This document shows positions 1 to 62,758 of a stretch of DNA of 62,758 nucleotides, in pieces. The translations under genes and the position numbers were made by a program. How positions within the stretch are numbered: the stretch's first letter is position 1; the number at the start of each line of letters is the position of its first letter. The notes beneath the pieces are model-generated. The model saw only the letters and a program-made list of their open reading frames with translations. It ran no database searches and had not been told where the DNA came from. Source of the DNA: Methanoculleus sp. EBM-46 (GTDB lineage: Archaea; Halobacteriota; Methanomicrobia; Methanomicrobiales; Methanoculleaceae); assembly GCA_001896715.1 (NCBI GenBank), contig MPOY01000308.1:1-62758 (forward strand), read 5' to 3'.

Positions 1-254
1 AACGGAGGGAATAGCATGACGCAATCCATGTTTCGGCTTCTTGTCGCACCTAAAGGGTGGGGTCTTCCCGCTCCACCCCCTTCACCCCCGCAAGATAAAC
101 CAAAGCCCCATGATCGGTGAGCCGGATCTCCATAGAGTGGTCGGAACATGAAACATCAACACCCGATCACCGCCCTGGCCGCAGATCCTTCCCCACCACA
201 GCAGATAATGAAACTATTAACCAGAAAGGCGGCCCACATAAGAGACATTCACCC
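1..254. other. Upstream region without a confident gene
   Basis: No supported gene. A 34-codon open frame on the plus strand (16-120) has a GGAGGG purine run 6 bases before its ATG, but its product is short, proline-rich in the second half and like nothing I recognise. The rest has no strong TATA tract. The promoter of the following CofD-like gene must lie here or further upstream. Confidence 0.4.
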
Positions 255-1163
255 ATGATCACCTTCCTCTCCGGCGGAACCGGGACGCCCGCGCTCATCC
301 GGGGCGCCCGGCAGATCCTCTACGACAGCGAGATCGCCGTGGTCGCAAACACCGCCGAGAACCTCCGGGTCTCGGGGAGCCATGCCGCCCCGGATATCGA
401 TACCGCCGTCTTCCTCTTTGCCGGCATCCTGGATACAAACCGCGGGTGGGGGATCAAGGGCGACACCTACGCCACCCACAACTACCTCCCGAAGGTGGCC
501 GGCAGCGAACCCTTTGCGGTCGGCGACCGTGCCCGTGCCGTCCAGATCGCCCGGGCGGCCCTCCTCCGTGAGGGAAAGACCCTGACGGAAGCAGTGCAGG
601 CCCAGTGCCGGGCGCTCAATATCGGGGCGACCATCCTCCCGGCGACGGACGGCGATGCCACCCTCCTCGTCGATACCGGGACCGAATGCCTCCCACTCTT
701 TCTCTACCGGATGAGCGCCGGCACCGACACCGAGGTGCGGGAGCTCATCCGCGCCGTACCCGAGCTGCCCGCGGTTACCGGGGAGGTGCGGGCGGCGATC
801 GAGGCGAGCGATGCCGTCGTCATCGGGCCGGCAAATCCGGCATCGAGCATCCTTCCCATACTCGAGTGCGCCGGCATGCGCCGCCTCCTCCGCGACACGT
901 TCGTCGTCGCGGTCTCGCCGTTCCGGGGCGACTTCACGCCGGATCCAAAGGATGCCGCCCTGATGCACGCCGTCGGCGAAACCCCCACCGCACCGGCGGC
1001 TTTTCGGCTGTATGGTGATATCGTCGACGTCTTCGTCCAGGATATCCACGACCCGGACGTCGTGGAAGGCTCGCTCCGCCTGGAGACCCGCCTCCTGCAC
1101 GAGCGGCAGGCAGAGTCGCTCGCCTGGGATATCATGGCGGTCATACGTCACGCGGTTTCGTGA
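255..1163 (+). CDS. Diverged CofD-like paralogue, 302 aa
   Basis: Member of the 2-phospho-L-lactate transferase (CofD) family, which moves a phospholactyl group onto the deazaflavin Fo in F420 synthesis. The N-terminal GGTGTP nucleotide-binding loop (7-12) and the late VVIGPANPASS segment are kept. Compared with the canonical copy next door, it has Lys13 to Ala, Asp36 to Asn (NTAED becomes NTAEN), Asp93 to Ala in GDRDRA, no MHFQEYW motif (146-152 of the neighbour) and FTPDPKD in place of the APVSGPA segment. The reading frame is intact and full length, so it looks like an active, re-purposed paralogue and not a pseudogene. The start at 255 was chosen because the sequence matches the neighbour from MITFLSGG onward; the frame is open back to 117 but that extension is low-complexity. 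Substrate unknown; F420 synthesis itself is probably done by the downstream copy. Confidence 0.85.
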   Translation: MITFLSGGTGTPALIRGARQILYDSEIAVVANTAENLRVSGSHAAPDIDTAVFLFAGILDTNRGWGIKGDTYATHNYLPKVAGSEPFAVGDRARAVQIARAALLREGKTLTEAVQAQCRALNIGATILPATDGDATLLVDTGTECLPLFLYRMSAGTDTEVRELIRAVPELPAVTGEVRAAIEASDAVVIGPANPASSILPILECAGMRRLLRDTFVVAVSPFRGDFTPDPKDAALMHAVGETPTAPAAFRLYGDIVDVFVQDIHDPDVVEGSLRLETRLLHERQAESLAWDIMAVIRHAVS

Positions 1164-1196
1164 GATGAAGGGAGGTGCTGTTCGGCAGGATTTGGG

Positions 1197-1209
1197 AAAA
1201 TACATATAC
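1197..1209 (+). promoter_or_regulatory. TATA-like element before cofD
   Basis: An A/T-rich tract (AAAATACATATAC) in an otherwise GC-rich gap lies about 28-40 bases before the cofD ATG at 1237. An archaeal start about 25 bases downstream of a TATA box would give a very short leader. This suggests the two cofD paralogues can be transcribed separately. Confidence 0.55.
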
Positions 1210-1236
1210 GACTATGCGTGATACGCTAATTACTCC

Positions 1237-2139
1237 ATGATAACCTTCCTCTCCGGCGGGACCGGGACCCCGAAGCTCCTCCGCGGCATGCAGGAGTTGC
1301 TGGACGAACGGGAGATCGCGGTCATCGTCAACACTGCCGAAGATATGTGGCTCTCGGGAAACCACCTCTCGCCCGACATCGATACGGTCATGTACCTCTT
1401 TGCGGATATACTCGACACCAGCCGGTGGTGGGGGATCCGCGACGATACTTACATCACCCACGACCTCCTCGCAAGGCTTGGCATCGAGGAGTTCATCGCC
1501 GTCGGGGACCGGGACCGGGCGGTCCACGTCGCCCGCGGGGAGATGCTCAGGAGAGGGATGCGGCTCACCGAGGCGACGGCGGCCCTCTGCGCAAACTTCG
1601 ACGTCTTCTCGACCGTCCTCCCGATGACCGACTCTGAGGTGACGACCTATGTCACGACACGCCGGGGCGACATGCACTTCCAGGAGTACTGGGTGAAGCA
1701 CCGGGGCGACGTAGAGATTGAAGGCGTGGTCCGCCGGCACAAAAAGCCCCCGGTCGCGACCGGCGAGGCGATCCGGGCGATCGATGCGAGCGATGCCGTC
1801 GTCATCGGGCCGAGCAATCCGGTCACGAGCATATCGCCGATACTCGAGTGCGCCGGCATCCGTGAGGCGCTCAAGAGGAAACCCGTCGTCGCGGTCAGCC
1901 CCTTCATCGGCGACGCCCCGGTCAGCGGCCCGGCGGCGGCCCTGATGCGGGCATTCGGGAAAGAATCCTCGTCCGCCGGAACCTACAGCATCTACCGGGA
2001 TCTCGTGGATATATTCATCCAGGATATCCGGGATACCGCCACGATCGGCGGGGCGCTCCGCCTCGACACCCTGATGACCAACCGGGGGAAGAGCCTGGAT
2101 CTCGCAAAGAACATACTGACGCTGATCTACGGGTGCTGA
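1237..2139 (+). CDS. cofD: 2-phospho-L-lactate transferase CofD
   Basis: CofD transfers the 2-phospholactyl group from the activated guanylylated donor to Fo, forming F420-0, in the cytoplasm. The 300-residue product has all the family hallmarks: GGTGTPKLL at 7-15, NTAED at 32-36, WWGIRDDT at 64-71, GDRDRA at 90-95, MHFQEYW at 146-152, [11 protein letters not shown] and the APVSGPA segment. Length is normal. It overlaps the end of the convergent iscU gene by 13 bases (2127-2139). A diverged paralogue lies directly upstream in the same direction, 73 bases away. Confidence 0.95.
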
Positions 2140-2537
2140 GCGGCCCCTTCACCCGTCTTCTGCTTCTCCCGGTAGTCCCGTATCGCCGCGTGGAGCGCAT
2201 CCGCCGCGAGGTTTGAGCAGTGCATCTTTCTCGGCGGCAGACCGTCGAGTTCGGTCGCCACGTCGTCGCGGGTGATCTTCAGCGCCTCGTCGAGCGTCTT
2301 TCCTTTAGCAAGGTCGGTCACCATGCTGCTCGTCGCGATCGCTGAACCGCACCCGAACGTCCGAAACCTGATGTCCTCGATGACGTCATCCCTGACCCGG
2401 ATGAAGATCTCCATGAGGTCCCCGCAGACGGGGTTGCCGACCTTGCCGTAGCCGTCGGGGTTCTCGATCACCCCGACGTTGTGCGGGTTCATGAAGTGCT
2501 CCATCACCTTCTGGCTGTATCCGATCTGGTCTGCCAA
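2127..2537 (-). CDS. iscU: IscU/NifU-type Fe-S cluster scaffold
   Basis: Scaffold on which [2Fe-2S] clusters are built before transfer to apoproteins. The 136-residue product has the three cluster cysteines in their usual contexts: Cys38 (VCGD, with the regulatory Asp40), Cys63 (FGCGSAIA) and Cys107 (HCSNLA). The C-terminal tail ([13 protein letters not shown]) is poorly conserved. It is the last gene of a minus-strand operon and starts 10 bases after the IscS-like gene. Because that partner lacks the PLP lysine, the sulfur source for this scaffold may not be the usual cysteine desulfurase reaction. Confidence 0.95.
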
Positions 2538-2547
2538 GGTCCTTCAC

Positions 2548-3702
2548 CTACAGCGGTGTAATAGCCCGCAGGCGTTTAACTGTTTCTCTTGCGGCGTTGA
2601 CGACCCGGGGCACCTCGTCGAGGCTGTTCCTGCGCCCGAGCGTCGCGACCATCGACCCGTGCGCCTCGTCGTGGGCGAGCCCGATGGCAAGGAGGACGTG
2701 CGAGGCCTCGAGCGTCCGGGAGGTGCACGCCGACCCGGTGGCGACCGCGATACCGAGGGCGTTCATCGCAAGCTGGATGCTCTCGCCCTCGATCCGGGAG
2801 AACCGGAAACTCGCGTGGTGGGGGAGCCGCTCCGCCGGGTGGCCGGTGAGGAACGCTTCCTCGATCCCGGTGATGCCGGCGATCAGCCGGTCCCGTATCG
2901 CGACAAGACGCGGGCTCTCCTCCGGCATCTCCTCCCCGGCAAGCCGGGCCGCCTCCCCCATGCAGGCGATGCCGAAGACGTTCTCGGTCCCGGGCCGGAG
3001 ACCGCGTTCCTGCCCGCCCCCGACGAGGACAGGCTGGACCCTGACCCCCGGGCGGATGTAGAGCGCACCGACGCCATCCGGGCCCCCAAGCTGATTCCCC
3101 GAGAGGGTAAGGAGGTCGATGCCGTCACGCCCGACGTTGATCGGTATCCGCCCTGCGGCGTCGGTGGCATCGACGTGGAGGAACCCGCCCCGGTCGTGAA
3201 CGATCTCCGCCACCTCCCGGATCGGCTGAACCGTCCCGATCTCGTTGTTCGCGTAGTGGACCGACGTGACGACGGTCTCCGGCGTGACCGCCGCTCCGAG
3301 GGCGTCGAGGTCGATGACGCCGAAGCGGTCGACCGGGACCAGCGTGAATGTAAACCCGCTCTTCTGGAGATCTTTTGCCGGATTCAGGACCGATATATGC
3401 TCGATGGTGCTCGTGACGACCATCTTCCCGGTCTTTTTGTTCCGGAGCGCTGCCCCCCGTATGGCGATGTTGTTCGATTCGGTCGCCCCGCTCGTGAATA
3501 TGATCGAGGCCGGGTCCCCCGCGCCGATGAGCGCTGCAACCTTCTCTCGTGCCTCAGCCAGGGCTTCCTGTGCAAAAAGTCCTTCCCGGTAGATCGTGGA
3601 GGGATTGCCGGCAAAGCTCTCCGGGAACCGCCGCGCAAACCGGGCGACACCGGGGTGGACCGGCATTGCCGCCGCGTGGTCAAGATAGATTCGTCCTTCC
3701 AT
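2548..3702 (-). CDS. IscS/NifS-like protein lacking the PLP lysine
   Basis: Full-length (384 aa) class-V aminotransferase-fold protein of the NifS/IscS type, with the normal start (YLDHAAAMPV), His102 in STIEH, Asp178 in HVDA and the mobile-loop cysteine Cys326 in ATGSACTS. The PLP pocket is rebuilt: where IscS has SGHK with the Schiff-base lysine, this has SGNQ (201-204), so Lys is Gln204 and His is Asn203; the following GPKG is GPDG; the PLP-contacting Gln after HVDAT is Asp181. A normal cysteine desulfurase reaction is therefore unlikely. Archaeoglobus fulgidus IscS is a known precedent: it lacks the lysine, has no desulfurase activity and offers its cysteine as a cluster ligand to IscU. 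The neighbouring iscU gene fits that role. Confidence 0.93.
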   Translation of the reverse strand: MEGRIYLDHAAAMPVHPGVARFARRFPESFAGNPSTIYREGLFAQEALAEAREKVAALIGAGDPASIIFTSGATESNNIAIRGAALRNKKTGKMVVTSTIEHISVLNPAKDLQKSGFTFTLVPVDRFGVIDLDALGAAVTPETVVTSVHYANNEIGTVQPIREVAEIVHDRGGFLHVDATDAAGRIPINVGRDGIDLLTLSGNQLGGPDGVGALYIRPGVRVQPVLVGGGQERGLRPGTENVFGIACMGEAARLAGEEMPEESPRLVAIRDRLIAGITGIEEAFLTGHPAERLPHHASFRFSRIEGESIQLAMNALGIAVATGSACTSRTLEASHVLLAIGLAHDEAHGSMVATLGRRNSLDEVPRVVNAARETVKRLRAITPL

Positions 3703-3715
3703 ATCCCCGTCATCC

Positions 3716-4084
3716 TTAAAACGTCATGACCGCATCGGCGTCGACCGCAAGGTCGTTCAAGGTGAGCGCACCGACGACTTTTCCTTCCGGGATGAAGTCG
3801 CCCCGCGGGATGCCGAGGAGCTGGGTGCTCTGCTCGCATATGTAGATCGTTGCCCCCGCGGCGATCGCCTGGTCGCGCATCTCCGAGAGCTTCGGGAAGT
3901 TCCCGACCTGGATCGCCTCCGCCGCGCCTTTCTTCACGACCGTCACCCCCCGGATCATGAAGTAGATGTCGGCATCCATATCCGTCGCGCGTGCCGTCAT
4001 CGCGAGGACGAACGGCGCATACAACCGTTCCGGCATGTCGGTGCCGCTCGTCTGGATGTAGAGTATCCGTGCCATACCATTCAC
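3716..4084 (-). CDS. DsrE/DsrF-family sulfur-relay protein
   Basis: A 122-residue DsrE-fold protein. Members act as small persulfide carriers or partners of TusA. Visible features are the beta-strand start (ARILYIQTSGTD), the DADIYFMIRGVTVVKKG segment, and Cys83 in ATIYICEQS, the usual place of the reactive cysteine in this family. The start at 4084 is supported by AAAGGAG a few bases upstream; Met4 is an alternative. It lies in the sulfur operon, 13 bases before the IscS-like gene and 147 bases after the TusA-like gene. Role inferred: passing sulfane sulfur between TusA and the IscU/IscS-like pair. Confidence 0.85.
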   Translation of the reverse strand: MNGMARILYIQTSGTDMPERLYAPFVLAMTARATDMDADIYFMIRGVTVVKKGAAEAIQVGNFPKLSEMRDQAIAAGATIYICEQSTQLLGIPRGDFIPEGKVVGALTLNDLAVDADAVMTF

Positions 4085-4231
4085 GCTCCTTTCCGGATGG
4101 AAAACCGGCTATCGAGATCGATTCCCGGGGCTCCTCCTCTTTGGGGCCGATCTACCCCCTCACCGAGCAGGACGGCCGGCGCCTGGCAGCAGGCACCCCG
4201 GGCATCCGCGTAACTTTCGGCATCCATCGGA

Positions 4232-4480
4232 TCACGTCGCCTCTGCCGCTGCCGCCGCCCCCTTGCGCAAGATAAGGGTCGTCACGCCCGATGTGACGTG
4301 CTCCTCCTCGATCGTGTGCCGATTCTCACCTGCCCAGGACCTGACCATCTCGACGAGGTCCGGTTTATCGGTCATTACCTGCAGGATCTGCCCCTCGCCG
4401 AGCATCTTCATCTCCTCTTCGATCGACAGCATGGGCGACTGGCATATGCCGATGCAACTGACAACCTTATCCGCGTACAC
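4232..4480 (-). CDS. TusA-like protein with altered CPxP motif
   Basis: An 82-residue TusA-fold protein directly after a canonical TusA (11-base gap). In TusA the reactive cysteine sits in CPxP; here the equivalent is Cys13 in CIGICQSP, so the cysteine is kept but the following proline is lost. Two acidic/hydrophobic helices and the end strand (VTTLILRKG) follow the TusA pattern. It may be a diverged sulfur carrier or a docking partner for its neighbour. The alanine-rich end (GAAAAAEAT) is probably disordered. A 147-base gap separates it from the DsrE gene; I see no other gene there. Confidence 0.8.
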   Translation of the reverse strand: MYADKVVSCIGICQSPMLSIEEEMKMLGEGQILQVMTDKPDLVEMVRSWAGENRHTIEEEHVTSGVTTLILRKGAAAAAEAT

Positions 4481-4491
4481 TCAACACCACC

Positions 4492-4734
4492 TCACTTCAT
4501 CCTCCGGATGGAGAACCGTATGACTTCGCCATCCTTCTCGAACTTCACGATCTCGTGCCCCACCCGGTTTGCCCAGCGCCGGATATCCTCCTGTGCTGCC
4601 GGATCGTCCGCCTCGACCAGGAGCACTTCGCCGATGCCGACCTTCTCGATCGCATCTTTCGTCATTGCGATCGGCATGGGACAGTAGAGCCCAAGACAAT
4701 CGACGACCGCAGAGGGTTTGACATCCTGTTGCAT
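4492..4734 (-). CDS. tusA: TusA-family sulfur carrier
   Basis: A sulfurtransferase of 80 residues with the signature DCLGLYCPMP, catalytic Cys18 and the CPxP helix cap, and the usual LLVEADDPAAQEDI and C-terminal IRRMK segments. TusA proteins accept persulfide on this cysteine and hand it on for thiolation or cluster assembly. The start at 4734 was chosen because family similarity begins there and GGAG precedes it; the frame is open to 4806 but that extension is cysteine- and arginine-rich junk. First gene of the five-gene sulfur operon. Confidence 0.9.
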   Translation of the reverse strand: MQQDVKPSAVVDCLGLYCPMPIAMTKDAIEKVGIGEVLLVEADDPAAQEDIRRWANRVGHEIVKFEKDGEVIRFSIRRMK

Positions 4735-4811
4735 CTCTCCATCCCCCGTTGTGGAACCCGGGTGCCGCGACACTCTCCCGGCGCATGCCCGGTTGCAGCG
4801 GATCATGCACT

Positions 4812-4826
4812 ATCCTTTATAAGCGT
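4812..4826 (-). promoter_or_regulatory. TATA box of the sulfur operon
   Basis: On the minus strand the sequence reads GCTTATAAAGG, a good archaeal TATA box, about 85 bases before the tusA start at 4734. Transcription would begin near 4788, giving a leader of about 50 bases, and could cover all five genes down to iscU. Confidence 0.7.
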
Positions 4827-5249
4827 TCCTCCGGGAAGAGGGGCTGTGTGGGGAGCAGCGCCGGAGAGTCCCGGTGACCCCTCCGGAGGATCAGGAGGAC
4901 CATACGCAGGGCCCGGATGCAGAGGCCGCACTCCTGAGAGATCGGTACCCCGGGCAGGCAGCGGGGTCTCCCGGGTTGGCGCTCCCTCCCCGGGATCGCT
5001 TACCCGATGCGCTCAACTCCCCTCATCCCCGATCTTTCCGGGCACCCCGATACACGGAGATAGGGCGGCGATTCAGGTTTTCGTCATTCTGCAGGTGAAA
5101 GGGGGCAGACAGAAGAGTCGTCGTGGTCACTCCGACGATCCTTTAAAATCGATAATTTTTAGCCGTTTTTATGATTTGGCGATATATTAAAGGCCTAATG
5201 CAAAAAATAGAGGATATCCCCTTCCGTTTTCAATTTGTGCTTGTTATAA
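4827..5249. other. Long intergenic region, no gene seen
   Basis: Between the divergent sulfur operon and the arginine decarboxylase. The first 270 bases are GC-rich with no convincing frame or RNA fold. From about 5130 the sequence becomes strongly A/T-rich, with several TATA-like tracts (TTTAAAATCG near 5142, ATATATTAAAG near 5180). These could be distal promoters or a start for a small RNA, but I see no tRNA or known RNA motif. Confidence 0.6.
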
Positions 5250-5250
5250 C

Positions 5251-5268
5251 CGAAAATCTTAAAAAATT
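5251..5268 (+). promoter_or_regulatory. Promoter of pdaD
   Basis: CGAAAAT (BRE-like) followed by CTTAAAAAATT ends 22 bases before the ATG at 5290. The usual 25-base spacing puts the transcription start at or next to the start codon, suggesting a leaderless mRNA. Confidence 0.6.
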
Positions 5269-5289
5269 CAAACGATAAGAAGATCCTTA

Positions 5290-5832
5290 ATGTTCGTTCC
5301 GACCAAGTGTTTCTTCACGAAGGGTGTGGGTATCCACAAAGACAAACTGGCATCGTTCGAGCTGGCTCTCCGTCAGGCGGGCATCGAGAAGTACAACCTC
5401 GTCTACGTCTCGAGTATATTCCCCCCGAACTGCCAGCTGGTCTCAAGGGAGGAAGGGTTAAAGCACCTCCCCACGGGCAGCATCGTCTACGTTGTTATGG
5501 CCCGGAATGAGACCAATGAGCCGAGCAGGCTCGCCTCCGCTGCTATCGGCCATGCGATGCCAAAGGAGAGCGATGCCTACGGCTACCTCTCCGAGCACCA
5601 TGCCTTCGGAGAGACGGCGGAGGTCTCGGGCGAGTACGCCGAAGACCTTGCGGCAACCATGCTTGCGACGACGCTCGGGATCGAGTTCGATCCCGACCGG
5701 GCATGGCAGGAGCGCGAACAGATCTACAAGGCCAGCGGCCGGATCATCAGCACGACCCACACCTGCCAAGCGGCGGAAGGGGTTATGGATGGTCGCTGGA
5801 CGACGGTCATCGCCGCCGCAGTCTTCCTGTAG
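5290..5832 (+). CDS. pdaD: Pyruvoyl-dependent arginine decarboxylase
   Basis: Converts arginine to agmatine plus CO2. In euryarchaea agmatine feeds polyamines and the agmatidine modification of isoleucine tRNA. The proenzyme cuts itself between two serines, turning the second into the pyruvoyl cofactor; here the site is Ser41-Ser42 in [11 protein letters not shown]. The 180-residue length and other motifs ([21 protein letters not shown]-like [19 protein letters not shown]) fit the family. The promoter suggests leaderless transcription. A 143-base gap precedes aspS. Confidence 0.95.
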
Positions 5833-5975
5833 CTCCGCACCTCCCGGGGCAGCTCCCTTTTTTCTCCGCTCCCCCCGGTGCAGGCCACAATCCCGCCGCC
5901 CTGCCGGAACAACTCCAGGTCGGGAGCATAAGACAGAATACCTCCCCGGGCCCACATTGTACCCAGGTTTTTCAC

Positions 5976-7265
5976 ATGCGTTTACCAATACGGGCCGTAA
6001 CCCCCAAGACCGAATTCGCCGAGATCATCGGCTGGGTGCACGAGGTCCGCGACCTCGGAGGGCTCTCGTTCTTCCTGATCCGCGACCGGACCGGCATCAT
6101 CCAGGTGACCATCCCGAAGAAGAAGGTTCCGGCAGAGGTTCTCGATACCGCGAGGAACGTCTCGCGCGAGTCCGTGGTCAGGGTCCGGGGCAGGGTCAAA
6201 GCGATCGAGAAGGCCCCGGGCGGGCGCGAGATCGTCCCCGAAGAACTCGATATCATCAGCATCGCCGAAAGCCCCCTCCCGCTCGACGTCGCGGAGAAGG
6301 TGCCCGCCGAGATGGATACCCGGATCGACTCGCGGTTCCTGGACGTGAGGAAACCTCGCGTCCGCGCCATATTCTTCATCCGCTCGATGGTGACCTGCGC
6401 TGCGATGGAGTTTCTTGCCTCCCGCGGCTGCATCAACATCACCACCCCGAAGATCGTCGCGGCGGCGACCGAAGGCGGCACCGAGCTCTTCCCGATCGCT
6501 TACTTCGAGAAAGAGGCGTTCATGAACCAGAGCCCGCAGCTCTACAAGCAGATGATGATGGCTGCAGGGTTCGAGGCGGTCTTTGAGATCGGCCCCATCT
6601 TCCGCGCCGAGGAGCACAACACCATCCGACATCTCAACGAGGCGACGTCGCTTGACGTGGAGGTCTCGTTTGCCGATCACAACGACGTCATGGACCTCCT
6701 CGAAGATCTGATCGTCCACGTCTACGGTTGTGTCAGGGAGACCTGCGCCGATCAAATCGCGGAGCTCGGGGTCGACCTTACCGTCCCGGCAAAACCGTTC
6801 CCGCGGATACCCTATACGGAAGCGATCGATATCGCGAACCGGGCCGTCGAGGAGAAGCTCTCCTTCGGCGACGACCTCTCTCCCGCGGCTGAGAGAGCGA
6901 TCGGCGACGTGATCGGGCAGCACTACTTCATCGTCGACTGGCCGACCGACATCAGGCCCTACTATGCGATGCCTTACCCCGATCGGCCGGAGTTCTGCAA
7001 GGCGTTCGACCTGATGCACCCCCGTATGGAACTCTCATCGGGAGCCCAGCGTATCCACGATCACGACCTTCTCGTCGCGCGGATCCGTGCAAAAGGCCTC
7101 TCTCCCGAGAGTTTCGAGTTCTACCTGAGGACGTTTCGCTACGGTATGCCTCCGCACGCCGGATGGGGGCTCGGCATCGAGCGTCTGGTGATGACGATGC
7201 TCGACCTCTCTAACATCCGCGAGGCGGTCCTCTTCCCGCGTGACCGGCACCGGTTGATGCCGTGA
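5976..7265 (+). CDS. aspS: Aspartyl-tRNA synthetase, probably non-discriminating
   Basis: Class IIb synthetase of 429 residues: an N-terminal OB-fold anticodon domain (about 1-105) and a catalytic domain with motif 2 ([17 protein letters not shown]) and motif 3 ([14 protein letters not shown]). Archaeal AspRS enzymes of the non-discriminating type carry His and Pro at two anticodon-recognition positions; His22 in [11 protein letters not shown] and the proline-rich SPLPLD stretch are consistent with that. Such an enzyme charges both tRNA-Asp and tRNA-Asn, with Asp-tRNA-Asn then amidated by GatCAB. The ATG at 5976 matches the family start; an upstream-open frame to 5703 overlaps pdaD and was rejected. 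Confidence 0.95.
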
Positions 7266-7332
7266 TGATTAACTGCACGGGTGACGCAAGGGTAAATGGT
7301 GCATCTTCCCCATGACCGGAACAGGTGATCTT

Positions 7333-8235
7333 ATGACCCTGACGAGCATGTGCCTCCCGACCACGGTGGTCGGGAGCTACCCGGTGGTAAAAGGCTCCGG
7401 GCTTATGAGCCTTGTGGATCCGCTGAAGCATGCGGTGGAGGTAGCGGTCGCCGATCAGGTCGCCGCCGGGATCGACATCATATCCGACGGCCAGGTCCGC
7501 GGCGACATGATCCACGCCTTCACCTCTCACCTCCCCGGAATACGGGGCTCTGCGGTCGTCGGAAAGGTCCAGCCGGCCCGGCAACCCATCACCGTCACGG
7601 ATACGAAGTACGCCCTATCCCGGCACCCGAAGGTGAAGGGGATCCTGACCGGCCCGAGCACGCTCGCGCACGGCCTGAAACTGGAGACGTCGTTCTACCG
7701 GAACAGGGACGAGCTGATCCTCGACCTCGCGCAGGCTCTCGCGGTCGAGGCGGGCTACCTCCAGGACGCCGGCGTTCGTCTCATCCAGATCGACGAGCCC
7801 ATCTTCTCCACGGGGGCGGCAAACATCGCCGTCGGCCGCGAGGCGGTGAACGCGATCGCCGGCAGGCTCCGGGTGCCGGTCTCTCTCCACGTCTGCGGGA
7901 ACCTCGGGCAGGTCATTGACGACGTCCTCAGGATACACGTCGCCGTCTTCGATCTCGAGTTTGCAAACAACCCGGCCAACCTCGATCTGCTCTCGAAGAA
8001 GGATCTCGCCGGCCGGATGATCGGTTACGGCTGCGTGGACTCTGCAAGCCCCACCGTCGAGAGCGTCGAGATCATCAAAAAGAGGATCGAGGCCGGGATC
8101 GACGTACTCTCGCCGAGCGCGATGCTCATCGATCCCGATTGCGGCCTGCGGATGCGGACACGCGACGAGGCGTCTGGAAAACTGAAGAACATGGTCGTTG
8201 CGGCGAGACAGGTCCGGGCCGAGTATACGGACTAG
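7333..8235 (+). CDS. Core (C-terminal domain only) methionine synthase
   Basis: A 300-residue protein matching only the catalytic C-terminal half of cobalamin-independent methionine synthase MetE. The zinc ligands are visible as His186 and Cys188 (HVCGN), Glu209 (DLEFANN) and Cys270 (DPDCGL), with the spacing of MetE. Archaeal core MetE proteins lack the folate-binding half and are thought to take the methyl group from a corrinoid protein, forming methionine from homocysteine. The start at 7333 is supported by AGGTGA six bases before the ATG; an ATG at 7312 is the alternative. It overlaps the convergent KaiC-like gene by four bases. Confidence 0.92.
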   Translation: MTLTSMCLPTTVVGSYPVVKGSGLMSLVDPLKHAVEVAVADQVAAGIDIISDGQVRGDMIHAFTSHLPGIRGSAVVGKVQPARQPITVTDTKYALSRHPKVKGILTGPSTLAHGLKLETSFYRNRDELILDLAQALAVEAGYLQDAGVRLIQIDEPIFSTGAANIAVGREAVNAIAGRLRVPVSLHVCGNLGQVIDDVLRIHVAVFDLEFANNPANLDLLSKKDLAGRMIGYGCVDSASPTVESVEIIKKRIEAGIDVLSPSAMLIDPDCGLRMRTRDEASGKLKNMVVAARQVRAEYTD

Positions 8236-8819
8236 ACCACCCTGCTCGTCGTCGAGAGTTCAAGGCCACGGGCGATGATGTGATAGGGGATCGCCCGTTG
8301 CGGCACGTTCGAGCCTCTGAGCTTCTCGATGGCGAGCGTCCTCTCGATCTCGTTGCCGTGGATCTGCTGCCTGAGGGTGATGAAGACGTCCGCTGCACGC
8401 ATCACCCGTGCCTCCTCGAAGGGGCCGTGGAGGCCGGCGTAGAGGAGGTAAACGATGGTCGCTCCCTCATCGACGGCCGCCTGAACATCTTCGCGGATAA
8501 ACCGGATGGCTGCATCGATGCCCCGGTCGGCGATCAGCGTGGAGAGGGAGTCGATGACGATCCGTTCTCCCTGCACGGCTCCGACCAGCGCCGTAATATC
8601 CATGCCCCGTGCGTCGGTCATGCCTTCGAGCGGCACGGCATCGAGCATCAGGTACGCACCCGCCGCGTTCCCCGTCCGCCAGAACTGCTGTGCCAGGAGC
8701 TCAAGGCCGCTTAAAGGGGATCCGGATACGATGATATGGGCTTCCGGGGGGAATCCTCCATCGAGCACAAGGTCCAGGCCCGCGATACCTGTCGAACGTC
8801 TGCTGCTGGTCTTGACCAC
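8232..8819 (-). CDS. KaiC/RecA-fold protein with degenerate Walker A
   Basis: A 195-residue RecA-superfamily domain of the archaeal KaiC-like type: N-terminal TGIAGLDLVLDGGFP (10-24) and a Walker B strand ERIVIDS (86-91). The P-loop is broken: where active members have GSPGSGKS/T this has GSPLSGLE (33-40), losing the lysine and the Ser/Thr that bind ATP phosphate and magnesium. It is therefore probably a non-hydrolysing, regulatory or structural member. The GTG start at 8819 is supported by GAGGTG 5 bases upstream, and a TATA-like tract (GTATAGATAC) lies near 8855. It is convergent with the methionine synthase gene. Confidence 0.85.
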   Translation of the reverse strand: MVKTSSRRSTGIAGLDLVLDGGFPPEAHIIVSGSPLSGLELLAQQFWRTGNAAGAYLMLDAVPLEGMTDARGMDITALVGAVQGERIVIDSLSTLIADRGIDAAIRFIREDVQAAVDEGATIVYLLYAGLHGPFEEARVMRAADVFITLRQQIHGNEIERTLAIEKLRGSNVPQRAIPYHIIARGLELSTTSRVV

Positions 8820-8882
8820 ATCTGCACCTCGGGTGTACGTCAGGAGTATCTATACACCGCTTTTCCTTCTTAATAGTAACCG

Positions 8883-10433
8883 TCAGGCGCAGCCGATGCC
8901 GCCGGCACCGCAGTACTCCTCCCTGAGGCGCTTCCGGAGGAGCTTCCACCCGTTCACCCGGGGGATATCGGCGGCGACGATGACCCGGCGGGGGACTTTG
9001 TAGCCGGCGAGGCGCTCGCGGGCAAAGGCGATGATATCGTCGGGGGTGATGCCGCCCTCCGCAGGGACCACCACGGCTACCGGAACCTCGCCCCGGCGCT
9101 CGTCGGGGCACCCGAAGACCGCCGCATCACGGATGCCCGGGTGCTGGATAAGGGCATCCTCGACCTCGGTCGGGTAGACCTTCCAGCCCGACATGACGAT
9201 CATGTCCTTCTTTCTGTCGGTGATGGCGAGCATCCCGTCCGCGTCGAGGTGGCCGATATCGCCGGTCAGGAACCAGCCGTCGGGGAGGAAGGCGGCACGG
9301 GTCTCCTCCGGCATCTGCCAGTAGCCGAGCGCCACCCCCGGCCCCCGGAGGGCGATCTCCCCGTCCTCGCCGGGACCGAGCTCTTGAGCGGGATCGTCTG
9401 CATCGACGATCTTCACCTCCGAGAACCCGACCGGGGTGCCGACGCTCCGGAACTCGTCGGCGGTCGCGTAGTGCTCGGGACGGATGGCGGTCCCGGTCCC
9501 GACGACGACCGTCTCGGAAAGGCCGTAGGCGTTGGCGACCGGGATCCTGAACCGTTCGTGGAAAGGTTTCCAGACGCCGGGCATCAGGGGGCCGCCGCCG
9601 CTGATCATCACCCGGACGGTGGCGAGCGCCGCCTCGGTCCCGGGCGGGGTCTGGAGGAGGGAGTGGATCACCGGCGGCATGCCGGCGACGATCGTGGCCC
9701 GGTATTCACGGGCGAGGTCGATGTAGCGGGAAAGATCGAACCGCTCCATGACGACGTAGGTCCCGCCTGCCCGGAGGGTGGATATGCCCCAGCTGATCCC
9801 GACGTGGCCCATCGGGTAGATACCGAGGTAGATGTCGTCCGCGGTAATTCCGAGGAGATCCCGCTCGGCATCCATCGCCGCGATCCAGTTGCCGTGGGTG
9901 AGCATGGCGCCTTTGGGTCTCCCGGTGGTGCCGGACGTGTACTGGATCTGGCAGAGGTCGTCGAACCGGCAGTGGACGGCGCGGCGGCAGGGCTCTGCAC
10001 GGAGGAGGTCGGTCCACGGTGTCGTGCCGGCGATGTTGCCGCTGACGGCGACGACGTGCCGGAGCGTCGGCGCCCGGTCGCGTATACGCCCGACGAGAGC
10101 CGCACCCTCCGCGTCGGTGATGACGGCTGCGGCCCCGGCGTCGCGGACGGCGTAGAGGACCTCGCTCTCGCGGTAGACCCGGTTCGTCGGGACCGCGACG
10201 GCGCCGATCCGCCAGAGGGCGAGGTAACTGATGAGGTATTCCACCGAACTTTCCAGGTAGATGCAGACGCGCTCCCCGCGCTCGACCCCGAGGGCGAGGA
10301 GGCCGCCCGCGGCCCGGGCGACCGTATCGAGGAGGTCGGCGCGGGTGTAGGACTCTCCGGTCGAGGGGATGATGAGAGCGGTCTTTGCGGGGTTAACGGC
10401 GTTGGCATCGAGAAACGTGGTGCAGTTCGGCAT
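8883..10433 (-). CDS. AMP-forming acyl-CoA synthetase
   Basis: ANL-superfamily enzyme of 516 residues that adenylates a carboxylic acid and transfers it to CoA. It has the phosphate loop YTSGTTGRPKG (165-175), YGLSETVVVG, the hinge region TGDIGHLDADG / RKKDMIVMSGWKVYP and a C-terminal lid with the catalytic lysine in PRVNGWKLLRKRLR, where the usual TGK is GWK. It resembles medium- or long-chain acyl-CoA ligases rather than acetyl-CoA synthetase; the substrate cannot be told from sequence. The start at 10433 is the first Met matching the family. The upstream A/T-rich tract (ACATATACATC, near 10468, minus strand) is a likely TATA box. Confidence 0.9.
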   Translation of the reverse strand: MPNCTTFLDANAVNPAKTALIIPSTGESYTRADLLDTVARAAGGLLALGVERGERVCIYLESSVEYLISYLALWRIGAVAVPTNRVYRESEVLYAVRDAGAAAVITDAEGAALVGRIRDRAPTLRHVVAVSGNIAGTTPWTDLLRAEPCRRAVHCRFDDLCQIQYTSGTTGRPKGAMLTHGNWIAAMDAERDLLGITADDIYLGIYPMGHVGISWGISTLRAGGTYVVMERFDLSRYIDLAREYRATIVAGMPPVIHSLLQTPPGTEAALATVRVMISGGGPLMPGVWKPFHERFRIPVANAYGLSETVVVGTGTAIRPEHYATADEFRSVGTPVGFSEVKIVDADDPAQELGPGEDGEIALRGPGVALGYWQMPEETRAAFLPDGWFLTGDIGHLDADGMLAITDRKKDMIVMSGWKVYPTEVEDALIQHPGIRDAAVFGCPDERRGEVPVAVVVPAEGGITPDDIIAFARERLAGYKVPRRVIVAADIPRVNGWKLLRKRLREEYCGAGGIGCA

Positions 10434-10602
10434 GGATGGGCTCCGCGCGGCATGCGTGCGCTTTGATGTATATGTTTGTTCATAGTGCCGTAAATAAGTT
10501 GTCCAACAGGGTGGTCGCCGGAGATAATTCCTGCACATCCAGCGGAGGCTCCCTCGCCGGTAAAAGCGCAAAGATGATCTCTGCAGGAGCGGATGATGGT
10601 GC

Positions 10603-11061
10603 ATGCAGAGCGATACGATGCTCATCCGCGAGGCCGCCCGGGAAGACCTCGCCGCGGTCCTCTCCCTCTATGCGCACCTGCACGATGCCGACGAGAAAGC
10701 CGGCGATCGAGTGCTGGAGAGGATCTGCCTGGAGATCCCCGCCGACCCGCGGACCCATCTCTTCATCCTCGAGTACGAGGGGGTGCCGGTCGCGACGTGC
10801 GTCCTCCACATCCACTCAAACCTCACGCGGGGCGCGCGCCCCTACGGGCTCATCGAGAACGTCGTGACGCACCGCGAGTACCGGAACCGGGGGTTCGGGA
10901 CGACCCTCCTCACTCACGCGCCGGGTTACGCGTGGGAGCGAAACTGCTACAAGGTGATGCTCCTGACCGGCCGGAGCGAACCGAACGTCTTCCGGCTCTA
11001 CGAGAAGGCCGGATTTCTCAGGGGTGTAAAGGAAGGGCTCATCGCATATCCGCCGGAGTGA
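10603..11061 (+). CDS. GNAT-family N-acetyltransferase
   Basis: A 152-residue GNAT-fold protein. Acetyl-CoA-binding motif A is visible as VVTHREYRNRGFGTTLL, preceded by strands carrying IREAAREDLAAVLSLY and followed by the typical NVFRLYEKAGF end motif. The acceptor (protein N-terminus, amine or small molecule) cannot be assigned. An alternative start is the Met at 10618, right before the conserved LIREA; the GGAG near 10585 fits 10603 slightly better. Divergent from the acyl-CoA synthetase gene. Confidence 0.88.
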   Translation: MQSDTMLIREAAREDLAAVLSLYAHLHDADEKAGDRVLERICLEIPADPRTHLFILEYEGVPVATCVLHIHSNLTRGARPYGLIENVVTHREYRNRGFGTTLLTHAPGYAWERNCYKVMLLTGRSEPNVFRLYEKAGFLRGVKEGLIAYPPE

Positions 11062-11183
11062 TCCATAGCCACATCGTGCCTGCCCTCCGGCAACCCTCCG
11101 GGACGCTGACCGTAGTAGGCCCGGGGAAGATATCACAAAAGCCAAATCCTGCTGCAGGAAAGAGTAACATAAGGTAGAGCATC

Positions 11184-12818
11184 GTGTTTTCAAGGATTTC
11201 ACGCGGAGCGAGAGCCGGATTGATCGTGCTGCTCCTGCTCTTCTCCGTAATGCTGCCCGCCTCCGCCGGCCTCTATACCGACTCGTGCGGGATGGTCTGG
11301 ACGGATGCCGCCCTCCCGTTTGAGCGGAATAACGAGACGGCCTACACCGAAGAGCTGATGGCGTCCTACGGACCCATCATGGCGAACCTGACAGAGGCGC
11401 CCGATCTCAGCAACATGACCTGGAGCGACGCTTTCCGCGAGGCCTGCGCCTGCATGGAGGAGCGCTACGCCTTCACGGAGTGGCGCGGCGTCGATTGGGA
11501 TGCGCTGTATGCGACCTACGCGCAAAAGATCGCGGATGCCGAGAGGAGCAAGGATACCGCCGCGTACTACCGTACGCTCCGCGAGTTCATCTTCGCCATC
11601 CCCGACGGGCACGTTCTGGTCCTCTCCCCTGACGACTTCGGGGCGAAACATGCCGATATCGGCGGGGGCTACGGGTTTGCCGTCGCACGGCTTGATTCGG
11701 GCGAGGTGATCGTGACCTACGTCGCGAGCGGGAGCGAGGCCGAGCGGGCGGGCATCCGGTTCGGCGACGAGGTGGTCTCCTGGAACGGTCGGCCGATCGG
11801 GGAGGCGATCAACGCGACGCCGATCCTGTGGACGCCGATCAAACCCTCGACGGCGGAAGGAATCCTCCTCCAGAAGCAGCGGTTCCTCGCCCGAGCGCCG
11901 GTCGGGACGACGACGGAGATCGGCATCGCCGGCCCGACTCCCCGCACGGTCAGCCTGACCGCAACGGACGACGACTATGAGACCCTTGCCCGGACGAGCA
12001 TCTTCCTCGGCCGCGAGACAAACGACGGGGCGGCCGGGTCGTCGGCGGAACTCAAGGCGATGCTCACGAACGAGACCGTGACCACCCGGACCCTCCCGGG
12101 AGGGATCGCCTATATCGCGGTCTACGAGGAGTCCTACGACGTCTACCAGCCTTTCAGGGCGGCGATGGAGACTGCGATCGCCGGCGGTGCGCCCGGTATC
12201 GTCATCGACCTCCGGTTCAACCGGGGTGGGGACGACAACCTGGCCGCCGCTTTCGCCGGGTGGTTCGTGGACCGGCCGGTCTTCTACGAGTACGGCACCA
12301 CGTACGACCCCGGGACCGGGGAGCAGGCGGTCCTCTGGGAGTCCTGGAGCGAGCCCCGGCCGGACCGCTACGAAGGGCCGGTCGCCCTCCTGGTCAGCCC
12401 CTACACCATCAGTTCGGGGGAGGGACTTCCGAAGGTCTTTGCCGAGACCGGGGCTGGCGCGATCGTCTCGTGGTACGGGACGAACGGGGCGTTCGGGATG
12501 GAGTCGATGGGACCGGTGTTGCCGCTCGGTATCATGACGGCCTTCCCGCAGGGTGCATCGCTCGATGAGCTCGGTCGGATCCAGGTCGACAGCAACAGAT
12601 CGATGATCGGCGGTGTCGCCCCGACGGTCCGTGTGCCGCTCGATCGAGATACCCTTGAGCGGGCGATGGCCGGGGAGGATGTCCAGCTCTCGTACGCGGT
12701 CGCGTGGATCGAGGCGCAGGCGGGAGGCGAGCCGGCCCCGACCCCGAAGGCGGCGGCCGGGTGGGTGATTCCGCTCGCAGCGATCATCGGCCTCGTGGTA
12801 TGGTTCGGCCGGCGGTGA
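11184..12818 (+). CDS. Exported S41-family protease with PDZ domain
   Basis: A 544-residue secreted, membrane-tethered serine protease of the C-terminal-processing/tricorn-like S41 family. Order: signal peptide (about 1-28), N-terminal helical region, PDZ domain (about 155-260, with AERAGIRFGDEVVSWNG), S41 catalytic domain (about 300-490) with VIDLRFNRGGDD and the nucleophile in SPYTISSGEG (Ser410/411), then a TPK linker and one C-terminal transmembrane helix ending in GRR. It probably trims cell-surface proteins. The start is GTG at 11184, with AAGGTAGAG just upstream; no better ATG is available before the signal peptide. Confidence 0.88.
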   Translation: MFSRISRGARAGLIVLLLLFSVMLPASAGLYTDSCGMVWTDAALPFERNNETAYTEELMASYGPIMANLTEAPDLSNMTWSDAFREACACMEERYAFTEWRGVDWDALYATYAQKIADAERSKDTAAYYRTLREFIFAIPDGHVLVLSPDDFGAKHADIGGGYGFAVARLDSGEVIVTYVASGSEAERAGIRFGDEVVSWNGRPIGEAINATPILWTPIKPSTAEGILLQKQRFLARAPVGTTTEIGIAGPTPRTVSLTATDDDYETLARTSIFLGRETNDGAAGSSAELKAMLTNETVTTRTLPGGIAYIAVYEESYDVYQPFRAAMETAIAGGAPGIVIDLRFNRGGDDNLAAAFAGWFVDRPVFYEYGTTYDPGTGEQAVLWESWSEPRPDRYEGPVALLVSPYTISSGEGLPKVFAETGAGAIVSWYGTNGAFGMESMGPVLPLGIMTAFPQGASLDELGRIQVDSNRSMIGGVAPTVRVPLDRDTLERAMAGEDVQLSYAVAWIEAQAGGEPAPTPKAAAGWVIPLAAIIGLVVWFGRR

Positions 12819-12942
12819 GGGGAGAGCGGCTCAGGGCATCGGGTGAGTCGCCGCCGGGACGAAGGATCTCCCCTTGAATACCCACCTCACCCCCGAATGA
12901 TCCGGGGAGACCTTCCGTCGCGGTTCTATCCCCGGTTCCCGC

Positions 12943-14646
12943 TCAGCGCACCGCCTCAAGCATTGCTTCCACGTCGCGTGCCTCGGATTCCCTGCCGAGC
13001 TCCCGGTATGCCCGGATAAGCAGCGGGTAGATCTCCTCTGGAGGCAGCGACGTCTTGAGCATCTTTTCACGGAGCCCGACGACCCGTTTGGGATAGCCGG
13101 CCGAGAGGAGAGAACGCGCCAGGAGCATCAGGGCGAGCTCTTCCGGAAAACCGGATCTCTTTGCCCGCTCAAACAGCGCCGTGCCTTCCTTTACATCCCT
13201 CTTCTTCAGGCGGTCCAGCGCATTCAGCATATGTGATCCCGCGATTGCCCCCTTCTCTTCCGCAAAGATCCATCTGAGCGAGGCGACCTCATCTATCCGG
13301 TCAAGCGCGAGCGCCAGCTCGAAGAGATCGGCGTAGCGCTCCAGCATGCGCCTCTCCTTTATCCCTCCGAGGAGGAACTGAAAGGCTGCCTCCTCATCCG
13401 ACGAGCGAAGTGCTTCCAGCTTCAAGCTCTCGAACTGAGCGTCATCCTGTTTCAGGAATTCGTGGCGGTCGGCAAACGCCAGCGCCTCATCATATCGCTC
13501 CTCCGACTTCAGCGAACCGTATACACTCTCTATAAGGCAGCGGTTGTCTGGATGAGCCTCCAGGAGTAATGAGGCCAGCTCCCCGACAGCAACCCCGGAT
13601 GCCCCCATGTTCGCCATATCGAACATAGCGAGGATCGGCTCATCGTCCCCTCCGGTATGCCTCCGCAATGTATCGAGTAACTTCCCGGCCGGTTGCACGG
13701 GATCAACGGACCAGCGCAACAGTTCGTTCAACACGCCGGCCTCCACGCCCGACTTTCGAATATGTTCGATGTTCTCTCCGGTCTCTTCAAGGAACCGTTC
13801 ATCGGATATCGGATCGTACGTCGAGAATATCTTCTCGATAACATCGAGGCTCCCCTCAGCAATTGCTTTGATCACCGGCAACGCTGCGAAGCACCCGGAG
13901 ATACCGTATTCCCGCTCCTCCAGGTCTACCCGGGTGAGGAGGTTCTCCAGGTAATCCGGGAGACTATGGATAAAAGCAAATACTTCGGCTTCTCTGTTCT
14001 CCTGAACCCCGTACGAAAAGAGGTATTCAAGAGACTCGATCTGTTCCCTGAACGGGAACTCTCCAAGCAGCGTGTAGTCACCGGGATATTTGATGAATTC
14101 TTCAGCAGGGACGGGTTCTAAGAGGCCGTCCCGCTCGATCAGGTCGTGCCATATGCGGGCGAACGCTTCCCTATCGCCCAGGCGGGCGAACGCGAGCATG
14201 ATGTGGAGTTCTCTTGGTACCGATCCCGCTGTTCTCATCCGGGTGATCTCTAAAAGCAGGCCTTCGGCCTCCTCCGTCTTCCCCGAGAGCATCAGCTGCC
14301 GCGCCCTGCGGAGCATGTTGATCGAGCTCTCAGAGAGCATGGCCAGACTCTCAAGGGCGATGAGCGCCTCGTCCCGCTCCCCTATGAGATCGTTCAGGGC
14401 ATCAAGCGCAAGAGCGGCACCCCGGTTGTCGGGATATTTTTCCAGCACATCCTCGGCATCCGTGATGATTGGGGCAACCGCAGATGGAGGGAGATGCCCC
14501 CCCATCAGGTCGAATCCTATTGCGAAGAACTCCAGGATATGCGGGTCACTGAAACACGAAGACATCTCATGAGATGTGAAATCCTGGAGGCAATAGTTGT
14601 TGCGATGGCCTGAGGAGAGGAGTTTCGCCCGGGCGGTGCGGGTCAT
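12943..14646 (-). CDS. Predicted TPR-like helical repeat protein
   Basis: I do not recognise the specific family. The 567-residue product is almost all predicted alpha helix, acidic and leucine/alanine-rich, with recurring patterns such as LLARSLLSAGYPKRVVGLREKML and YPLLIRAYRELGRESEARDVEAML that fit tetratricopeptide-type repeats. No signal peptide or membrane segment is seen, so it is likely a cytoplasmic scaffold. The start is uncertain: 14646, or Met28 at 14565, where a perfect 16-base palindrome overlaps the start codon. An A/T-rich tract (CCGTAAAAATTCC, minus, near 14690) may be its promoter. Confidence 0.75.
   Translation of the reverse strand: MTRTARAKLLSSGHRNNYCLQDFTSHEMSSCFSDPHILEFFAIGFDLMGGHLPPSAVAPIITDAEDVLEKYPDNRGAALALDALNDLIGERDEALIALESLAMLSESSINMLRRARQLMLSGKTEEAEGLLLEITRMRTAGSVPRELHIMLAFARLGDREAFARIWHDLIERDGLLEPVPAEEFIKYPGDYTLLGEFPFREQIESLEYLFSYGVQENREAEVFAFIHSLPDYLENLLTRVDLEEREYGISGCFAALPVIKAIAEGSLDVIEKIFSTYDPISDERFLEETGENIEHIRKSGVEAGVLNELLRWSVDPVQPAGKLLDTLRRHTGGDDEPILAMFDMANMGASGVAVGELASLLLEAHPDNRCLIESVYGSLKSEERYDEALAFADRHEFLKQDDAQFESLKLEALRSSDEEAAFQFLLGGIKERRMLERYADLFELALALDRIDEVASLRWIFAEEKGAIAGSHMLNALDRLKKRDVKEGTALFERAKRSGFPEELALMLLARSLLSAGYPKRVVGLREKMLKTSLPPEEIYPLLIRAYRELGRESEARDVEAMLEAVR
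14562..14577. promoter_or_regulatory. Perfect 16-base palindrome at a gene start
   Basis: ACATCTCATGAGATGT reads the same on both strands and includes the ATG at 14565 of the helical-repeat gene. Its position at the 5' end of the gene makes an operator plausible, though it could be chance or simply lie within coding sequence if the start is 14646. Confidence 0.35.
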
Positions 14647-14891
14647 ATGCGCCGGAACTCCCGGGGATGAGGTGTAGCGGGGGAATTTTTACGGAATTTG
14701 CGGGGTTGGACTCCGACCCGCCCCCGGGCCTGCAGGTGCTCCCTCTCGCCCGGTGGATAGGAGAGAAGATCCCGGCAGGAACCTTTTTTTTGCGGTAGGG
14801 AGAAGGATCACTTCGGAGAAACAGATCTCTGCACGACCGGGGATGGAGTGCGTCCGGTGCGCCTGCGGAATTGCAGAGGAGTGTGAGAGAG

Positions 14892-15506
14892 ATGCCAAAG
14901 AAGAAGAAAACATTCGAGAACGTGTACCAGTTCAAGATCACCCTTCAGGAGATCCGCCCTCCCATCTGGAGGAGGATTCAGGTGCCGGAGACCTACAGTA
15001 TCTGGGACTTTCATGTTGCAATCCAGGACGCGATGGGATGGACCGATAGCCACCTGCACGAGTTCCAGATGAAGGATCCAAAAAGCCATGCCGAGGTGGA
15101 GATCGGGTTCCCAAGCGAATTCGCTCCCGGGATACTGCTCAGCTGGGAGACCGCCATGGCCGACTTCTTCGCCATAAATAATCCCCGGGCGGTGTATACC
15201 TACGATTTCGGCGACGACTGGAGGCACATGGTCATCCTTGAGAAGATCCTCCCGAAAGAATCCGGCATCAGGTATCCCCGGTGCATCAAGGGAAAGCGGG
15301 CATGCCCTCCCGAAGACATCGGGGGTGTGTGGGGATACGAGGAGTACCTGGAGAAACTCAGAAACCCGGATGCACGCGATGAGGATGACGAGTACTGCGA
15401 CTTCGATTTCGATCCCGAACATTTCAGCTGCGCGGAGGTTGTCTTTGACGACCCCGAAGAGAGGCTGAAACAGAGTGGTATCCTGGATAGTCTCTGCATC
15501 GATTGA
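14892..15506 (+). CDS. pRiA4b ORF-3-like protein
   Basis: A 204-residue protein of the plasmid pRiA4b ORF-3 family, a widespread but functionally unknown group often noted near mobile elements. Signature: YQFKITLQEIRPPIWRRIQV near the start, SIWDFHVAIQDAMGW, YTYDFGDDWRH, and the end region CPPEDIGGVWGYEEYLE. The start at 14892 fits the family (MPKKKK); an upstream TTG at 14871 is less likely. I see no inverted repeats or transposase nearby, so there is no direct sign of recent transposition. Confidence 0.9.
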   Translation: MPKKKKTFENVYQFKITLQEIRPPIWRRIQVPETYSIWDFHVAIQDAMGWTDSHLHEFQMKDPKSHAEVEIGFPSEFAPGILLSWETAMADFFAINNPRAVYTYDFGDDWRHMVILEKILPKESGIRYPRCIKGKRACPPEDIGGVWGYEEYLEKLRNPDARDEDDEYCDFDFDPEHFSCAEVVFDDPEERLKQSGILDSLCID

Positions 15507-15650
15507 TCTGCCATAATCGTGGGGGCGACCCCGCTCCCGATCGGGCAGGGGAGAGGGGTTCTCGGGAGCGACAGAAAGTTGCCGGGACGATAATGAGGGG
15601 ATATATCCCGCACAAAAAGAGTTCTCCGGGGGTTTCTCCCGGATATCCCC

Positions 15651-18068
15651 CTACTGGTATTCCGGAGGCTGGATCTCTTTTGGGAGCCCGCCCTTGAAGT
15701 GCTGCTGCACCCTCCCGTAGTACTGCCGCAGCCGTTCGTTCATCGTCGCGTGCACCTTCTCCTGCGCCCGGTCAAAGTGCGTCGCGTTCACGTGGGATGC
15801 ACCCTCCCGCATCGCGAGCATGGCCGCCTCCCGGCCGAGCGCTTCGAGGTCCGAGCCGACGAATCCTTCGGTCTCGGTCGCTATCTTTCTGATGAGCCGG
15901 CTTCGCGCGGGATCGTCGAGGGCGATCTTCTGCTGGGAGAGGAGGTCGACGATCTTCCTCCGCCGGAGAGAGCGCCGGAGCCCCTCATCACCATCTGCCT
16001 CGATCATTGCGCGGCGGCTCCGGAGGTCTTCGATACTCGTATGGCGGCCGGCGTCGACCGCGAGCATCAGATCCTCGACCGCATTCTCCGAGAGCCCCTC
16101 GGTCATATCCACGACATCCTCGATCGTAGAACCCTCGATCGGCATGTAGCGGGTATGAATCCTGAGGATCTTCTCACGGTCGTCCCGCCCGGGCTCGCCT
16201 ATGTAGACGAGCCGGTCAAACCGCCCGGGCCGGAGGAGCGCCGGGTCGACCATATCCGGTCGGTTGGTCGCACCCATCACCACGACGCCGCGGAGTTCCT
16301 CAAGGCCGTCGATCTCGGTGAGGATCTGGTTTAGCACGCTCTCGATGACGTGCGACTCGCTGCCGCCGCCGCGGGCGGGGGCAAGGGCATCGAGCTCATC
16401 GAAGAATATGATGGACGGCGCTACCTGCCGGGCCTTCTTGAAGACCTCGCGGACGGCCCGCTCGCTTTCGCCGACCCACTTCGAGAGGAGCTGAGGGCCC
16501 TTGACGGGCACGAAGTTCGCCCCGCTCTCGCTTGCGACCGCCTTTGCTATCAGGGTCTTACCGGTCCCGGGCGGCCCGTAGAGGAGGACACCCTTCGGAG
16601 GCTCGATGCCGAGATCCTCGAACTGCTCCCGCCGGGTGAGCGGGTACTCGACCGCCTCGCGGATGTCCTGCTTAGCCTCCTCAAGCCCGCCGACATCCCC
16701 CCAGGTGGTGTGCGGCACCTCGAGGAGGATCTCCCGCATGGCGCTCGGGCCCACGTCGCGGAGGGCGTCGCGGAAGTCCTTGCCCTGCACCTCCATCTTC
16801 TCGAGGGTCTCTGCCGGAATCTCCTCGGCCTCGAGGTCGATCTCGGGGAGGTAGCGCCGAAGCGCCTTGATAGCCGCCTCACGGGCAAGAGCGGCAAGGT
16901 CCGCCCCCACAAACCCGTGGGTCTGCTGGGCGATGGCGGCGATATCCACGCCTTCTCCGAGCGGCATGCCCCGGGTGTGGATGTGGAGCACCTGGGCTCG
17001 GTCGCCCTCCGGCGGGACACCTATCTCGATCTCCCGGTCGAACCGGCCGGGGCGGCGGAGAGCCGGGTCGATGGCGTCGAGCCGGTTCGTGGCCCCGATC
17101 ACCACGACCTGCCCCCGCTCCTCAAGCCCGTCCATCATCGTCAGGAGCTGGGCAACCACACGCCGCTCGACCTCCCCGGTCACCTCTTCCCGCCGGGGAG
17201 CGATCGAGTCGAGCTCGTCGATGAATATGATGGCCGGCGCATGCTGCCGGGCATCCTCGAAGACCTCGCGGAGGCGCTGCTCGCTCTCGCCGTAGTACTT
17301 CGATATCACCTCGGGCCCCGCGATGGAGATGAAATGGGCGCCGCTCTCGCTTGCGACCGCTTTTGCTATCAGGGTCTTACCCGTCCCCGGCGGGCCGTAG
17401 AGGAGGACGCCCTTCGGGGGCTCGATGCCGAGCTTGTGGAATATCTCCGGGTGGCGCATGGGAAGCTCGATCGTCTCGCGGACACGCTGCAGCTCGCCCT
17501 TCAGGCCGCCGATGTCCTCGTAGCTGATCCTCTTGACGCCCTCAAACCCGGCGGCGGGTTTCTCGGAGAACTCGATCTTCGTGTTCTTGGTGATGATCAC
17601 GGCGTTCTCCGGCTCGACCACCACGGCCTTGAACGCGACGAGCTGGGGCTGCATGAACGGGAGCCCCGCCTGGATCGGCACGGAGTCGTTCTTCACGACG
17701 GGAAAGTCGATCAGCTTATTGACGACACTGCTGTAGTTGATGGGGAGTTGTTTCGGGAGATCCTCGGGAGGCGCGAGCACCACTCGTTTCGCCTCGACCT
17801 CCTCATCCAGCGTCTTTATCTTTATACGATCCCCGATACTGGCGCCGGTGTTGAGCCGGGTAAAATTATCGATTCGGACCTTTCCCTGGTGCCAGTCGTT
17901 CACCATGGCACGCCAGACCTTGGCCACGGTGCGGCGTTTACCCTCGATAGCGACGAGGTCTCCGGGGCTGAGCCGAAGCTGCAGCATGGTGTCAGGGTCA
18001 AGCCGTGCCTTGCCTGCCCCCTGATCCTCCGGGTACGCGCTATCTACTTTCAAGTATATCTCGGGCAT
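15651..18068 (-). CDS. Cdc48/p97-type AAA+ ATPase
   Basis: Archaeal Cdc48 (VCP-like unfoldase), 805 residues. It has an N-terminal substrate/adaptor double-psi barrel and 4-stranded domain (1-190) and two AAA+ modules: Walker A GPPGTGKT at 225-232 and 498-505, Walker B IFIDELD at 281-287 and IFFDELD at 554-560, with arginine fingers in the RRPGRFD-type segments. It unfolds proteins, possibly for the proteasome. The C-terminal end (QPPEYQ) is not a clean HbYX motif. It is divergent from larC with only 46 bases between starts; AGAGGT just before the ATG supports the start. Confidence 0.95.
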
Positions 18069-18114
18069 TACCTCTAATTCTTATATTCGGGGGATTTATA
18101 AGTACTGGAGGCGC
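18069..18114. promoter_or_regulatory. Compact divergent promoter, cdc48 / larC
   Basis: Only 46 bases separate the two start codons. Two TATA-like tracts are present (CTTATATTC near 18083 and TTTATAAG near 18094), plus a Shine-Dalgarno-like GGAGG just before the larC ATG and AGAGGT before the cdc48 ATG. Given the usual 25-base spacing, each gene probably uses the tract farther from it, so the two promoters would interlock. Confidence 0.55.
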
Positions 18115-19308
18115 ATGAACGTACTTCTCTTCGATCCGTTCAACGGGGCCGCAGGCGACATGATCATCGGCTCGCTTCTCGATCTGGGGGCGGACGAGGG
18201 GGTTGTCCGGGCAGCCATGCGCTCTGTCGTCGGCGAACCGACAATAGAGCGGGTAGACCGTTCCGGGATCCGCGCAGTCCGGGTGAGAGCGCATGCACCG
18301 GTCGACCACCGTACGCTTGAGGAGGTGCTCGACCGGGTGGCCGAGAGCGACACCCCCGCCCCTGCACGGGAGATGGCCCGGCGGGTCTTTCTCCGGATAC
18401 ACCGGGCTGAAGAGAGCATCCACGGACACGGGGCACACTTCCACGAGGTGGGTGCGGACGACGCCATAGCCGATGTTGTGGGGGCCTGCACCGCCCTGTA
18501 CTCCCTCGCCCCCGACGGTGTCGCCGTCCTCCCGGTCGCCCTCGGCCGTGGGTTTGCCGTCGGGGCCCACGGCACCTTCCCTATCCCGGCCCCCGCGACC
18601 GTCGCTATCCTTGCCGCATCGGACCTCCGGACCGTTCCCGGCGGCGAGGAGCGAGAACTCTGCACCCCGACGGGGGCCGCTCTCCTTGCCGAGTTCTCGA
18701 CGACCCGGCCCGACGATATCGGGCCGGCGGCGATCAGGGCGGTCGGCTACGGGGCCGGGAGCAGGAACCCGCCGGGCCGGCCGAACGTCCTCCGCTCGAT
18801 GATCTTCGCAACGGATGAGAAGGCCGGCGGCGACCGGGTCGATATCCTCGAGACGAACGTCGACGACGTCACCGGGGAGACCCTTGCCTACACGATAAAC
18901 CGGCTGATGGAAGAAGGAGCACGGGACGCAAGCGCCACTCCCGTCGTTATGAAGAAGGGGCGGAGCGGCCATCTCATCCGGGTCATCTCCTACCCCGATG
19001 CGACCGGCCGCCTCATGGGGGTGATGGCCGCAGAACTCGGGACGCTCGGCATACGCTGCATACCGATGATCCACCGGGCGATCGCCGAACGGACGGTCGA
19101 ACAGATCACGGTGACCATCAGCGGCCGGGAGTTCGCTATCGACGTCAAATGCGGGTGGTCGGGAGGGGAGATCACCTCGTTCAAAGCGGAGCACGAGCAG
19201 GCGGCGGCGTGTGCCCGGGACACGGGCATCCCCCTCCGCGAGGTTACCGGCACCGTCGAGGCGGCGGCACGTCGCCTCTTCATCGAGCGGGGCGTGCTCG
19301 CGTCATGA
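18115..19308 (+). CDS. larC: LarC-type nickel insertion protein
   Basis: LarC inserts nickel into the pyridinium dithiocarboxylate mononucleotide to make the nickel-pincer cofactor in a CTP-dependent step. The 397-residue product has the DPFNGAAGDM start (7-16), the histidine-rich HGHGAHFHEVGADDAIADVVG-type region around 103-123, PVALGRGFAVGAHG, and the C-terminal domain ILETNVDDVTGE with the MKKGRSGHLIRV motif. No larA or larB is seen in this window. The stop overlaps the radB start (ATGA), so the two are translationally coupled. Confidence 0.92.
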   Translation: MNVLLFDPFNGAAGDMIIGSLLDLGADEGVVRAAMRSVVGEPTIERVDRSGIRAVRVRAHAPVDHRTLEEVLDRVAESDTPAPAREMARRVFLRIHRAEESIHGHGAHFHEVGADDAIADVVGACTALYSLAPDGVAVLPVALGRGFAVGAHGTFPIPAPATVAILAASDLRTVPGGEERELCTPTGAALLAEFSTTRPDDIGPAAIRAVGYGAGSRNPPGRPNVLRSMIFATDEKAGGDRVDILETNVDDVTGETLAYTINRLMEEGARDASATPVVMKKGRSGHLIRVISYPDATGRLMGVMAAELGTLGIRCIPMIHRAIAERTVEQITVTISGREFAIDVKCGWSGGEITSFKAEHEQAAACARDTGIPLREVTGTVEAAARRLFIERGVLAS

Positions 19309-19982
19309 AGCCGGACCGGGTCAGCACGGGAAGCCGGCCCCTCGACGACCTGCTGGGCGGGGGACTCGAGCGGCGGACGATCACCCAGATCTACGGCGAA
19401 CCCGCGAGCGGCAAGAGCACCTTCTGCCTGATGGCGGCGGTTGCGAGCCTCCGGGCGGGGAACTCGATCATCTATATCGATACGGAAGGATTCTCGGTGG
19501 AGCGGTTCGCCCAGGTCGCCGGGGGGCATGCCGCGGAGTTCGCCGATCGGCTCTACCTCTTTGAGCCGATCGATTTCGCCCAGCAGGGGGCGATGATCGC
19601 CGATACGGAGACGCTGCTCAGGAAGAAAGACGGCGCACCCGTCGACCTCCTGGTGATGGATTCGATGACCGCCCTCTACCGGACGGAGCTCGACCTCGGG
19701 CGGGAGGCGGTGCGGAGACTCTCGCACCACGTGATAAAACTCCTCGGGCTTGCAAAGAAATACGACATCCCCGTCCTGATCACGAACCAGATCTACGTGG
19801 ACGTGGAGCGGGACCGTGTCTCCGGCCTCGGGGGGACGGCGCTTGAGCATATATCCAAGGCCATCGTGCGACTCGAAAAGAGGGATAGCGTCCGGCGGGC
19901 CATGCTCCGGAAGCACCGGTCCCGGCCGGAAGGGATTTCGTTTGATTTCGTGATCACCGAAGACGGGATCAGAGCGGTATAA
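19305..19982 (+). CDS. radB: DNA repair/recombination protein RadB
   Basis: RadB is the euryarchaeal RadA paralogue, a short RecA-fold protein that modulates homologous recombination. The 225-residue product lacks the RadA N-terminal helix-hairpin-helix domain, as expected, and has Walker A GEPASGKST (31-39), Walker B LLVMDS (115-120), ITNQIYVD and the SGLGG loop. The start at 19305 overlaps the larC stop by four bases. The stop lies 14 bases inside the convergent dapF gene. Confidence 0.93.
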   Translation: MKPDRVSTGSRPLDDLLGGGLERRTITQIYGEPASGKSTFCLMAAVASLRAGNSIIYIDTEGFSVERFAQVAGGHAAEFADRLYLFEPIDFAQQGAMIADTETLLRKKDGAPVDLLVMDSMTALYRTELDLGREAVRRLSHHVIKLLGLAKKYDIPVLITNQIYVDVERDRVSGLGGTALEHISKAIVRLEKRDSVRRAMLRKHRSRPEGISFDFVITEDGIRAV

Positions 19983-20787
19983 CACCGAAGAAGACCGTCT
20001 CGGCGGGGCCTTCCATCGTGACGGCTTTGCTGAAGCTGATGACGAGCGGGCCGCCGTTCGTCTCGACCCTCACCGTCTCTCCGACGTAGCCGAGGCGGCG
20101 GGCGACCGCTGCGGAGGCCGTGGCGCCGGTGCCGCAGCACTCTGTCTCGGCCTCGACGCCGCGCTCGAATGTCCGAACCCGGAGGATATCGTTTCCGGCA
20201 CACTCGACGAAGTTGACGTTTGCGCCTTCGGGAAAGGTGGGATGGTTCCGGATGACCGGGCCGACGGCAGCGAGATCGATGGCATCGACCTCTTCTGCAA
20301 AGACGACGGCGTGGGGAACGCCGGTGTTCACGGCGTGGACGGCAAACCCGCGGATATCCTCCCGGTACTCCCCATTCCCGGTAGCCGGTATGGCGCTTCG
20401 CTCGAACGCAGGCTCCGGCATCGTGATCGTCGCGGCGAACTCGCCGTCCACATAGCCCATCGCCACCGGGACGACTCCGGCCCCGGTCTCGACCGAGCAG
20501 GACTCTCCGGCGTAGCCGGCGTCATAAGCGTACTTCGCGAGGCACCGGATGCCGTTCCCGCACATGGCGGCCTCGCTTTCGTCGGGCTGCACGAGCCGCA
20601 TCCGGACATCGGCGTGATTGGACGCCTGGAGAAAGAGGACGCCGTCGGCACCGATACCGAACCTGCGATCGCAGTAAAGCGCCGCAAACGATCCCTTCAT
20701 CTCTTCGGGAATGATCTCGTGCTGGTACTCGTCGATCAGGATAAAGTCATTGCCGTTTCCCTGCAGTTTGGTGAACGCGATCTCCAT
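19969..20787 (-). CDS. dapF: Diaminopimelate epimerase
   Basis: PLP-independent epimerase that converts LL- to meso-diaminopimelate for lysine synthesis. Both catalytic cysteines are seen: Cys76 in MCGNGIRC and Cys218 in ECCGTGATAS. Family start (FTKLQGNGNDFILID) and substrate motifs (RRFGIGADG, PEGANVNFVE, NTGVPHAV) are intact; length 272 is normal. It overlaps the end of radB by 14 bases on the opposite strand. Confidence 0.95.
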   Translation of the reverse strand: MEIAFTKLQGNGNDFILIDEYQHEIIPEEMKGSFAALYCDRRFGIGADGVLFLQASNHADVRMRLVQPDESEAAMCGNGIRCLAKYAYDAGYAGESCSVETGAGVVPVAMGYVDGEFAATITMPEPAFERSAIPATGNGEYREDIRGFAVHAVNTGVPHAVVFAEEVDAIDLAAVGPVIRNHPTFPEGANVNFVECAGNDILRVRTFERGVEAETECCGTGATASAAVARRLGYVGETVRVETNGGPLVISFSKAVTMEGPAETVFFGVIPL

Positions 20788-20887
20788 GGATAGTAGCCTC
20801 TCTATGATAGGTATTGGGAGCGTCGAGAGATAAACCGTGGTGCCTTCACCGTCGTTCCTCCACCCTTGCCGGGCAAGCCCGAAGAGT

Positions 20888-20900
20888 AACTATATACCCG
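20888..20900 (+). promoter_or_regulatory. TATA box of the SulP gene
   Basis: TAACTATATACCC lies about 23-35 bases before the ATG at 20923, the expected place for a TATA box driving a nearly leaderless mRNA. Confidence 0.6.
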
Positions 20901-20922
20901 GCGGCCCGCACTCTCCCGGCGC

Positions 20923-22572
20923 ATGCCCTCGGGTGAACCGCACTGGAGGAAGAGTCTCTCCGCCGACATCGTCGCCGGGACGACCACTGCCCTGGTCGGC
21001 ATCCCGCAGACGATGGGGTTTGCCCTCGTCGCCGGTATCAACCCGATCTACGGCCTCTACACCGCCGCGTTCTCGACGGCGTTCGGGGCGCTCCTCACCG
21101 GCTCCTCGTTCCTCAAGGTGATGCTCTCAAACGTCATCGCGGTCTCGCTCTTCTCCATCCTCGCTCCGGTCCCCGAGAGCGATGTCCCGGCCACCCTTTT
21201 TGTCCTGACGCTCCTCGTCGGACTCTTCCAGCTCGGGTTCGGTCTCGCCAGGGCCGGCAGCCTGACCCGGTTCATATCGAACGCCGTCCTCACCGGGTTC
21301 ATCATCGGAGCGGCACTCCTGATCGTCCTCGGGCAGCTCGGGAACCTCACCGGCTACGAACTCCCAGGGGACGCGATCCAGATCCTTGCCGTCCTCGACC
21401 TCATACTGCATGCGGGCGATATCCAGGTGCAACCGCTTGCCGTCGGCCTCCTCACCATCGCCCTCGCCCTCACCTTTCGGCGGGCGCCGCGCCTCAGTTC
21501 CGCCGCCCTCCTCCTCCCGATCGTCATAACGACCCTCCTTGTACGGGCAGTGGATCTCGAGGTCGCGCTCGTCGGCGATATCAGCGCCATCCCCGCCGGC
21601 CTCCCGTTCCCCGTCCTCCCCGAGCTCGCCCTCGCTCCCGGTCTCCTCGTCCCGGCGCTTGCCCTCGCCATCATCGGTCTCGTGATGGCCATCGGGATCA
21701 CCGAGAAGACTCCCGAGCCCGACGGGACCATCGCCGACGTCAACCGTGACTTTGCCGGGCAGGGGGTGGCGAACATACTCGCAAGCTTCTTCCAGTGTGC
21801 ACCCTCAAGCGGCTCGCTCTCGGCGACGACCTTAAACGTCAGCGCGGGGGCAGAGACCCGGGCGGCAAACCTCATCTCGGGCATCCTCGTCGGGGCGGTC
21901 ATCCTCGTCGCGGGCCCGCTCGCGGAACTGATACCGCTTTCGGCCCTCGCCGGCATCCTGATCCTCATCGGGGCCGAACTCATCTACCGGCCCCACGAGA
22001 TCGTCTGCATCTGCAGGTACTCCCGCCCCGGGCGCTGGGGGATGATCGCCACCTTCATATCCACCCAGGTCCTGCCGCTCCAGTACAGCATTTACGTCGG
22101 CGTCTTTCTCTCGCTTGCCATCTACCTCATCACATCCACCCGCGAGGCCTCCGTGGTCCGCCTCGTCCCGGTGGAGGGGGGAATGTTCCGGGAAGAGTCG
22201 CCACCCGGCTGGCTCCCCGACGGCCGCCTCACCATCCTCTCGATAGCGGGAAGCGTCTACTTCGCCACCCTCCGGGCCATCGAGCGGTCGCTCCCGTCAC
22301 CGGAGGGAACGGACGGCGCAGTCGTGATCCTCGCCCTCCGGGGGAGAGTCGAGGCCGGGACGGGGTTTTTCCGGATGCTGGAGCGCTATGCCCGGCGCCT
22401 TCTCGCCCACAACGGCCGGCTCATCCTCGCCGAGGTCGATCCCCGGTTGCTTGCGGGCCTCGCCGAGACCGGAGTAACGGAGACCGTCGGTCCCGCAAAC
22501 ATATTCGTCGCGACCCCGACCATCTGGGAGTCGCTCATGGAGGCGATCCAAACGGCGGAGGCCGGAACATGA
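20923..22572 (+). CDS. SulP (SLC26) anion transporter with STAS domain
   Basis: A 549-residue membrane protein of the sulfate permease family. The N-terminal motif DIVAGTTTALVGIPQTMGFALVAGINPIYGLYTA-type region (about 15-48), about ten or more hydrophobic segments, and CAPSSGSLSATTLNVSAGA in the middle are typical. The last ~140 residues form a soluble STAS-like domain (TILSIAGSVYFATLRAIE ... VVILALRGRVEAGTG). The transported anion (sulfate, bicarbonate or other) is not decidable from sequence. The STAS domain could link it to the STAS/RsbW signalling proteins elsewhere in the window, but that is speculation. Confidence 0.88.
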   Translation: MPSGEPHWRKSLSADIVAGTTTALVGIPQTMGFALVAGINPIYGLYTAAFSTAFGALLTGSSFLKVMLSNVIAVSLFSILAPVPESDVPATLFVLTLLVGLFQLGFGLARAGSLTRFISNAVLTGFIIGAALLIVLGQLGNLTGYELPGDAIQILAVLDLILHAGDIQVQPLAVGLLTIALALTFRRAPRLSSAALLLPIVITTLLVRAVDLEVALVGDISAIPAGLPFPVLPELALAPGLLVPALALAIIGLVMAIGITEKTPEPDGTIADVNRDFAGQGVANILASFFQCAPSSGSLSATTLNVSAGAETRAANLISGILVGAVILVAGPLAELIPLSALAGILILIGAELIYRPHEIVCICRYSRPGRWGMIATFISTQVLPLQYSIYVGVFLSLAIYLITSTREASVVRLVPVEGGMFREESPPGWLPDGRLTILSIAGSVYFATLRAIERSLPSPEGTDGAVVILALRGRVEAGTGFFRMLERYARRLLAHNGRLILAEVDPRLLAGLAETGVTETVGPANIFVATPTIWESLMEAIQTAEAGT

Positions 22573-22626
22573 GACCCCGCCCGGAAAACTCTTTCTTTCC
22601 CGGGCACCCATACCTTTCTTGTGGAT

Positions 22627-23649
22627 ATGAACCCCGAGAGCCTCTCTCCCCCCGCCCGTATCGCGATCGTCGGGGCGGCGGTCGTCATCGTCCTCGCGGG
22701 GATCCAGGCGGCCACACCGATCCTCGGCCCATTCCTCATCGCCGTCTTCTTTGCCATGATCACCGCGCCCATCATGGCATGGCTGACCCGCCGGGGAGTG
22801 CCCCGGGCCCTCGCTGCCGGGATGGTGGTCACGGGGCTCGCCGTGGTCCTTATCGGGACGATCGCCTTCCTCGGCATGGCCTTCACCGAGTTCCTCCTCT
22901 CCCTGCCGCGCTATGAGAAAGCGCTCGAGGCGCAGGCAACCATCATCGCCAGCTACGGCATCGATACTACCGGCATCCAGGTCTGGGACTACATCGACAG
23001 AGGATTTGTGATCCAGCAGGCGGCAGAGATCGCCCGGCAGGTCGGGAACATCGCCTTCGATGCCATCATCGTCGCGATAGCGATCGGGTTCCTCCTCATC
23101 GAGGCGCCCCGGTTCGCGGCCGCCCTTGCACGACGCCTGGGGCCGGAGAGTCCACCCTACCGGCACCTCACGCAATCGGGCCGGTTCCTCATCGAGTACG
23201 TCGTGATCAGGACCGAGGTGAACCTGGTCACCGGGGTCGGGACCGGGCTCTTCCTTGCCCTCCTCGGGGTCGAGTTCGCGGCGCTCTGGGGGTTCATCGC
23301 CTTCATCCTGAGTTACGTCCCCTACATAGGCCTCGTCGTGGCCGCAATACCCCCGACACTCCTTGCCCTGGTCGGGTTCGGTCCGTCGGGGGCCCTGGCC
23401 GTCATCGTCGCCATCACCCTCATCGACGCCGCGGCGGAGAACCTGGTCTTCCCCCAGATCACGAGAAAGGGGCTCAACCTCTCGCCGTTCGTCGTCATCT
23501 TCTCGGTCGTCTTCTGGGGTCTCGTCCTCGGGGCGGTCGGGGTCTTCCTCGCCATACCCCTGACGATCGCGGTGAAACTCTTCCTTGAAAGCTGGGATGA
23601 GACCCGGTGGCTCGGGGAGATGATGAACGCCGGGGAGCGGCAAAAGTAA
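22627..23649 (+). CDS. AI-2E-family membrane transporter
   Basis: A 340-residue membrane protein of the AI-2 exporter superfamily (PerM/TqsA-like), with an N-terminal hydrophobic pair (ATPILGPFLIAVFFAMITAPI), a soluble middle and the family end region FILSYVPYIGLVVAAIPPTLLAL ... PQITRKGLNLSPFVVIFSVVFWG. Members in archaea are thought to export small molecules or ions; some are Na+/H+ antiporters. No quorum function should be assumed. The start is ATG at 22627; GTG at 22621 is equally possible, with no clear ribosome site. Confidence 0.85.
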   Translation: MNPESLSPPARIAIVGAAVVIVLAGIQAATPILGPFLIAVFFAMITAPIMAWLTRRGVPRALAAGMVVTGLAVVLIGTIAFLGMAFTEFLLSLPRYEKALEAQATIIASYGIDTTGIQVWDYIDRGFVIQQAAEIARQVGNIAFDAIIVAIAIGFLLIEAPRFAAALARRLGPESPPYRHLTQSGRFLIEYVVIRTEVNLVTGVGTGLFLALLGVEFAALWGFIAFILSYVPYIGLVVAAIPPTLLALVGFGPSGALAVIVAITLIDAAAENLVFPQITRKGLNLSPFVVIFSVVFWGLVLGAVGVFLAIPLTIAVKLFLESWDETRWLGEMMNAGERQK

Positions 23650-23748
23650 CATCCCCCGGGTCCGGCCACGGGCGCCCCATCCCTGCAATATCCCGCGCCG
23701 GGGCTCCTCCCGCTCGCGCCAGCCCCGGACCGGGGGAGCGACCGGAAC

Positions 23749-23759
23749 CTTTTTCTGGC
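23749..23759 (+). promoter_or_regulatory. T-rich promoter element of SpoIIAA-like gene A
   Basis: CCTTTTTCTGG begins 33 bases before the ATG. The same core (CCTTTTTCT) begins 32 bases before the ATG of the paralogue at 28123, so promoter and gene appear to have been duplicated together. Confidence 0.5.
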
Positions 23760-23781
23760 GTGCCCCGGAAGGGGGGGCGCC

Positions 23782-24183
23782 ATGCTTGAGCGGATGGAGA
23801 CGGGTGCAGGAGAGATCGCCGGATTCCGATTCGACGGTGATATGACGACCAAAGACTACAACGGGGTGCTGATACCGGCGCTCGAAGAGGCGGGAGGAAC
23901 CCACCCGGTCTTCCGGATCCTCTTCTCCATCGTGAACTTTCACGGCTGGAAACCCCGCGGAAACTGGGAGGCCCTCAAGGACTGGCCGGGGATGGAGAAG
24001 GTCGACCGGATAACGATCGTCGGCGGTGAGAAATGGGAGGAGTGGATGAACTATCTACCGGGGCTCTTTGTCGGGTTTGTCGGCATCGACGTCCGATACT
24101 TCTCAAGCGAACACCTGAACGATGCCCTCGACTGGCTGCGGGAGCCGATCGCCGCAGAAGAGGCCGCTCTCAAGCCGGGATAG
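23782..24183 (+). CDS. SpoIIAA-like (STAS-fold) protein A
   Basis: A 133-residue protein of the SpoIIAA-like/STAS group: GFRFDGDMTTKDYNGVLIPALEEA, FHGWKPRGNWEALKDW, VDRITIVGGEKWEEWM and GIDVRYFSSEHLNDALDWL. Its relatives in bacteria and archaea have no firm function, though the fold binds lipids or protein partners in STAS proteins. A close paralogue lies at 28123. No phosphorylatable SSG motif of true anti-anti-sigma factors is present, so it is probably not a direct RsbW partner. Confidence 0.85.
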   Translation: MLERMETGAGEIAGFRFDGDMTTKDYNGVLIPALEEAGGTHPVFRILFSIVNFHGWKPRGNWEALKDWPGMEKVDRITIVGGEKWEEWMNYLPGLFVGFVGIDVRYFSSEHLNDALDWLREPIAAEEAALKPG

Positions 24184-24272
24184 CGCTGCCAAAACGAGAG
24201 ATGCGAGATCCCGGGAGAGCAGGCAACCTTTTTTCATCCCCGGCAACCTACCGGTGATCAGACAGCGATCCC

Positions 24273-25139
24273 ATGCGCCATTACAAGGACATCATATTCG
24301 AAAAACCCCTGCCGGAGGCGATCCGGCGGCTCGGTCTCCTCCCGGCTGATATGCACTTCCATACCCGCCACTCCGATTCGCCAACCCGCGTGCGGGATGC
24401 ACTCAAACTCGCCGCCCGGCGGGGGATCGGGCTTGCGATCACCGACCACAACCAGGTCGGCGGCGTCGTCGAGGCCGGGCGGCAGAATATACGCGTTCCC
24501 CTCGTACCCGGTGTCGAGGTCAGCGCCAACGACGGCCCGCACATCCTCCTCTACTTCTACTCAGTTGCCGACCTCCTCGACTTCTACCGGTGCCACATCG
24601 AAAAGAACCGAAGAAACGGCCCGTTTACCGCGATACGCCTCGATACCCAGGAGATCCTCGACCACCGGGAAGATTACGCCTGCATCGCCGCCGAGGCGCA
24701 CCCCTGCGGCTACATCTTCCTGAACCGGGGGGTCCAGCGGTGCGTCGCCGGCCGGTGCATCGACAGGGAGGTCTTCTCCCGCCTCGACGCCCTCGAGGTG
24801 ATCTGCGGTGGTATGGCCCGGTCCCATAACCTGAAGGCAGCCGCTCTTGCCACCGCCCACGGCCTCGGCCGGACCGGCGGGACCGACGGCCACCTCCTCC
24901 ACGAGCTCGGCGGGGTCGTCACCTGCGCGGAGGCCGAAACCGTTGAAGAACTCCTCGACGCCATCCGGGCGAGAGCGACCGTCATCATCGGGCGAGAGCG
25001 GCCGCTCGTCGAAAAGGCCGTGATGGGGACCGCAGTCCTCCCGCACCACCTCCCCCACACCGTCCCCATCCTCCAGGCACGCTGGGAGCAGAACCTCCCC
25101 CGGATCAAGAGGTTCATCAAGGCCCACCTCGACGGGTGA
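24273..25139 (+). CDS. PHP-domain metal-dependent phosphoesterase
   Basis: A 288-residue PHP-fold hydrolase. Metal-binding motifs are visible: DMHFHTRHSDSPT (His28, His30, His33, Asp35), AITDHNQVGG (Asp58, His59), PGVEVSAN, EAHPCGYIFLN and the end GGTDGHL. Such proteins hydrolyse phosphoesters such as 3',5'-bisnucleotides or histidinol phosphate; the natural substrate is unknown. A T-rich tract (AACCTTTTTTC, near 24230) may be its promoter. It ends six bases before the convergent cardiolipin synthase gene. Confidence 0.87.
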   Translation: MRHYKDIIFEKPLPEAIRRLGLLPADMHFHTRHSDSPTRVRDALKLAARRGIGLAITDHNQVGGVVEAGRQNIRVPLVPGVEVSANDGPHILLYFYSVADLLDFYRCHIEKNRRNGPFTAIRLDTQEILDHREDYACIAAEAHPCGYIFLNRGVQRCVAGRCIDREVFSRLDALEVICGGMARSHNLKAAALATAHGLGRTGGTDGHLLHELGGVVTCAEAETVEELLDAIRARATVIIGRERPLVEKAVMGTAVLPHHLPHTVPILQARWEQNLPRIKRFIKAHLDG

Positions 25140-25145
25140 GGTGGC

Positions 25146-26579
25146 TCACCCGAGGGGCGAGAAGAGGCGGGAGACCGACTCCTTCATCCTGACCCGGCGC
25201 GACCGCGCCCGGTAACTCTCCAGCGTGATCTCGGTGGAGAGAGCGAGATCTTCCTTGAATGCCCGTGCAAGTTCGGCGCCGACCGCCGCATCGTAGAAGA
25301 AGGCGTTCGCCTCGAAGTTCAGCCGGAAACTCCGCACATCCCAGTTCGCGCTCCCGACCGATCCGGCCTTCCCGTCGACGACGATCGTCTTTGCGTGGAG
25401 AAACCCGTTGTCGTATGTGTAGGCCCGCACCCCGGCGTCGAGAAGGTCGCCGATGAACGAGAGGCTTGCCCAGTAGACGAAAGGGTGGTCGGGTTTGCAG
25501 GGGATCATGACGCGGACATCGACCCCGGAGAGCGCTGCAATCCGTAGAGCATCGGTGACACTCTCATCGGGCACGAAGTAGGGCGTCTGGATGTAGACCG
25601 ACTCCCTGGCCGAGTTGATCAGCTTGATGTAACCCTCCTTGATCGGGCTCCACCGGGTATCGGGGCCGCTCGAGACGATCTGGATCGGCGTCGTCCCGTG
25701 GTCGCCCGGGGCCGGGAAGTAGCGTGGGCGGGGCCCGGGATACCCGCCGGTCACGTAGTGCCAGTCAAGGAAGAACCGGAGCTGGAGCATCTGGACGGCC
25801 TGCCCGGCGATCCGGAAAGCCGTGTCGCGCCAGGGCCCGAGCGGACCCTTCCCCAGGTAATCGTCCCCGATGTTGAACCCGCCGATGAACCCCACCGTCC
25901 CATCGATGACCGCGATCTTTCGATGGTTGCGGTAGTTGACCCGGTAGACCGAGGGGAAGAAGACCCCTATCTTACCGCCGGCATCGGTCAGTTCTGAGAA
26001 CGCCTTCTGCGTTCCGCCGCCGGCGCGGGTTCCCATCGCGTCGAAGAGGAGGCGGACCTCGACACCCTCCAGCGCCTTCTCTGCAAGGGCGTGGACGACC
26101 GCCCGCCCCAGTTCGTCGTTGTTGAGGATGAAGTATTCCAGGTGGATATGGTGGCGCGCCTCCCGTATCGCGGCAAAGAGCGCGTCGAACTTATCTTCAC
26201 CCCGGGTGTAGAGATCAACCCGGTTCTTCCCGGTCAGGAACGCCCGGTTGTTCTGGAGAAGGAGAAGGATCGCCTCGCGAAACTCATCCACCTCAGGGAT
26301 GGCGAACCGGTAGCGAGTATCAGCAAACTCACGATGCTGCGCGAGAAATATCTCCTGCAGGAACCGGCGGTCTTCCTCCCTCTTTACGACGAACATTCTC
26401 TGCCGGGTATAATTCTGCCCGAAGAAGAGATAGAGGAAGAACCCTATCGGCGGCAGGAAGAAGAGGACCATCAGCCAGGCCATCGCCGCCGTCGGGTTCT
26501 TCCGCTCAAAAAAGACGATGGTGACGGCAAATAGGATGTTAAGAACTATTATAATGACAAATAGTATATCAAAGGTCAT
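25146..26579 (-). CDS. cls: Cardiolipin synthase, PLD family
   Basis: A 477-residue membrane-anchored phospholipase D-type enzyme that joins phosphatidyl groups. It has two N-terminal transmembrane helices (about 5-24 and 34-54) and two complete HKD motifs: His219/Lys221/Asp226 in NHRKIAVIDG and His395/Lys397/Asp402 in LHAKTIVVDG. Order and length match bacterial Cls. In archaea the product would be an ether-lipid cardiolipin analogue. The minus-strand upstream sequence is A/T-rich, fitting a promoter just before the ATG at 26579. Confidence 0.92.
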   Translation of the reverse strand: MTFDILFVIIIVLNILFAVTIVFFERKNPTAAMAWLMVLFFLPPIGFFLYLFFGQNYTRQRMFVVKREEDRRFLQEIFLAQHREFADTRYRFAIPEVDEFREAILLLLQNNRAFLTGKNRVDLYTRGEDKFDALFAAIREARHHIHLEYFILNNDELGRAVVHALAEKALEGVEVRLLFDAMGTRAGGGTQKAFSELTDAGGKIGVFFPSVYRVNYRNHRKIAVIDGTVGFIGGFNIGDDYLGKGPLGPWRDTAFRIAGQAVQMLQLRFFLDWHYVTGGYPGPRPRYFPAPGDHGTTPIQIVSSGPDTRWSPIKEGYIKLINSARESVYIQTPYFVPDESVTDALRIAALSGVDVRVMIPCKPDHPFVYWASLSFIGDLLDAGVRAYTYDNGFLHAKTIVVDGKAGSVGSANWDVRSFRLNFEANAFFYDAAVGAELARAFKEDLALSTEITLESYRARSRRVRMKESVSRLFSPLG

Positions 26580-26666
26580 CCTGTTGTTCTCCCCTTGCCA
26601 GAGTCGAGCATGATCACTCTATCTCTCCAGGGATATCCATCTACCGAACGGTATATCGCCGGCCCG

Positions 26667-27206
26667 TCAGAAGAGCACCTGCACAAACCCGAGCGCGACG
26701 AGCAGGAGGAAGGCCGTGACGGCGACCCACCCGATGGTGATGAATATGAGGGACAGCATCCTGTTCCACCCGAGGATCCAGCTGATCACCGTGCTCGAGT
26801 AGAGGCCGATGATCGGCATTGCCGGGAGAACGACGAGGGTCACCGCACCGTACCTCGCAAGAAGCGGCACCTTCTGTATCTTTTCCTCCGTGCGCTCCAG
26901 CATACCCCTGACCCGTGCCGACTGGAGGGCAAACGCATCACAGATCGAGTAAATGGCAAGCACGACGCCGACCTCGACGAGCGTCATGATCAGAAGAACC
27001 ACAGCAGGGTGTATCCCCATACCCACGCCGACAAAAACAGCGTTTGCCTGGAGAACGATGGTGGATGAGATCAGACCAAGTACCCGGGCCGCCGGTATGC
27101 CGAGAACCAGGCCGAGAACGAGGGGGAGGAGCGTAACGAGGATGAGCAATGCCGCCAGCGCCTTCACAGCCTGATGAAGCCAGATCAGCACACCGGTGAG
27201 GAACAT
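26667..27206 (-). CDS. Small multi-pass membrane protein (SMP-like exporter)
   Basis: A 179-residue protein with about five hydrophobic helices and a charged stretch in the middle (QSARVRGMLERTEEKIQKVPLLARYG) typical of the putative small multidrug export protein family. No transport assay exists for most members, so the function is uncertain. The start was set at 27206 because a minus-strand TATA tract (GTTATATGTGC, near 27252) would put the transcription start only ~20 bases upstream; the frame is open to 27266. Confidence 0.75.
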   Translation of the reverse strand: MFLTGVLIWLHQAVKALAALLILVTLLPLVLGLVLGIPAARVLGLISSTIVLQANAVFVGVGMGIHPAVVLLIMTLVEVGVVLAIYSICDAFALQSARVRGMLERTEEKIQKVPLLARYGAVTLVVLPAMPIIGLYSSTVISWILGWNRMLSLIFITIGWVAVTAFLLLVALGFVQVLF

Positions 27207-27370
27207 GCACGACGACCCTGCCGGGCAGGGGAAAGGCAGGTGTGCACATATAACTTCCTGTATCACGACTGCCCGGCAGCATGCGCCGGAGCACCCGGGC
27301 CCGGGCGTTCCGGGGAACTTCCGAGTCAGTCTCTGGCCGATCTCATGGGAGATCTGTTGCCGAAGAGGTG

Positions 27371-27383
27371 CATATTTATACCA
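27371..27383 (+). promoter_or_regulatory. TATA box of the HdeD-like gene
   Basis: CATATTTATACCA, a good archaeal TATA box, ends 25 bases before the ATG at 27408. GAGGT just before the ATG gives a ribosome site. Confidence 0.7.
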
Positions 27384-27407
27384 GGATTAGACCACCTGAG
27401 GTATTAT

Positions 27408-27905
27408 ATGGCAAACACAACCATGCTGATCCAGGGCATCGTCGCCCTTGCCCTCGGGGTCCTGCTCCTGACGTACCCCGTAGGGGTTCTCATGATTCTT
27501 ACCATAATCCTCGGCATATACTGGTTGATCGATGGAATAGTAGTCCTCACGAACCTTTACTCGGACAGAACGGACAAGGGGTGGAAGGTGCTCGTCGGCG
27601 TCCTCGGCATCATCGCCGGCATCCTGGTCCTGGCCTATCCGCTCTACAGCGCCATCCTCCTTCCAACGTTCCTTGCCATCATCATCGGTGTCGAAGGCCT
27701 GATCATCGGGGTGGTCCATCTCGTGCGGGGAGTCACCGGCGCCGGTTTCGGATCCGGGGTTCTCGGTATCGTGAGCATCATCTTCGGGCTCATCCTGATC
27801 GCGCATCCGTTCATCGCCGCTCTCGCCCTGGTATGGGTTCTTGCGATCATCGCCATCGCCGGAGGGATACTGGCAATCGCCTTTGCACTCCGGAAGTCCG
27901 CGTGA
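27408..27905 (+). CDS. HdeD-family membrane protein (DUF308)
   Basis: A 165-residue protein with six predicted helices in three hairpins, each with the family pattern GIVALALGVLLLTYPVG / GVLGIIAGILVLAYPLYS / GVLGIVSIIFGLILIAHPFIA. This internal threefold repeat is diagnostic of HdeD/DUF308 proteins, which are linked to acid or envelope stress in bacteria but undefined in archaea. Start supported by GAGGT and the TATA box upstream. Confidence 0.88.
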   Translation: MANTTMLIQGIVALALGVLLLTYPVGVLMILTIILGIYWLIDGIVVLTNLYSDRTDKGWKVLVGVLGIIAGILVLAYPLYSAILLPTFLAIIIGVEGLIIGVVHLVRGVTGAGFGSGVLGIVSIIFGLILIAHPFIAALALVWVLAIIAIAGGILAIAFALRKSA

Positions 27906-28090
27906 CCGGACCGCCCGCCGTGCGGAGCATGCCCGACCGGGAGCCACTCCGGGCACCCGGACGATGGGCCGGTACGGCCCTCCGCGGCCGGGGCCAGACC
28001 GGGGCGAACGGGCTCCGGGTTCCTCCGGGGAGAGAGGTGGAACCGGTACGCCGGTGACACAGCTACTCGCTCCCGGGAGGAGTGCCGCAG

Positions 28091-28100
28091 CCTTTTTCTC
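28091..28100 (+). promoter_or_regulatory. T-rich promoter element of SpoIIAA-like gene B
   Basis: CCTTTTTCTC at 32 bases before the ATG, matching the element in front of the paralogue at 23782. Confidence 0.5.
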
Positions 28101-28122
28101 TTCCGGGTGCAAAAGGGCACCC

Positions 28123-28518
28123 ATGCTTGACCGGATGAAGGAGAGTTCGGGACCCGTGATCGGGTTTCGGTTCGACGGAAAACTGAGCGAGAGTGACTAT
28201 ACCACCCTCCTGATCCCGGAGCTCGAACGAGCGATGAAAGACCACCGGAACGTCCGGGTCCTCTTGAAGATCGAAGGGTTCCGGAGCTGGAGGCCGGGAG
28301 AGCCCTGGGAGGCGTTCAGGCAGTGGTCCGGGGTGGAGAGTGTCGATCGGGTCGCCGTCGTCGGCGGCGAACGGTGGCGGGAGTGGATGAATCGCCTGCC
28401 GGGGCTCTTTGTCGGGTTCTCCGGCATCGATGTCCGCTACTTCCCGGAGAACCGCCTCCGTGACGCCTGGGGATGGCTCCGGGAAGGATCGGTCCAGATC
28501 CCTCTGGCGGCGCAATGA
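28123..28518 (+). CDS. SpoIIAA-like (STAS-fold) protein B
   Basis: A 131-residue paralogue of the protein encoded at 23782, alignable end to end (for example VDRVAVVGGERWREWMN, LPGLFVGFSGIDVRYFPE). The start at 28123 matches the paralogue's MLxRM. The two genes flank a block of envelope genes (PHP protein, cardiolipin synthase, SMP-like, HdeD-like). Function unknown; the pair may have arisen by a local duplication with promoter included. Confidence 0.83.
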   Translation: MLDRMKESSGPVIGFRFDGKLSESDYTTLLIPELERAMKDHRNVRVLLKIEGFRSWRPGEPWEAFRQWSGVESVDRVAVVGGERWREWMNRLPGLFVGFSGIDVRYFPENRLRDAWGWLREGSVQIPLAAQ

Positions 28519-28545
28519 GGATGATGAGTCACGGTGCAGGAAGGG

Positions 28546-28755
28546 ATGGCAGACAGCACGGGAGACTGCAAAGAGGGTGCGCAACACTGCAGGATGCAGG
28601 AGGGACCCGCCTCCTCCAGGGATGAGCAGCGGATCAGCGCCGGACAAGAACGGATCGTCGAGATCTCAAAGAGGTGGCCCCGGAATACCTATGCAGCATG
28701 GAGAACGACCGCAATGCTTGCGGTGCTGATGGAACCGACCGAAGAGGGGGCATGA
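28546..28755 (+). CDS. Possible small hypothetical protein, 69 aa
   Basis: Low-confidence small gene. The frame uses the high-GC codons of its neighbours and ends just before the methyltransferase. AGGAAGG sits directly before the ATG, too close for an ideal ribosome site. The C-terminal half (QERIVEISKRWPRNTYAAW) could form an amphipathic helix. I recognise no domain. It may instead be non-coding spacer. Confidence 0.3.
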   Translation: MADSTGDCKEGAQHCRMQEGPASSRDEQRISAGQERIVEISKRWPRNTYAAWRTTAMLAVLMEPTEEGA

Positions 28756-28790
28756 AAGACCTAAATACCCCGGCCCCCAACCCATCCGGT

Positions 28791-29816
28791 ATGCACTGTC
28801 CGGTCTGCGGGCACGACTGCGTCACGGGCGCCCGCGAGCTTCTCCTGACCCTCCCCGAACGGTTCGCCCCCTGCCCCGACTGCACCGGGCTCGTCTACGA
28901 CAAACGGAGCCCGCCGCCCGATATCGATGCCGCGGAACCCTGTCCTTCCTGCGGAAAGCGGTTCATCGATGAGGTCTTTGCCGATATATACCGGGCAATG
29001 GCCGCCGAAGGCGACCTTTCGGGGACCGAACCCCTTGCCGCCGCCGGAACACCGCTCGTTCATCCCGGGTTTGCTATGCGAAGGCCCCCCTACCTCCCGC
29101 CCCGGTCGCTCGTCCTCCTCTCCCGGTCGATTGGAGAGCAGGCGGCGGCCCGCCTGGTCGCCACCGTCCCGGAGGTCAGAGGCGTCATCCGGGCGGGGAC
29201 CGGGACACCGGGGATCAGGGATACCGATACCGAACCGGAGACAAATACCCTGCTTGCCGGATGCGACGTCCGGGCTGACGTCTTCTCCACCCGGGCAGGA
29301 CCCGTCGTCATCTATAAACAGCAGTCGGCCCTGCACGTCGAGTTCCCCCGGGACCGCGACGAGAAGATCCTCTCCCTCGAGCGGGAGATCGGGCGGCACC
29401 GCCCCCGGACATTCGTCGACGCCTGCTCCGGCGCCGGCACCCTCGCCCTTGCCGCCGCCCGGGCGGGCATCCCCCGCGTGATAGCAAACGACGCCTGGTA
29501 CGCGGCCGCCTACTGGACCGCTTGTAACCTCCAGGTGAACCGCGAGCACCTCGGTATCGAGGGCGTGACGATGCACCGGTCTTACGACGACCTCCGGCGC
29601 CGTGAGGTCGCGCGGGAACCCCTGAGGGTCGCCACCGCCGCCGGCGCACGGGAGGTGGAGGTCTACCAGGGCGACCTCCGCCTGCTCTCGACCGTTCTCC
29701 CGCCGGGCATCGACCTTACCGCCATTGACCTCTTTGAGAAGGCGGATGCTGAAAAAACCGACAGGATCGTCCGGGCATGGCGGGCCCGGGTGGGCGGAGC
29801 TATTTTTATCCCGTAG
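28791..29816 (+). CDS. Zinc-ribbon class I methyltransferase
   Basis: A 341-residue protein. The N-terminus has a zinc-ribbon-like set of cysteine pairs (Cys3/Cys6, Cys28/Cys31, Cys51/Cys54). The C-terminal half is a Rossmann SAM-binding domain with motif I VDACSGAGTLALAAARAG and a following acidic strand VIANDAWYAAAYW. The arrangement resembles archaeal RNA-modification methyltransferases, but the target is unknown. The start at 28791 was chosen because a TATA-like CTAAATACC lies ~25 bases before it; the Met at 28752 would fall upstream of that element. The SRP RNA promoter sits in the last codons of this gene. Confidence 0.78.
   Translation: MHCPVCGHDCVTGARELLLTLPERFAPCPDCTGLVYDKRSPPPDIDAAEPCPSCGKRFIDEVFADIYRAMAAEGDLSGTEPLAAAGTPLVHPGFAMRRPPYLPPRSLVLLSRSIGEQAAARLVATVPEVRGVIRAGTGTPGIRDTDTEPETNTLLAGCDVRADVFSTRAGPVVIYKQQSALHVEFPRDRDEKILSLEREIGRHRPRTFVDACSGAGTLALAAARAGIPRVIANDAWYAAAYWTACNLQVNREHLGIEGVTMHRSYDDLRRREVAREPLRVATAAGAREVEVYQGDLRLLSTVLPPGIDLTAIDLFEKADAEKTDRIVRAWRARVGGAIFIP
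29801..29812 (+). promoter_or_regulatory. TATA box of the SRP RNA gene
   Basis: CTATTTTTATCC overlaps the end of the methyltransferase gene and lies about 20-30 bases before the first base of the predicted SRP RNA, a standard archaeal spacing. Confidence 0.65.
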
Positions 29817-29830
29817 ATCACAGTATATAC

Positions 29831-30137
29831 GGGGACTAGCCCGGGTGGCTCGGCGTCACCTATCACCCGAAACCGTCGTCATGCGGGGGGCGAAGTCTGA
29901 GGAAGGCCATAGCGGCCTGCAGGATCCTCTGCGTCCCGACGGAGAAGCCTCGTCCCATGAGGTCGGCGGAGAGGTATCAAAGCCCCGGAGGGGGCGGCGA
30001 CCTCTTGCCGCGGGTACCGGTTCAGGCCCGGAAGGGAGCAGACTTACCGTGGACGTTCGGCGCCCATGGGGTTGCGGGGTGGAGGAGGGATGCAGCGGTG
30101 AATGCTGGTGCGCACGGTCGACCGAGGACACGTCCCC
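29831..30137 (+). ncRNA. ffs: Signal recognition particle 7S RNA
   Basis: Archaeal SRP RNA of about 307 bases. The 5' GGGGAC pairs with GTCCCC at 30132-30137. The 5' domain has the archaeal pattern (GGTGGCTCGGCGTCACC, then CCCGAAACCG). The universally conserved helix 8 that binds SRP54 is unmistakable at 30023-30041 (CAGGCCCGGAAGGGAGCAG). The RNA scaffolds SRP19 and SRP54 for membrane targeting of nascent proteins. Exact ends are inferred from pairing and the TATA spacing. Its 3' end is only 13 bases before the malate dehydrogenase ATG. Confidence 0.95.
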
Positions 30138-30150
30138 AACGGCGATCTCC

Positions 30151-31104
30151 ATGGCAAAAGTAACGATTCTTGGGGCTACCGGGAACGTCGGCATGTTTGC
30201 GGCCCGTACCGTATCCGAGATCCCGCACGTCAGCGAGATGCTGCTCGTCGGGAGGCCGGGGCGCGAAGATTTTCTTGCAGGCTGCTGCCGCGACCTTTCT
30301 GATTCGTTTGCGGCGCGAGGCACCCACGTCAGGCTCTCGTACAGCACCCGCCTTACCGATGTGGAAGGCTCGGACATCGTCATCTGCACGGCAGGAGTCC
30401 CTCGCCGGCCCGGCCAGGACCGAAACGACCTCGCCTTTGAGAACGCGAAGATCGTTGCCGGGAGCGCCGAGACCATCGGCCGGTCTTCGCCGGACGCTAT
30501 TCTCTTCATGGTCACGAACCCCGTCGACGTCATGACTGCCGTCGCCCTGAAATATTCGGGGCTTCAGTCGCGGCAGGTCTTCGGCCTCGGGACACACCTC
30601 GACTCGATGCGCTTAAAATCCCTGATCGCCCACTACTTCCGTGTCCACGTCAGCGAAGTGCACACCCGCATCATCGGCGAGCACGGGGAGAGTATGGTCC
30701 CGCTCTGGTCGGCGACGACGATCGGCGGCATCCGGATCAGCAATCTGCCCACCTTCTCGGGGCTGCCCGCACAGGAGATGATCGGCGCGGTCAGGACAAG
30801 CGGCGAGACGATCATCCGGGAGAAGGGCTCCACCGTCTACGGGCCCGGAGAGGCGATCGCGACCCTTGTGCGAACGATCCTCGGCGATGAGAACCGGATC
30901 CTCACCGTCTCAAGTTACATAACGAGCGAGATCCACGGGATCGGCGACGTCTGCATCGGCGTACCCGCCCGTCTTAACCGGAGCGGCGCCTTCCCGGTGC
31001 CCATAAGGCTCGAGGAGAACGAGGTTGCCGGGTTTGAGGAGTCGGTCAAGAAGATCCGAAAAGTCACCGCCGACGTGATGGAACGGCTCGGAGAGGCCCA
31101 TTAG
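30151..31104 (+). CDS. mdh: Malate dehydrogenase, LDH-like family
   Basis: NAD(P)-dependent malate/oxaloacetate dehydrogenase of 317 residues. It has the dinucleotide fold GATGNVGMF (8-16), the MDH-type substrate loop PRRPGQDR (84-91), TNPVDV, the proton-relay pair Asp151 (GTHLDSMR) and His178 (GEHGE). In hydrogenotrophic methanogens it acts in the incomplete reductive TCA pathway. The ATG at 30151 matches the family start; a longer open frame back to 29725 runs through the SRP RNA and is rejected. With only 13 bases after that RNA and no separate TATA seen, expression may depend on read-through or a promoter inside the RNA gene. Confidence 0.94.
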   Translation: MAKVTILGATGNVGMFAARTVSEIPHVSEMLLVGRPGREDFLAGCCRDLSDSFAARGTHVRLSYSTRLTDVEGSDIVICTAGVPRRPGQDRNDLAFENAKIVAGSAETIGRSSPDAILFMVTNPVDVMTAVALKYSGLQSRQVFGLGTHLDSMRLKSLIAHYFRVHVSEVHTRIIGEHGESMVPLWSATTIGGIRISNLPTFSGLPAQEMIGAVRTSGETIIREKGSTVYGPGEAIATLVRTILGDENRILTVSSYITSEIHGIGDVCIGVPARLNRSGAFPVPIRLEENEVAGFEESVKKIRKVTADVMERLGEAH

Positions 31105-31131
31105 GGCGGAAAAGTGGGTTGGGAAGTCCAC

Positions 31132-31386
31132 TTATACAAGTGTCGATTCAATGATCTCGGCGCTGCCGACACCCTCAAGGTTCTGGAGCGCTGATTCGAC
31201 CTCATCGGGAGCCCCGGCTTTATCGGGGACGACGACGGCGATCTTCAGCGCCACAAGCCCGAAGCCGATCGGCTCTTCCCTTATATCGTTGACCGGAACG
31301 GCCCCCCTGACCGCGGCTTTCAACGCTTCACGGTCGACGTCGGGAGACTCGGGCATGATCTTTAAGATGATGGCGACGTTTCCCAT
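31132..31386 (-). CDS. Translation elongation factor aEF-1 beta
   Basis: An 84-residue archaeal EF-1beta, the nucleotide exchange factor that recharges aEF-1alpha with GTP. The family pattern is clear: VAIILKIMPESPDVDREALKAAV, EEPIGFGLVALKIAVVVPD and the acidic C-terminal GVGSAEII. It follows a zinc micro-protein gene by three bases and is certainly co-transcribed with it. Confidence 0.95.
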   Translation of the reverse strand: MGNVAIILKIMPESPDVDREALKAAVRGAVPVNDIREEPIGFGLVALKIAVVVPDKAGAPDEVESALQNLEGVGSAEIIESTLV

Positions 31387-31389
31387 CGG

Positions 31390-31554
31390 TTACGGCCCCC
31401 GAAACCCGCATTTTTGGCATGTGTAGGCTATGCTCTGCTCCCTGCACCGGTAGCACCTGTTGATCTCGTGCGCGCATACCGGGCACGGGAACCCGGTGGA
31501 GCCTTCCTCGGCCAGCGTGGCGTTGCAGGAGGTACATCGATCTCTCGCTGTCAT
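31390..31554 (-). CDS. Four-CxxC zinc finger micro-protein
   Basis: A 54-residue protein with four CxxC knuckles: Cys7/Cys10, Cys24/Cys27, Cys34/Cys37 and Cys46/Cys49, enough for two zinc sites. It ends GFRGP. This matches the small archaeal zinc-ribbon proteins (Haloferax HVO_2753 type) encoded directly upstream of aEF-1beta in many euryarchaea. A GAGG motif lies before the ATG. The gap to the aEF-1beta gene is three bases. Function in translation or RNA binding is inferred from the conserved pairing. Confidence 0.88.
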   Translation of the reverse strand: MTARDRCTSCNATLAEEGSTGFPCPVCAHEINRCYRCREQSIAYTCQKCGFRGP

Positions 31555-31599
31555 CGTGGTTTCCTCAAAAGTTAACCTATCATATCGCCCCCGTGACAG

Positions 31600-32202
31600 T
31601 TAAAATCTCGGATCGATGAGAGTCCCGGTGACGGCCTCATCCCGGAGAACCCCGCGGACCCGGTCGTCGTGCCTGCCGTTGACCACCCGGACCACGATAT
31701 CGTGCTCAAAGACAAACCCGATGAACGCCGGATCGACCTCATCGGCGGTGAGGGACGGATCCTCGACCCGGGAGAGGAGACGCCGGCGGTGGTGGATGCC
31801 GTCGACCGACTTGAGGAGGATGAGGTCGGTCGAGAGTTCATCTGCAACCCAGGCGGCGATGGTGTCGGAGGTGACGTTCCAGGAGTGGGGAAGGGGATCG
31901 GCTTTTCGCAGGGCGCAGTAGGGAAGGAGGACCGTCGCTTCCGCGGGGAGGACGGGGCTGGCGACCGCCGGGATGCCGTGCGAGGCGATGTACCACCCGA
32001 ACTGCTCCATACCGGCGATCGCCATCCAGTGAGCGGATGTATCGGAGACGGCAAGGCGCCGGACGAGGTCGGCGAACTTCCCGCCGCCGGGGACGATCAG
32101 CACCGGACGGCCGACTTCCCGGAGTATGCCGAGCAGCGGGGCTACCCGGTCAAAGAGGCTGCCGCCCACCTTGACGACGAGCGGGGGCGCTGGCGTTGTC
32201 AT
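31600..32202 (-). CDS. mfnE: Amino acid kinase-fold protein, probable MfnE
   Basis: A 200-residue member of the amino acid kinase superfamily with KVGGSLFD (11-18), PGGGKFAD and the nucleotide-binding NVTSDTIAAWVADEL / LLKSVDGIH region. Its short length and motifs match MfnE, which phosphorylates 5-(aminomethyl)-3-furanmethanol phosphate to the pyrophosphate in methanofuran synthesis. Alternative: another small kinase of this fold. The genomic setting (methanogen, F420 genes nearby) supports the call. Confidence 0.75.
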   Translation of the reverse strand: MTTPAPPLVVKVGGSLFDRVAPLLGILREVGRPVLIVPGGGKFADLVRRLAVSDTSAHWMAIAGMEQFGWYIASHGIPAVASPVLPAEATVLLPYCALRKADPLPHSWNVTSDTIAAWVADELSTDLILLKSVDGIHHRRRLLSRVEDPSLTADEVDPAFIGFVFEHDIVVRVVNGRHDDRVRGVLRDEAVTGTLIDPRF

Positions 32203-32241
32203 ATCGTTTGCTCTTTATCCGGATAATACATAACCTTGCGT

Positions 32242-33915
32242 ATGCGACGGATCGCTGCGATCATCCTGCTCCTCTGTCTCCTTGCCGGCACGGCCGGCGG
32301 TATCCTGATCGTCGAGTTCTGCCCTGACCCCTACCGGCCCGGTGATCCCGACGAGTACCTGGTGCTCGAGGGCGAAGGATCGCTTGATAGGTTCGTTGTC
32401 TCGGACGGCAAGGGCGGTTTTCGGTTCCCGCCGGGGACCTGGATCAACGGGCGTCTGGTGATCGCAAGAAACAGTCTCGCGTTTGAGCAGACGCACGGCT
32501 ACCTGCCCGACTTCGAGATCGAGAAGCGGACAGCGGCCGTGCCGGACGTCACCTCGAGCGGGAACCTCCTGATGGCGAACCAGGCCGACGCGCTCTACCT
32601 CTACCATGGGGCGACCATCGTCCAGCAGGTCGCCTGGCCTGCCGACGTTCGTCCCCGCGAAGGGCAGGTTCACTACCTCGAAGACGGCGTGTGGGACCCG
32701 CGCCCGTTCTTCATCGGGCAGTCCCGCTTCTCCTCCGCGACGTTCGACGACGTCACGGTGACGGCGTTCGTCGCCCCCGATTGCGCGTATGACGTCTTCT
32801 CGGCGGCCGTCGCATCTGCTGAGCGCGAGATCCTCGTAAACGTCTACGAGTTCACCGATCCGGAGATGGCTGCCGACCTGATCCGCGCCCGCGAGCGGGG
32901 TGCGGCCGTGACCGTCCTCCTCGAGGGCGGACCGGTCGGCGGCATACCGCCGGAGGAGCGGGCGATCGCCGGCATACTCAACCGGAGCGGCATCGTGGTC
33001 CTCTCGATGACGACGACCGATGCGGCCCACGCGAAGTACCGCTACGACCACGCGAAGTATGTCGTCATCGATGCGAGGACGGTCCTCATCGGGAGCGAGA
33101 ACTTCAAGCCCGGCGGCTATCCGGCGCCGGGGCTGCAGGGCAACCGCGGGTGGGGGGCATGCCTCGATGACCCGAAACTTGCGGCCTACTTCCGGGAGGT
33201 CCTCCTCTTTGATCTCTCCGGCGGGGATATCGTCCCGCTCGAGGGCACGACGGCCGACGTCCGCATGCCCTACGCCCCCGCCTACACGGTGGAGTTCACC
33301 CCCTGCCGCGCGGAGGGGGCGCGGGTGACCCCGGTCCTCTCCCCCGATACGAGCGCCCTCATCCTCCGGCTGATCGAGGGGGCAGGGGAGAGCATCGCGA
33401 TCGAGCAGGCCTACATAACGAACGAGACCACCTACGAACTCAACCCCTACCTTGCGGCCGCGATCGACGCCTCCCGGCGCGGGGTCGCGGTGCGGGTCCT
33501 CCTCGATGCCTGCTGGTTCAATATCGAGGACGACGCGGACAACGATGAGATGGTCGACCTGATCAACCGGATAGCCGCGGCCGAGGGGTTGCCGCTCGAG
33601 GCGCGGATCGTCGACCTCACGGCAAACAACCTCGCAAAAGTGCATAACAAGGGCGTCATAGTCGACGGCCGGGCGGTCCTTGTCAGCAGCATCAACTGGA
33701 ACGCCAACTCGCCTGCATTCAATCGGGAAGCGGGCGTGATCATCGAGCACCCGGATATCACCGCCTACTTCGCCCGGGTCTTTGCGGACGATTGGGACGC
33801 CGCAGCTGCCGACGGGACCGTGGCGGAGGGGCCGGATCGCCTCAAGATGGTGGCGGCGGCATGTATCCTCGCCGCGCTCATGGGGCTCTACATCTACCGG
33901 CGGCGGCGCACCTGA
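32242..33915 (+). CDS. Exported phospholipase D-like protein
   Basis: A 557-residue surface protein: signal peptide (about 1-22), an N-terminal beta-rich segment resembling a lamin-tail-like domain (LIVEFCPDPYRPGDPDEYLVLE, about 22-95), two PLD domains with HKD motifs at His270/Lys272/Asp277 and His468/Lys470/Asp475, and one C-terminal helix ending in RRRRT as a membrane anchor. It probably hydrolyses a nucleic acid or phospholipid outside the cell. The ATG at 32242 is preferred over a TTG six bases earlier. A/T-rich sequence (GGATAATACATAACC) upstream is a likely promoter. Confidence 0.85.
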   Translation: MRRIAAIILLLCLLAGTAGGILIVEFCPDPYRPGDPDEYLVLEGEGSLDRFVVSDGKGGFRFPPGTWINGRLVIARNSLAFEQTHGYLPDFEIEKRTAAVPDVTSSGNLLMANQADALYLYHGATIVQQVAWPADVRPREGQVHYLEDGVWDPRPFFIGQSRFSSATFDDVTVTAFVAPDCAYDVFSAAVASAEREILVNVYEFTDPEMAADLIRARERGAAVTVLLEGGPVGGIPPEERAIAGILNRSGIVVLSMTTTDAAHAKYRYDHAKYVVIDARTVLIGSENFKPGGYPAPGLQGNRGWGACLDDPKLAAYFREVLLFDLSGGDIVPLEGTTADVRMPYAPAYTVEFTPCRAEGARVTPVLSPDTSALILRLIEGAGESIAIEQAYITNETTYELNPYLAAAIDASRRGVAVRVLLDACWFNIEDDADNDEMVDLINRIAAAEGLPLEARIVDLTANNLAKVHNKGVIVDGRAVLVSSINWNANSPAFNREAGVIIEHPDITAYFARVFADDWDAAAADGTVAEGPDRLKMVAAACILAALMGLYIYRRRRT

Positions 33916-33918
33916 TAA

Positions 33919-34236
33919 TCACCATCGGCCGGAGAGGCCGGCCGAGCGGCAGACGTCGCAGATGGTGATCGTCCCCTCGCCCGAGACGATGGTGGAGACC
34001 CACCGTTCGATGACGACGTCGAGGTCGCCGGGGAAGTCCTGCCGGGTAAATCCGCGTTTCCGGCTCATGTACTGAGATATCGCCGCACGGCTGATGCCGA
34101 GGCGTTTTGAAGCCTCGCTCTGGCTGATGCCGCGCTCGTTCACCAGGCGGTAGACCATCTCGGCGCGCATCCGGGGGAGGAGCCGCCGGGCAAGCGTATC
34201 GCAACGCATGATGTCGCAGGAGGGAGGTTCAGTCAT
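33919..34236 (-). CDS. HTH transcriptional regulator with Cys pairs
   Basis: A 105-residue regulator with an XRE-like helix-turn-helix (QSEASKRLGISRAAISQYMSRKRG). Cysteines at both ends (Cys7 and Cys12 near the N-terminus; CDVC near the C-terminus) could bind a metal or Fe-S cluster. It overlaps the upstream winged-helix gene by four bases (ATGA), so the two are coupled and likely work together. Targets unknown. Confidence 0.82.
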   Translation of the reverse strand: MTEPPSCDIMRCDTLARRLLPRMRAEMVYRLVNERGISQSEASKRLGISRAAISQYMSRKRGFTRQDFPGDLDVVIERWVSTIVSGEGTITICDVCRSAGLSGRW

Positions 34237-34466
34237 TGTGCCGACACCATCGGGGAGTTTTTGTACTCATAGAGGATCTGGCGGGCGTCGCGGAAGTTGA
34301 ACTTTTCCACGATCATATCATTGTCTTTGAGCCTCTTTAAGGCGTAGCGGACGGTGCGGGGTGCCAGACTGCTGAGACGGACCAGCTCCTTGTGGGTCAG
34401 GGCGCCCCCGTCCTCGAGAAGCAGGAGGATCTTTCTTGAGGACGGAGGAAGGTTCACATCATCCAT
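34233..34466 (-). CDS. Small winged-helix DNA-binding protein
   Basis: A 77-residue single-domain winged helix: SSRKILLLLEDGGALTHKEL, then SLAPRTVRYALKRLKDNDMI and a short wing (NFRDARQILYEYK). It resembles MarR/ArsR-type one-domain regulators. Translationally coupled to the following HTH regulator through a 4-base overlap. The divergent OB-fold protein gene starts 71 bases away, so this intergenic gap may hold a shared operator. Confidence 0.82.
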   Translation of the reverse strand: MDDVNLPPSSRKILLLLEDGGALTHKELVRLSSLAPRTVRYALKRLKDNDMIVEKFNFRDARQILYEYKNSPMVSAQ

Positions 34467-34536
34467 ACAGATCAGTTAACGCCGTTAACATATCAAAGTG
34501 ACGGAAGTTATATTCCCAAAAATCCATTGGGTACCT

Positions 34537-34902
34537 ATGCTGGAACGGCAGGAGAAAACGGCCCTCGCCGTTCTCATATGCGTCGTCGGGATCGTGCTTG
34601 CGGTACACCTCCTCTTTGATGCCGTCGGGCGGCCGCTCGTGGCGGCACCGTACTCCGAGGAAGTCTCCGACGGTGCGTTCGTCCTCCTTGAGGGGAGGAT
34701 CGAGGAGATCCGGAAGACCTCGACCGGCGGGCACCGGATCCTCACCGTCAACGGGACCGCCGTCTTCCTGCCGCAGGACGTGGCGGCCAGGCTCGAACTC
34801 GACAAAAACGCAAGCGTAGCGCTCTACGGGGTCGTGCAGACCTACCGCGGGGAGCGGGAGGTGGTGGTTGCCTCCGCCGCCGATATACGGGTTCTGAAAT
34901 AA
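34537..34902 (+). CDS. Membrane-anchored OB-fold-like protein
   Basis: I do not recognise the family. A 121-residue protein with one N-terminal helix (TALAVLICVVGIVLAVHLLF) and a beta-rich remainder (FVLLEGRIEEIRKTS ... ILTVNGTAVFLPQDVA ... VALYGVVQTYRGEREVVVASAADIRVL) that looks like an OB-fold nucleic-acid-binding module. It would sit at the membrane, facing outside or inside. A TATA-like GTTATATTCCC lies ~25-30 bases before the ATG at 34537. Confidence 0.65.
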   Translation: MLERQEKTALAVLICVVGIVLAVHLLFDAVGRPLVAAPYSEEVSDGAFVLLEGRIEEIRKTSTGGHRILTVNGTAVFLPQDVAARLELDKNASVALYGVVQTYRGEREVVVASAADIRVLK

Positions 34903-34903
34903 C

Positions 34904-35101
34904 CTATTTTCTCGTGAAGAATATGTCGGCGCCGTCCGCATCCCCAAAGCTGGGGCGCCCCCCCTTCTTCACGGGCGCCGGCTCCTTCCCCGCGGGCTCC
35001 TCCCGGGGAGGTTCCGGGCTCTCATCAATCTTCTTCTTCCGGCGCCCCTCCACGCCGGCCCCGGAGACCAGGTCTCCCTCATTGATCCTCACTCGCGGCA
35101 T
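34904..35101 (-). CDS. Small charged hypothetical protein, 65 aa
   Basis: Unrecognised. The product is hydrophilic and probably disordered: MPRVRINEGDLVSG, a lysine-rich patch, a proline/glutamate-rich middle and a C-terminal GDADGADIFFTRK. A TATA-like TCATATACC about 20-30 bases before the ATG (minus strand) suggests leaderless transcription and favours this start over 35182. It is convergent with the OB-fold gene, with one base between stops. Confidence 0.55.
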   Translation of the reverse strand: MPRVRINEGDLVSGAGVEGRRKKKIDESPEPPREEPAGKEPAPVKKGGRPSFGDADGADIFFTRK

Positions 35102-35268
35102 ACAGGAGAGATGGCCGGCCTGGTATATGACTCCTCTGGATCGACCGGGCGCCGGATACCCGGAAGAAGAACCAAAACGCATTAGTCCTGCGCGGCAGAC
35201 ACTCCAGCATCGGCGAAATGGCGGTGAACCGGGAGAAGATGAGCGGCGACGAAAGGGGCAGGAGCGGC

Positions 35269-36558
35269 ATGGAGGATTACCCGCTCTCCGCCGTTCCGGA
35301 CGAGGGTCGGCAGGAATTCTGGCCGATCACCCTGGTCCTGCTCGGGTTCACCTTCTTCTCCGCCACGATGTGGGGCGGCGCGAGTATCGGGGTTGCGTTC
35401 CGGTTCTGGCCCGATCTTGTCTGGATCATCCTCTGGGGAAACGCGATCCTCGCCGTCTACGTCGCCGGTCTCGGTTACATCGGCTTCAGGAGCGGTTTTT
35501 CCACCGTCCTCTCCGCCCGGTTTGCCTTCGGTGATATCGGGAGCCGGTGGTCCGATACTCTCCTCGGCCTCACCCAGCTCGGTTGGTATGCCTGGGGGAC
35601 CGCGACGATCGCGATCGCCCTCGTACGCCTTCTCAACCTCGATGCGGGCTGCGCGGCGCCCCTGATGATCGTCTTCGGTCTCGGTTTCTGCATGACAGCA
35701 TACGTCGGCTGTCGCGGTCTTGCAGCCCTCTCGTGGATCGCCGTCCCGGCCATGCTCCTCCTCATCGCTGTAAGCATCGCGGTTGCTCTCCGTGATGCGG
35801 GGAGCGCGGCCGGGCCCCTCGCGGCAGGGACGCTCACCGTTGCCGAAGCGCTCACCATCGTCGTCGGAACCTTTGTCTCCGGTGGTACGCAGGTCGCCAA
35901 CTGGACACGGTTTGCCGGGTCCGGCCGGGTTGCCGTCGGCTCCGTCCTCATCGCCTTCTTCGTCGGTAACGGGCTGATGATCGCCGTCGGCGCCGTCAGC
36001 GCCGCCATCTACGGCGTCTCCGATATCGTCGAGGTTCTGGAAATCCAGGGTCTCCTCTTTGCCGGTATACTGCTGCTCTTCCTGAACATCTGGACGACCC
36101 AGGATAACACCATCTACAACTTCTCGGTCGCCGGGTGCCACTTCTGGCGAACCGAGCGACGGCGGTTGATCACGTTTGGCGGCGCCGCCGCCGGAACCCT
36201 CCTCGCCCTGGCCGGGATGTATGACTGGCTGATCCCCTACATGGTCATGATGGGGGTGCTCATCCCTCCGCTCGGCGGGGTGATCATGGCCGATTTCTTC
36301 GTCGGCCATCGGGGCCGCTACCCCCCGCTCGACGGGGCGGCCGTTCCCCGGTTCAACTGGCGGGGGCTTGCCGCCTACGCCGCCGGGTCGCTTGCCGCGC
36401 TCGTCGTCCCCGGCATCCCGCCGGTGAACGGGATCGCCGCGGCGTTCCTCATCTACGCCTGCCTCATCCGGTTCACCGCCTGGAGGACGAGGAAGAGGCC
36501 GGTGCCGTCCCGCGATATCGCGAGCGACGCTCCGGCAAGGCCGAACTTCCGCCGGTAG
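35269..36558 (+). CDS. NCS1-family cytosine/purine permease
   Basis: A 429-residue transporter with about 12 helices. NCS1 hallmarks are present: FWPITLVLLGFTFFSATMW near the start, the GFCMTAYVGCRGLAALSWIAVP segment and NIWTTQDNTIYNFSVAG. It resembles CodB (cytosine/H+ symporter). The start at 35269 has AGGAG five bases upstream; 35218 is an alternative. The last 106 bases overlap the convergent metallo-beta-lactamase gene, an unusually long antisense overlap. Confidence 0.85.
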   Translation: MEDYPLSAVPDEGRQEFWPITLVLLGFTFFSATMWGGASIGVAFRFWPDLVWIILWGNAILAVYVAGLGYIGFRSGFSTVLSARFAFGDIGSRWSDTLLGLTQLGWYAWGTATIAIALVRLLNLDAGCAAPLMIVFGLGFCMTAYVGCRGLAALSWIAVPAMLLLIAVSIAVALRDAGSAAGPLAAGTLTVAEALTIVVGTFVSGGTQVANWTRFAGSGRVAVGSVLIAFFVGNGLMIAVGAVSAAIYGVSDIVEVLEIQGLLFAGILLLFLNIWTTQDNTIYNFSVAGCHFWRTERRRLITFGGAAAGTLLALAGMYDWLIPYMVMMGVLIPPLGGVIMADFFVGHRGRYPPLDGAAVPRFNWRGLAAYAAGSLAALVVPGIPPVNGIAAAFLIYACLIRFTAWRTRKRPVPSRDIASDAPARPNFRR

Positions 36559-38111
36559 AACCGGAGCCTCCTCGCGGAGAAGACGTCGGAACCCTGGATC
36601 AGGAGCCCGACGGCATCGCCCTCCTGCCGGAGGGAGAGGCGGATCGCCACGGCGCCGGCAGCCGCCAGATCGCCGAGCACGCCGACGACCTCGTCGGAGA
36701 ACCGCTCCGGGTCGACCAGAACAGGAGGGAGGGAGGGGCTGGCGGTATCAAGAGAGAGGGCGACGCCCTCAAAGAGCGGGAGGTAGGCGAGCCGCACGAC
36801 CAGCTCCGCGCGGTATGTCGCGGGGTCGTCGGCCGCCTCGATGAACGCCTCGTCCGAGAAGGGCAGGGTTGATAACCCGGCGACCGTGTCGCGGAGCACC
36901 GACGGAAGGTCCGTGGCGACAAGGTGAACCGTGTCCTGGTAGCCCATGATCGTGTTCATGAAGTCGGTGAGGAGGCGGTCGGTCCTGCGGAGGAGCGATG
37001 CATCGACGATGTGGTTGAGCCGGTCGCCCGCGAAGTGAGATTCGATCCGCTGGATGACCTGGACGGCCTTGAGGACGAGCTGGACCTCGATCTTCTTTCC
37101 GGTCCGGAACTCGTCGGCGAACTGCGCGAACTCCTCCAGAAACTCGTCGATCCGATCGGATTTGAGCAGTTCCAGGTAGCGACGGGCCTCGTCGGCCTCG
37201 CCGAGGTCTTCGAGGCGGTAAGCGAGGGCGTCGAGGCGCCCCGCGATCACCGTAAAGACCCGGTTGGCCTCCTGGAGCAGATCGGCGGTGTGCTCCAGGG
37301 AGTCGTCGAGACGCTCCCGGTCGAAGGCGCCGATACCGGAAAGTCTCTCCGCCTCCGCTTCGAGCCGGTCGAGGAGCGCCGGCATCGCCTGAACCGGGAT
37401 ACATCTGCCGTGACCGGGACAGCAGAAGTTCACCGGCTCGTGAGCCAGGATCCACCGGATCCTTCCCACGGATGCGAGCAGCGCCGGCTGATCCCACCCG
37501 GCAACCCCGGCGACCCCGGGGCTTGTGGAGAAGAGGAGGTCGCCGATGAAGAGGAGACCGCCGAACCGGATGCATACGCTGTCGGGCGAGTGCCCGGGGG
37601 TGTGATAAACCACAAGGGGATCCCCGGAGCAGAGGGGGATCGCCTGCCGGCGAAGGGTGATCCCGCCGCCCATCTCGAGGGTCTCGCAGTCGCGGGCGGA
37701 AAGCAGCGGGAGATTGACCGGGAGCGGCTCGATCTCCCACCCCATGAGTTCCGCAGCCGTCCGGATAGTATCGCCCGACTCAAGCACCCGGGCTCCCGCC
37801 TCCTCTGCAGCGACGGTGAAGCCCGGGATGGAACGGAACCGTCGGTCCCGGATGGCCTGGTAGCAGTGGTCGATATGGCAATGGGTGATGAAGAGGGTGA
37901 CCGGCCGCGGGGCTTTTCGGAGGGCCTCCTCGATGAGCAGCATGAGCCGATCCATCTGGCCGGCGTCGGCCCCCGTATCGATGATCAGGATATCGCCGGA
38001 TGTCCGGATGACGTAGGCGTTCGAGCAGGTGACGTCCGGTTTCCGGAAGAAGGGATAGATCTCTGCACCGATGGTTCCGGGCACCGGCTGCCATCGCTGA
38101 TCTTCAAGCAT
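36453..38111 (-). CDS. Metallo-beta-lactamase domain fused to kinase-like C-terminus
   Basis: A 552-residue cytoplasmic protein. Residues 1-240 form a complete metallo-beta-lactamase fold with all metal ligands: THCHIDH (His77, His79, Asp81, His82), His174 (HTPGHS), Asp191 (FIGDLLF) and His234 (CPGHGR). Residues ~245-345 are a long helical stretch, and ~345-552 look like a degenerate histidine-kinase dimerisation helix followed by an ATPase-like fold ending GLAGASLAISRDGTGLFLVLQ; I see no clear N, G1 or G2 boxes. The combination suggests a hydrolase regulated by a dead kinase module. The C-terminal assignment is tentative. Confidence 0.75.
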   Translation of the reverse strand: MLEDQRWQPVPGTIGAEIYPFFRKPDVTCSNAYVIRTSGDILIIDTGADAGQMDRLMLLIEEALRKAPRPVTLFITHCHIDHCYQAIRDRRFRSIPGFTVAAEEAGARVLESGDTIRTAAELMGWEIEPLPVNLPLLSARDCETLEMGGGITLRRQAIPLCSGDPLVVYHTPGHSPDSVCIRFGGLLFIGDLLFSTSPGVAGVAGWDQPALLASVGRIRWILAHEPVNFCCPGHGRCIPVQAMPALLDRLEAEAERLSGIGAFDRERLDDSLEHTADLLQEANRVFTVIAGRLDALAYRLEDLGEADEARRYLELLKSDRIDEFLEEFAQFADEFRTGKKIEVQLVLKAVQVIQRIESHFAGDRLNHIVDASLLRRTDRLLTDFMNTIMGYQDTVHLVATDLPSVLRDTVAGLSTLPFSDEAFIEAADDPATYRAELVVRLAYLPLFEGVALSLDTASPSLPPVLVDPERFSDEVVGVLGDLAAAGAVAIRLSLRQEGDAVGLLIQGSDVFSARRLRFYRRKFGLAGASLAISRDGTGLFLVLQAVNRMRQA

Positions 38112-38232
38112 TCTTTGCGCCTCGATAGGGAAGAGTCGTGGAGAGTGTTGCGCCGCAGAGGAGAAAAGATCGGCGGGTTCTTCCCGGGGAAAAGGTGGCC
38201 GGGAGAACCGCCATGAAAAAAGGTGCCGGGGA

Positions 38233-39741
38233 TCAGAGCGCCCAGGCGGGGAGGTCGAGGGGAAGCCCGAGCGCCCAGAGGACGATCGTGTAGAGGCAGA
38301 TCATCCAGAGCACGACGCCGATGATGTCGAGCACCCAGCCTGACCGGAGAAGGTCTTTTGCGTTGATGTAACCGCTCCCGAAGGCGATGGCGTTCGGGGG
38401 TGTGGCGACCGGGAGCATGAACCCGATCGAGGCGCAGACCGCCGCGGTCATCATCAGGATGATCGGGTTGACGCCCATGCTGACGGCCGTCACCGCCATG
38501 ATCGGCATAAGGATGGCGGCTATCGCGGTGTTCGAGGCGATCTCCCCGGCCAGCACAATCCCCATCGCCACGACGAAGAGGAGAAGGATTACCGGGAGGC
38601 CGTGGATGAGGGTGAGGGACTCGACGATAGCCGCGGCAAGCCCGCTCTCGAGGAATCCGCTTGAGAGGGCGATACCGCCGCCAAAGAGGAGGAGGATGCC
38701 CCAGGGGATCTTCACCGCCCACTTCCAGTCCATCGTGAAGATGCCCTCCTTCGTGTCGACCGGGAGGACGAAGAGAAGGAGCGCACCGAATATCGCGATG
38801 GTCGAGTCTTTGATGCCGGGGAAGATGATATCGAGACCGGGGATGACGATACCGCCGATCTCCTTGGTCTGCTCGAATATCCAGGCAAGAGCCGTCAACG
38901 TGAAGACGATCAGCGTCCAGCGCTCGCCCGCCGATATGGGCCCGAGTTTTGTGAGCTCCTCCCGGATGATCCCCCGGGCGCTCGGGAGGGTCGCCACCAT
39001 GTGGCGGTAGGGGCCCCGGGTGAGCCAGACCCAGGCAAGGAGGAGGAAGGCCACAGCGAACGGTACGCCGAACTTCATCCAGGTGAAGAAGTCGATGGCG
39101 GGCGCATCGGGAAAGATCGCCGCAAGCTGGGATATGAAGATCCCGTTCGGGGGCGTGCCGATGATCGTGGCGATGCCTCCGATGCTCGCGGCGTAGGGGA
39201 TGGATACGATCAGGCAGCGGGCGAGCGCCTGTTCTTCGCCGTCAGGGTTCTCGGGGGACCGGGTGATCCCGGGCATGACCGTCAGGATGATCGCAACCGC
39301 AATCGGGATCATCATCATCGTGGTGGCGGTATTCGATATCCACATCGAGAGGAAGGCGGTGGCGAGCATGAACCCGAGCACCAGGCGCCTCGGACTCGTC
39401 CCCACAATCCGGATGATCTGCAGGGCGATCCGCCGGTGCAGGCCCCACCGCTGCATCGACATGGCGATGATGAACCCGCCGAGGAAGAGGAAGATCACCT
39501 CGTCGCCATAGGACTTCGCCACCTGCACCGGGGTGAGGACGCCGAGCGCCGGGAAGAGAACCAGCGGGAGGAGGGCGGTCGCCTCCAGGGGAATGACGCC
39601 TGAAACCCAGAAGAGGACCATGAGGGCGGTCACCGCCGCAACGGACTTTGCCTCAGGTGCAAGAAGAGCAGGATCGACAGGGATCGCCAGAATTGCAAAG
39701 AATATGAGGATTGATAGGACGATGAAGGCGACCTTTTTCAT
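38233..39741 (-). CDS. SLC13/DASS-family anion symporter
   Basis: A 502-residue membrane transporter with ~12 helices. DASS features: FWVSGVIPLEATALLPLVLFP near the start, FLFLGGFIIAMSMQRWGLHRR, AFLSMWISNTATTMMMIPIA and the late NTAIAAILMPIM / FMLPVATPPNAIAFGSGYI motif. Such proteins co-transport dicarboxylates or sulfate with sodium. The substrate cannot be fixed. Upstream on the minus strand, CTTAAATAATTC (near 39763) is a likely TATA box. Confidence 0.92.
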   Translation of the reverse strand: MKKVAFIVLSILIFFAILAIPVDPALLAPEAKSVAAVTALMVLFWVSGVIPLEATALLPLVLFPALGVLTPVQVAKSYGDEVIFLFLGGFIIAMSMQRWGLHRRIALQIIRIVGTSPRRLVLGFMLATAFLSMWISNTATTMMMIPIAVAIILTVMPGITRSPENPDGEEQALARCLIVSIPYAASIGGIATIIGTPPNGIFISQLAAIFPDAPAIDFFTWMKFGVPFAVAFLLLAWVWLTRGPYRHMVATLPSARGIIREELTKLGPISAGERWTLIVFTLTALAWIFEQTKEIGGIVIPGLDIIFPGIKDSTIAIFGALLLFVLPVDTKEGIFTMDWKWAVKIPWGILLLFGGGIALSSGFLESGLAAAIVESLTLIHGLPVILLLFVVAMGIVLAGEIASNTAIAAILMPIMAVTAVSMGVNPIILMMTAAVCASIGFMLPVATPPNAIAFGSGYINAKDLLRSGWVLDIIGVVLWMICLYTIVLWALGLPLDLPAWAL

Positions 39742-39902
39742 CCTAAAACCTGTGAGGAAGAATTATTTAAGCATGCGGAATTGAGATCGCACGGGCCGGA
39801 GCGACAGGGAGCGAGAACGGATCGCCTCATCCCGGCAGATACCGCCGGGCCGCGCTCACCGCACCCGTATACCCCGGGGGCGGGCGGGCCTGACCCGCAC
39901 CA

Positions 39903-39914
39903 ACCTATATTTGC
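39903..39914 (+). promoter_or_regulatory. TATA-like element of the surface-protein gene
   Basis: CTATATTTGC lies about 22-32 bases before the ATG at 39936, consistent with a nearly leaderless mRNA. Confidence 0.55.
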
Positions 39915-39935
39915 AAACTCAACACAAGGAATATT

Positions 39936-40946
39936 ATGGCACCAGAATGGATCCGCGGACGAGGTCCTGTCGTCCTCCTCGCCCTCTGCCTCCTTGCCCT
40001 CTGTGCCGGAGATGCAGGGGCCCGCGGCCCGACGATCAGCGATATCCAGCCCTACGACACGATCTTCGTAGATGAGGAGGGGCTCAACCTCTCGCAGCTC
40101 AGGAACGCGACCACCAACAACCCCATCACGGCGCTCCAGAGGTACCAGGACGACAACCCCGGAAAATCGCTCGTAAAGAGCATCCCGGTCGCCGACGACA
40201 CCGACTTTGAGGTGCAGGAGTTCCTCGTGGGCCGTGAGTACGGGACCTACTACGCCTTCAACCCCGCCGACGGCACGACGGCATCCGTCTTCATCCGCAA
40301 ACCGGAGGTCTTCCTCGACATCGTACTTGCAAACCCCTACCACAACGAACCGCTGACCGGCCTCACGGTATCCCCGAACACCCGGATAGCGTTCCGGGTG
40401 GCCGCCCCCGACGTCGGGGCATCCTACCATGTGGGCAACGTCTACCCGGCGACGATCGATATCGTGCTCACCCACCCGGGCGGCGCGGAGACCACCCTCG
40501 TCGGCGGGATCAACCTTGCCGGATTGAACATCACCTCGACCCGGTTCTACACCGACGATCCGGGTAAACCCGGTGCGGTCCGGATCGGCGACCTCGGTAA
40601 GCCGGGGGACTACACCGCCCGGGCCGTCTGGAGGATGCCGGCCGGTTTCGATACTCGGGCTTCCGACTCCGAACTCATAACGTTCACGGTCGGGAATCGG
40701 ATCGGTATCGATACGACCCCCACGCCGACGCCGACCGCGACGCCGACCGCGACGCCGACCGCACCGCCCACGACCGTGGCCACGCCGACCCCCACACCGG
40801 TCCCGACCGTGACCGCGACCGCGACGCCGACCGTGACCGCGACGACGGCGCCGGCAACTCCCACGCCGACCGTAACGCCGCTCCCGGTCGCCCTGGCCGT
40901 CGGGGCGCTCGCCATCGCCCTTATCGGCAGGCGCCGGAAAGGGTGA
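39936..40946 (+). CDS. DUF3821-like cell-surface protein
   Basis: A 336-residue exported protein: signal peptide (about 1-29), a DUF3821-type beta domain (DIQPYDTIFVDEEGLNLSQL ... FVGREYGTYYAFNP-like), a long Thr/Pro-rich stalk (about 260-318) and a C-terminal helix ending GRRRKG that anchors it. DUF3821 proteins are typical of Methanomicrobia surfaces; their role (adhesion or S-layer) is unproven. The Thr-Pro stalk is probably O-glycosylated, by analogy. Confidence 0.82.
   Translation: MAPEWIRGRGPVVLLALCLLALCAGDAGARGPTISDIQPYDTIFVDEEGLNLSQLRNATTNNPITALQRYQDDNPGKSLVKSIPVADDTDFEVQEFLVGREYGTYYAFNPADGTTASVFIRKPEVFLDIVLANPYHNEPLTGLTVSPNTRIAFRVAAPDVGASYHVGNVYPATIDIVLTHPGGAETTLVGGINLAGLNITSTRFYTDDPGKPGAVRIGDLGKPGDYTARAVWRMPAGFDTRASDSELITFTVGNRIGIDTTPTPTPTATPTATPTAPPTTVATPTPTPVPTVTATATPTVTATTAPATPTPTVTPLPVALAVGALAIALIGRRRKG
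40717..40880 (+). repeat. Low-complexity Thr-Pro-coding repeat
   Basis: Short imperfect repeats of the unit ACGCCGACC / ACCGCGACG encode the TPTPTAT-type stalk of the surface protein. Such tracts vary in length by slippage and can differ between strains. Confidence 0.8.
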
Positions 40947-41243
40947 TCAGCAGAACCGGCAGCCGCCGGCCGCACCCCGGATGTTCCGGAGGGCCGCGGC
41001 CGCCCACTTTACAACGCCCGGATCGCCGTCTTCAAGCGCCGAAAGGAGCGCCGGGACCGCTTCCGGGTTCCTGGTAAGGCCGAGGGTGTAGGCCGCCCAC
41101 ATCCTGAGGCGGGGATCGGGGTCGGCAAGTGCCGAAAGAAGCGCCGGGAGGGTGGCCGGGCCGAGCGCGGCGAGGGCCTCCGCCGCCGCCATCCGGTCGG
41201 CACTCCCGCCGTGACGGAGGATACGGATCAGGCCCTCCGTCAC
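40947..41243 (-). CDS. HEAT-repeat micro-protein
   Basis: A 98-residue protein of about three HEAT repeats (SADRMAAAEALAALGPATLPALLSAL, DPRLRMWAAYTLGLTRNPEAVPALLSAL, DPGVVKWAAAALRNI), ending with a cysteine-containing tail (GGCRFC). HEAT repeats make protein-binding superhelices. Its start overlaps the stop of the STAS gene by four bases, so the two are translated together. Inferred partner: the STAS protein. Confidence 0.88.
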   Translation of the reverse strand: MTEGLIRILRHGGSADRMAAAEALAALGPATLPALLSALADPDPRLRMWAAYTLGLTRNPEAVPALLSALEDGDPGVVKWAAAALRNIRGAAGGCRFC

Positions 41244-41596
41244 GGCGACTCCTTCTCCTCATCCTCGGTCCCGACGAGGATCTCGTCGAGGCCCACGTAG
41301 ATCGGGAAGACTTCGTGCACCCCTGCGAGCAAGAAGACCTGGTAGACGCTGGGCTGGAGCGAGCAGAGCGCCATCTCCCCATCAACTCCCTTCAGGGCAC
41401 GAAGCTTGCCGAGCAGCACCCGCAAACCGCTGCTGCTCATGTAGGCCGCCTTCTCCAGGTTCACGAGCACCCGCCGCCCTCCCCGGGCCAGCACCCCGGA
41501 TATCGCCGTATCCAGGTTTTCCGCCGATTCTGCATCGATCCTGCCGTCGACCGACACGATTGCCGTATCGTCACGTTCGCTGACCGTTACATCCAT
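41240..41596 (-). CDS. STAS-domain anti-sigma-antagonist-like protein
   Basis: A 118-residue SpoIIAA/RsbV-type STAS protein. The phosphorylation-site loop is intact: MSSSGLRVLL with Ser56 in the position that bacterial RsbW-type kinases phosphorylate. The flanking pattern (VDGRIDAESAENLDTAI; SVYQVFLLAGVHEVFPIY) is typical. It is coupled to a HEAT protein and lies 6 kb from a complete STAS/phosphatase/kinase operon, so it may compete for the same kinase. Confidence 0.9.
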   Translation of the reverse strand: MDVTVSERDDTAIVSVDGRIDAESAENLDTAISGVLARGGRRVLVNLEKAAYMSSSGLRVLLGKLRALKGVDGEMALCSLQPSVYQVFLLAGVHEVFPIYVGLDEILVGTEDEEKESP

Positions 41597-41798
41597 AATC
41601 TCCTTTCGGCGCGGGAAGGGAAAAAGCCGCCCGTCTCAGACCGGGGGGAGAGGGACGGTCGTACGGGATCGCGCGAAGGGGGGGTGCAGGTGCCCGGGCA
41701 GGACTTCGCACCCTTCGCGGCAACGCGGGATCTCGAGGGTATGAGCGATGAAACGGCCTCGCGCAAAGAGAGGGAGGGGGAGAACCCTGTAGAGAGCC

Positions 41799-42983
41799 TC
41801 AGTGGTTCTGCCGGTAATAGTCCCACTCATCGATCACGGTGCCGTTTGCGAAGATGCAGACACCGTACTCGCTGCCGTCGGGGTTCTTCCGGATCTCGTA
41901 GGCGTGGCCCTGCGCGAGGCACCAGGCCGCGGCAGGGTTTGCGATGCCGGCGCTCCCGCCACAGGATGAGCAGGCCCACGGGACGGCGAGGATCTTCACC
42001 GGTGTTCCCCACTGCTGGATGGTCACGATGTCGCGCGCGATCTTCCCCGCAAAGGCGACCCGCATGCCGTCGACGCGATAGCGCTCCTCAAGCCCGAGCG
42101 GGAGGTAGTGCCGGCCGCCATCGGCGATGATCCCATAGAACCCGCCCTCGAGGTCGATATACGTGACCGTGCCGTTTTCAGCGACAAACGTTGCGCTCCC
42201 CGCCTTATCGATGGCGATGACATCGACCGGAGCCCCCCACTGCCCGATGGCCGCGACATCCTCCCTTGCCCGGGCAACGAACGCCACGTCCATGCCGTCG
42301 ACCAGCCAGGCTTCACTGAGGCCGAGCGGGAAATACTGTTCGCCGTCGTCCGCGACGATCCCGTAAAACCCGCCCTCGAGATCGACGTAGGTGATCGTCC
42401 CGTTCCCGGCGACAAGACGGACACCGCCGGAGGGTTCGATGGTCCGGATATTCACGGGTATCCCCCACATAGGGAACCCCACGACATCTTCCTCCAGGTC
42501 GGCGCTGAACCGCACAGAAAGACCGTCGATCCGGTACTCCTCCGGGAGGTTCGCAGGAAGACAGTTCATGCCGTCCTCCGCGATGATACCGTAAAACCCG
42601 CCCTCGAGATCGATGTAGGTGACCGTTCCGTTCGCCGTGACCGTCCGGCGGGCGTCGCCCTTCTCCATGCTGACGATATCGACCGGCGTTCCCCACTGCT
42701 GGATGGTCGCTGTCTCCTCTGCTCTATCAACGACGAACGCGACCCGGAGGCCATCCTGCCGGAAGTCCGCCGGAAGGTCGGCGGGGAGATAACGGCTCCC
42801 GTCGTCGGCGACGATACCGTAGAAACTGCCCTCGAGATCGAGATACGTGATCGTCCCGTTTCCGGATATGCGGTCGCGAGTGTCGTCCTTCTCCCCGCCG
42901 GCCATGCACCCGCAGGCGACGGCGACTGAAAGGAGCGCGAGGACGACGGCTGAATAGTTCAGATAGGATCCCCTCATAGGCAT
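41799..42983 (-). CDS. Lipoprotein with four 76-residue repeats and DUF333 end
   Basis: A 394-residue exported protein. The N-terminus has a signal peptide ending VACGC (lipobox cysteine 24 or 26). Four tandem units of exactly 76 residues follow (starting near residues 42, 118, 194 and 270), each with NGT-I/V-TY-x-DLEG-G/S-FYGI-I/V and a W-G-x-P-V end. The last ~50 residues (ACSSCGGSAGIANPAAAWCLAQG ... NGTVIDEWDYYRQ) match the DUF333 hemolysin-like motif. The repeats end in GTPVxI strands and probably form repeated small beta-domains. Function unknown. The ATG at 42983 and at 42977 are both possible starts. Confidence 0.83.
   Translation of the reverse strand: MPMRGSYLNYSAVVLALLSVAVACGCMAGGEKDDTRDRISGNGTITYLDLEGSFYGIVADDGSRYLPADLPADFRQDGLRVAFVVDRAEETATIQQWGTPVDIVSMEKGDARRTVTANGTVTYIDLEGGFYGIIAEDGMNCLPANLPEEYRIDGLSVRFSADLEEDVVGFPMWGIPVNIRTIEPSGGVRLVAGNGTITYVDLEGGFYGIVADDGEQYFPLGLSEAWLVDGMDVAFVARAREDVAAIGQWGAPVDVIAIDKAGSATFVAENGTVTYIDLEGGFYGIIADGGRHYLPLGLEERYRVDGMRVAFAGKIARDIVTIQQWGTPVKILAVPWACSSCGGSAGIANPAAAWCLAQGHAYEIRKNPDGSEYGVCIFANGTVIDEWDYYRQNH
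41949..42860 (-). repeat. Four tandem 228-base coding repeats
   Basis: Four in-frame copies of a 228-base (76-codon) unit inside the lipoprotein gene. Copies share the NGTxTYxDLEGxFYGI core but have diverged elsewhere, so the expansion is old. Exact period and no length change between copies imply selection on the unit. Confidence 0.9.
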
Positions 42984-43077
42984 CACTACCCGTACATTCT
43001 CGCGCCGGATGTAAGTAGATTACCTTAACTATGAAGAGATTCGGACCTATCCGGCCGGCGGGGCAGAAAAAAGAGTA

Positions 43078-44904
43078 TCATCGTCCCCCGACGCCGCCGC
43101 CGCCAAACCCACCGCCGCCACCGAAGGATCCGCCGCCCCCGAATCCACCATGGCCACCGCCCGACGACGGCGGCGAGTAGAAGACGATCGGGGCAAAGAT
43201 CACCGGCATGTTCGAGTAGAGCGGCATCCCGACGTCCGGGAGGCTGATGTTTAAGTTCTTCATCGCCTGCTCGACCTTATCGCCGAGGCCGAGCGCGGTC
43301 CCGTAGACCAGCCACTCCCCCCACATCGAGAGGTCGGCAGGGGAGTACTGCCGGATCAGAGCGAGGTCCGAGAGGAAGTGAGCAAACGCATCCCACTCGA
43401 GCTTCTCCCGGTAGCGATCGCCCTTCCAGACCCCAAAGAGGGTCGAGGGGAAGAGGGCCGCTATCCCCACCTGGACCGCGACGATGAAAGAGAGGATCCC
43501 GGCCGGTATGAGGAGGTAGGCCGCGCCCGGCGCGAATATGATCGTGAGGATCGCAAGCCCGCAGGGGATGGCGCCAAGGAAGATGAGCGGGAGGATGAGT
43601 CCCCTCCCATCACTGACATACTGCCGGGCAAGCGTCGTATCCACATTCCGGGTGAGAGCGGCAAGCGACTGCTGGTACTGCAGGATCCGGTGCTGGTAAC
43701 CCGGGCTCCGTCGGGCGGTCTCGGCGAACGTCTCGAGATCGGCGGTATCCACGACATGGTCGTCGGCTATGTTGGCAAGGAAGTTGAGCACCCGCTGCTC
43801 GTAGGGGTCGGAGGACTCCCCCGAGACGATCCGGACCGTGACACCGTTGCCGCCCGATTTTTCGGTCACGACGATCTTCTTCTGCCGGTGGAGGTCGAGG
43901 ACCGTCGCGTAGAACCCGTTATCGTCGAACTCAAGGGCGTCGCCCTTGAAGAGGAGGTTCACCTGCCAGGGTTTGAGCGCGGTATTCGGCGTGAAACTCA
44001 GGTATTCCGGCACCGTGAACGGTTTCTCTCTGCCGTAGCGGAGGTAGACGCCAAGGAGGATGAACGGCGTCGCGAGGACGAGGAGGATCGAGAGGCCGTA
44101 AAGGATATTCGCGGCCCCGTAGAGGAGGGGGGGCCAGCGATTCGCGTCGGCCGCCTTCTGCCGCACGTCGGGGACGAACTCCCCAAATCCGCCGACCTTC
44201 TCGGTGAACGCCGGAACGAGGATCAGTTCGACGTTCAGCGCGTCGTTCTGGGATGCGCTCCCCGTTATGACGACGGCGTCCGCCGTTCGCTCGATATCAA
44301 GGGTAGGGGGGTGCGTGTAGACCTCCTCGATATCCCCGGCAAACGGGAGGGTGATCCGGAGGTTCCGGAAGGGGACGTGCTCGTCCACGAGTTTCAGGTT
44401 CAGGTGCGCCCACTGGCTGTCGTACTCGACCGGCGGCCGGACCAGGTAACGGTATTCCACCGTGTAGGTGCCCGGGGCAAAGTAGCCGGGGTTGAAGATA
44501 CCCACTTCGCTATCGAGTGCAAGGTTCCGGATCGTGGCAAGATCCGATGGGGTCGCACTCCCGGCGGCCGTCCGGACCTCGCCTCCGGAATCCCTGGCGT
44601 AGCCGATGACCCCGGGTGGTGCGGTCATACCGAGGAACTCTACGTGCGGCCGGTCGATGGCCGCAAAGGTGAGCGGCGCATCCCAGTAGCGAAAGAGCAT
44701 CCGGTACTCGCCTGCGGCGCGGACATCGTAGGTGTAGCGCTCGATGAGGGTCCCGTTCTCGTAGAAGACGGCGTCGTAGTGCCCGACGTCCAGGTCTCCC
44801 TGGAGGAGACCGGGGAGCGCGACAGCTCCGGCGACCGCCAGGACCCCGATAAGCAGGGTGATGGCAACAAGGATGAGGATCTGCTGCTGTTCAGTCACGC
44901 GCAT
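43078..44904 (-). CDS. DUF2207 membrane protein
   Basis: A 608-residue protein of the DUF2207 group (YciQ-like): an N-terminal helix (about 8-32), an extracellular beta domain, helices near 270-290 and 435-480, a soluble region, and a Gly-rich C-terminus (SSGGGHGGFGGGG and on). It is usually encoded next to LemA, as here (6-base gap). The pair is widespread in bacteria and archaea and functionally undefined, thought to act at the envelope. Confidence 0.85.
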   Translation of the reverse strand: MRVTEQQQILILVAITLLIGVLAVAGAVALPGLLQGDLDVGHYDAVFYENGTLIERYTYDVRAAGEYRMLFRYWDAPLTFAAIDRPHVEFLGMTAPPGVIGYARDSGGEVRTAAGSATPSDLATIRNLALDSEVGIFNPGYFAPGTYTVEYRYLVRPPVEYDSQWAHLNLKLVDEHVPFRNLRITLPFAGDIEEVYTHPPTLDIERTADAVVITGSASQNDALNVELILVPAFTEKVGGFGEFVPDVRQKAADANRWPPLLYGAANILYGLSILLVLATPFILLGVYLRYGREKPFTVPEYLSFTPNTALKPWQVNLLFKGDALEFDDNGFYATVLDLHRQKKIVVTEKSGGNGVTVRIVSGESSDPYEQRVLNFLANIADDHVVDTADLETFAETARRSPGYQHRILQYQQSLAALTRNVDTTLARQYVSDGRGLILPLIFLGAIPCGLAILTIIFAPGAAYLLIPAGILSFIVAVQVGIAALFPSTLFGVWKGDRYREKLEWDAFAHFLSDLALIRQYSPADLSMWGEWLVYGTALGLGDKVEQAMKNLNISLPDVGMPLYSNMPVIFAPIVFYSPPSSGGGHGGFGGGGSFGGGGGFGGGGVGGR

Positions 44905-44910
44905 GATCTA

Positions 44911-45489
44911 TCAAAACGCTATCGTCGGAACCCGCTCGATATCCTCGCCGAACTCCAGGTATTCCAGTTTCTTAAAGCCCATGACGCTCGCAACCAGGTT
45001 TGAAGGGATCGTGTCGGTCATGGTGTTGTATTGCTGGGCGATGTTGTTATAGGTGTAGCGGTGCCGGGCGATCTCATCCTCGATTCCCTTCACCGCGCCC
45101 ATCAGGTCCTGCACCGTCTGAGATGTCTTGAGGTTGGGATAGTTCTCCGCGACGGCAATCAGCCGGCCGAGGACCGACCGCGACTCGCGCTCAAGCTCGT
45201 TTAAGTCGCCGGGGCCGGCGCTCCCGATGCGGGCCCGCATCGCGGTCACCCCGGTCAGGGTATCCTTCTCAAACGCCGCGTAGCTCTTCACCGCGCCGAG
45301 GAGCTGCTCGATCATATCCAGTCGCTTCTTCATGGCGACCTTCACCTGCCCGACCGTCGCGTCGGCCGAGTTTTTGAGGGAGAAGAATCGGTTGTAGATG
45401 CCTATCATGACCGCCACGATGCCGATGACGATCAGCACCACGACGGCGATAAGGACAAGGGAGATGATGTCCACCAAAGTTGTCACCAT
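44911..45489 (-). CDS. lemA: LemA-family protein
   Basis: A 192-residue LemA protein: one N-terminal transmembrane helix (about 8-30) and a helical coiled domain with YNRFFSLKNSADATVGQVKVAMKKRLDMI, AENYPNLKTSQTVQDLM and YNNIAQQYNTMTDTIPSNLVA. First gene of the LemA-DUF2207 pair. The start at 45489 is nearly leaderless given the TATA-like CTTAAATACGCC ~25 bases upstream; an inverted repeat covers the region between TATA and ATG. Confidence 0.92.
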   Translation of the reverse strand: MVTTLVDIISLVLIAVVVLIVIGIVAVMIGIYNRFFSLKNSADATVGQVKVAMKKRLDMIEQLLGAVKSYAAFEKDTLTGVTAMRARIGSAGPGDLNELERESRSVLGRLIAVAENYPNLKTSQTVQDLMGAVKGIEDEIARHRYTYNNIAQQYNTMTDTIPSNLVASVMGFKKLEYLEFGEDIERVPTIAF

Positions 45490-45506
45490 ATAGTGTATGT
45501 ACTATA
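45489..45506. promoter_or_regulatory. Inverted repeat at the lemA start
   Basis: TATAGT and ACTATA (45489-45494 and 45501-45506) form a 6-base inverted repeat with a 6-base spacer, directly between the putative TATA tract and the start codon. A protein bound here would block transcription of the LemA operon. Confidence 0.4.
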
Positions 45507-45588
45507 AGGCGTATTTAAGAGATAACCCTCAAATGCGCGGGTATGGCCGAATCCATCCGGATTTCCCATACCGGCAGGGAGGATCCAG

Positions 45589-47265
45589 CTACCCCGCGGG
45601 CTCCTCCCCGGAGCTCACCATCGCCACGACCTTCCCATCTGCATCCCGGAGGAGAGCGTTGTGCCAGCGGATCAACCGTTCCTGGCCGTCCCGGGTGACG
45701 ACCGGGCTCTCTTCGAAGGCGGGCGGCTCGATCCTGCCGGCCACGAGGCGGGCGAAGTTCCGGGCGAGCGGATCGCGCAGGCGCTCCGGGACAACCGTTT
45801 TAAACCAGTTCTTCCCGGCGAGATCGTCCCCGGCATACCCGAGAAGCTCGCTTCCCCGCCGGTTGATGAGATCGATGGTCCCGTCCGCCCCGATCACCGC
45901 GATCATCACGCCGGCCGCGTCCAGGTAGCCCTGCGCCCGGTCGCGTTCGGCGACCAGAAGGTCCTCGGCGGCAGAACGATCGGTGATGTCCTCGGCGATC
46001 CCGAGCATGTAACGGAGCACGCCCCGGGAGTTGAATATCGGGATCTTCTTCATGGAAAGCGTCCGCCCGCCTGATATCCGGATCTCCTTCTCAAGGGCGG
46101 CCGCCCGCTCCACGAGTTCCCGGTCGCCATCGGCAAAGAAGACGGCCATCTCCGGCGGGAATATATCCGCGGCCTGCCTGCCCGCCATCTCATCCTGCGT
46201 CATGCCAAGGAAGATCTCCGCAGCCCGGTTTGCGAAGACGAACGTGTTCCCTTCCACTTCCCGGACGAAGACCATGCCCGGGACGTTGTTGACGACCGAG
46301 TAGAGGAACGACTTCCACTGGGCCACCCGCTTTGCGGCACGCGCCCGCTCGGTGACGTCGCGGCAGACCACCCGGTAGCCGGTGAAGTCGCCGATCACAT
46401 CGTATACCGGCGTCCCGCTCACGTCGAGGATGACGTCGCTTTCGTCCCGATGGAGCATCGTCCACTCAAAGAGAATCCGGGGCTCCGGGTCGGCGAGCAG
46501 CGCGGAGAACTGTGCCCTGGCCCGTTCGGCATTTTCAGGGGCCATGAAGTCGCAGGGAGTCTTGTGAAGCATCTCCTCGGGCGCATAACCAAGGATCTCC
46601 CGGCTTTTCGGGCTGACGTAGGTGAACCGAAAGGTCTCGTCGACGTTCAGGATCAGGTCGCTGATGTTCTCGACGAGGCTCCGGAAGAGCAGTTCGCTCT
46701 CGCGCAGGGCCTCCTCCGCCCGGCGCTCCTCGGTGATATCCTCGAGTATGATGGTGACTCCCGGCGCCCCGTCGTTGAAGACGGTGGGGAGGAACTTGGC
46801 ACGGAAGAAGAGTTCCCGGTCGTGCCGCAGGAAGCGGAGCTCCTCGGTGACCTCGCGGCCGTTCAGGGCATCGGTGATCCGGCCCCGTATCAGCGGGTGG
46901 TCGAACGCCGCAAGCGGTGATGCCTCGATGCCGTTCCCGATGATATCATCCCGCTCCCTTCCCGCAAACGCGCAAACGGCATCGTTTGCCTGGACAATCC
47001 GGAGCTCGCGGTCGAGGCTCAGCACGAGATCGGATGAGAAGTTGAGCATGGCGGCGATGGGGACGCGTTGCGAGAGGTAGAAGACCTTGGCCTTCCCGTA
47101 GGTCTCCATCTCCACCTGGCCCGAGACGAGGAGGACGTCGAGGTACCGGGAGACGGTGTTCCGGTTGATTCCAACGGCGGCAGCAAGATCGGAGACCGAC
47201 ATGCCCCGCGGATGCTCTTTTAAATTGCTGAGCAGGAGAGAGAGTGCGCCGGTAGTGGGATCCAT
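45589..47265 (-). CDS. HTH-PAS sensory regulator (four PAS domains)
   Basis: A 558-residue one-component regulator: N-terminal winged helix-turn-helix (residues 1-68, GMSVSDLAAAVGINRNTVSRYLDVL), then four PAS domains (about 75-180, 190-310, 318-430 and 440-555) with typical ILEDITEERR-type junctions. No kinase domain is present, so the sensor acts directly on DNA, a design common in Methanomicrobia. Its own promoter region carries repeats suited for autoregulation. It is divergent from a structured RNA candidate and the partner-switching operon. Confidence 0.92.
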   Translation of the reverse strand: MDPTTGALSLLLSNLKEHPRGMSVSDLAAAVGINRNTVSRYLDVLLVSGQVEMETYGKAKVFYLSQRVPIAAMLNFSSDLVLSLDRELRIVQANDAVCAFAGRERDDIIGNGIEASPLAAFDHPLIRGRITDALNGREVTEELRFLRHDRELFFRAKFLPTVFNDGAPGVTIILEDITEERRAEEALRESELLFRSLVENISDLILNVDETFRFTYVSPKSREILGYAPEEMLHKTPCDFMAPENAERARAQFSALLADPEPRILFEWTMLHRDESDVILDVSGTPVYDVIGDFTGYRVVCRDVTERARAAKRVAQWKSFLYSVVNNVPGMVFVREVEGNTFVFANRAAEIFLGMTQDEMAGRQAADIFPPEMAVFFADGDRELVERAAALEKEIRISGGRTLSMKKIPIFNSRGVLRYMLGIAEDITDRSAAEDLLVAERDRAQGYLDAAGVMIAVIGADGTIDLINRRGSELLGYAGDDLAGKNWFKTVVPERLRDPLARNFARLVAGRIEPPAFEESPVVTRDGQERLIRWHNALLRDADGKVVAMVSSGEEPAG

Positions 47266-47302
47266 GTGCGAACAGAGTTTCGCGCCGGACGATATAGTGT
47301 TT

Positions 47303-47378
47303 TGCAGTGCTGCATGTCATGATGCTCTATGCAATGCCACACCACAATGCAAGGCATTAAAGAGAAAGTATATATACT
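47303..47378. promoter_or_regulatory. Operator-like region with palindromic TATA box
   Basis: Dense symmetric elements: TGCAGTGCTGCA-type hyphenated palindrome at 47303-47314; a 10-base direct repeat ATGCAATGCC (47329-47338) and ATGCAAGGCA (47347-47356), 18 bases apart; and AGTATATATACT (47367-47378), a perfect palindrome around a TATA box. Because the TATA box is symmetric, it could serve both the HTH-PAS gene (minus, start near 47347) and the plus-strand RNA region (start near 47398). The direct repeats lie where an autorepressor would bind. Confidence 0.55.
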
Positions 47379-47397
47379 CTATTGATCAACGCATGAT

Positions 47398-47700
47398 CCC
47401 CAGAGTCGGCAGAGACGGGGAAACTCTGCCGGCGACCCGGGCCACACGGGCACAGGTGGTCCGGACCGGCACAAGAACGGCTGGGGTCGGTGAACGGAAC
47501 ATTCACCACGCTGATTGCACCAACGTCAAGATTCACGTCCACACCGGGGGCACCCCGGTGAATATGATCGGGCACACCTCTCTGAACACTCATACCGGCA
47601 CGCGGAACAGGACACCGGCGCGGACGGCACAACCGCACCGGGACTGCCCAAATACCCCGTATGGTTATCACACACCCGACAATACACCCTCATTTTTTTT
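47398..47700 (+). ncRNA. Candidate structured ncRNA or operon leader
   Basis: No protein-like frame is seen in this 303-base stretch, but it is framed by a strong TATA box (47367-47378) 20-31 bases upstream and a run of eight T at 47693-47700. Internal hairpins: 47405-47433 (CGGCAGAG with CTCTGCCG, extended to 10 pairs, loop containing GGGG that can pair with CCCC at 47398-47401 as a pseudoknot), 47489-47507 (GGTGAA/TTCACC), and 47542-47560 (CACCGGGG-GCA-CCCCGGTG). It is either a free small RNA or the 5' leader/attenuator of the STAS-SpoIIE-RsbW operon that starts at 47768. It matches no RNA family I know. Confidence 0.45.
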
Positions 47701-47767
47701 GCTTCCTTCTCAGAAACCCCGGAACAGAGAGTAACATCTATCTTTCACCAGATCGAATATCCATTCA

Positions 47768-48124
47768 ATGAGCGAGCGTGTTGATATACTCGAAAGGAGA
47801 GCGGGCGCCGTCGACATCATTGCGGTGAAAGGAAGGCTCGACGCAGGCTCTTCGGAGAAAGCGGAAGAACGGATCAACAGGGTGCTCGATGCCGGAGGGA
47901 GATATCTCCTCATCAACCTCTGCGATCTCGACTACATCAGCAGCTCCGGCCTCCGGGTACTGCTTGCCGCACTGAAACGTCTGAAGAAAGATGGCGGAGC
48001 GCTCAGGATAGCCTGTGCACAGCCGCAGATACTTGAGGTCTTCACGATGGCGGGCTTTCACCGGATCTTCTCCCTCTCCCCCGACGAGGCGACGGCGCTT
48101 GCCGGGTTCCCGGCGGGGCCCTGA
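47768..48124 (+). CDS. STAS-domain anti-anti-sigma-type protein (RsbV-like)
   Basis: A 118-residue STAS protein, first of a three-gene partner-switching operon. The phosphorylation loop ISSSGLRVLL is intact with Ser60 as the likely target. Pattern VKGRLDAGSSEKAEERI and ILEVFTMAGFHRIFSL fit RsbV/SpoIIAA. In bacteria the unphosphorylated form sequesters the RsbW kinase; the phosphatase next door would regenerate it. Five bases separate it from that gene. Confidence 0.93.
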   Translation: MSERVDILERRAGAVDIIAVKGRLDAGSSEKAEERINRVLDAGGRYLLINLCDLDYISSSGLRVLLAALKRLKKDGGALRIACAQPQILEVFTMAGFHRIFSLSPDEATALAGFPAGP

Positions 48125-48129
48125 ACAAT

Positions 48130-49497
48130 ATGGCGTTCTCCGAATTTGGGGATCTCTTTTTTGTGCTCTTCCAGATGATCTGCGTCATCCTGGTGGCCGC
48201 CTACCTGATCACCCGGACAGCGTCGTTTACCCGGGTGCTCGACGGCCTCGTGACCTGGAAGAGCCAGGCGATCCTCATCCTCCTCTTTGGGGCGCTCTCC
48301 ATCTACGGCACCGAGAGCGGCATCACCATCCTCGGCGCCACTGCAAACGTCCGCGACCTCGGCCCCATGGTCGGGGGGCTCGCGTGCGGCCCGGTGGTGG
48401 GGCTCGGCGCCGGCCTGATCGGCGCCGCTTACCGCTTCTCCCTTGCGGGGTTCACCGCCGTCCCGTGCTCGGCAGCAACCATCCTTGCGGGCCTCTTCGG
48501 GGGGTTGATCTTCCTCCTCTCCGGACGGAAGTTCGTCGGGATACACGGCGCGGTCCTCTTTGCCATCGGCATGGAGGCGTTTCACATGGGCATCACCCTC
48601 CTCCTCTGCCGGCCGTTCGACCAGGCGCTCACCGTCGTCAGAGAGGTGGCCCTTCCGATGATCATCGCAAACGCCATCGGGGTCTTCATATTCGCGCTCA
48701 TCATCGGGAACCTGATCACTGAACGGCAGACGAAAGCGGAGCGGGATGCTTACCTCTCGGAACTCGAGCGGAAGAAGGCCGAGCTCCGGATTGCGCACGA
48801 TATCCAGATGAGCTTCCTCCCCGAACGGCTGCCCGATGTCCCGGGCCTCGATATCGCCGCCTTCTCGCTCCCGGCAAAAGAGGTCGGCGGGGACTTCTAT
48901 GACGCAATCCCCCTCTCCGGGCAGCGAATTGCCTTCGTCATCGCCGACGTCGCGGGGAAGGGCGTTCCCGCGGCGCTCTTTATGGCGCTCTCGCGGACGG
49001 TGCTCCGGGCGAACGCTCTGATCCCACGGAGCGCCCGTGATGCCGTCCGCGAAGCGAACGCCCTGATCGCCGCAGACGCAAAGTCCGGCATGTTCGTCAC
49101 CCTCTTCTACGCGGTCGTCGATCCGGTGAAGAAGACGCTTACCTACGTCAACGCGGGGCATAACCCTCCCCTCCTCTTCCGGTCAGGCAGCGAACGGGTG
49201 CTCGAGCTGAAAGGGACCGGTATCATCCTCGGTGTCATGCCGGATGCCGACTACGGGGAGGAGACCCTCGCGCTTGAGAAGAACGACCTCGTCCTCCTCT
49301 ACACCGACGGGGTCACCGAGGCGATCGACTCCCATGAGAAGCAGTTTGGTGAGCAGCGACTGATCGAGACCGTCACGGGCTGCCACGACCTCCCCTCAAG
49401 GGAGATCGTCGATCGTATCCGCCGGGCGGTCGCTGATTTCTCGGGGGACGAACCGCAGTTTGACGACCAGACGCTCATGGTGCTCCGGGTGGTGTGA
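48130..49497 (+). CDS. SpoIIE/RsbU-type phosphatase with membrane sensor
   Basis: A 455-residue protein. Residues ~8-200 hold six or so helices resembling the 5TM receptor module of LytS-type sensors (DLGPMVGGLACGPVVGLGAGLIGAAYRFSLAG). Residues ~215-455 are a PP2C/SpoIIE phosphatase with the metal ligands in EVGGDFYD (Asp255, Asp258), IADVAGKG (Asp273), YTDGVTEA and FDDQT. It would dephosphorylate the STAS protein upon an extracellular or membrane signal. The stop TGA shares its last base with the ATG of the kinase gene. Confidence 0.93.
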   Translation: MAFSEFGDLFFVLFQMICVILVAAYLITRTASFTRVLDGLVTWKSQAILILLFGALSIYGTESGITILGATANVRDLGPMVGGLACGPVVGLGAGLIGAAYRFSLAGFTAVPCSAATILAGLFGGLIFLLSGRKFVGIHGAVLFAIGMEAFHMGITLLLCRPFDQALTVVREVALPMIIANAIGVFIFALIIGNLITERQTKAERDAYLSELERKKAELRIAHDIQMSFLPERLPDVPGLDIAAFSLPAKEVGGDFYDAIPLSGQRIAFVIADVAGKGVPAALFMALSRTVLRANALIPRSARDAVREANALIAADAKSGMFVTLFYAVVDPVKKTLTYVNAGHNPPLLFRSGSERVLELKGTGIILGVMPDADYGEETLALEKNDLVLLYTDGVTEAIDSHEKQFGEQRLIETVTGCHDLPSREIVDRIRRAVADFSGDEPQFDDQTLMVLRVV

Positions 49498-49907
49498 TGG
49501 CGGAACTCACGGTGCGGGCAGAGCTCGGGGCTCTCACGGCGATCGCCGATTTCCTTGCCGGAACACTCGCCGGGAGCGCCGACGATATGGTCTTTTCGGT
49601 CCAGCTTGCCGTGGACGAGGCCTGCAGCAACACCATCCTCTACGGCTACCCGAACCGGGAGGCAGGAGCGATCACGATCGCCTGCACCGTGGACGACGAC
49701 GTCATCCGCGTGACGATCACCGACGACGGCGTTGCGTTCGATCCCCTGACCGCCCCGCCGCCGCTCCTTGATATCCCCGCGGAAGAGCGGCCGATCGGGG
49801 GCCTTGGTATCCACTTCATCCGGACGGTGATGGATAACGTGGCGTATGCCCGCAGGGACGACAGAAACGTCCTCTCGATGGAGAAGAGGCGGCCGGCGTC
49901 AGGGTGA
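49497..49907 (+). CDS. RsbW-like serine kinase / anti-sigma-type ATPase
   Basis: A 136-residue GHKL-fold ATPase of the RsbW/SpoIIAB type: N box DEACSNTILYGY (Glu41, Asn45), G1 box ITDDGVAFDP (Asp76-Asp77-Gly78) and G2 box GGLGIHFI. It should phosphorylate the STAS partner. Bacterial RsbW also binds a sigma factor; archaea have none, so its output target must be something else. The start overlaps the phosphatase stop by one base. Nine bases of its end overlap the convergent next gene. Confidence 0.92.
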   Translation: MAELTVRAELGALTAIADFLAGTLAGSADDMVFSVQLAVDEACSNTILYGYPNREAGAITIACTVDDDVIRVTITDDGVAFDPLTAPPPLLDIPAEERPIGGLGIHFIRTVMDNVAYARRDDRNVLSMEKRRPASG

Positions 49908-50738
49908 CGCCGGGAGAAGCGACCCGAGCGCCCGGGGAAGATCCTCCTTCTTCGTGACGACCGCGGCCGACTCCTCGAGCATCAGGTTGACCCGCTCGTG
50001 GTGGCCGACGACCCGGAAATCGGTCCGGAGAGCGACAATCTTCTTCTTCAGGGCATAGGCATACCCCATCTCCCAGGATGTCCCGGAGTCGGCATCCGCG
50101 CCATCGATGACCGCGACGACGACATCGGCGTCGCGGAGAGCCAGGAGGTTCTGTGCAAATATGGCCCCATGCTCCTCGCCGCACCGGGCGGGGTCCGTAT
50201 CCCCGGCCTCCTGGGGAAGATAGACGTCGAAGAGGTGCACTGCGAGGAGATCGTGGAGGATGAGGTTGTAGGCCCGTTCAGCCTCGGAGAAGAGGGGGCC
50301 TGCGAGGTAGATCCGGTAACGGGCGAACTCCTTCACGTCGATGGCCGGTATATCCGGGAACCGGGCGAGGAACGCGCCGCGCCCGGGCTGTTTTACGGAT
50401 GAATAGTAGGTGGCCGTCACCCCGCAGGCAGGGGAGGAGTCCACACCGACGAGAGCAAGAGGCGCCTCGCCCCGCTCGCGGATGACGGCGCGGACCTCCG
50501 CCTCGAGCCGGTCGAGGAGAGCGGCAAACGCGGGGGTCGCGAGGCGGTCGAGGTACGAACCCGGCGGCCGATCCGCCCCGATGTAGATCGTCTCCGGGCA
50601 GGGGAGCGGGACCATATCGATCGAGAAGTGCCGGCAGCGTTCGACGGCCCGGATGAAGTGGCGGAGATCCTCATCGGTCGTTATACCGCGGGCACGGCAG
50701 GCGGGGTTCTCGATGCAGGGGACGACGAGTACGTACAT
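49899..50738 (-). CDS. TudS-like domain fused to nucleoside deoxyribosyltransferase-like domain
   Basis: A 279-residue fusion. Residues 1-120 resemble DUF523/TudS desulfidases, which use a [4Fe-4S] cluster held by three cysteines: Cys8 (VVPCIENPAC), Cys47 (PLPCPET) and Cys105 (VDSSPACGV). Residues ~140-279 are a nucleoside 2-deoxyribosyltransferase-like fold: RIYLAGPLFSEAE and DGADADSGTSWEMGYAYA, with Glu223 as the probable nucleophile. The pair suggests removal of sulfur from a thio-nucleobase plus glycosyl transfer or hydrolysis in base salvage. The Met at 50738 matches the domain start; the frame is open to 50843. Confidence 0.8.
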   Translation of the reverse strand: MYVLVVPCIENPACRARGITTDEDLRHFIRAVERCRHFSIDMVPLPCPETIYIGADRPPGSYLDRLATPAFAALLDRLEAEVRAVIRERGEAPLALVGVDSSPACGVTATYYSSVKQPGRGAFLARFPDIPAIDVKEFARYRIYLAGPLFSEAERAYNLILHDLLAVHLFDVYLPQEAGDTDPARCGEEHGAIFAQNLLALRDADVVVAVIDGADADSGTSWEMGYAYALKKKIVALRTDFRVVGHHERVNLMLEESAAVVTKKEDLPRALGSLLPASP

Positions 50739-50773
50739 TGATGAGATCTCGGCGGCGTACCATAACAAGACAG

Positions 50774-51265
50774 ATGATACCGCTCTACGCCTACCGGGAC
50801 AACACCTGCGACCCCCGGAAGTGCACGGTAAAGAAGCTCGCACGGCGCGGGCTTGCCACGATCGTCACGAACATCGCAAAGATCCCTCGTTCGACCCTCC
50901 TCCTCGACCCGACCGCGGAGCGGGCGGTCTCCCCCGCCGACCGCCATCTCCCCTCGATAACGGCCCTCGACTGCTCCTGGGAGGTCCTCGATACCGGTGC
51001 CGTCGCGTCCTGGCGCAACCGCCGGGCGCTCCCCTTCCTCGTCGCCGCAAACCCGGTGAACTTCGGCCGGCCGTTCCGGCTGACATCGGTGGAGGCGATG
51101 GCCGCGACGCTCTCCATACTCGGCGAGGAGGAGCAGGCCCGGACCATCCTCGCCCCGTTCGGGTGGGGGCTGCGGTTCCTCGAGGTGAATGCCGAGCCCC
51201 TGGAAGACTACGCACAGGCAAAAGACAGCGCTGAAGTCGTCGCGATCCAGGCGCTGTACATGTAG
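50774..51265 (+). CDS. Tsr3 rRNA aminocarboxypropyltransferase
   Basis: A 163-residue DUF367/Tsr3 protein that transfers the aminocarboxypropyl group of SAM to a pseudouridine-derived base in small-subunit rRNA. Family motifs: YRDNTCDPRKCTVKKLARRGLA, LDPTAERAVSPADR, ALDCSWE and RALPFLVAANPVNFGRP. It is divergent from the TudS-like fusion, with 35 bases between starts. Confidence 0.9.
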   Translation: MIPLYAYRDNTCDPRKCTVKKLARRGLATIVTNIAKIPRSTLLLDPTAERAVSPADRHLPSITALDCSWEVLDTGAVASWRNRRALPFLVAANPVNFGRPFRLTSVEAMAATLSILGEEEQARTILAPFGWGLRFLEVNAEPLEDYAQAKDSAEVVAIQALYM

Positions 51266-51296
51266 CCGGATCCCCCGGCACCGCCCCGGGCGGCAC

Positions 51297-51340
51297 CTTT
51301 TTATGCCCGAAACCTCCTGTTCACGCGTAAAAGAAGGGAG
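51297..51340 (+). promoter_or_regulatory. Promoter and ribosome site of the 613-aa gene
   Basis: CTTTTTATGCC (near 51297) is TATA-like and GGAGGT (near 51336) is a strong ribosome-binding site about 11 bases before the ATG at 51353. Confidence 0.55.
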
Positions 51341-51352
51341 GTTACCGGACCC

Positions 51353-53194
51353 ATGGAGATAGAACGAGAGCGGGTGCTCCTCGCTGCGGCCCATGCCGTG
51401 ACGTATGAGCCCGACTACATGACCGTCGACAAGCTGGAGGCGGCGACCCGGGGGCACGGGGCGCTCGTTATCCCGGCGTTTGCAGCGGCGAACTCGCTTG
51501 CGGGGGATATCTTCTGCAGCATCGGCGCCCCGGAGATGCGCCTCATGGATATGGCGGTCGTCGATGCTTCGGCCCCCAGCCTGCCGCTAGATTCCGTCAT
51601 CGCGAAGGCGGTGGGTGAGGCAAAGCGGGGTGGAGCCGAACCGGCGAACGCGGCGCTTATCGTTGCCACGCTCGCCTACTTCTCGGGGAGCTGCGCCCGT
51701 GCCGGCGTCCCGCTCGGGAACCGGAAGCTCGGCGCCATCGCCCGGATGCATGCCGGCGGCGACCGGACAAGCGCCATCGCCCTGACGACGAACAAGTTCA
51801 CCCACCGGGTCCCTGCGTTCCCCGCCTACCTCGCGATATACGAGGCCCTCATGGGAAAACGGTTGACCCGCCTCGACGGCGCGGTCCTGCCGCCGTTCGT
51901 CGCCGGCGGCGGGGTCATGGGACATGCCGCCCTCGGGGAGGACTACAACATACCCGAACTCGCGAGAAATGCCGCGATGGTCGGGACCAGGGCGCTGATG
52001 CGGAGCATGGAGGGAGCCGGGACGACCCCTTATCCCCTCTGGCCCGCCCTGATCGCGGCGGCGGTGACGATGGAGCTCGTCCACCCGGATGCCCTGCTCG
52101 GGGAAGAGTTCGGGAAGTTCGGCGAGGTCGACTCCTCTTACCTTGCCGGAAAGGGGGCCGTCGAGGCAGCGGGGCTCCCGAAGAAGATCCATATGCGGGG
52201 GACCGGGGAGGAGTACGAGACCGCCCGGCTCGTCGGCGACTTCGGATTGATCTTGAAAGACGTCGGCGGACCGTCGGTGATCGGATCGATGGTCACGAAC
52301 GAACTCTTCGCCGGATTCCAGGAATCCGCCGCCATTGGAGCCGGGTTCTCCGGTGGTCCGGTGAACGTCCCCCTCGGTCACCTCGCCGGAGATATACTGC
52401 CGGCGCTCCGGCTGCTGATCGGGAACGGCGGCGACATCGAACGTACCGCGGCGGCGATACGGGACTACAAGATGCAGTCCTTCATCGACCCCGAGACCGC
52501 CCTCTGCGCCACGAATACCATCACCCGAAAGGCGGAGGTCATCAACCGTGGTCCGGTGACGGATGCCTGCATCCGGGCGAGCGAACCGACCCGGAACCGG
52601 GCAATCTACCGGCGGGCGGTGAAGGTCCATGAGATGCTCAAAGAAGGAAGGACGCTTGAAGAAGCTGCCGGAGCCCTCGATGAGGAGAAGAAGGCTCTCA
52701 TTGAGAGGCGGGGTTCTGCGATCCTCTCGGGATTCGCCGGAAAGGAGATCACCTTCCGGTTCACGGAGATTGCGCCCCACGCGCGGAGGACCGACCCGCT
52801 CACCGCGCGGTTCTGGGGGTTTGATGCGAAGGTCTCCTATGATGTCAGGATCGACGGAGAGAGTTACCATATCGAGAACCTTACCGCCCGGGTGATCCCG
52901 GAATATGCGCTTGAGGGGAAGGGGCGGGATGACCCGGGCATGGGCACTGCCATATTCGCGGGGGCCGTCCTCACCCAGGAGCTGCAGTATGGCGGGAACA
53001 CGATCCTCAACATCACCGTGCCCGCCGCCGTTGCTGCCGCGCTCGGCACCAGCCCGACAGAAGCGGCAACAGGGGCGGCGAAAGGCGCACGCCTTACGAA
53101 CGCCATCCCCGGCGGCCGGGCGGTGGCGGAGCGGGTGGCGACGATCGCACAGGATATCGTCGCAAACCTCGGCAAACCGGACGAGGTGGCGTGA
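51353..53194 (+). CDS. Unrecognised 613-aa conserved-looking protein
   Basis: I do not recognise this protein. It is soluble, alanine/glycine-rich, without signal peptide or membrane helices. Notable stretches: VIPAFAAANSLAGDIFCSIGAPEMRLMD near the start, LPPFVAGGGVMGHAALGEDY, GFSGGPVNVPLGHLAGDILPALRLLIGNGGDIER in the middle and a C-terminal domain with GRDDPGMGTAIFAGAVLTQELQYGGNTILN. The glycine-rich turns resemble nucleotide- or cofactor-binding loops but match no family. It is followed after 12 bases by a degenerate LarC-like gene, so a nickel-related or cofactor role is worth testing. Confidence 0.85.
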   Translation: MEIERERVLLAAAHAVTYEPDYMTVDKLEAATRGHGALVIPAFAAANSLAGDIFCSIGAPEMRLMDMAVVDASAPSLPLDSVIAKAVGEAKRGGAEPANAALIVATLAYFSGSCARAGVPLGNRKLGAIARMHAGGDRTSAIALTTNKFTHRVPAFPAYLAIYEALMGKRLTRLDGAVLPPFVAGGGVMGHAALGEDYNIPELARNAAMVGTRALMRSMEGAGTTPYPLWPALIAAAVTMELVHPDALLGEEFGKFGEVDSSYLAGKGAVEAAGLPKKIHMRGTGEEYETARLVGDFGLILKDVGGPSVIGSMVTNELFAGFQESAAIGAGFSGGPVNVPLGHLAGDILPALRLLIGNGGDIERTAAAIRDYKMQSFIDPETALCATNTITRKAEVINRGPVTDACIRASEPTRNRAIYRRAVKVHEMLKEGRTLEEAAGALDEEKKALIERRGSAILSGFAGKEITFRFTEIAPHARRTDPLTARFWGFDAKVSYDVRIDGESYHIENLTARVIPEYALEGKGRDDPGMGTAIFAGAVLTQELQYGGNTILNITVPAAVAAALGTSPTEAATGAAKGARLTNAIPGGRAVAERVATIAQDIVANLGKPDEVA

Positions 53195-53206
53195 GGACCG
53201 CCAAAC

Positions 53207-54460
53207 ATGAAGATCCTTATCGTCGATCCGGGATGCTCGGGGGTCGATGGGGGCATACTTCTTGCATCCCTCATCGACCTCACCGGGGAACCCCGGGCGC
53301 TCGACCAGCTTGCGGGCGCCATCCGGGACCTCGGGATCTGCCGGGAGTTCCGCTATGAAGCAGAGAGGGTGGGTGCCGGCGAGGAGGTCGCGGCGACCCT
53401 TCTTTCGATCACGGCCCGGGAAGAGGGCGCAATGGCCGGAGACGACTTCCAGGAGGCGTGCATGGCAGTCGCGGATGATGTGGGGCTCTCGCCGGGCGCC
53501 AGGGATCGGGTATCTTCGGTCCTCGGCGACCTTACCGCCGTCAGCTTCAGGCCGGCGAAGACGATCTTCTCCGTCGTCGGGACGATGTTCCTCCTCGACC
53601 GGACAGAATTCTTTGAGGGAACGATCGTCGCGATGCCTCCGGCGCTCGGCGCCACGATAACGAGGACGGACTGCGGCGATATACCCGGACCCGCGCCGAC
53701 GACGCTTGCGATCCTTGCCCGCCACCGGTTCCCCTTCGCCTCCGTGCCCGCCGAAGCGGACCTGACCACGCCGGTCGGGGCAGCCCTGCTCGCCGCCATC
53801 ACGGAGCGCTCCATAAGCCTTTACCCGGCCATGACCCCCGCCCGGGTCGGCTACGGCATCCGGCCCTCTGGAGAGCCGACCGGCCTTCTCCGGGTGATGG
53901 AGGGAGAGAGCCTTCCCCCGGGGGAGGATCGGGTCGTCATGCTCGAGACAAACCTCGACGACACTTCCGGCGAGGTGATCGGCTACACGATCGAGCGCCT
54001 CTTTGCAGAGGGAGCAGCGGACGTCTTCGTCACTCCGGCGCTCGGGAAGAAGAACCGGCCGGTCAGCGTCGTATCGGTGATGGCCGCGGCGGCGGATGAA
54101 AACCGCTTGATCCGGATACTCATGGAAGAGACCGGGACCCTCGGGGTCAGGGTGCGCGAGTTCCGGAAGGTGGTCGCGGACCGGAGGAAAGAGACGGTGC
54201 CGGTCAGCGTCGGCGGCAGGGAGTACCCCATCCGCGTGAAGACCGCGAGCGCGAACGGCCGCCCGGTTGCAGAGAAACCCGAGTATGACGATCTTGCGGC
54301 GATCGCGCGGAACCGGGGCATTCCCCTCCGTCTCGTGGGCGATGAGGTCAGGCTGTGCTTATCGGAGCGAAGAAGAGAGCGCACGGCGCGAGAAGGAGGT
54401 GCAGGAGGTGGATGCCCACCCGACCTCCCGAGCGCGGCAAACACCGCACGCAACGGGTGA
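53207..54460 (+). CDS. Degenerate LarC-like protein
   Basis: A 417-residue relative of LarC. The C-terminal half is well kept: MLETNLDDTSGEVIGYTIERLFAEGAADVFVTPALGKKNRPVSV. The N-terminal half has lost key motifs of true LarC: DPFNGAAGDM is DPGCSGVDGG, and the histidine/acid-rich HFHEVGADDAIADVVG is replaced by VVGTMFLLDRTEFFEG. It therefore probably does not insert nickel as LarC does, or acts on another substrate. Paired with the 613-residue gene (12-base gap). A complete LarC is encoded at 18115. Confidence 0.85.
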   Translation: MKILIVDPGCSGVDGGILLASLIDLTGEPRALDQLAGAIRDLGICREFRYEAERVGAGEEVAATLLSITAREEGAMAGDDFQEACMAVADDVGLSPGARDRVSSVLGDLTAVSFRPAKTIFSVVGTMFLLDRTEFFEGTIVAMPPALGATITRTDCGDIPGPAPTTLAILARHRFPFASVPAEADLTTPVGAALLAAITERSISLYPAMTPARVGYGIRPSGEPTGLLRVMEGESLPPGEDRVVMLETNLDDTSGEVIGYTIERLFAEGAADVFVTPALGKKNRPVSVVSVMAAAADENRLIRILMEETGTLGVRVREFRKVVADRRKETVPVSVGGREYPIRVKTASANGRPVAEKPEYDDLAAIARNRGIPLRLVGDEVRLCLSERRRERTAREGGAGGGCPPDLPSAANTARNG

Positions 54461-54866
54461 GTGCGAGCGCAACCCTCCGGGATACGCTCCACTCGCGTCT
54501 ACAGTTCTCTCATGTCACCGGGGTAGTAGTTCCCCAAACATTAGATGACGCATGCGGTATTTATGCGATTCTATTTTGTATCGGCTATTGTCCCTCATTT
54601 CCGCCGTATTTTGCCGAAAGAATTTTGAACGGCGCCACATCTTCCGAAACCGTTGTTGCCCCGCGGCCCGGGATGACGAAACAAACGGGAAACCGGCGGT
54701 ATAAAGGAGAGCGGATTGTTTCCCCCTGTCAGCCGGGCGTCCCCCACCCGGGGCACAGCATCACCCGGGCCATCCTCAAGCGTGGCGTGACCACAGGTGA
54801 GGCCCTTTCACAAAGAGCATCGCGAAAAACCAGCATACTTAATATTGCCCCGGGGTAACTGCGATT
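54461..54866. other. Intergenic region with A/T-rich promoter elements
   Basis: No gene seen. Contains A/T-rich patches at 54555-54610, a TATA-like CGGTATAAAGG near 54697 followed by GC-rich self-complementary sequence (54735-54775), and CTTAATATTG near 54840, which is well placed to drive the Cache lipoprotein at 54867. The element at 54697 could start a small RNA; I found no defined fold or terminator for it. Confidence 0.5.
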
Positions 54867-56522
54867 ATGCGAACACCTGCATGCATTGCCATCCTCCTTG
54901 TCGCCGTCGTGGTGCTCGGGGCAGGGTGCGTGGGAGAGAGTCAGCCACCGCCGGAAGAGGCCGAAAAATCGGTTCTTCTGGAAGCCGTCGCCAGGATAAA
55001 CGGCGAGCTCGAATCGATCAACGCCTCGATCGGCGAGAGCGCCCGGGTCCTCGGGGAGACCGGGCTTAGAAGCGCCGCCGGCAAGGAGGCGGTGCAGCGG
55101 GCGATGCTGAACCACCCTTACACAGAGTCGACCCTGGTGGCGACGAAAGAGGGCATCGTGACCATGGCCGTGCCCGAGAGCTACGCCGGCACGGTGGGGA
55201 GCGATATATCGTCCCATGCGGAGACCGAGCGATCGGTTCAAGAGCAGGTGCCGCTCGTAAGTGAGGTCTTTCCCCTTGCAGAGGGGTATGCCGGGGTTGC
55301 CCAGAGTTACCCGATCTTTGGAGCAGGAGGGGAGTACATCGGGTTCGTGAGCGTCGCGTACCGCTCCGATGCCCTCATCGGCCGGGCGATCGTACCCCTG
55401 ATAAACGGCACCCCCTACGACATCTGGGTGACGCAGACCGACGGGCTGGTGGTCTACGATACGACACCTGAGGAGATCGGGCGTAACCTCTTTGCAGATC
55501 CGGTATACCAGGCCCCCGGACTCCAGGAGGCGTTCTCCCGGATAGTCGCCGAGCCCTCCGGGTCGCTTGAGTACTCGTTCTGGGAACGGAACTGGGAACG
55601 AAACGTGACCAAAAAGGCGATCTGGGATACCGCCGGGATCAGCGGGACCGAGTGGCGGGTCGTCGCCACGCGGAGCGCCGATGCCGGTGAGGTGCCGGCC
55701 ACAACCGGCGAGAGGCCGCCCGTCGCGGATACCGCCGGGGATATGAAGGCTTTCGTCGGCGAGGCGGCCGCGTACGCGCGTGAGCACGGTCGCACCGACG
55801 CACTTGCTGCATTCAACAACCCCGCCGGGGAGTTCGTCAGGGACGAGCTCTACATATTCGCCTACGACATGAACGGCACCGTCCTCGCCCTTCCCTTCCA
55901 GCAGGCGCTCATCGGGGCGGACCGGAGCGGGGTGCACGATGTAAGCGGCGTGGCCTACATCGCCGGCATGAAAAGACTTGCGGCGGAAGGCGGCGGCAGC
56001 ATCAACTATATCTATCCAAACCCTGCGCGAGGGTACGCCGAAGACCTCAAACTCGGTTACGTCCTCCCCGTGGATGAGACCTGGTTCGTCGGCTCAGGGG
56101 TCTACATCCCCGGCGTCGCGGCCACATTCAACACGAGCGTTCGGGAGGCGCTCGTCCAGCGAGTGAAGGCCGCACGGGACTATGCGCAGAAACAGGGAAG
56201 AGAGGCGGCGTGTGCCGCGTTCAACGATGTCTCCGGGGATTTTGCTGACGGAGAAGCGTACATATTCGCCTACACGATGAACGGGACGACGCTCGCCCTC
56301 CCCTACCAGCCGGAATACATCGGGGAGAACCGCTTCGACCTCGAAGACCGGTATGGTGTCAGGATAACCCTGCTCGAGAGCGCCGCGGCAGAGAGCGGGG
56401 GCGGGTTCGTCTACATCACCTACTATAACCCCGATACCGGGGTTGACGGGCTGAAACTCTGCTACGTCGCTCCGGTGGACGGAGAGTGGTTCGTCGGCTC
56501 AGGCGTATACGCCGGTGCGTAA
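54867..56522 (+). CDS. Exported Cache-domain lipoprotein
   Basis: A 551-residue lipoprotein: signal peptide with lipobox VLGAGC (Cys21), a double Cache-like sensor domain (about 40-285, with TLVATKEGIVTMAVPESYAG and VTQTDGLVVYDTTPEEIGRN), then two single Cache repeats (about 290-420 and 420-551) with YIFAYDMNGTVLALPFQQALIG and YIFAYTMNGTTLALPYQPEYIG. Cache domains bind small ligands outside the cell. No cytoplasmic output domain is present, so it would work as a ligand-binding subunit for another protein. Confidence 0.85.
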   Translation: MRTPACIAILLVAVVVLGAGCVGESQPPPEEAEKSVLLEAVARINGELESINASIGESARVLGETGLRSAAGKEAVQRAMLNHPYTESTLVATKEGIVTMAVPESYAGTVGSDISSHAETERSVQEQVPLVSEVFPLAEGYAGVAQSYPIFGAGGEYIGFVSVAYRSDALIGRAIVPLINGTPYDIWVTQTDGLVVYDTTPEEIGRNLFADPVYQAPGLQEAFSRIVAEPSGSLEYSFWERNWERNVTKKAIWDTAGISGTEWRVVATRSADAGEVPATTGERPPVADTAGDMKAFVGEAAAYAREHGRTDALAAFNNPAGEFVRDELYIFAYDMNGTVLALPFQQALIGADRSGVHDVSGVAYIAGMKRLAAEGGGSINYIYPNPARGYAEDLKLGYVLPVDETWFVGSGVYIPGVAATFNTSVREALVQRVKAARDYAQKQGREAACAAFNDVSGDFADGEAYIFAYTMNGTTLALPYQPEYIGENRFDLEDRYGVRITLLESAAAESGGGFVYITYYNPDTGVDGLKLCYVAPVDGEWFVGSGVYAGA

Positions 56523-56547
56523 CCGGAACCATCTTTTTTTTGTCCGC

Positions 56548-57285
56548 TCACCAGAACCCGGGCACCATGACGAAGAGCGCCCAGTCCATGTACTCCCGGC
56601 CGTAGCCGAAGTACTCGTCCTGGAGACGGTGGAGGTAGTCGATCATGGAGTCGCGGTCGGGATGATCGGGGTGAGCGCCAAGCCAGGAGAGGACCGACTG
56701 CCATATTCCCGACTCGTAGCGGTCCCAGTCAGCCCCGTCGGCCCGGATGACGGCGGCGAGATCGAGACCGGCCTCCCGGGCGGTGCCGAGGACCTCGTAG
56801 CCGGTCGGGACGTCGGGCCATGCGCGGGCAAATTCAGGCGGGATACGGTCGGATCGCCAGAAACGATCGCCGATGACGACCGATCCTTCGTCGTGGACCA
56901 GGTCGAGGAGGGCGTCGAGCGTCGCTGCAAACCCCCCGTGAATGTGGGATGCCCCGATCGATGCGGCGCAGTCGAACGGTTCGTCGGAGACGTACTCCCG
57001 GGCATCCATGCACCGGACGCGGAGCCGGCCGCCCGGTCCCGCCGCCCGGAACGTCTCCTCCGCCCGGCGGCAGGCGTCCTCCCGCGACTCGATCCCGAGA
57101 CCGGATACACCGTACTCGCGCCCCCAGAGCGCGAGGATCGTCCCGTTTCCGCACCCGATCTCCACAACGCGGGACCCCTTCCGGAGCCCCGCCGCCCGTC
57201 CGGCGGCGAGCACCTTCTCGGGCGTGGTCGGGTTCATGATCGCGAACCCCCCCTGGGTTATGCTGACGAGCTCATGCTCCTCCAT
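56548..57285 (-). CDS. SAM-dependent class I methyltransferase
   Basis: A 245-residue small-molecule-type methyltransferase with motif I VVEIGCGNGTI (40-50), GIESREDACRRAEE and CAASIGASHIHGGFAATLDALLDLV. It resembles archaeal ubiE/cobalamin-type or arsenite-type methyltransferases only in fold; the substrate is unknown. Confidence 0.82.
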   Translation of the reverse strand: MEEHELVSITQGGFAIMNPTTPEKVLAAGRAAGLRKGSRVVEIGCGNGTILALWGREYGVSGLGIESREDACRRAEETFRAAGPGGRLRVRCMDAREYVSDEPFDCAASIGASHIHGGFAATLDALLDLVHDEGSVVIGDRFWRSDRIPPEFARAWPDVPTGYEVLGTAREAGLDLAAVIRADGADWDRYESGIWQSVLSWLGAHPDHPDRDSMIDYLHRLQDEYFGYGREYMDWALFVMVPGFW

Positions 57286-57449
57286 GGTCGGTGTCCTCCG
57301 GGCCTTTCGTACAGGATATGTCGTCCCCCCTTAAAGCCGTGGGCTCTGCCCGACCCTGCCGGCACACCGGCGACCATCCCCTGCCGGAAGCTCCGCCATC
57401 CATCGCCGGTGGGCGTCCCGGGGGCGGGGGGCGGCCCCGGGAATGTGAG

Positions 57450-57472
57450 GAAAATATATATGCTATAATGCG
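57450..57472 (+). promoter_or_regulatory. TATA-rich promoter of the second HTH-PAS gene
   Basis: GAAAATATATATGCTATAATG, a long A/T tract in a GC-rich gap, lies 22-44 bases before the ATG at 57494. Confidence 0.6.
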
Positions 57473-57493
57473 GTGTTAGCTGTCATTGTTTGT

Positions 57494-59410
57494 ATGCAAT
57501 CTGAGCAGGACATCCCGGGAAGGATCCTGCGGAGCCTCAAGTTCCGGCCCAAGGGCATGACGATCACCGAGATCGCAAAAACCCTCAAATCAAACCGGAA
57601 CTCGGTCTCAAAGCACCTCGAGGTGATGCAGGCGGCAGGTCAGGTCGAGGCCCGGCTTGTCGGCAACGCAAAGGTCTATTCTGTCGCGCAACGCGTACCC
57701 CTCTCAGCGTTTCTCTGTTTCACGAAAAACCTGATCCTGGTCCTCGACGCCGACCTCACGATCGTCCAGGCAAACGACCAGTGCCTGAGACGGTTTGGGC
57801 GTACGAAGGAGGAACTTGTGGGCCGGAACCTCCGGGAAGCGGCCCTTCCGGTCGTTTCTTCGCTGAAATCGCTCGCCCTCGTCGAGAACCTCGAGCGGGA
57901 GCAGGTGATCGCCGATATCCCCCACCGGCGGAATGACGGTAGCGAGTCCTTCTACCAGATGCAGGCGATCCCGACGACGTTCGAGGGCGGGGAGAGAGGG
58001 TGCACCCTCATCCTCGAGGATATCACCGAGCGGAAGCGATACATCAGGAATACGGAGTTCCTCGCCCGGACAGCGATAGATCTCGTTGACCTGCAACCGG
58101 TGGAGGACATCTACCAGTACATCGCCGACCGCCTCGCAGAGCTCGTGCCGGGAGCGTACGCCTACATCCTCTCCTACAGCGAGGCCGAACACCAGTTCGC
58201 TATCCGGGCGACCGCGGGCGAGGGGTTCCGGGAGGGGCTCACGGAACTCCTTGGACGGAACCCGGTCGGCCAGATCCTCCCGGTCACCATCGTGTTCGAA
58301 GCTCCCTATCACCAGACTCCCCTCTCGATGCGCGGCCTGCAGGAGTTCGTTCTCCGCCCCGAACCATCCGCGTGGCCGTTCTACGACATCTGCTTTCGGG
58401 CGATCCCGGAGGAGATCTGCGAGGCGATCCTTGAACGGTTCAATATCGTGAAGATCTGCCTCACAGGGCTGGTCTGGCGGGACCGTCTCTACGGCATCAC
58501 AGGTATCTTCCTCCCTCCCGGAAGGGAGGTCGAGAACAAAGAGATCATCGAGTCCTTCATCCGCCAGGTCTCCATCGCTATTGCCCGGCGCGAGACCGAG
58601 GAACGGCTCCGGTTGAGCGGGGTGCGGTTCCGGAGCATGCTTGATGCATCCCCCTTCGGGATCGCGCTCATCGATCACGAGAGGCGATTCTGCTACTGCA
58701 ACCGGAGATTCTCTGAGATCTTCGGCTACGAGACGGGCAGGGCGGTCACGGCCACCGAATGGGTCCGGCAGATCTTCGCGGACGACAGCGACTGGCAGGA
58801 AGCCGTCGCGGCCTGGCGATCGGACCTTGAGCGGTCGGCCCCGGGCCAGATCAGACCCCGGACGTTTGTAGTCCGATCCCGGGACGGGGCGAAGAAGACG
58901 ATCCTCTCCCGAGCCGTCACCCTCCCCGACGGGACGGAGTACGTCACCTGCGAGGACATCACCGAAGAGGCCCGGGCCTACCGCCTCCTCGTCGCGGATA
59001 TCGCCGACCTGCGGCGACAGGAGCAGGAGCTCCTCATCAAAGACCGGGCGATAGCCTCCACACGGCGGGCGGTCGCTCTCCTTGCTCTGGATGGCGTGGT
59101 GACCTACGCAAACGCCGCGTACCTCGCCCTCTGGGGCTACCCGGCGGCAGTTGAGGTGCAGGGATCGCCCTTCTCAGGGTTCTGGGAGCACCCCGACAAG
59201 ATCCGGATGATCATCCGGGCGGTCATCGGCGGCGGAGCCTGGCACGGCGAGCTCGTCGGCCTCCGGAAGGACGGCACGAGGTTTACGGTGGATCTCCTCG
59301 GGACGCCTATCGTGGCCGAGAGCGGCAGGGTGATCGGGATGATGGCGGCAGCGACACGTCTCCCAAAAGAACAGGGGAAACCGGAGAAGACACGAAACGC
59401 TCCGACATAG
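57494..59410 (+). CDS. HTH-PAS-GAF sensory regulator
   Basis: A 638-residue one-component regulator related to the one at 45589: N-terminal HTH (residues 1-70, GMTITEIAKTLKSNRNSVSKHLEVM), a PAS domain (about 75-180), a GAF domain (about 185-370, TAIDLVDLQPVEDIYQYIADRLAELV), and two further PAS domains (about 385-490 and 525-625). No kinase. The shared HTH-linker-PAS start (QVEARLVGNAKVYSVAQRVPL vs QVEMETYGKAKVFYLSQRVPI-like) shows common ancestry. Start at ATG 57494 rather than a TTG upstream. Confidence 0.9.
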   Translation: MQSEQDIPGRILRSLKFRPKGMTITEIAKTLKSNRNSVSKHLEVMQAAGQVEARLVGNAKVYSVAQRVPLSAFLCFTKNLILVLDADLTIVQANDQCLRRFGRTKEELVGRNLREAALPVVSSLKSLALVENLEREQVIADIPHRRNDGSESFYQMQAIPTTFEGGERGCTLILEDITERKRYIRNTEFLARTAIDLVDLQPVEDIYQYIADRLAELVPGAYAYILSYSEAEHQFAIRATAGEGFREGLTELLGRNPVGQILPVTIVFEAPYHQTPLSMRGLQEFVLRPEPSAWPFYDICFRAIPEEICEAILERFNIVKICLTGLVWRDRLYGITGIFLPPGREVENKEIIESFIRQVSIAIARRETEERLRLSGVRFRSMLDASPFGIALIDHERRFCYCNRRFSEIFGYETGRAVTATEWVRQIFADDSDWQEAVAAWRSDLERSAPGQIRPRTFVVRSRDGAKKTILSRAVTLPDGTEYVTCEDITEEARAYRLLVADIADLRRQEQELLIKDRAIASTRRAVALLALDGVVTYANAAYLALWGYPAAVEVQGSPFSGFWEHPDKIRMIIRAVIGGGAWHGELVGLRKDGTRFTVDLLGTPIVAESGRVIGMMAAATRLPKEQGKPEKTRNAPT

Positions 59411-59538
59411 CCGTAGCTCCGGGGATATAAAAATCTATGCCCGGCAGTGCCGGTCTGCAGTACCGCACAGCGATTCTGGTTCGTAAACGCTTATTTTACA
59501 TCCAGAACATCCTGCGTCCATACCAGGAGGTTGAAGAG

Positions 59539-60039
59539 ATGCAAAAAACCATCGAGAGGAGAGAGGTACAGGAGGAGACCACTGCAGAGGTCCGGGAGCT
59601 CGTACACGTCATGCTGAACGCCGACACCTACACCAGCCTGCAGGCAATCAGCACCCTCGGGGCCATCGGGGCGCCGGCGGTCGGGCCGCTGGTGGAGACC
59701 CTGCTTGCCGCCGGCAGCGATGCACGCTGGACCGTGGCGATGGCGCTCGCCCGAACCGGGGAGCCGGCGGTGGAGCCGCTCATCGGGGTCGTGCTCGTCG
59801 CGGATGACGAACTCAAGAACCCGGCAATCTGGGCGCTTGCCGAGATCGGCGACCCCCGGGCGGTCAATCCACTGGTCGGCACCCTCAAAAGCGGCCAGTC
59901 GGAGTGCTGCCGGGCCCTGACCGCAGCAGCTCTGCTGAAACTGGGCGACCCGGCGGGCATCGCCGAGGTGTGGAAGGTGTTCGACCGGGAGGGCGAGCCG
60001 TTCAGGGGCCTTGCCATGGAGGCGCTTGAGGGAACGTGA
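59539..60039 (+). CDS. HEAT/PBS-lyase-like repeat protein
   Basis: A 166-residue HEAT-repeat protein: repeated units such as SLQAISTLGAIGAPAVGPLVETL, ARWTVAMALARTGEPAVEPLIGV and PAIWALAEIGDPRAVNPLVGTL. It likely binds a protein partner. The start at 59539 is supported by AGGAGGT 7 bases upstream; the open frame to 59437 was rejected. A hairpin terminator follows. Confidence 0.9.
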   Translation: MQKTIERREVQEETTAEVRELVHVMLNADTYTSLQAISTLGAIGAPAVGPLVETLLAAGSDARWTVAMALARTGEPAVEPLIGVVLVADDELKNPAIWALAEIGDPRAVNPLVGTLKSGQSECCRALTAAALLKLGDPAGIAEVWKVFDREGEPFRGLAMEALEGT

Positions 60040-60093
60040 AGCACCCCACCGGCACAGATCTCTTTTTGCAATCCCGTCCGGATGCACCGACAC

Positions 60094-60121
60094 CCCCCGG
60101 AAACGTGTACGGGGGTTTTTT
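60094..60121 (+). terminator. Hairpin terminator with T-run
   Basis: CCCCCG (60094-60099) and CGGGGG (60110-60115) form a 6-pair stem with a 10-base loop, followed directly by six T. It fits termination after the HEAT-repeat gene. Confidence 0.65.
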
Positions 60122-60172
60122 CGGCCGTCCGAAAGAGTAACTTCTAATAACGCCGCAAAACAAGAGATCATC

Positions 60173-60826
60173 ATGCAAGGGCGCCATATCCTGCTCCTGA
60201 TCCTTCTTACGGCGACCATCCTCGCCTGCGGTTGCACGGCAGACGGCGAGAGGAGCGAGACGCAGCCAGCCTCCCTCACCCCGGCGCCGTCATCAGCGCA
60301 GCCGCAGATGTCCGGTGACGGGATGAGCGCCCCCACGCCGGCTGCGCCCGTCCGGGGAAACGCAACGCAGGAAGTGAGGAAGGTGGAGTTCGTCGACCCG
60401 GCGGTCTACCGGATACCGACCCCGACGCCCACGATCGCAATAGGAAAGCAGCCGGACGACATCAAGGTCTCCGAGAAGATGGTGGATTACGCCAGGGCAA
60501 CCATCAATTACCCTCCCGGCGTTCTTGCCACCGAGACCTACCACATACCCTTCCCCTACTGGGCCTTCAACGTGAGCATAACCCCGATGGGCGAACATCC
60601 CTGGCTCACGATCGATGTCCATGAGAAGGACGACCCCAACCGGGCCGTCATCGAGACCATACGTTACTCCCGAAACAGCTTTCCGTACGAGGGCGGAATG
60701 CCCAGAGAGAAGAAAGAGCGATTCATGATCCTCGAAGGATTCCGGGATTACTACTTCATCATCCGTTCTGAGTCCGTAAAGTCGTTCGAGCTCACCATTC
60801 TCATCCCGGAGAAGTATCTCGTCTAG
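60173..60826 (+). CDS. Lipoprotein of unknown function
   Basis: A 217-residue exported protein. Signal peptide with lipobox ILACGC (Cys19 or Cys21), a Ser/Thr/Pro-rich linker (about 25-90) and a C-terminal beta-rich domain (WAFNVSITPMGEHPWLTIDVHE ... FMILEGFRDYYFIIRSESVKSFELTI). No known domain recognised. Four bases of its end overlap the convergent gene. TATA-like CTTCTAATAACG near 60141. Confidence 0.75.
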   Translation: MQGRHILLLILLTATILACGCTADGERSETQPASLTPAPSSAQPQMSGDGMSAPTPAAPVRGNATQEVRKVEFVDPAVYRIPTPTPTIAIGKQPDDIKVSEKMVDYARATINYPPGVLATETYHIPFPYWAFNVSITPMGEHPWLTIDVHEKDDPNRAVIETIRYSRNSFPYEGGMPREKKERFMILEGFRDYYFIIRSESVKSFELTILIPEKYLV

Positions 60827-61428
60827 ACGGGAGGGGCCTCTTCCCCTTCTTCTGCTCTCCGGAGCTCCCGGTTGTAGTCTCCTGTCGCGGCGACGTACTC
60901 CTTCCATGCCTGATCTGCCTTTACAAGGGCATCTTTTGCCGAGGTATAGGCTCCTGCGTCGTAGGCGGCCGCGGCCGACGCCCAGAGGGAGAACGCGCGG
61001 TTCAGGCAATCGAGCGCCCGGATGTAGGCCGACTGCGCTCCAATATACGCTTCAGGGACCTCGTCGGCCCCGATGATCCGCCGGTGGTAGGTCGTGACCG
61101 CCTGCCCGTACGTCGCTATGGCCGCAAACTCCCGCATTACAACATCGGACTCCGCAATCGACGGGGCCTCCGGGCGAAAACTCATGTGGGAGGATATCTT
61201 CGCGGAGACCCGGGCAAGGTCGGCCTCCGATGCCGCCACGTGGCTGCCAAAGACCGCAACCTGCCGGCTTTCGGTCCAATCGGTAAAGAGTGTCCACCCG
61301 ATGAAGGCGGCGGCTACCACAGCAATCACCGCCCCGACGGCGATGAGCGCCTGCCGCCGGTTGGTCGCGATGGCAGGAAGCTTCGGGAGAGTCGGAAGTT
61401 TCGGGACAGTGATATCCATGGTCCTCAT
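60823..61428 (-). CDS. Single-pass membrane protein with helical domain
   Basis: A 201-residue protein: one transmembrane helix (about 28-48) after a Pro/Lys-rich N-terminus (KLPTLPKLPAIATNRR), then an extracytoplasmic alpha-helical domain and an acidic tail. No family recognised. Its start overlaps the stop of the transglutaminase-like gene by four bases (ATGA), so the two are coupled and may form a complex. Confidence 0.75.
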   Translation of the reverse strand: MRTMDITVPKLPTLPKLPAIATNRRQALIAVGAVIAVVAAAFIGWTLFTDWTESRQVAVFGSHVAASEADLARVSAKISSHMSFRPEAPSIAESDVVMREFAAIATYGQAVTTYHRRIIGADEVPEAYIGAQSAYIRALDCLNRAFSLWASAAAAYDAGAYTSAKDALVKADQAWKEYVAATGDYNRELRRAEEGEEAPPV

Positions 61429-62384
61429 CCCCCTCCTGCCGGCAGCCCGACGGAGCGGATACGGTATTCGGCCGGTGCGGGGGTATAACGCAGGGGGATG
61501 ATCTCCGGGGTCCTGGACCTCACGGCCTCGATGCCGGTGCCGTCGACATCCCCGATGGGGAACGGTTTCCCCCAGGATGTCACGTTCCCCGTGGAGAATT
61601 TGAGATAGTCCGTCCCCTCAATGTAGTAGTAGTGTTTCCCTCCGTGCTCGAAGTACCTCGGCGTGTACTTCGCGTAGTAGGGATTGAACTCGTTCATCTG
61701 GATACCGAGAGCCATATGGCCCGCGATACCGAGTTTCGTGTCGCCCCGATATCTCAGCAGCACCGCATCGTAGCCGAGGGCATCGATGAGCCCCGCCATC
61801 AGGATGGCGGCATCCTCACAGTCACCTTTCCCGTCAACGAGCATCTCCGCAGGATACTTCTGATACTCGATACCATCACCGATGTGCAGGGCGTGCCGGG
61901 GGAAGACGCCTTCGATGTAAGAGTTCGTGCTGTTATCATACTCGTAGGGGATCTGCTGGACAAAGAAGACAACGTTCATCAGCCGATAGTACTCTGCATC
62001 CGGACTGGCAACGGGGGGAGCGATCTGGCGGACGAGATCTTCAAGAATCGGCCGATCGGCATCGGCAAGCACATATCGTCCATAGGCGAGACGATCTTCG
62101 ATCCGCGGCGTCTCCCGGTGATTGCGAAAGAGCGCCTCCGGAACCCTGACCTCTGTCGTCAGGACGCCGCCGTCGATCGCCGTCCAGCGGAAATCCCGGG
62201 TGTAGACCGCACCGTCTTCGGGGTAGGGCGTCGCCGCCGGCAGAGGAGCGGGCGGGACGTATGCCGGCGGGAGCGAACCGGGGGGAGTTGCAGGTCCTCC
62301 GACGAGCGCGGGTTTCACTACGAGGGCGACGGCCAGGATAACAAGCCCGCCGGCAAGAACGGGGAGAAGATCTTTCCACTCCAT
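61425..62384 (-). CDS. Membrane-anchored transglutaminase-like protein
   Basis: A 319-residue protein with one N-terminal helix (about 8-28), a Pro-rich linker and a transglutaminase-like (cysteine protease-fold) domain: GKGDCEDAAILMAGLIDALG with the catalytic cysteine, then GHMALGI with histidine and a YYYIEGTD segment with the acid. Such archaeal proteins may act as surface peptidases or cross-linkers. Upstream partner of the helical membrane protein. Confidence 0.85.
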   Translation of the reverse strand: MEWKDLLPVLAGGLVILAVALVVKPALVGGPATPPGSLPPAYVPPAPLPAATPYPEDGAVYTRDFRWTAIDGGVLTTEVRVPEALFRNHRETPRIEDRLAYGRYVLADADRPILEDLVRQIAPPVASPDAEYYRLMNVVFFVQQIPYEYDNSTNSYIEGVFPRHALHIGDGIEYQKYPAEMLVDGKGDCEDAAILMAGLIDALGYDAVLLRYRGDTKLGIAGHMALGIQMNEFNPYYAKYTPRYFEHGGKHYYYIEGTDYLKFSTGNVTSWGKPFPIGDVDGTGIEAVRSRTPEIIPLRYTPAPAEYRIRSVGLPAGGG

Positions 62385-62446
62385 ATCCGGTCTCCCACTG
62401 CGTATCGATATTAGGATATGGGCGGTTGCCCGCTAAAAACCTTGAC

Positions 62447-62758
62447 TCACGGCACCCCGACGCCGAAGAATCCGGTGATAAACCGGATTGCAGCGTAGAG
62501 GAAGTAGAAACCGAAGATCAGTTTCAGGGTCTCCGGCCGGAACCGGTGAATCGTCGCAGCCCCCGCCTGGGCGCCGGCGATCGACCCGGCGGCAAGGGTC
62601 AATCCCGCCCCGACGGCGACGTAACCCTCCACGAGCTTGATACCGCCGCCAAGGATCGCCATCGGTATCATGGATGCAAGCGACGTTCCCATCGTGACCG
62701 CGACCGGGGCGCCGAATATGTAGAGCAGCCCGGGAACGAGGGCGTAGCCGCCGCCAAG
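62447..62758 (-). CDS. TauE/SafE-family permease, C-terminal part
   Basis: Partial gene: the 5' end lies beyond the window. The visible 103 residues (GGGYALVPGLLYIFGAPVAV ... GTSLASMIPMAILGGGIKLVEG ... GAQAGAATIHRFRPETLKLIFG) match the C-terminal helical half of sulfite exporter TauE/SafE (TSUP) transporters, which move sulfonates, sulfite or other organic anions. In view of the sulfur operon in this window, sulfur transport is possible but unproven. Confidence 0.85.
   Translation of the reverse strand, partial: LGGGYALVPGLLYIFGAPVAVTMGTSLASMIPMAILGGGIKLVEGYVAVGAGLTLAAGSIAGAQAGAATIHRFRPETLKLIFGFYFLYAAIRFITGFFGVGVP

Follow-up and report, generated by a model that had tools for sequence, protein, structure and literature searches.

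The closest described relatives of the locus analysed here are IscS-IscU pairs in which the desulfurase partner has been altered. Archaeoglobus fulgidus IscS is without desulfurase activity and supplies a cysteine ligand to the cluster in IscU, and Methanosarcina acetivorans IscS1 lacks the lysine to which PLP is bound in active enzymes (PMC7585200). Other assembly systems include MIS, which is described as an IscS/IscU pair (PMC12442378) and as containing a cysteine desulfurase (PMC12192291). Sulfur transfer between carrier proteins has been described separately: in E. coli, TusA and IscU bind around the same Cys loop of IscS, with TusA docking beside the loop (structures 3lvj and 3lvk; PMC2854127), and in Metallosphaera cuprina the cysteines of DsrE and TusA pass sulfur between proteins (PMC4175335). 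Which factors channel sulfide into the Methanococcus Fe-S machinery is not known (PMC7585200), and for anaerobic archaea that build Fe-S clusters without cysteine the protein delivering the sulfur has yet to be established.

The window, by which the whole analysed stretch of 62,758 nucleotides from Methanoculleus sp. EBM-46 is meant, contains an IscS homologue without the PLP lysine, encoded on the same strand as IscU (downstream) and DsrE and two TusA proteins (upstream). This arrangement, read from the sequence in the first-pass annotation, was confirmed by Pfam:

2127-2537, minus strand: iscU scaffold gene with a TTG start; Pfam match.
2548-3702, minus strand: lysine-less iscS, IscS fold, 384 aa; SGNQ at 201-204, D181, V352.
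3716-4084, minus strand: dsrE (PF02635), carrier Cys83 when numbered from the GTG start; translation probably begins at the ATG at 4075, as it does in orthologues.
About 4081-4227, minus strand: shortened remnant of a third TusA, CQAP kept.
4232-4480, minus strand: tusA2, TusA-like (PF01206, 40 bits), CQSP instead of CPxP.
4492-4806, minus strand: tusA1 (PF01206, 81.5 bits), CPMP motif with Cys42, a TusA by both domain and conserved CPxP cysteine; translation probably begins at the ATG at 4734.

The IscU is intact, as first described, with ligand residues C38, D40, C63 and C107 all present. The third TusA, lying between tusA2 and dsrE, had been overlooked; it is full-length in most relatives, and the genus ancestor therefore probably had three TusA in tandem. 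On the plus strand, the window also encodes two tandem CofD (2-phospho-L-lactate transferase) paralogues at 117-1163 and 1237-2139, a pair retained in every genus member examined, although the first falls under its NCBIfam cut-off (226.8 vs 257.45).

Translation of the iscS homologue (minus strand) bears out the residues listed in the first-pass annotation, namely SGNQ in place of SGHK, Asp181 in place of Gln and a retained Cys326, and H102 and D178 are kept as well. The protein has the class V aminotransferase fold (PF00266, Aminotran_5, 218 bits) and scores below the cut-offs of the NCBIfam NifS/IscS equivalogs (405.8 vs 530.75, 344.1 vs 643.2 and 347.7 vs 548). Its best PDB relatives by both sequence and fold are A. 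fulgidus IscS structures (4eb5, 4hvk and 4r5f), in line with the parallel originally drawn to that protein. The fold match (4hvk, TM 0.85, Foldseek) was obtained with a moderate-confidence AlphaFold model (mean pLDDT 71.5, weak C-terminus) that was used for fold matching only.

Comparison of 87 non-redundant members of the lysine-less clade with 99 lysine-bearing proteins revealed how far the active site has been dismantled. The Schiff-base lysine (position 204; Gln204 in the window) occurs in 0/87 clade members vs 99/99 lysine-bearing proteins, and the same counts apply to Arg at the position aligned with E. coli Arg354, which we take to be the residue binding the carboxylate of the substrate cysteine; its replacement by Val352 in the window had escaped the first reading. 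The phosphate His (203) and the PLP Gln (181) have disappeared from every clade member, being replaced in 86/87 by Asn and by Ala or Asp, respectively, and Asp178 is Asn in 19 of the 87. By contrast with these losses, mobile-loop Cys326 is present in 87/87, and all 87 retain His102 and Arg236. Every PLP- or cysteine-binding residue tested is lost except His102 and, in part of the clade, Asp178. The change from GPKG to GPDG, initially counted among the losses, is present at 207-210 but was discarded as an important one, since the residue at this position varies among other clade members (R, Q or K) and is not diagnostic. Judged by these residues, the cysteine-handling chemistry is gone from the clade and the persulfide-carrying cysteine has been retained, and the window protein is predicted to be PLP-free.

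Among 232 Methanomicrobiales genomes, orthologues were found in 36, at 58-100% identity (also given as 58-90%) and with a clear gap to lysine-bearing IscS (at most 52% identity). The first-pass annotation had asked whether the losses are fixed across the order: all 36 carriers lack the lysine, reading SGNQ, SSNQ, SGNP, SGND, SSND, SSNE or SSSD, but carriers make up only 36/232 genomes. The gene is under purifying selection, with a median dN/dS of about 0.20, compared with 0.15 for dsrE and 0.11 for iscU. The Methanoculleus genome itself holds a separate lysine-bearing IscS (SAHK; L001/L050).

In an IQ-TREE phylogeny of 84 sequences, IscS proteins of the SSND/SGNQ type form a single clade (bootstrap 100, SH-aLRT 98) that includes both A. 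fulgidus copies. Its members come from Methanomicrobiales, Methanocellales, Archaeoglobaceae and several other Halobacteriota families, and further sequences derive from bins labelled Bathyarchaeota, Thorarchaeota, Thaumarchaeota, Thermoplasmatota, Deltaproteobacteria, WOR-3 and Actinobacteria, which may be contaminated. The lysine-less form is old and conserved rather than an isolated defect. Methanosarcinaceae IscS1 and two bacterial proteins fall outside this main clade. Lysine loss amounts to four changes on the tree, and the Methanosarcinaceae loss is possibly separate, but AU tests gave p 0.26 for one origin and p 0.68 for Methanosarcinaceae together with the main clade. Repeated losses converging on TusA/DsrE are not claimed here, because a single origin is not rejected by the AU test and the independent-pairs test had too few pairs. 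When further losses of the L147 type were sought in Omnitrophota, lysine-bearing relatives were found wherever the motif was readable. Two other variants were observed: a Hydrothermarchaeota contig (L142, 4580-5767) encodes an IscS with Arg for the lysine (SAHR), then TusA, then a lysine-bearing IscS, and a Saganbacteria IscS outside the main clade (L139, 2496-4866) has SANL for SxHK, and after it come a DsrE2-like protein and a TusA that carries CPMP.

The genomic neighbourhood distinguishes the two kinds of IscS. Within 2 kb, at loci with enough flank (73 lysine-less, two of them outside the main clade, and 74 lysine-bearing) that are mutually related and whose counts are thus not independent, lysine-less genes were accompanied by TusA at 67/73, DsrE at 61/73, IscU at 70/73 and all three at 55/73, vs 2/74, 1/74, 58/74 and 1/74 for lysine-bearing genes. 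The sole lysine-bearing locus with all three partners adjoins a lysine-less gene, and the adjacent dsrE is missing at some Archaeoglobaceae loci. The cysteines expected of carriers and scaffold are conserved: C42 of TusA in 76/76, C83 of DsrE in 70/70 rows with a residue there (one row gapped), and C38, D40, C63 and C107 of IscU in 74-75 of 76.

Patterns of gene loss point in the same direction. Close DsrE orthologues (at least 60% identity) occur in 38/232 genomes, comprising all 36 with the lysine-less iscS, to which dsrE is adjacent, and two others (G079 and G053) in which the site is intact apart from deletion of iscS, leaving a short C-terminal remnant in both; in G053 tusA1 is broken too. 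Six further genus genomes show this site, flanked by the cofD pair on one side and an arginine decarboxylase gene on the other; there dsrE is fragmentary or missing and tusA1 is truncated or missing, with iscU (88-94% identity) and tusA2 retained. Since dsrE and tusA1 decay with the deletion of iscS while iscU and tusA2 stay, the first three genes behave as one unit, and iscU and tusA2 have a use beyond it. In all, eight same-genus genomes have lost the lysine-less iscS and kept iscU, so IscU can do without it where a lysine-bearing IscS exists, which is the main weakness of a relay reading. No IscU other than that of the window was found in the Methanoculleus draft genome (85.5% complete), where the lysine-bearing iscS (L050) has no iscU beside it; for these reasons, the lysine-bearing IscS may serve IscU in trans.

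Taken together, it seems rather probable that the window protein is a PLP-free, catalytically dead desulfurase homologue that now works as a sulfur acceptor and donor, and as a partner of the scaffold, in an IscSU variant that is independent of cysteine and fed by TusA1 and DsrE. A donor outside the operon would supply the sulfane sulfur that TusA1 (CPxP Cys42) and DsrE (Cys83) bring to Cys326, which, on its mobile loop, would hand the sulfur to IscU and perhaps, by analogy with A. fulgidus, also serve transiently as fourth ligand while the cluster forms; IscU would bind iron and use its three cysteines and Asp to build the cluster. The persulfide relay suggested in the first-pass annotation as an alternative to cysteine thus has strong circumstantial support in the operon, the carrier cysteines, the co-occurrence and the co-decay, whereas we infer its sulfur source and direction of flow, as well as its existence, which donor feeds it and the part played by Cys326 as a ligand.

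A different role, in which the IscS homologue is a structural partner only, steadying IscU and lending Cys326 as a cluster ligand, with free sulfide as the sulfur and TusA/DsrE serving another target such as tRNA thiolation, is considered unlikely, albeit worth weighing. It agrees with the A. fulgidus complex as described in PMC7585200 and with the ability of sulfide to feed SMS clusters in vivo (PMC12192291), and a SufB/D homologue is present both in the Methanoculleus genome and in A. fulgidus. However, it would explain neither why tusA and dsrE track the lysine-less iscS across families and phyla nor why dsrE and tusA1 decay once it is lost, and persulfide carriers and a fused disulfide reductase would be needless for free sulfide.

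Such a reductase occurs in several lineages. At seven lysine-less loci (L209, L216, L222, L224, L225, L231 and L234; families f30 and f36), IscU forms a fusion with a full pyridine-nucleotide disulfide oxidoreductase, with the PF07992 domain scanned in L209 and L222; shorter IscU-reductase fusions occur at L124, L132, L141 and L233, and a free disulfide reductase gene lies near the operon in family f16. A disulfide reductase domain search of the neighbourhoods gave matches only at lysine-less loci and none at lysine-bearing ones. A flavin disulfide reductase partner would be required if sulfane sulfur is to be reduced to sulfide on the scaffold, a need that the fusion fits.

Even less probable is a flow in the opposite sense, with sulfur or sulfide entering at the IscS homologue and IscU and leaving via Cys326, from which DsrE and TusA would pass it on to thiolate tRNA or to make cofactors. 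Operon membership alone leaves the direction of flow unfixed; in E. coli sulfur goes from IscS to TusA, a direction accompanied by structures of the IscS-TusA complex, and the positions of the E. coli IscS TusA-binding residues (W45, E49 and D52) were not informative in the clade comparison. Nevertheless, owing to its residue losses the IscS homologue cannot itself make the persulfide, and its most constant neighbour is iscU, a cluster scaffold (70/73 loci).

The two objections foreseen in the first-pass annotation fare worst. That a displaced lysine holds PLP and preserves desulfurase activity is most improbable: K110 and K114 are near-invariant in the clade, but their place is the helix that follows His102, many lysine-bearing IscS proteins share K114, and A. 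fulgidus IscS has both despite being inactive. Moreover, the clade has lost the phosphate His, the PLP Gln and the substrate Arg. A decaying pseudogene or assembly error, to which the loss of the gene in many genus members might point, is scarcely credible and, for the carriers, refuted by 36 intact lysine-less orthologues of 58-90% identity with a dN/dS of 0.20, which excludes a sequencing error at the SGNQ codons.

On a broader scale, TusA-DsrE-IscS-IscU, joined in some lineages by the IscU-flavin disulfide reductase fusion, may constitute a distinct cysteine-independent Fe-S assembly system, found throughout Halobacteriota and in certain further bins of archaea and bacteria. Its PLP-free IscS would receive sulfane sulfur from dedicated carriers, opposite to the E. 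coli IscS-TusA direction, and in Archaeoglobaceae the system would replace the cysteine desulfurase for IscU; this proposal is about as likely as not. Because the dead desulfurase keeps its sulfur-handling cysteine and is almost always encoded beside sulfur carriers and a scaffold, the data suggest that such microbes feed Fe-S assembly from a protein sulfur relay and not directly from cysteine. No description of an operon-wide relay of this kind was found in the freely accessible literature. As far as checked, the novel findings are that the losses extend through the clade and include the substrate Arg, that the operon is conserved, that its genes decay together and that IscU is fused to a reductase, while the inactive A. 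fulgidus IscS with its Cys ligand and the lysine-less M. acetivorans IscS1 were already known (PMC7585200). An operon pairing a dead desulfurase with two sulfur carriers supplies candidate factors for sulfur delivery in the form of directly testable proteins, and an isolated structural result from A. fulgidus gains genomic context over many lineages. Automatic 'cysteine desulfurase' labels are wrong for the entire lysine-less clade.

With respect to known systems, canonical IscS-IscU and MIS (MisS-MisU) share the pairing of an IscS fold with an IscU scaffold; relative to MIS as described in PMC12192291, the desulfurase residues are absent here and TusA and DsrE are added. SMS (SmsCB) resembles the present locus in assembling clusters without a cysteine desulfurase, with sulfide as the source (PMC12192291), but it has a SufBC-type scaffold and no IscS fold, and no TusA/DsrE are described for it. 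The M. cuprina relay likewise involves an archaeal DsrE and TusA pair, although its DsrE is of the DsrE3A type and it serves dissimilatory sulfur oxidation with an Hdr-like complex rather than cluster assembly.

M. acetivorans IscS1/IscU1 (MA0808/MA0807) is closer, having lost the lysine and kept the loop Cys, and related Methanosarcinaceae IscS1 loci have TusA (CPVP) and DsrE2 upstream and IscU downstream; the 'genes of unknown function' around M. acetivorans iscSU1 (PMC7585200) may be this TusA/DsrE2 set. Methanosarcinaceae IscS1 differs in the replacement of the lysine by Thr and the stacking His by Asp, with the phosphate His and substrate Arg kept, and its loci differ in a DsrE2-type carrier (PF13686) and an IscU fused to PF01883, the C-terminal FeS_assembly_P domain seen in L293 at 8299-8934.

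The nearest system is A. fulgidus IscS-IscU (4eb5, 4eb7 and 4hvk; D199K mutant 4r5f), which belongs to the same clade, with the lysine replaced, His changed to Asn, the substrate Arg lost, the loop Cys kept and iscU adjacent. A genome taken as A. fulgidus from its IscS sequence match (G330) has two IscS, both SSND and each paired with iscU; no lysine-bearing IscS appeared among its listed class V matches, the others scoring at most 88 bits, far under IscS, and the other class V proteins examined in this family were SepCysS-like and of the serine-pyruvate type. One copy resides in a tusA-dsrE-iscS-iscU operon (L297) and the other in dsrE-iscS-iscU (L298, 6223-7562), which follows ORFs resembling, by eye, a ferrous iron transporter. 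The window protein is 44-46% identical to A. fulgidus IscS in structural alignment, and its genus departs from A. fulgidus in reading NQ instead of ND (SGNQ vs SSND), in the expansion of TusA into a tandem array and in encoding a lysine-bearing IscS elsewhere in the genome.
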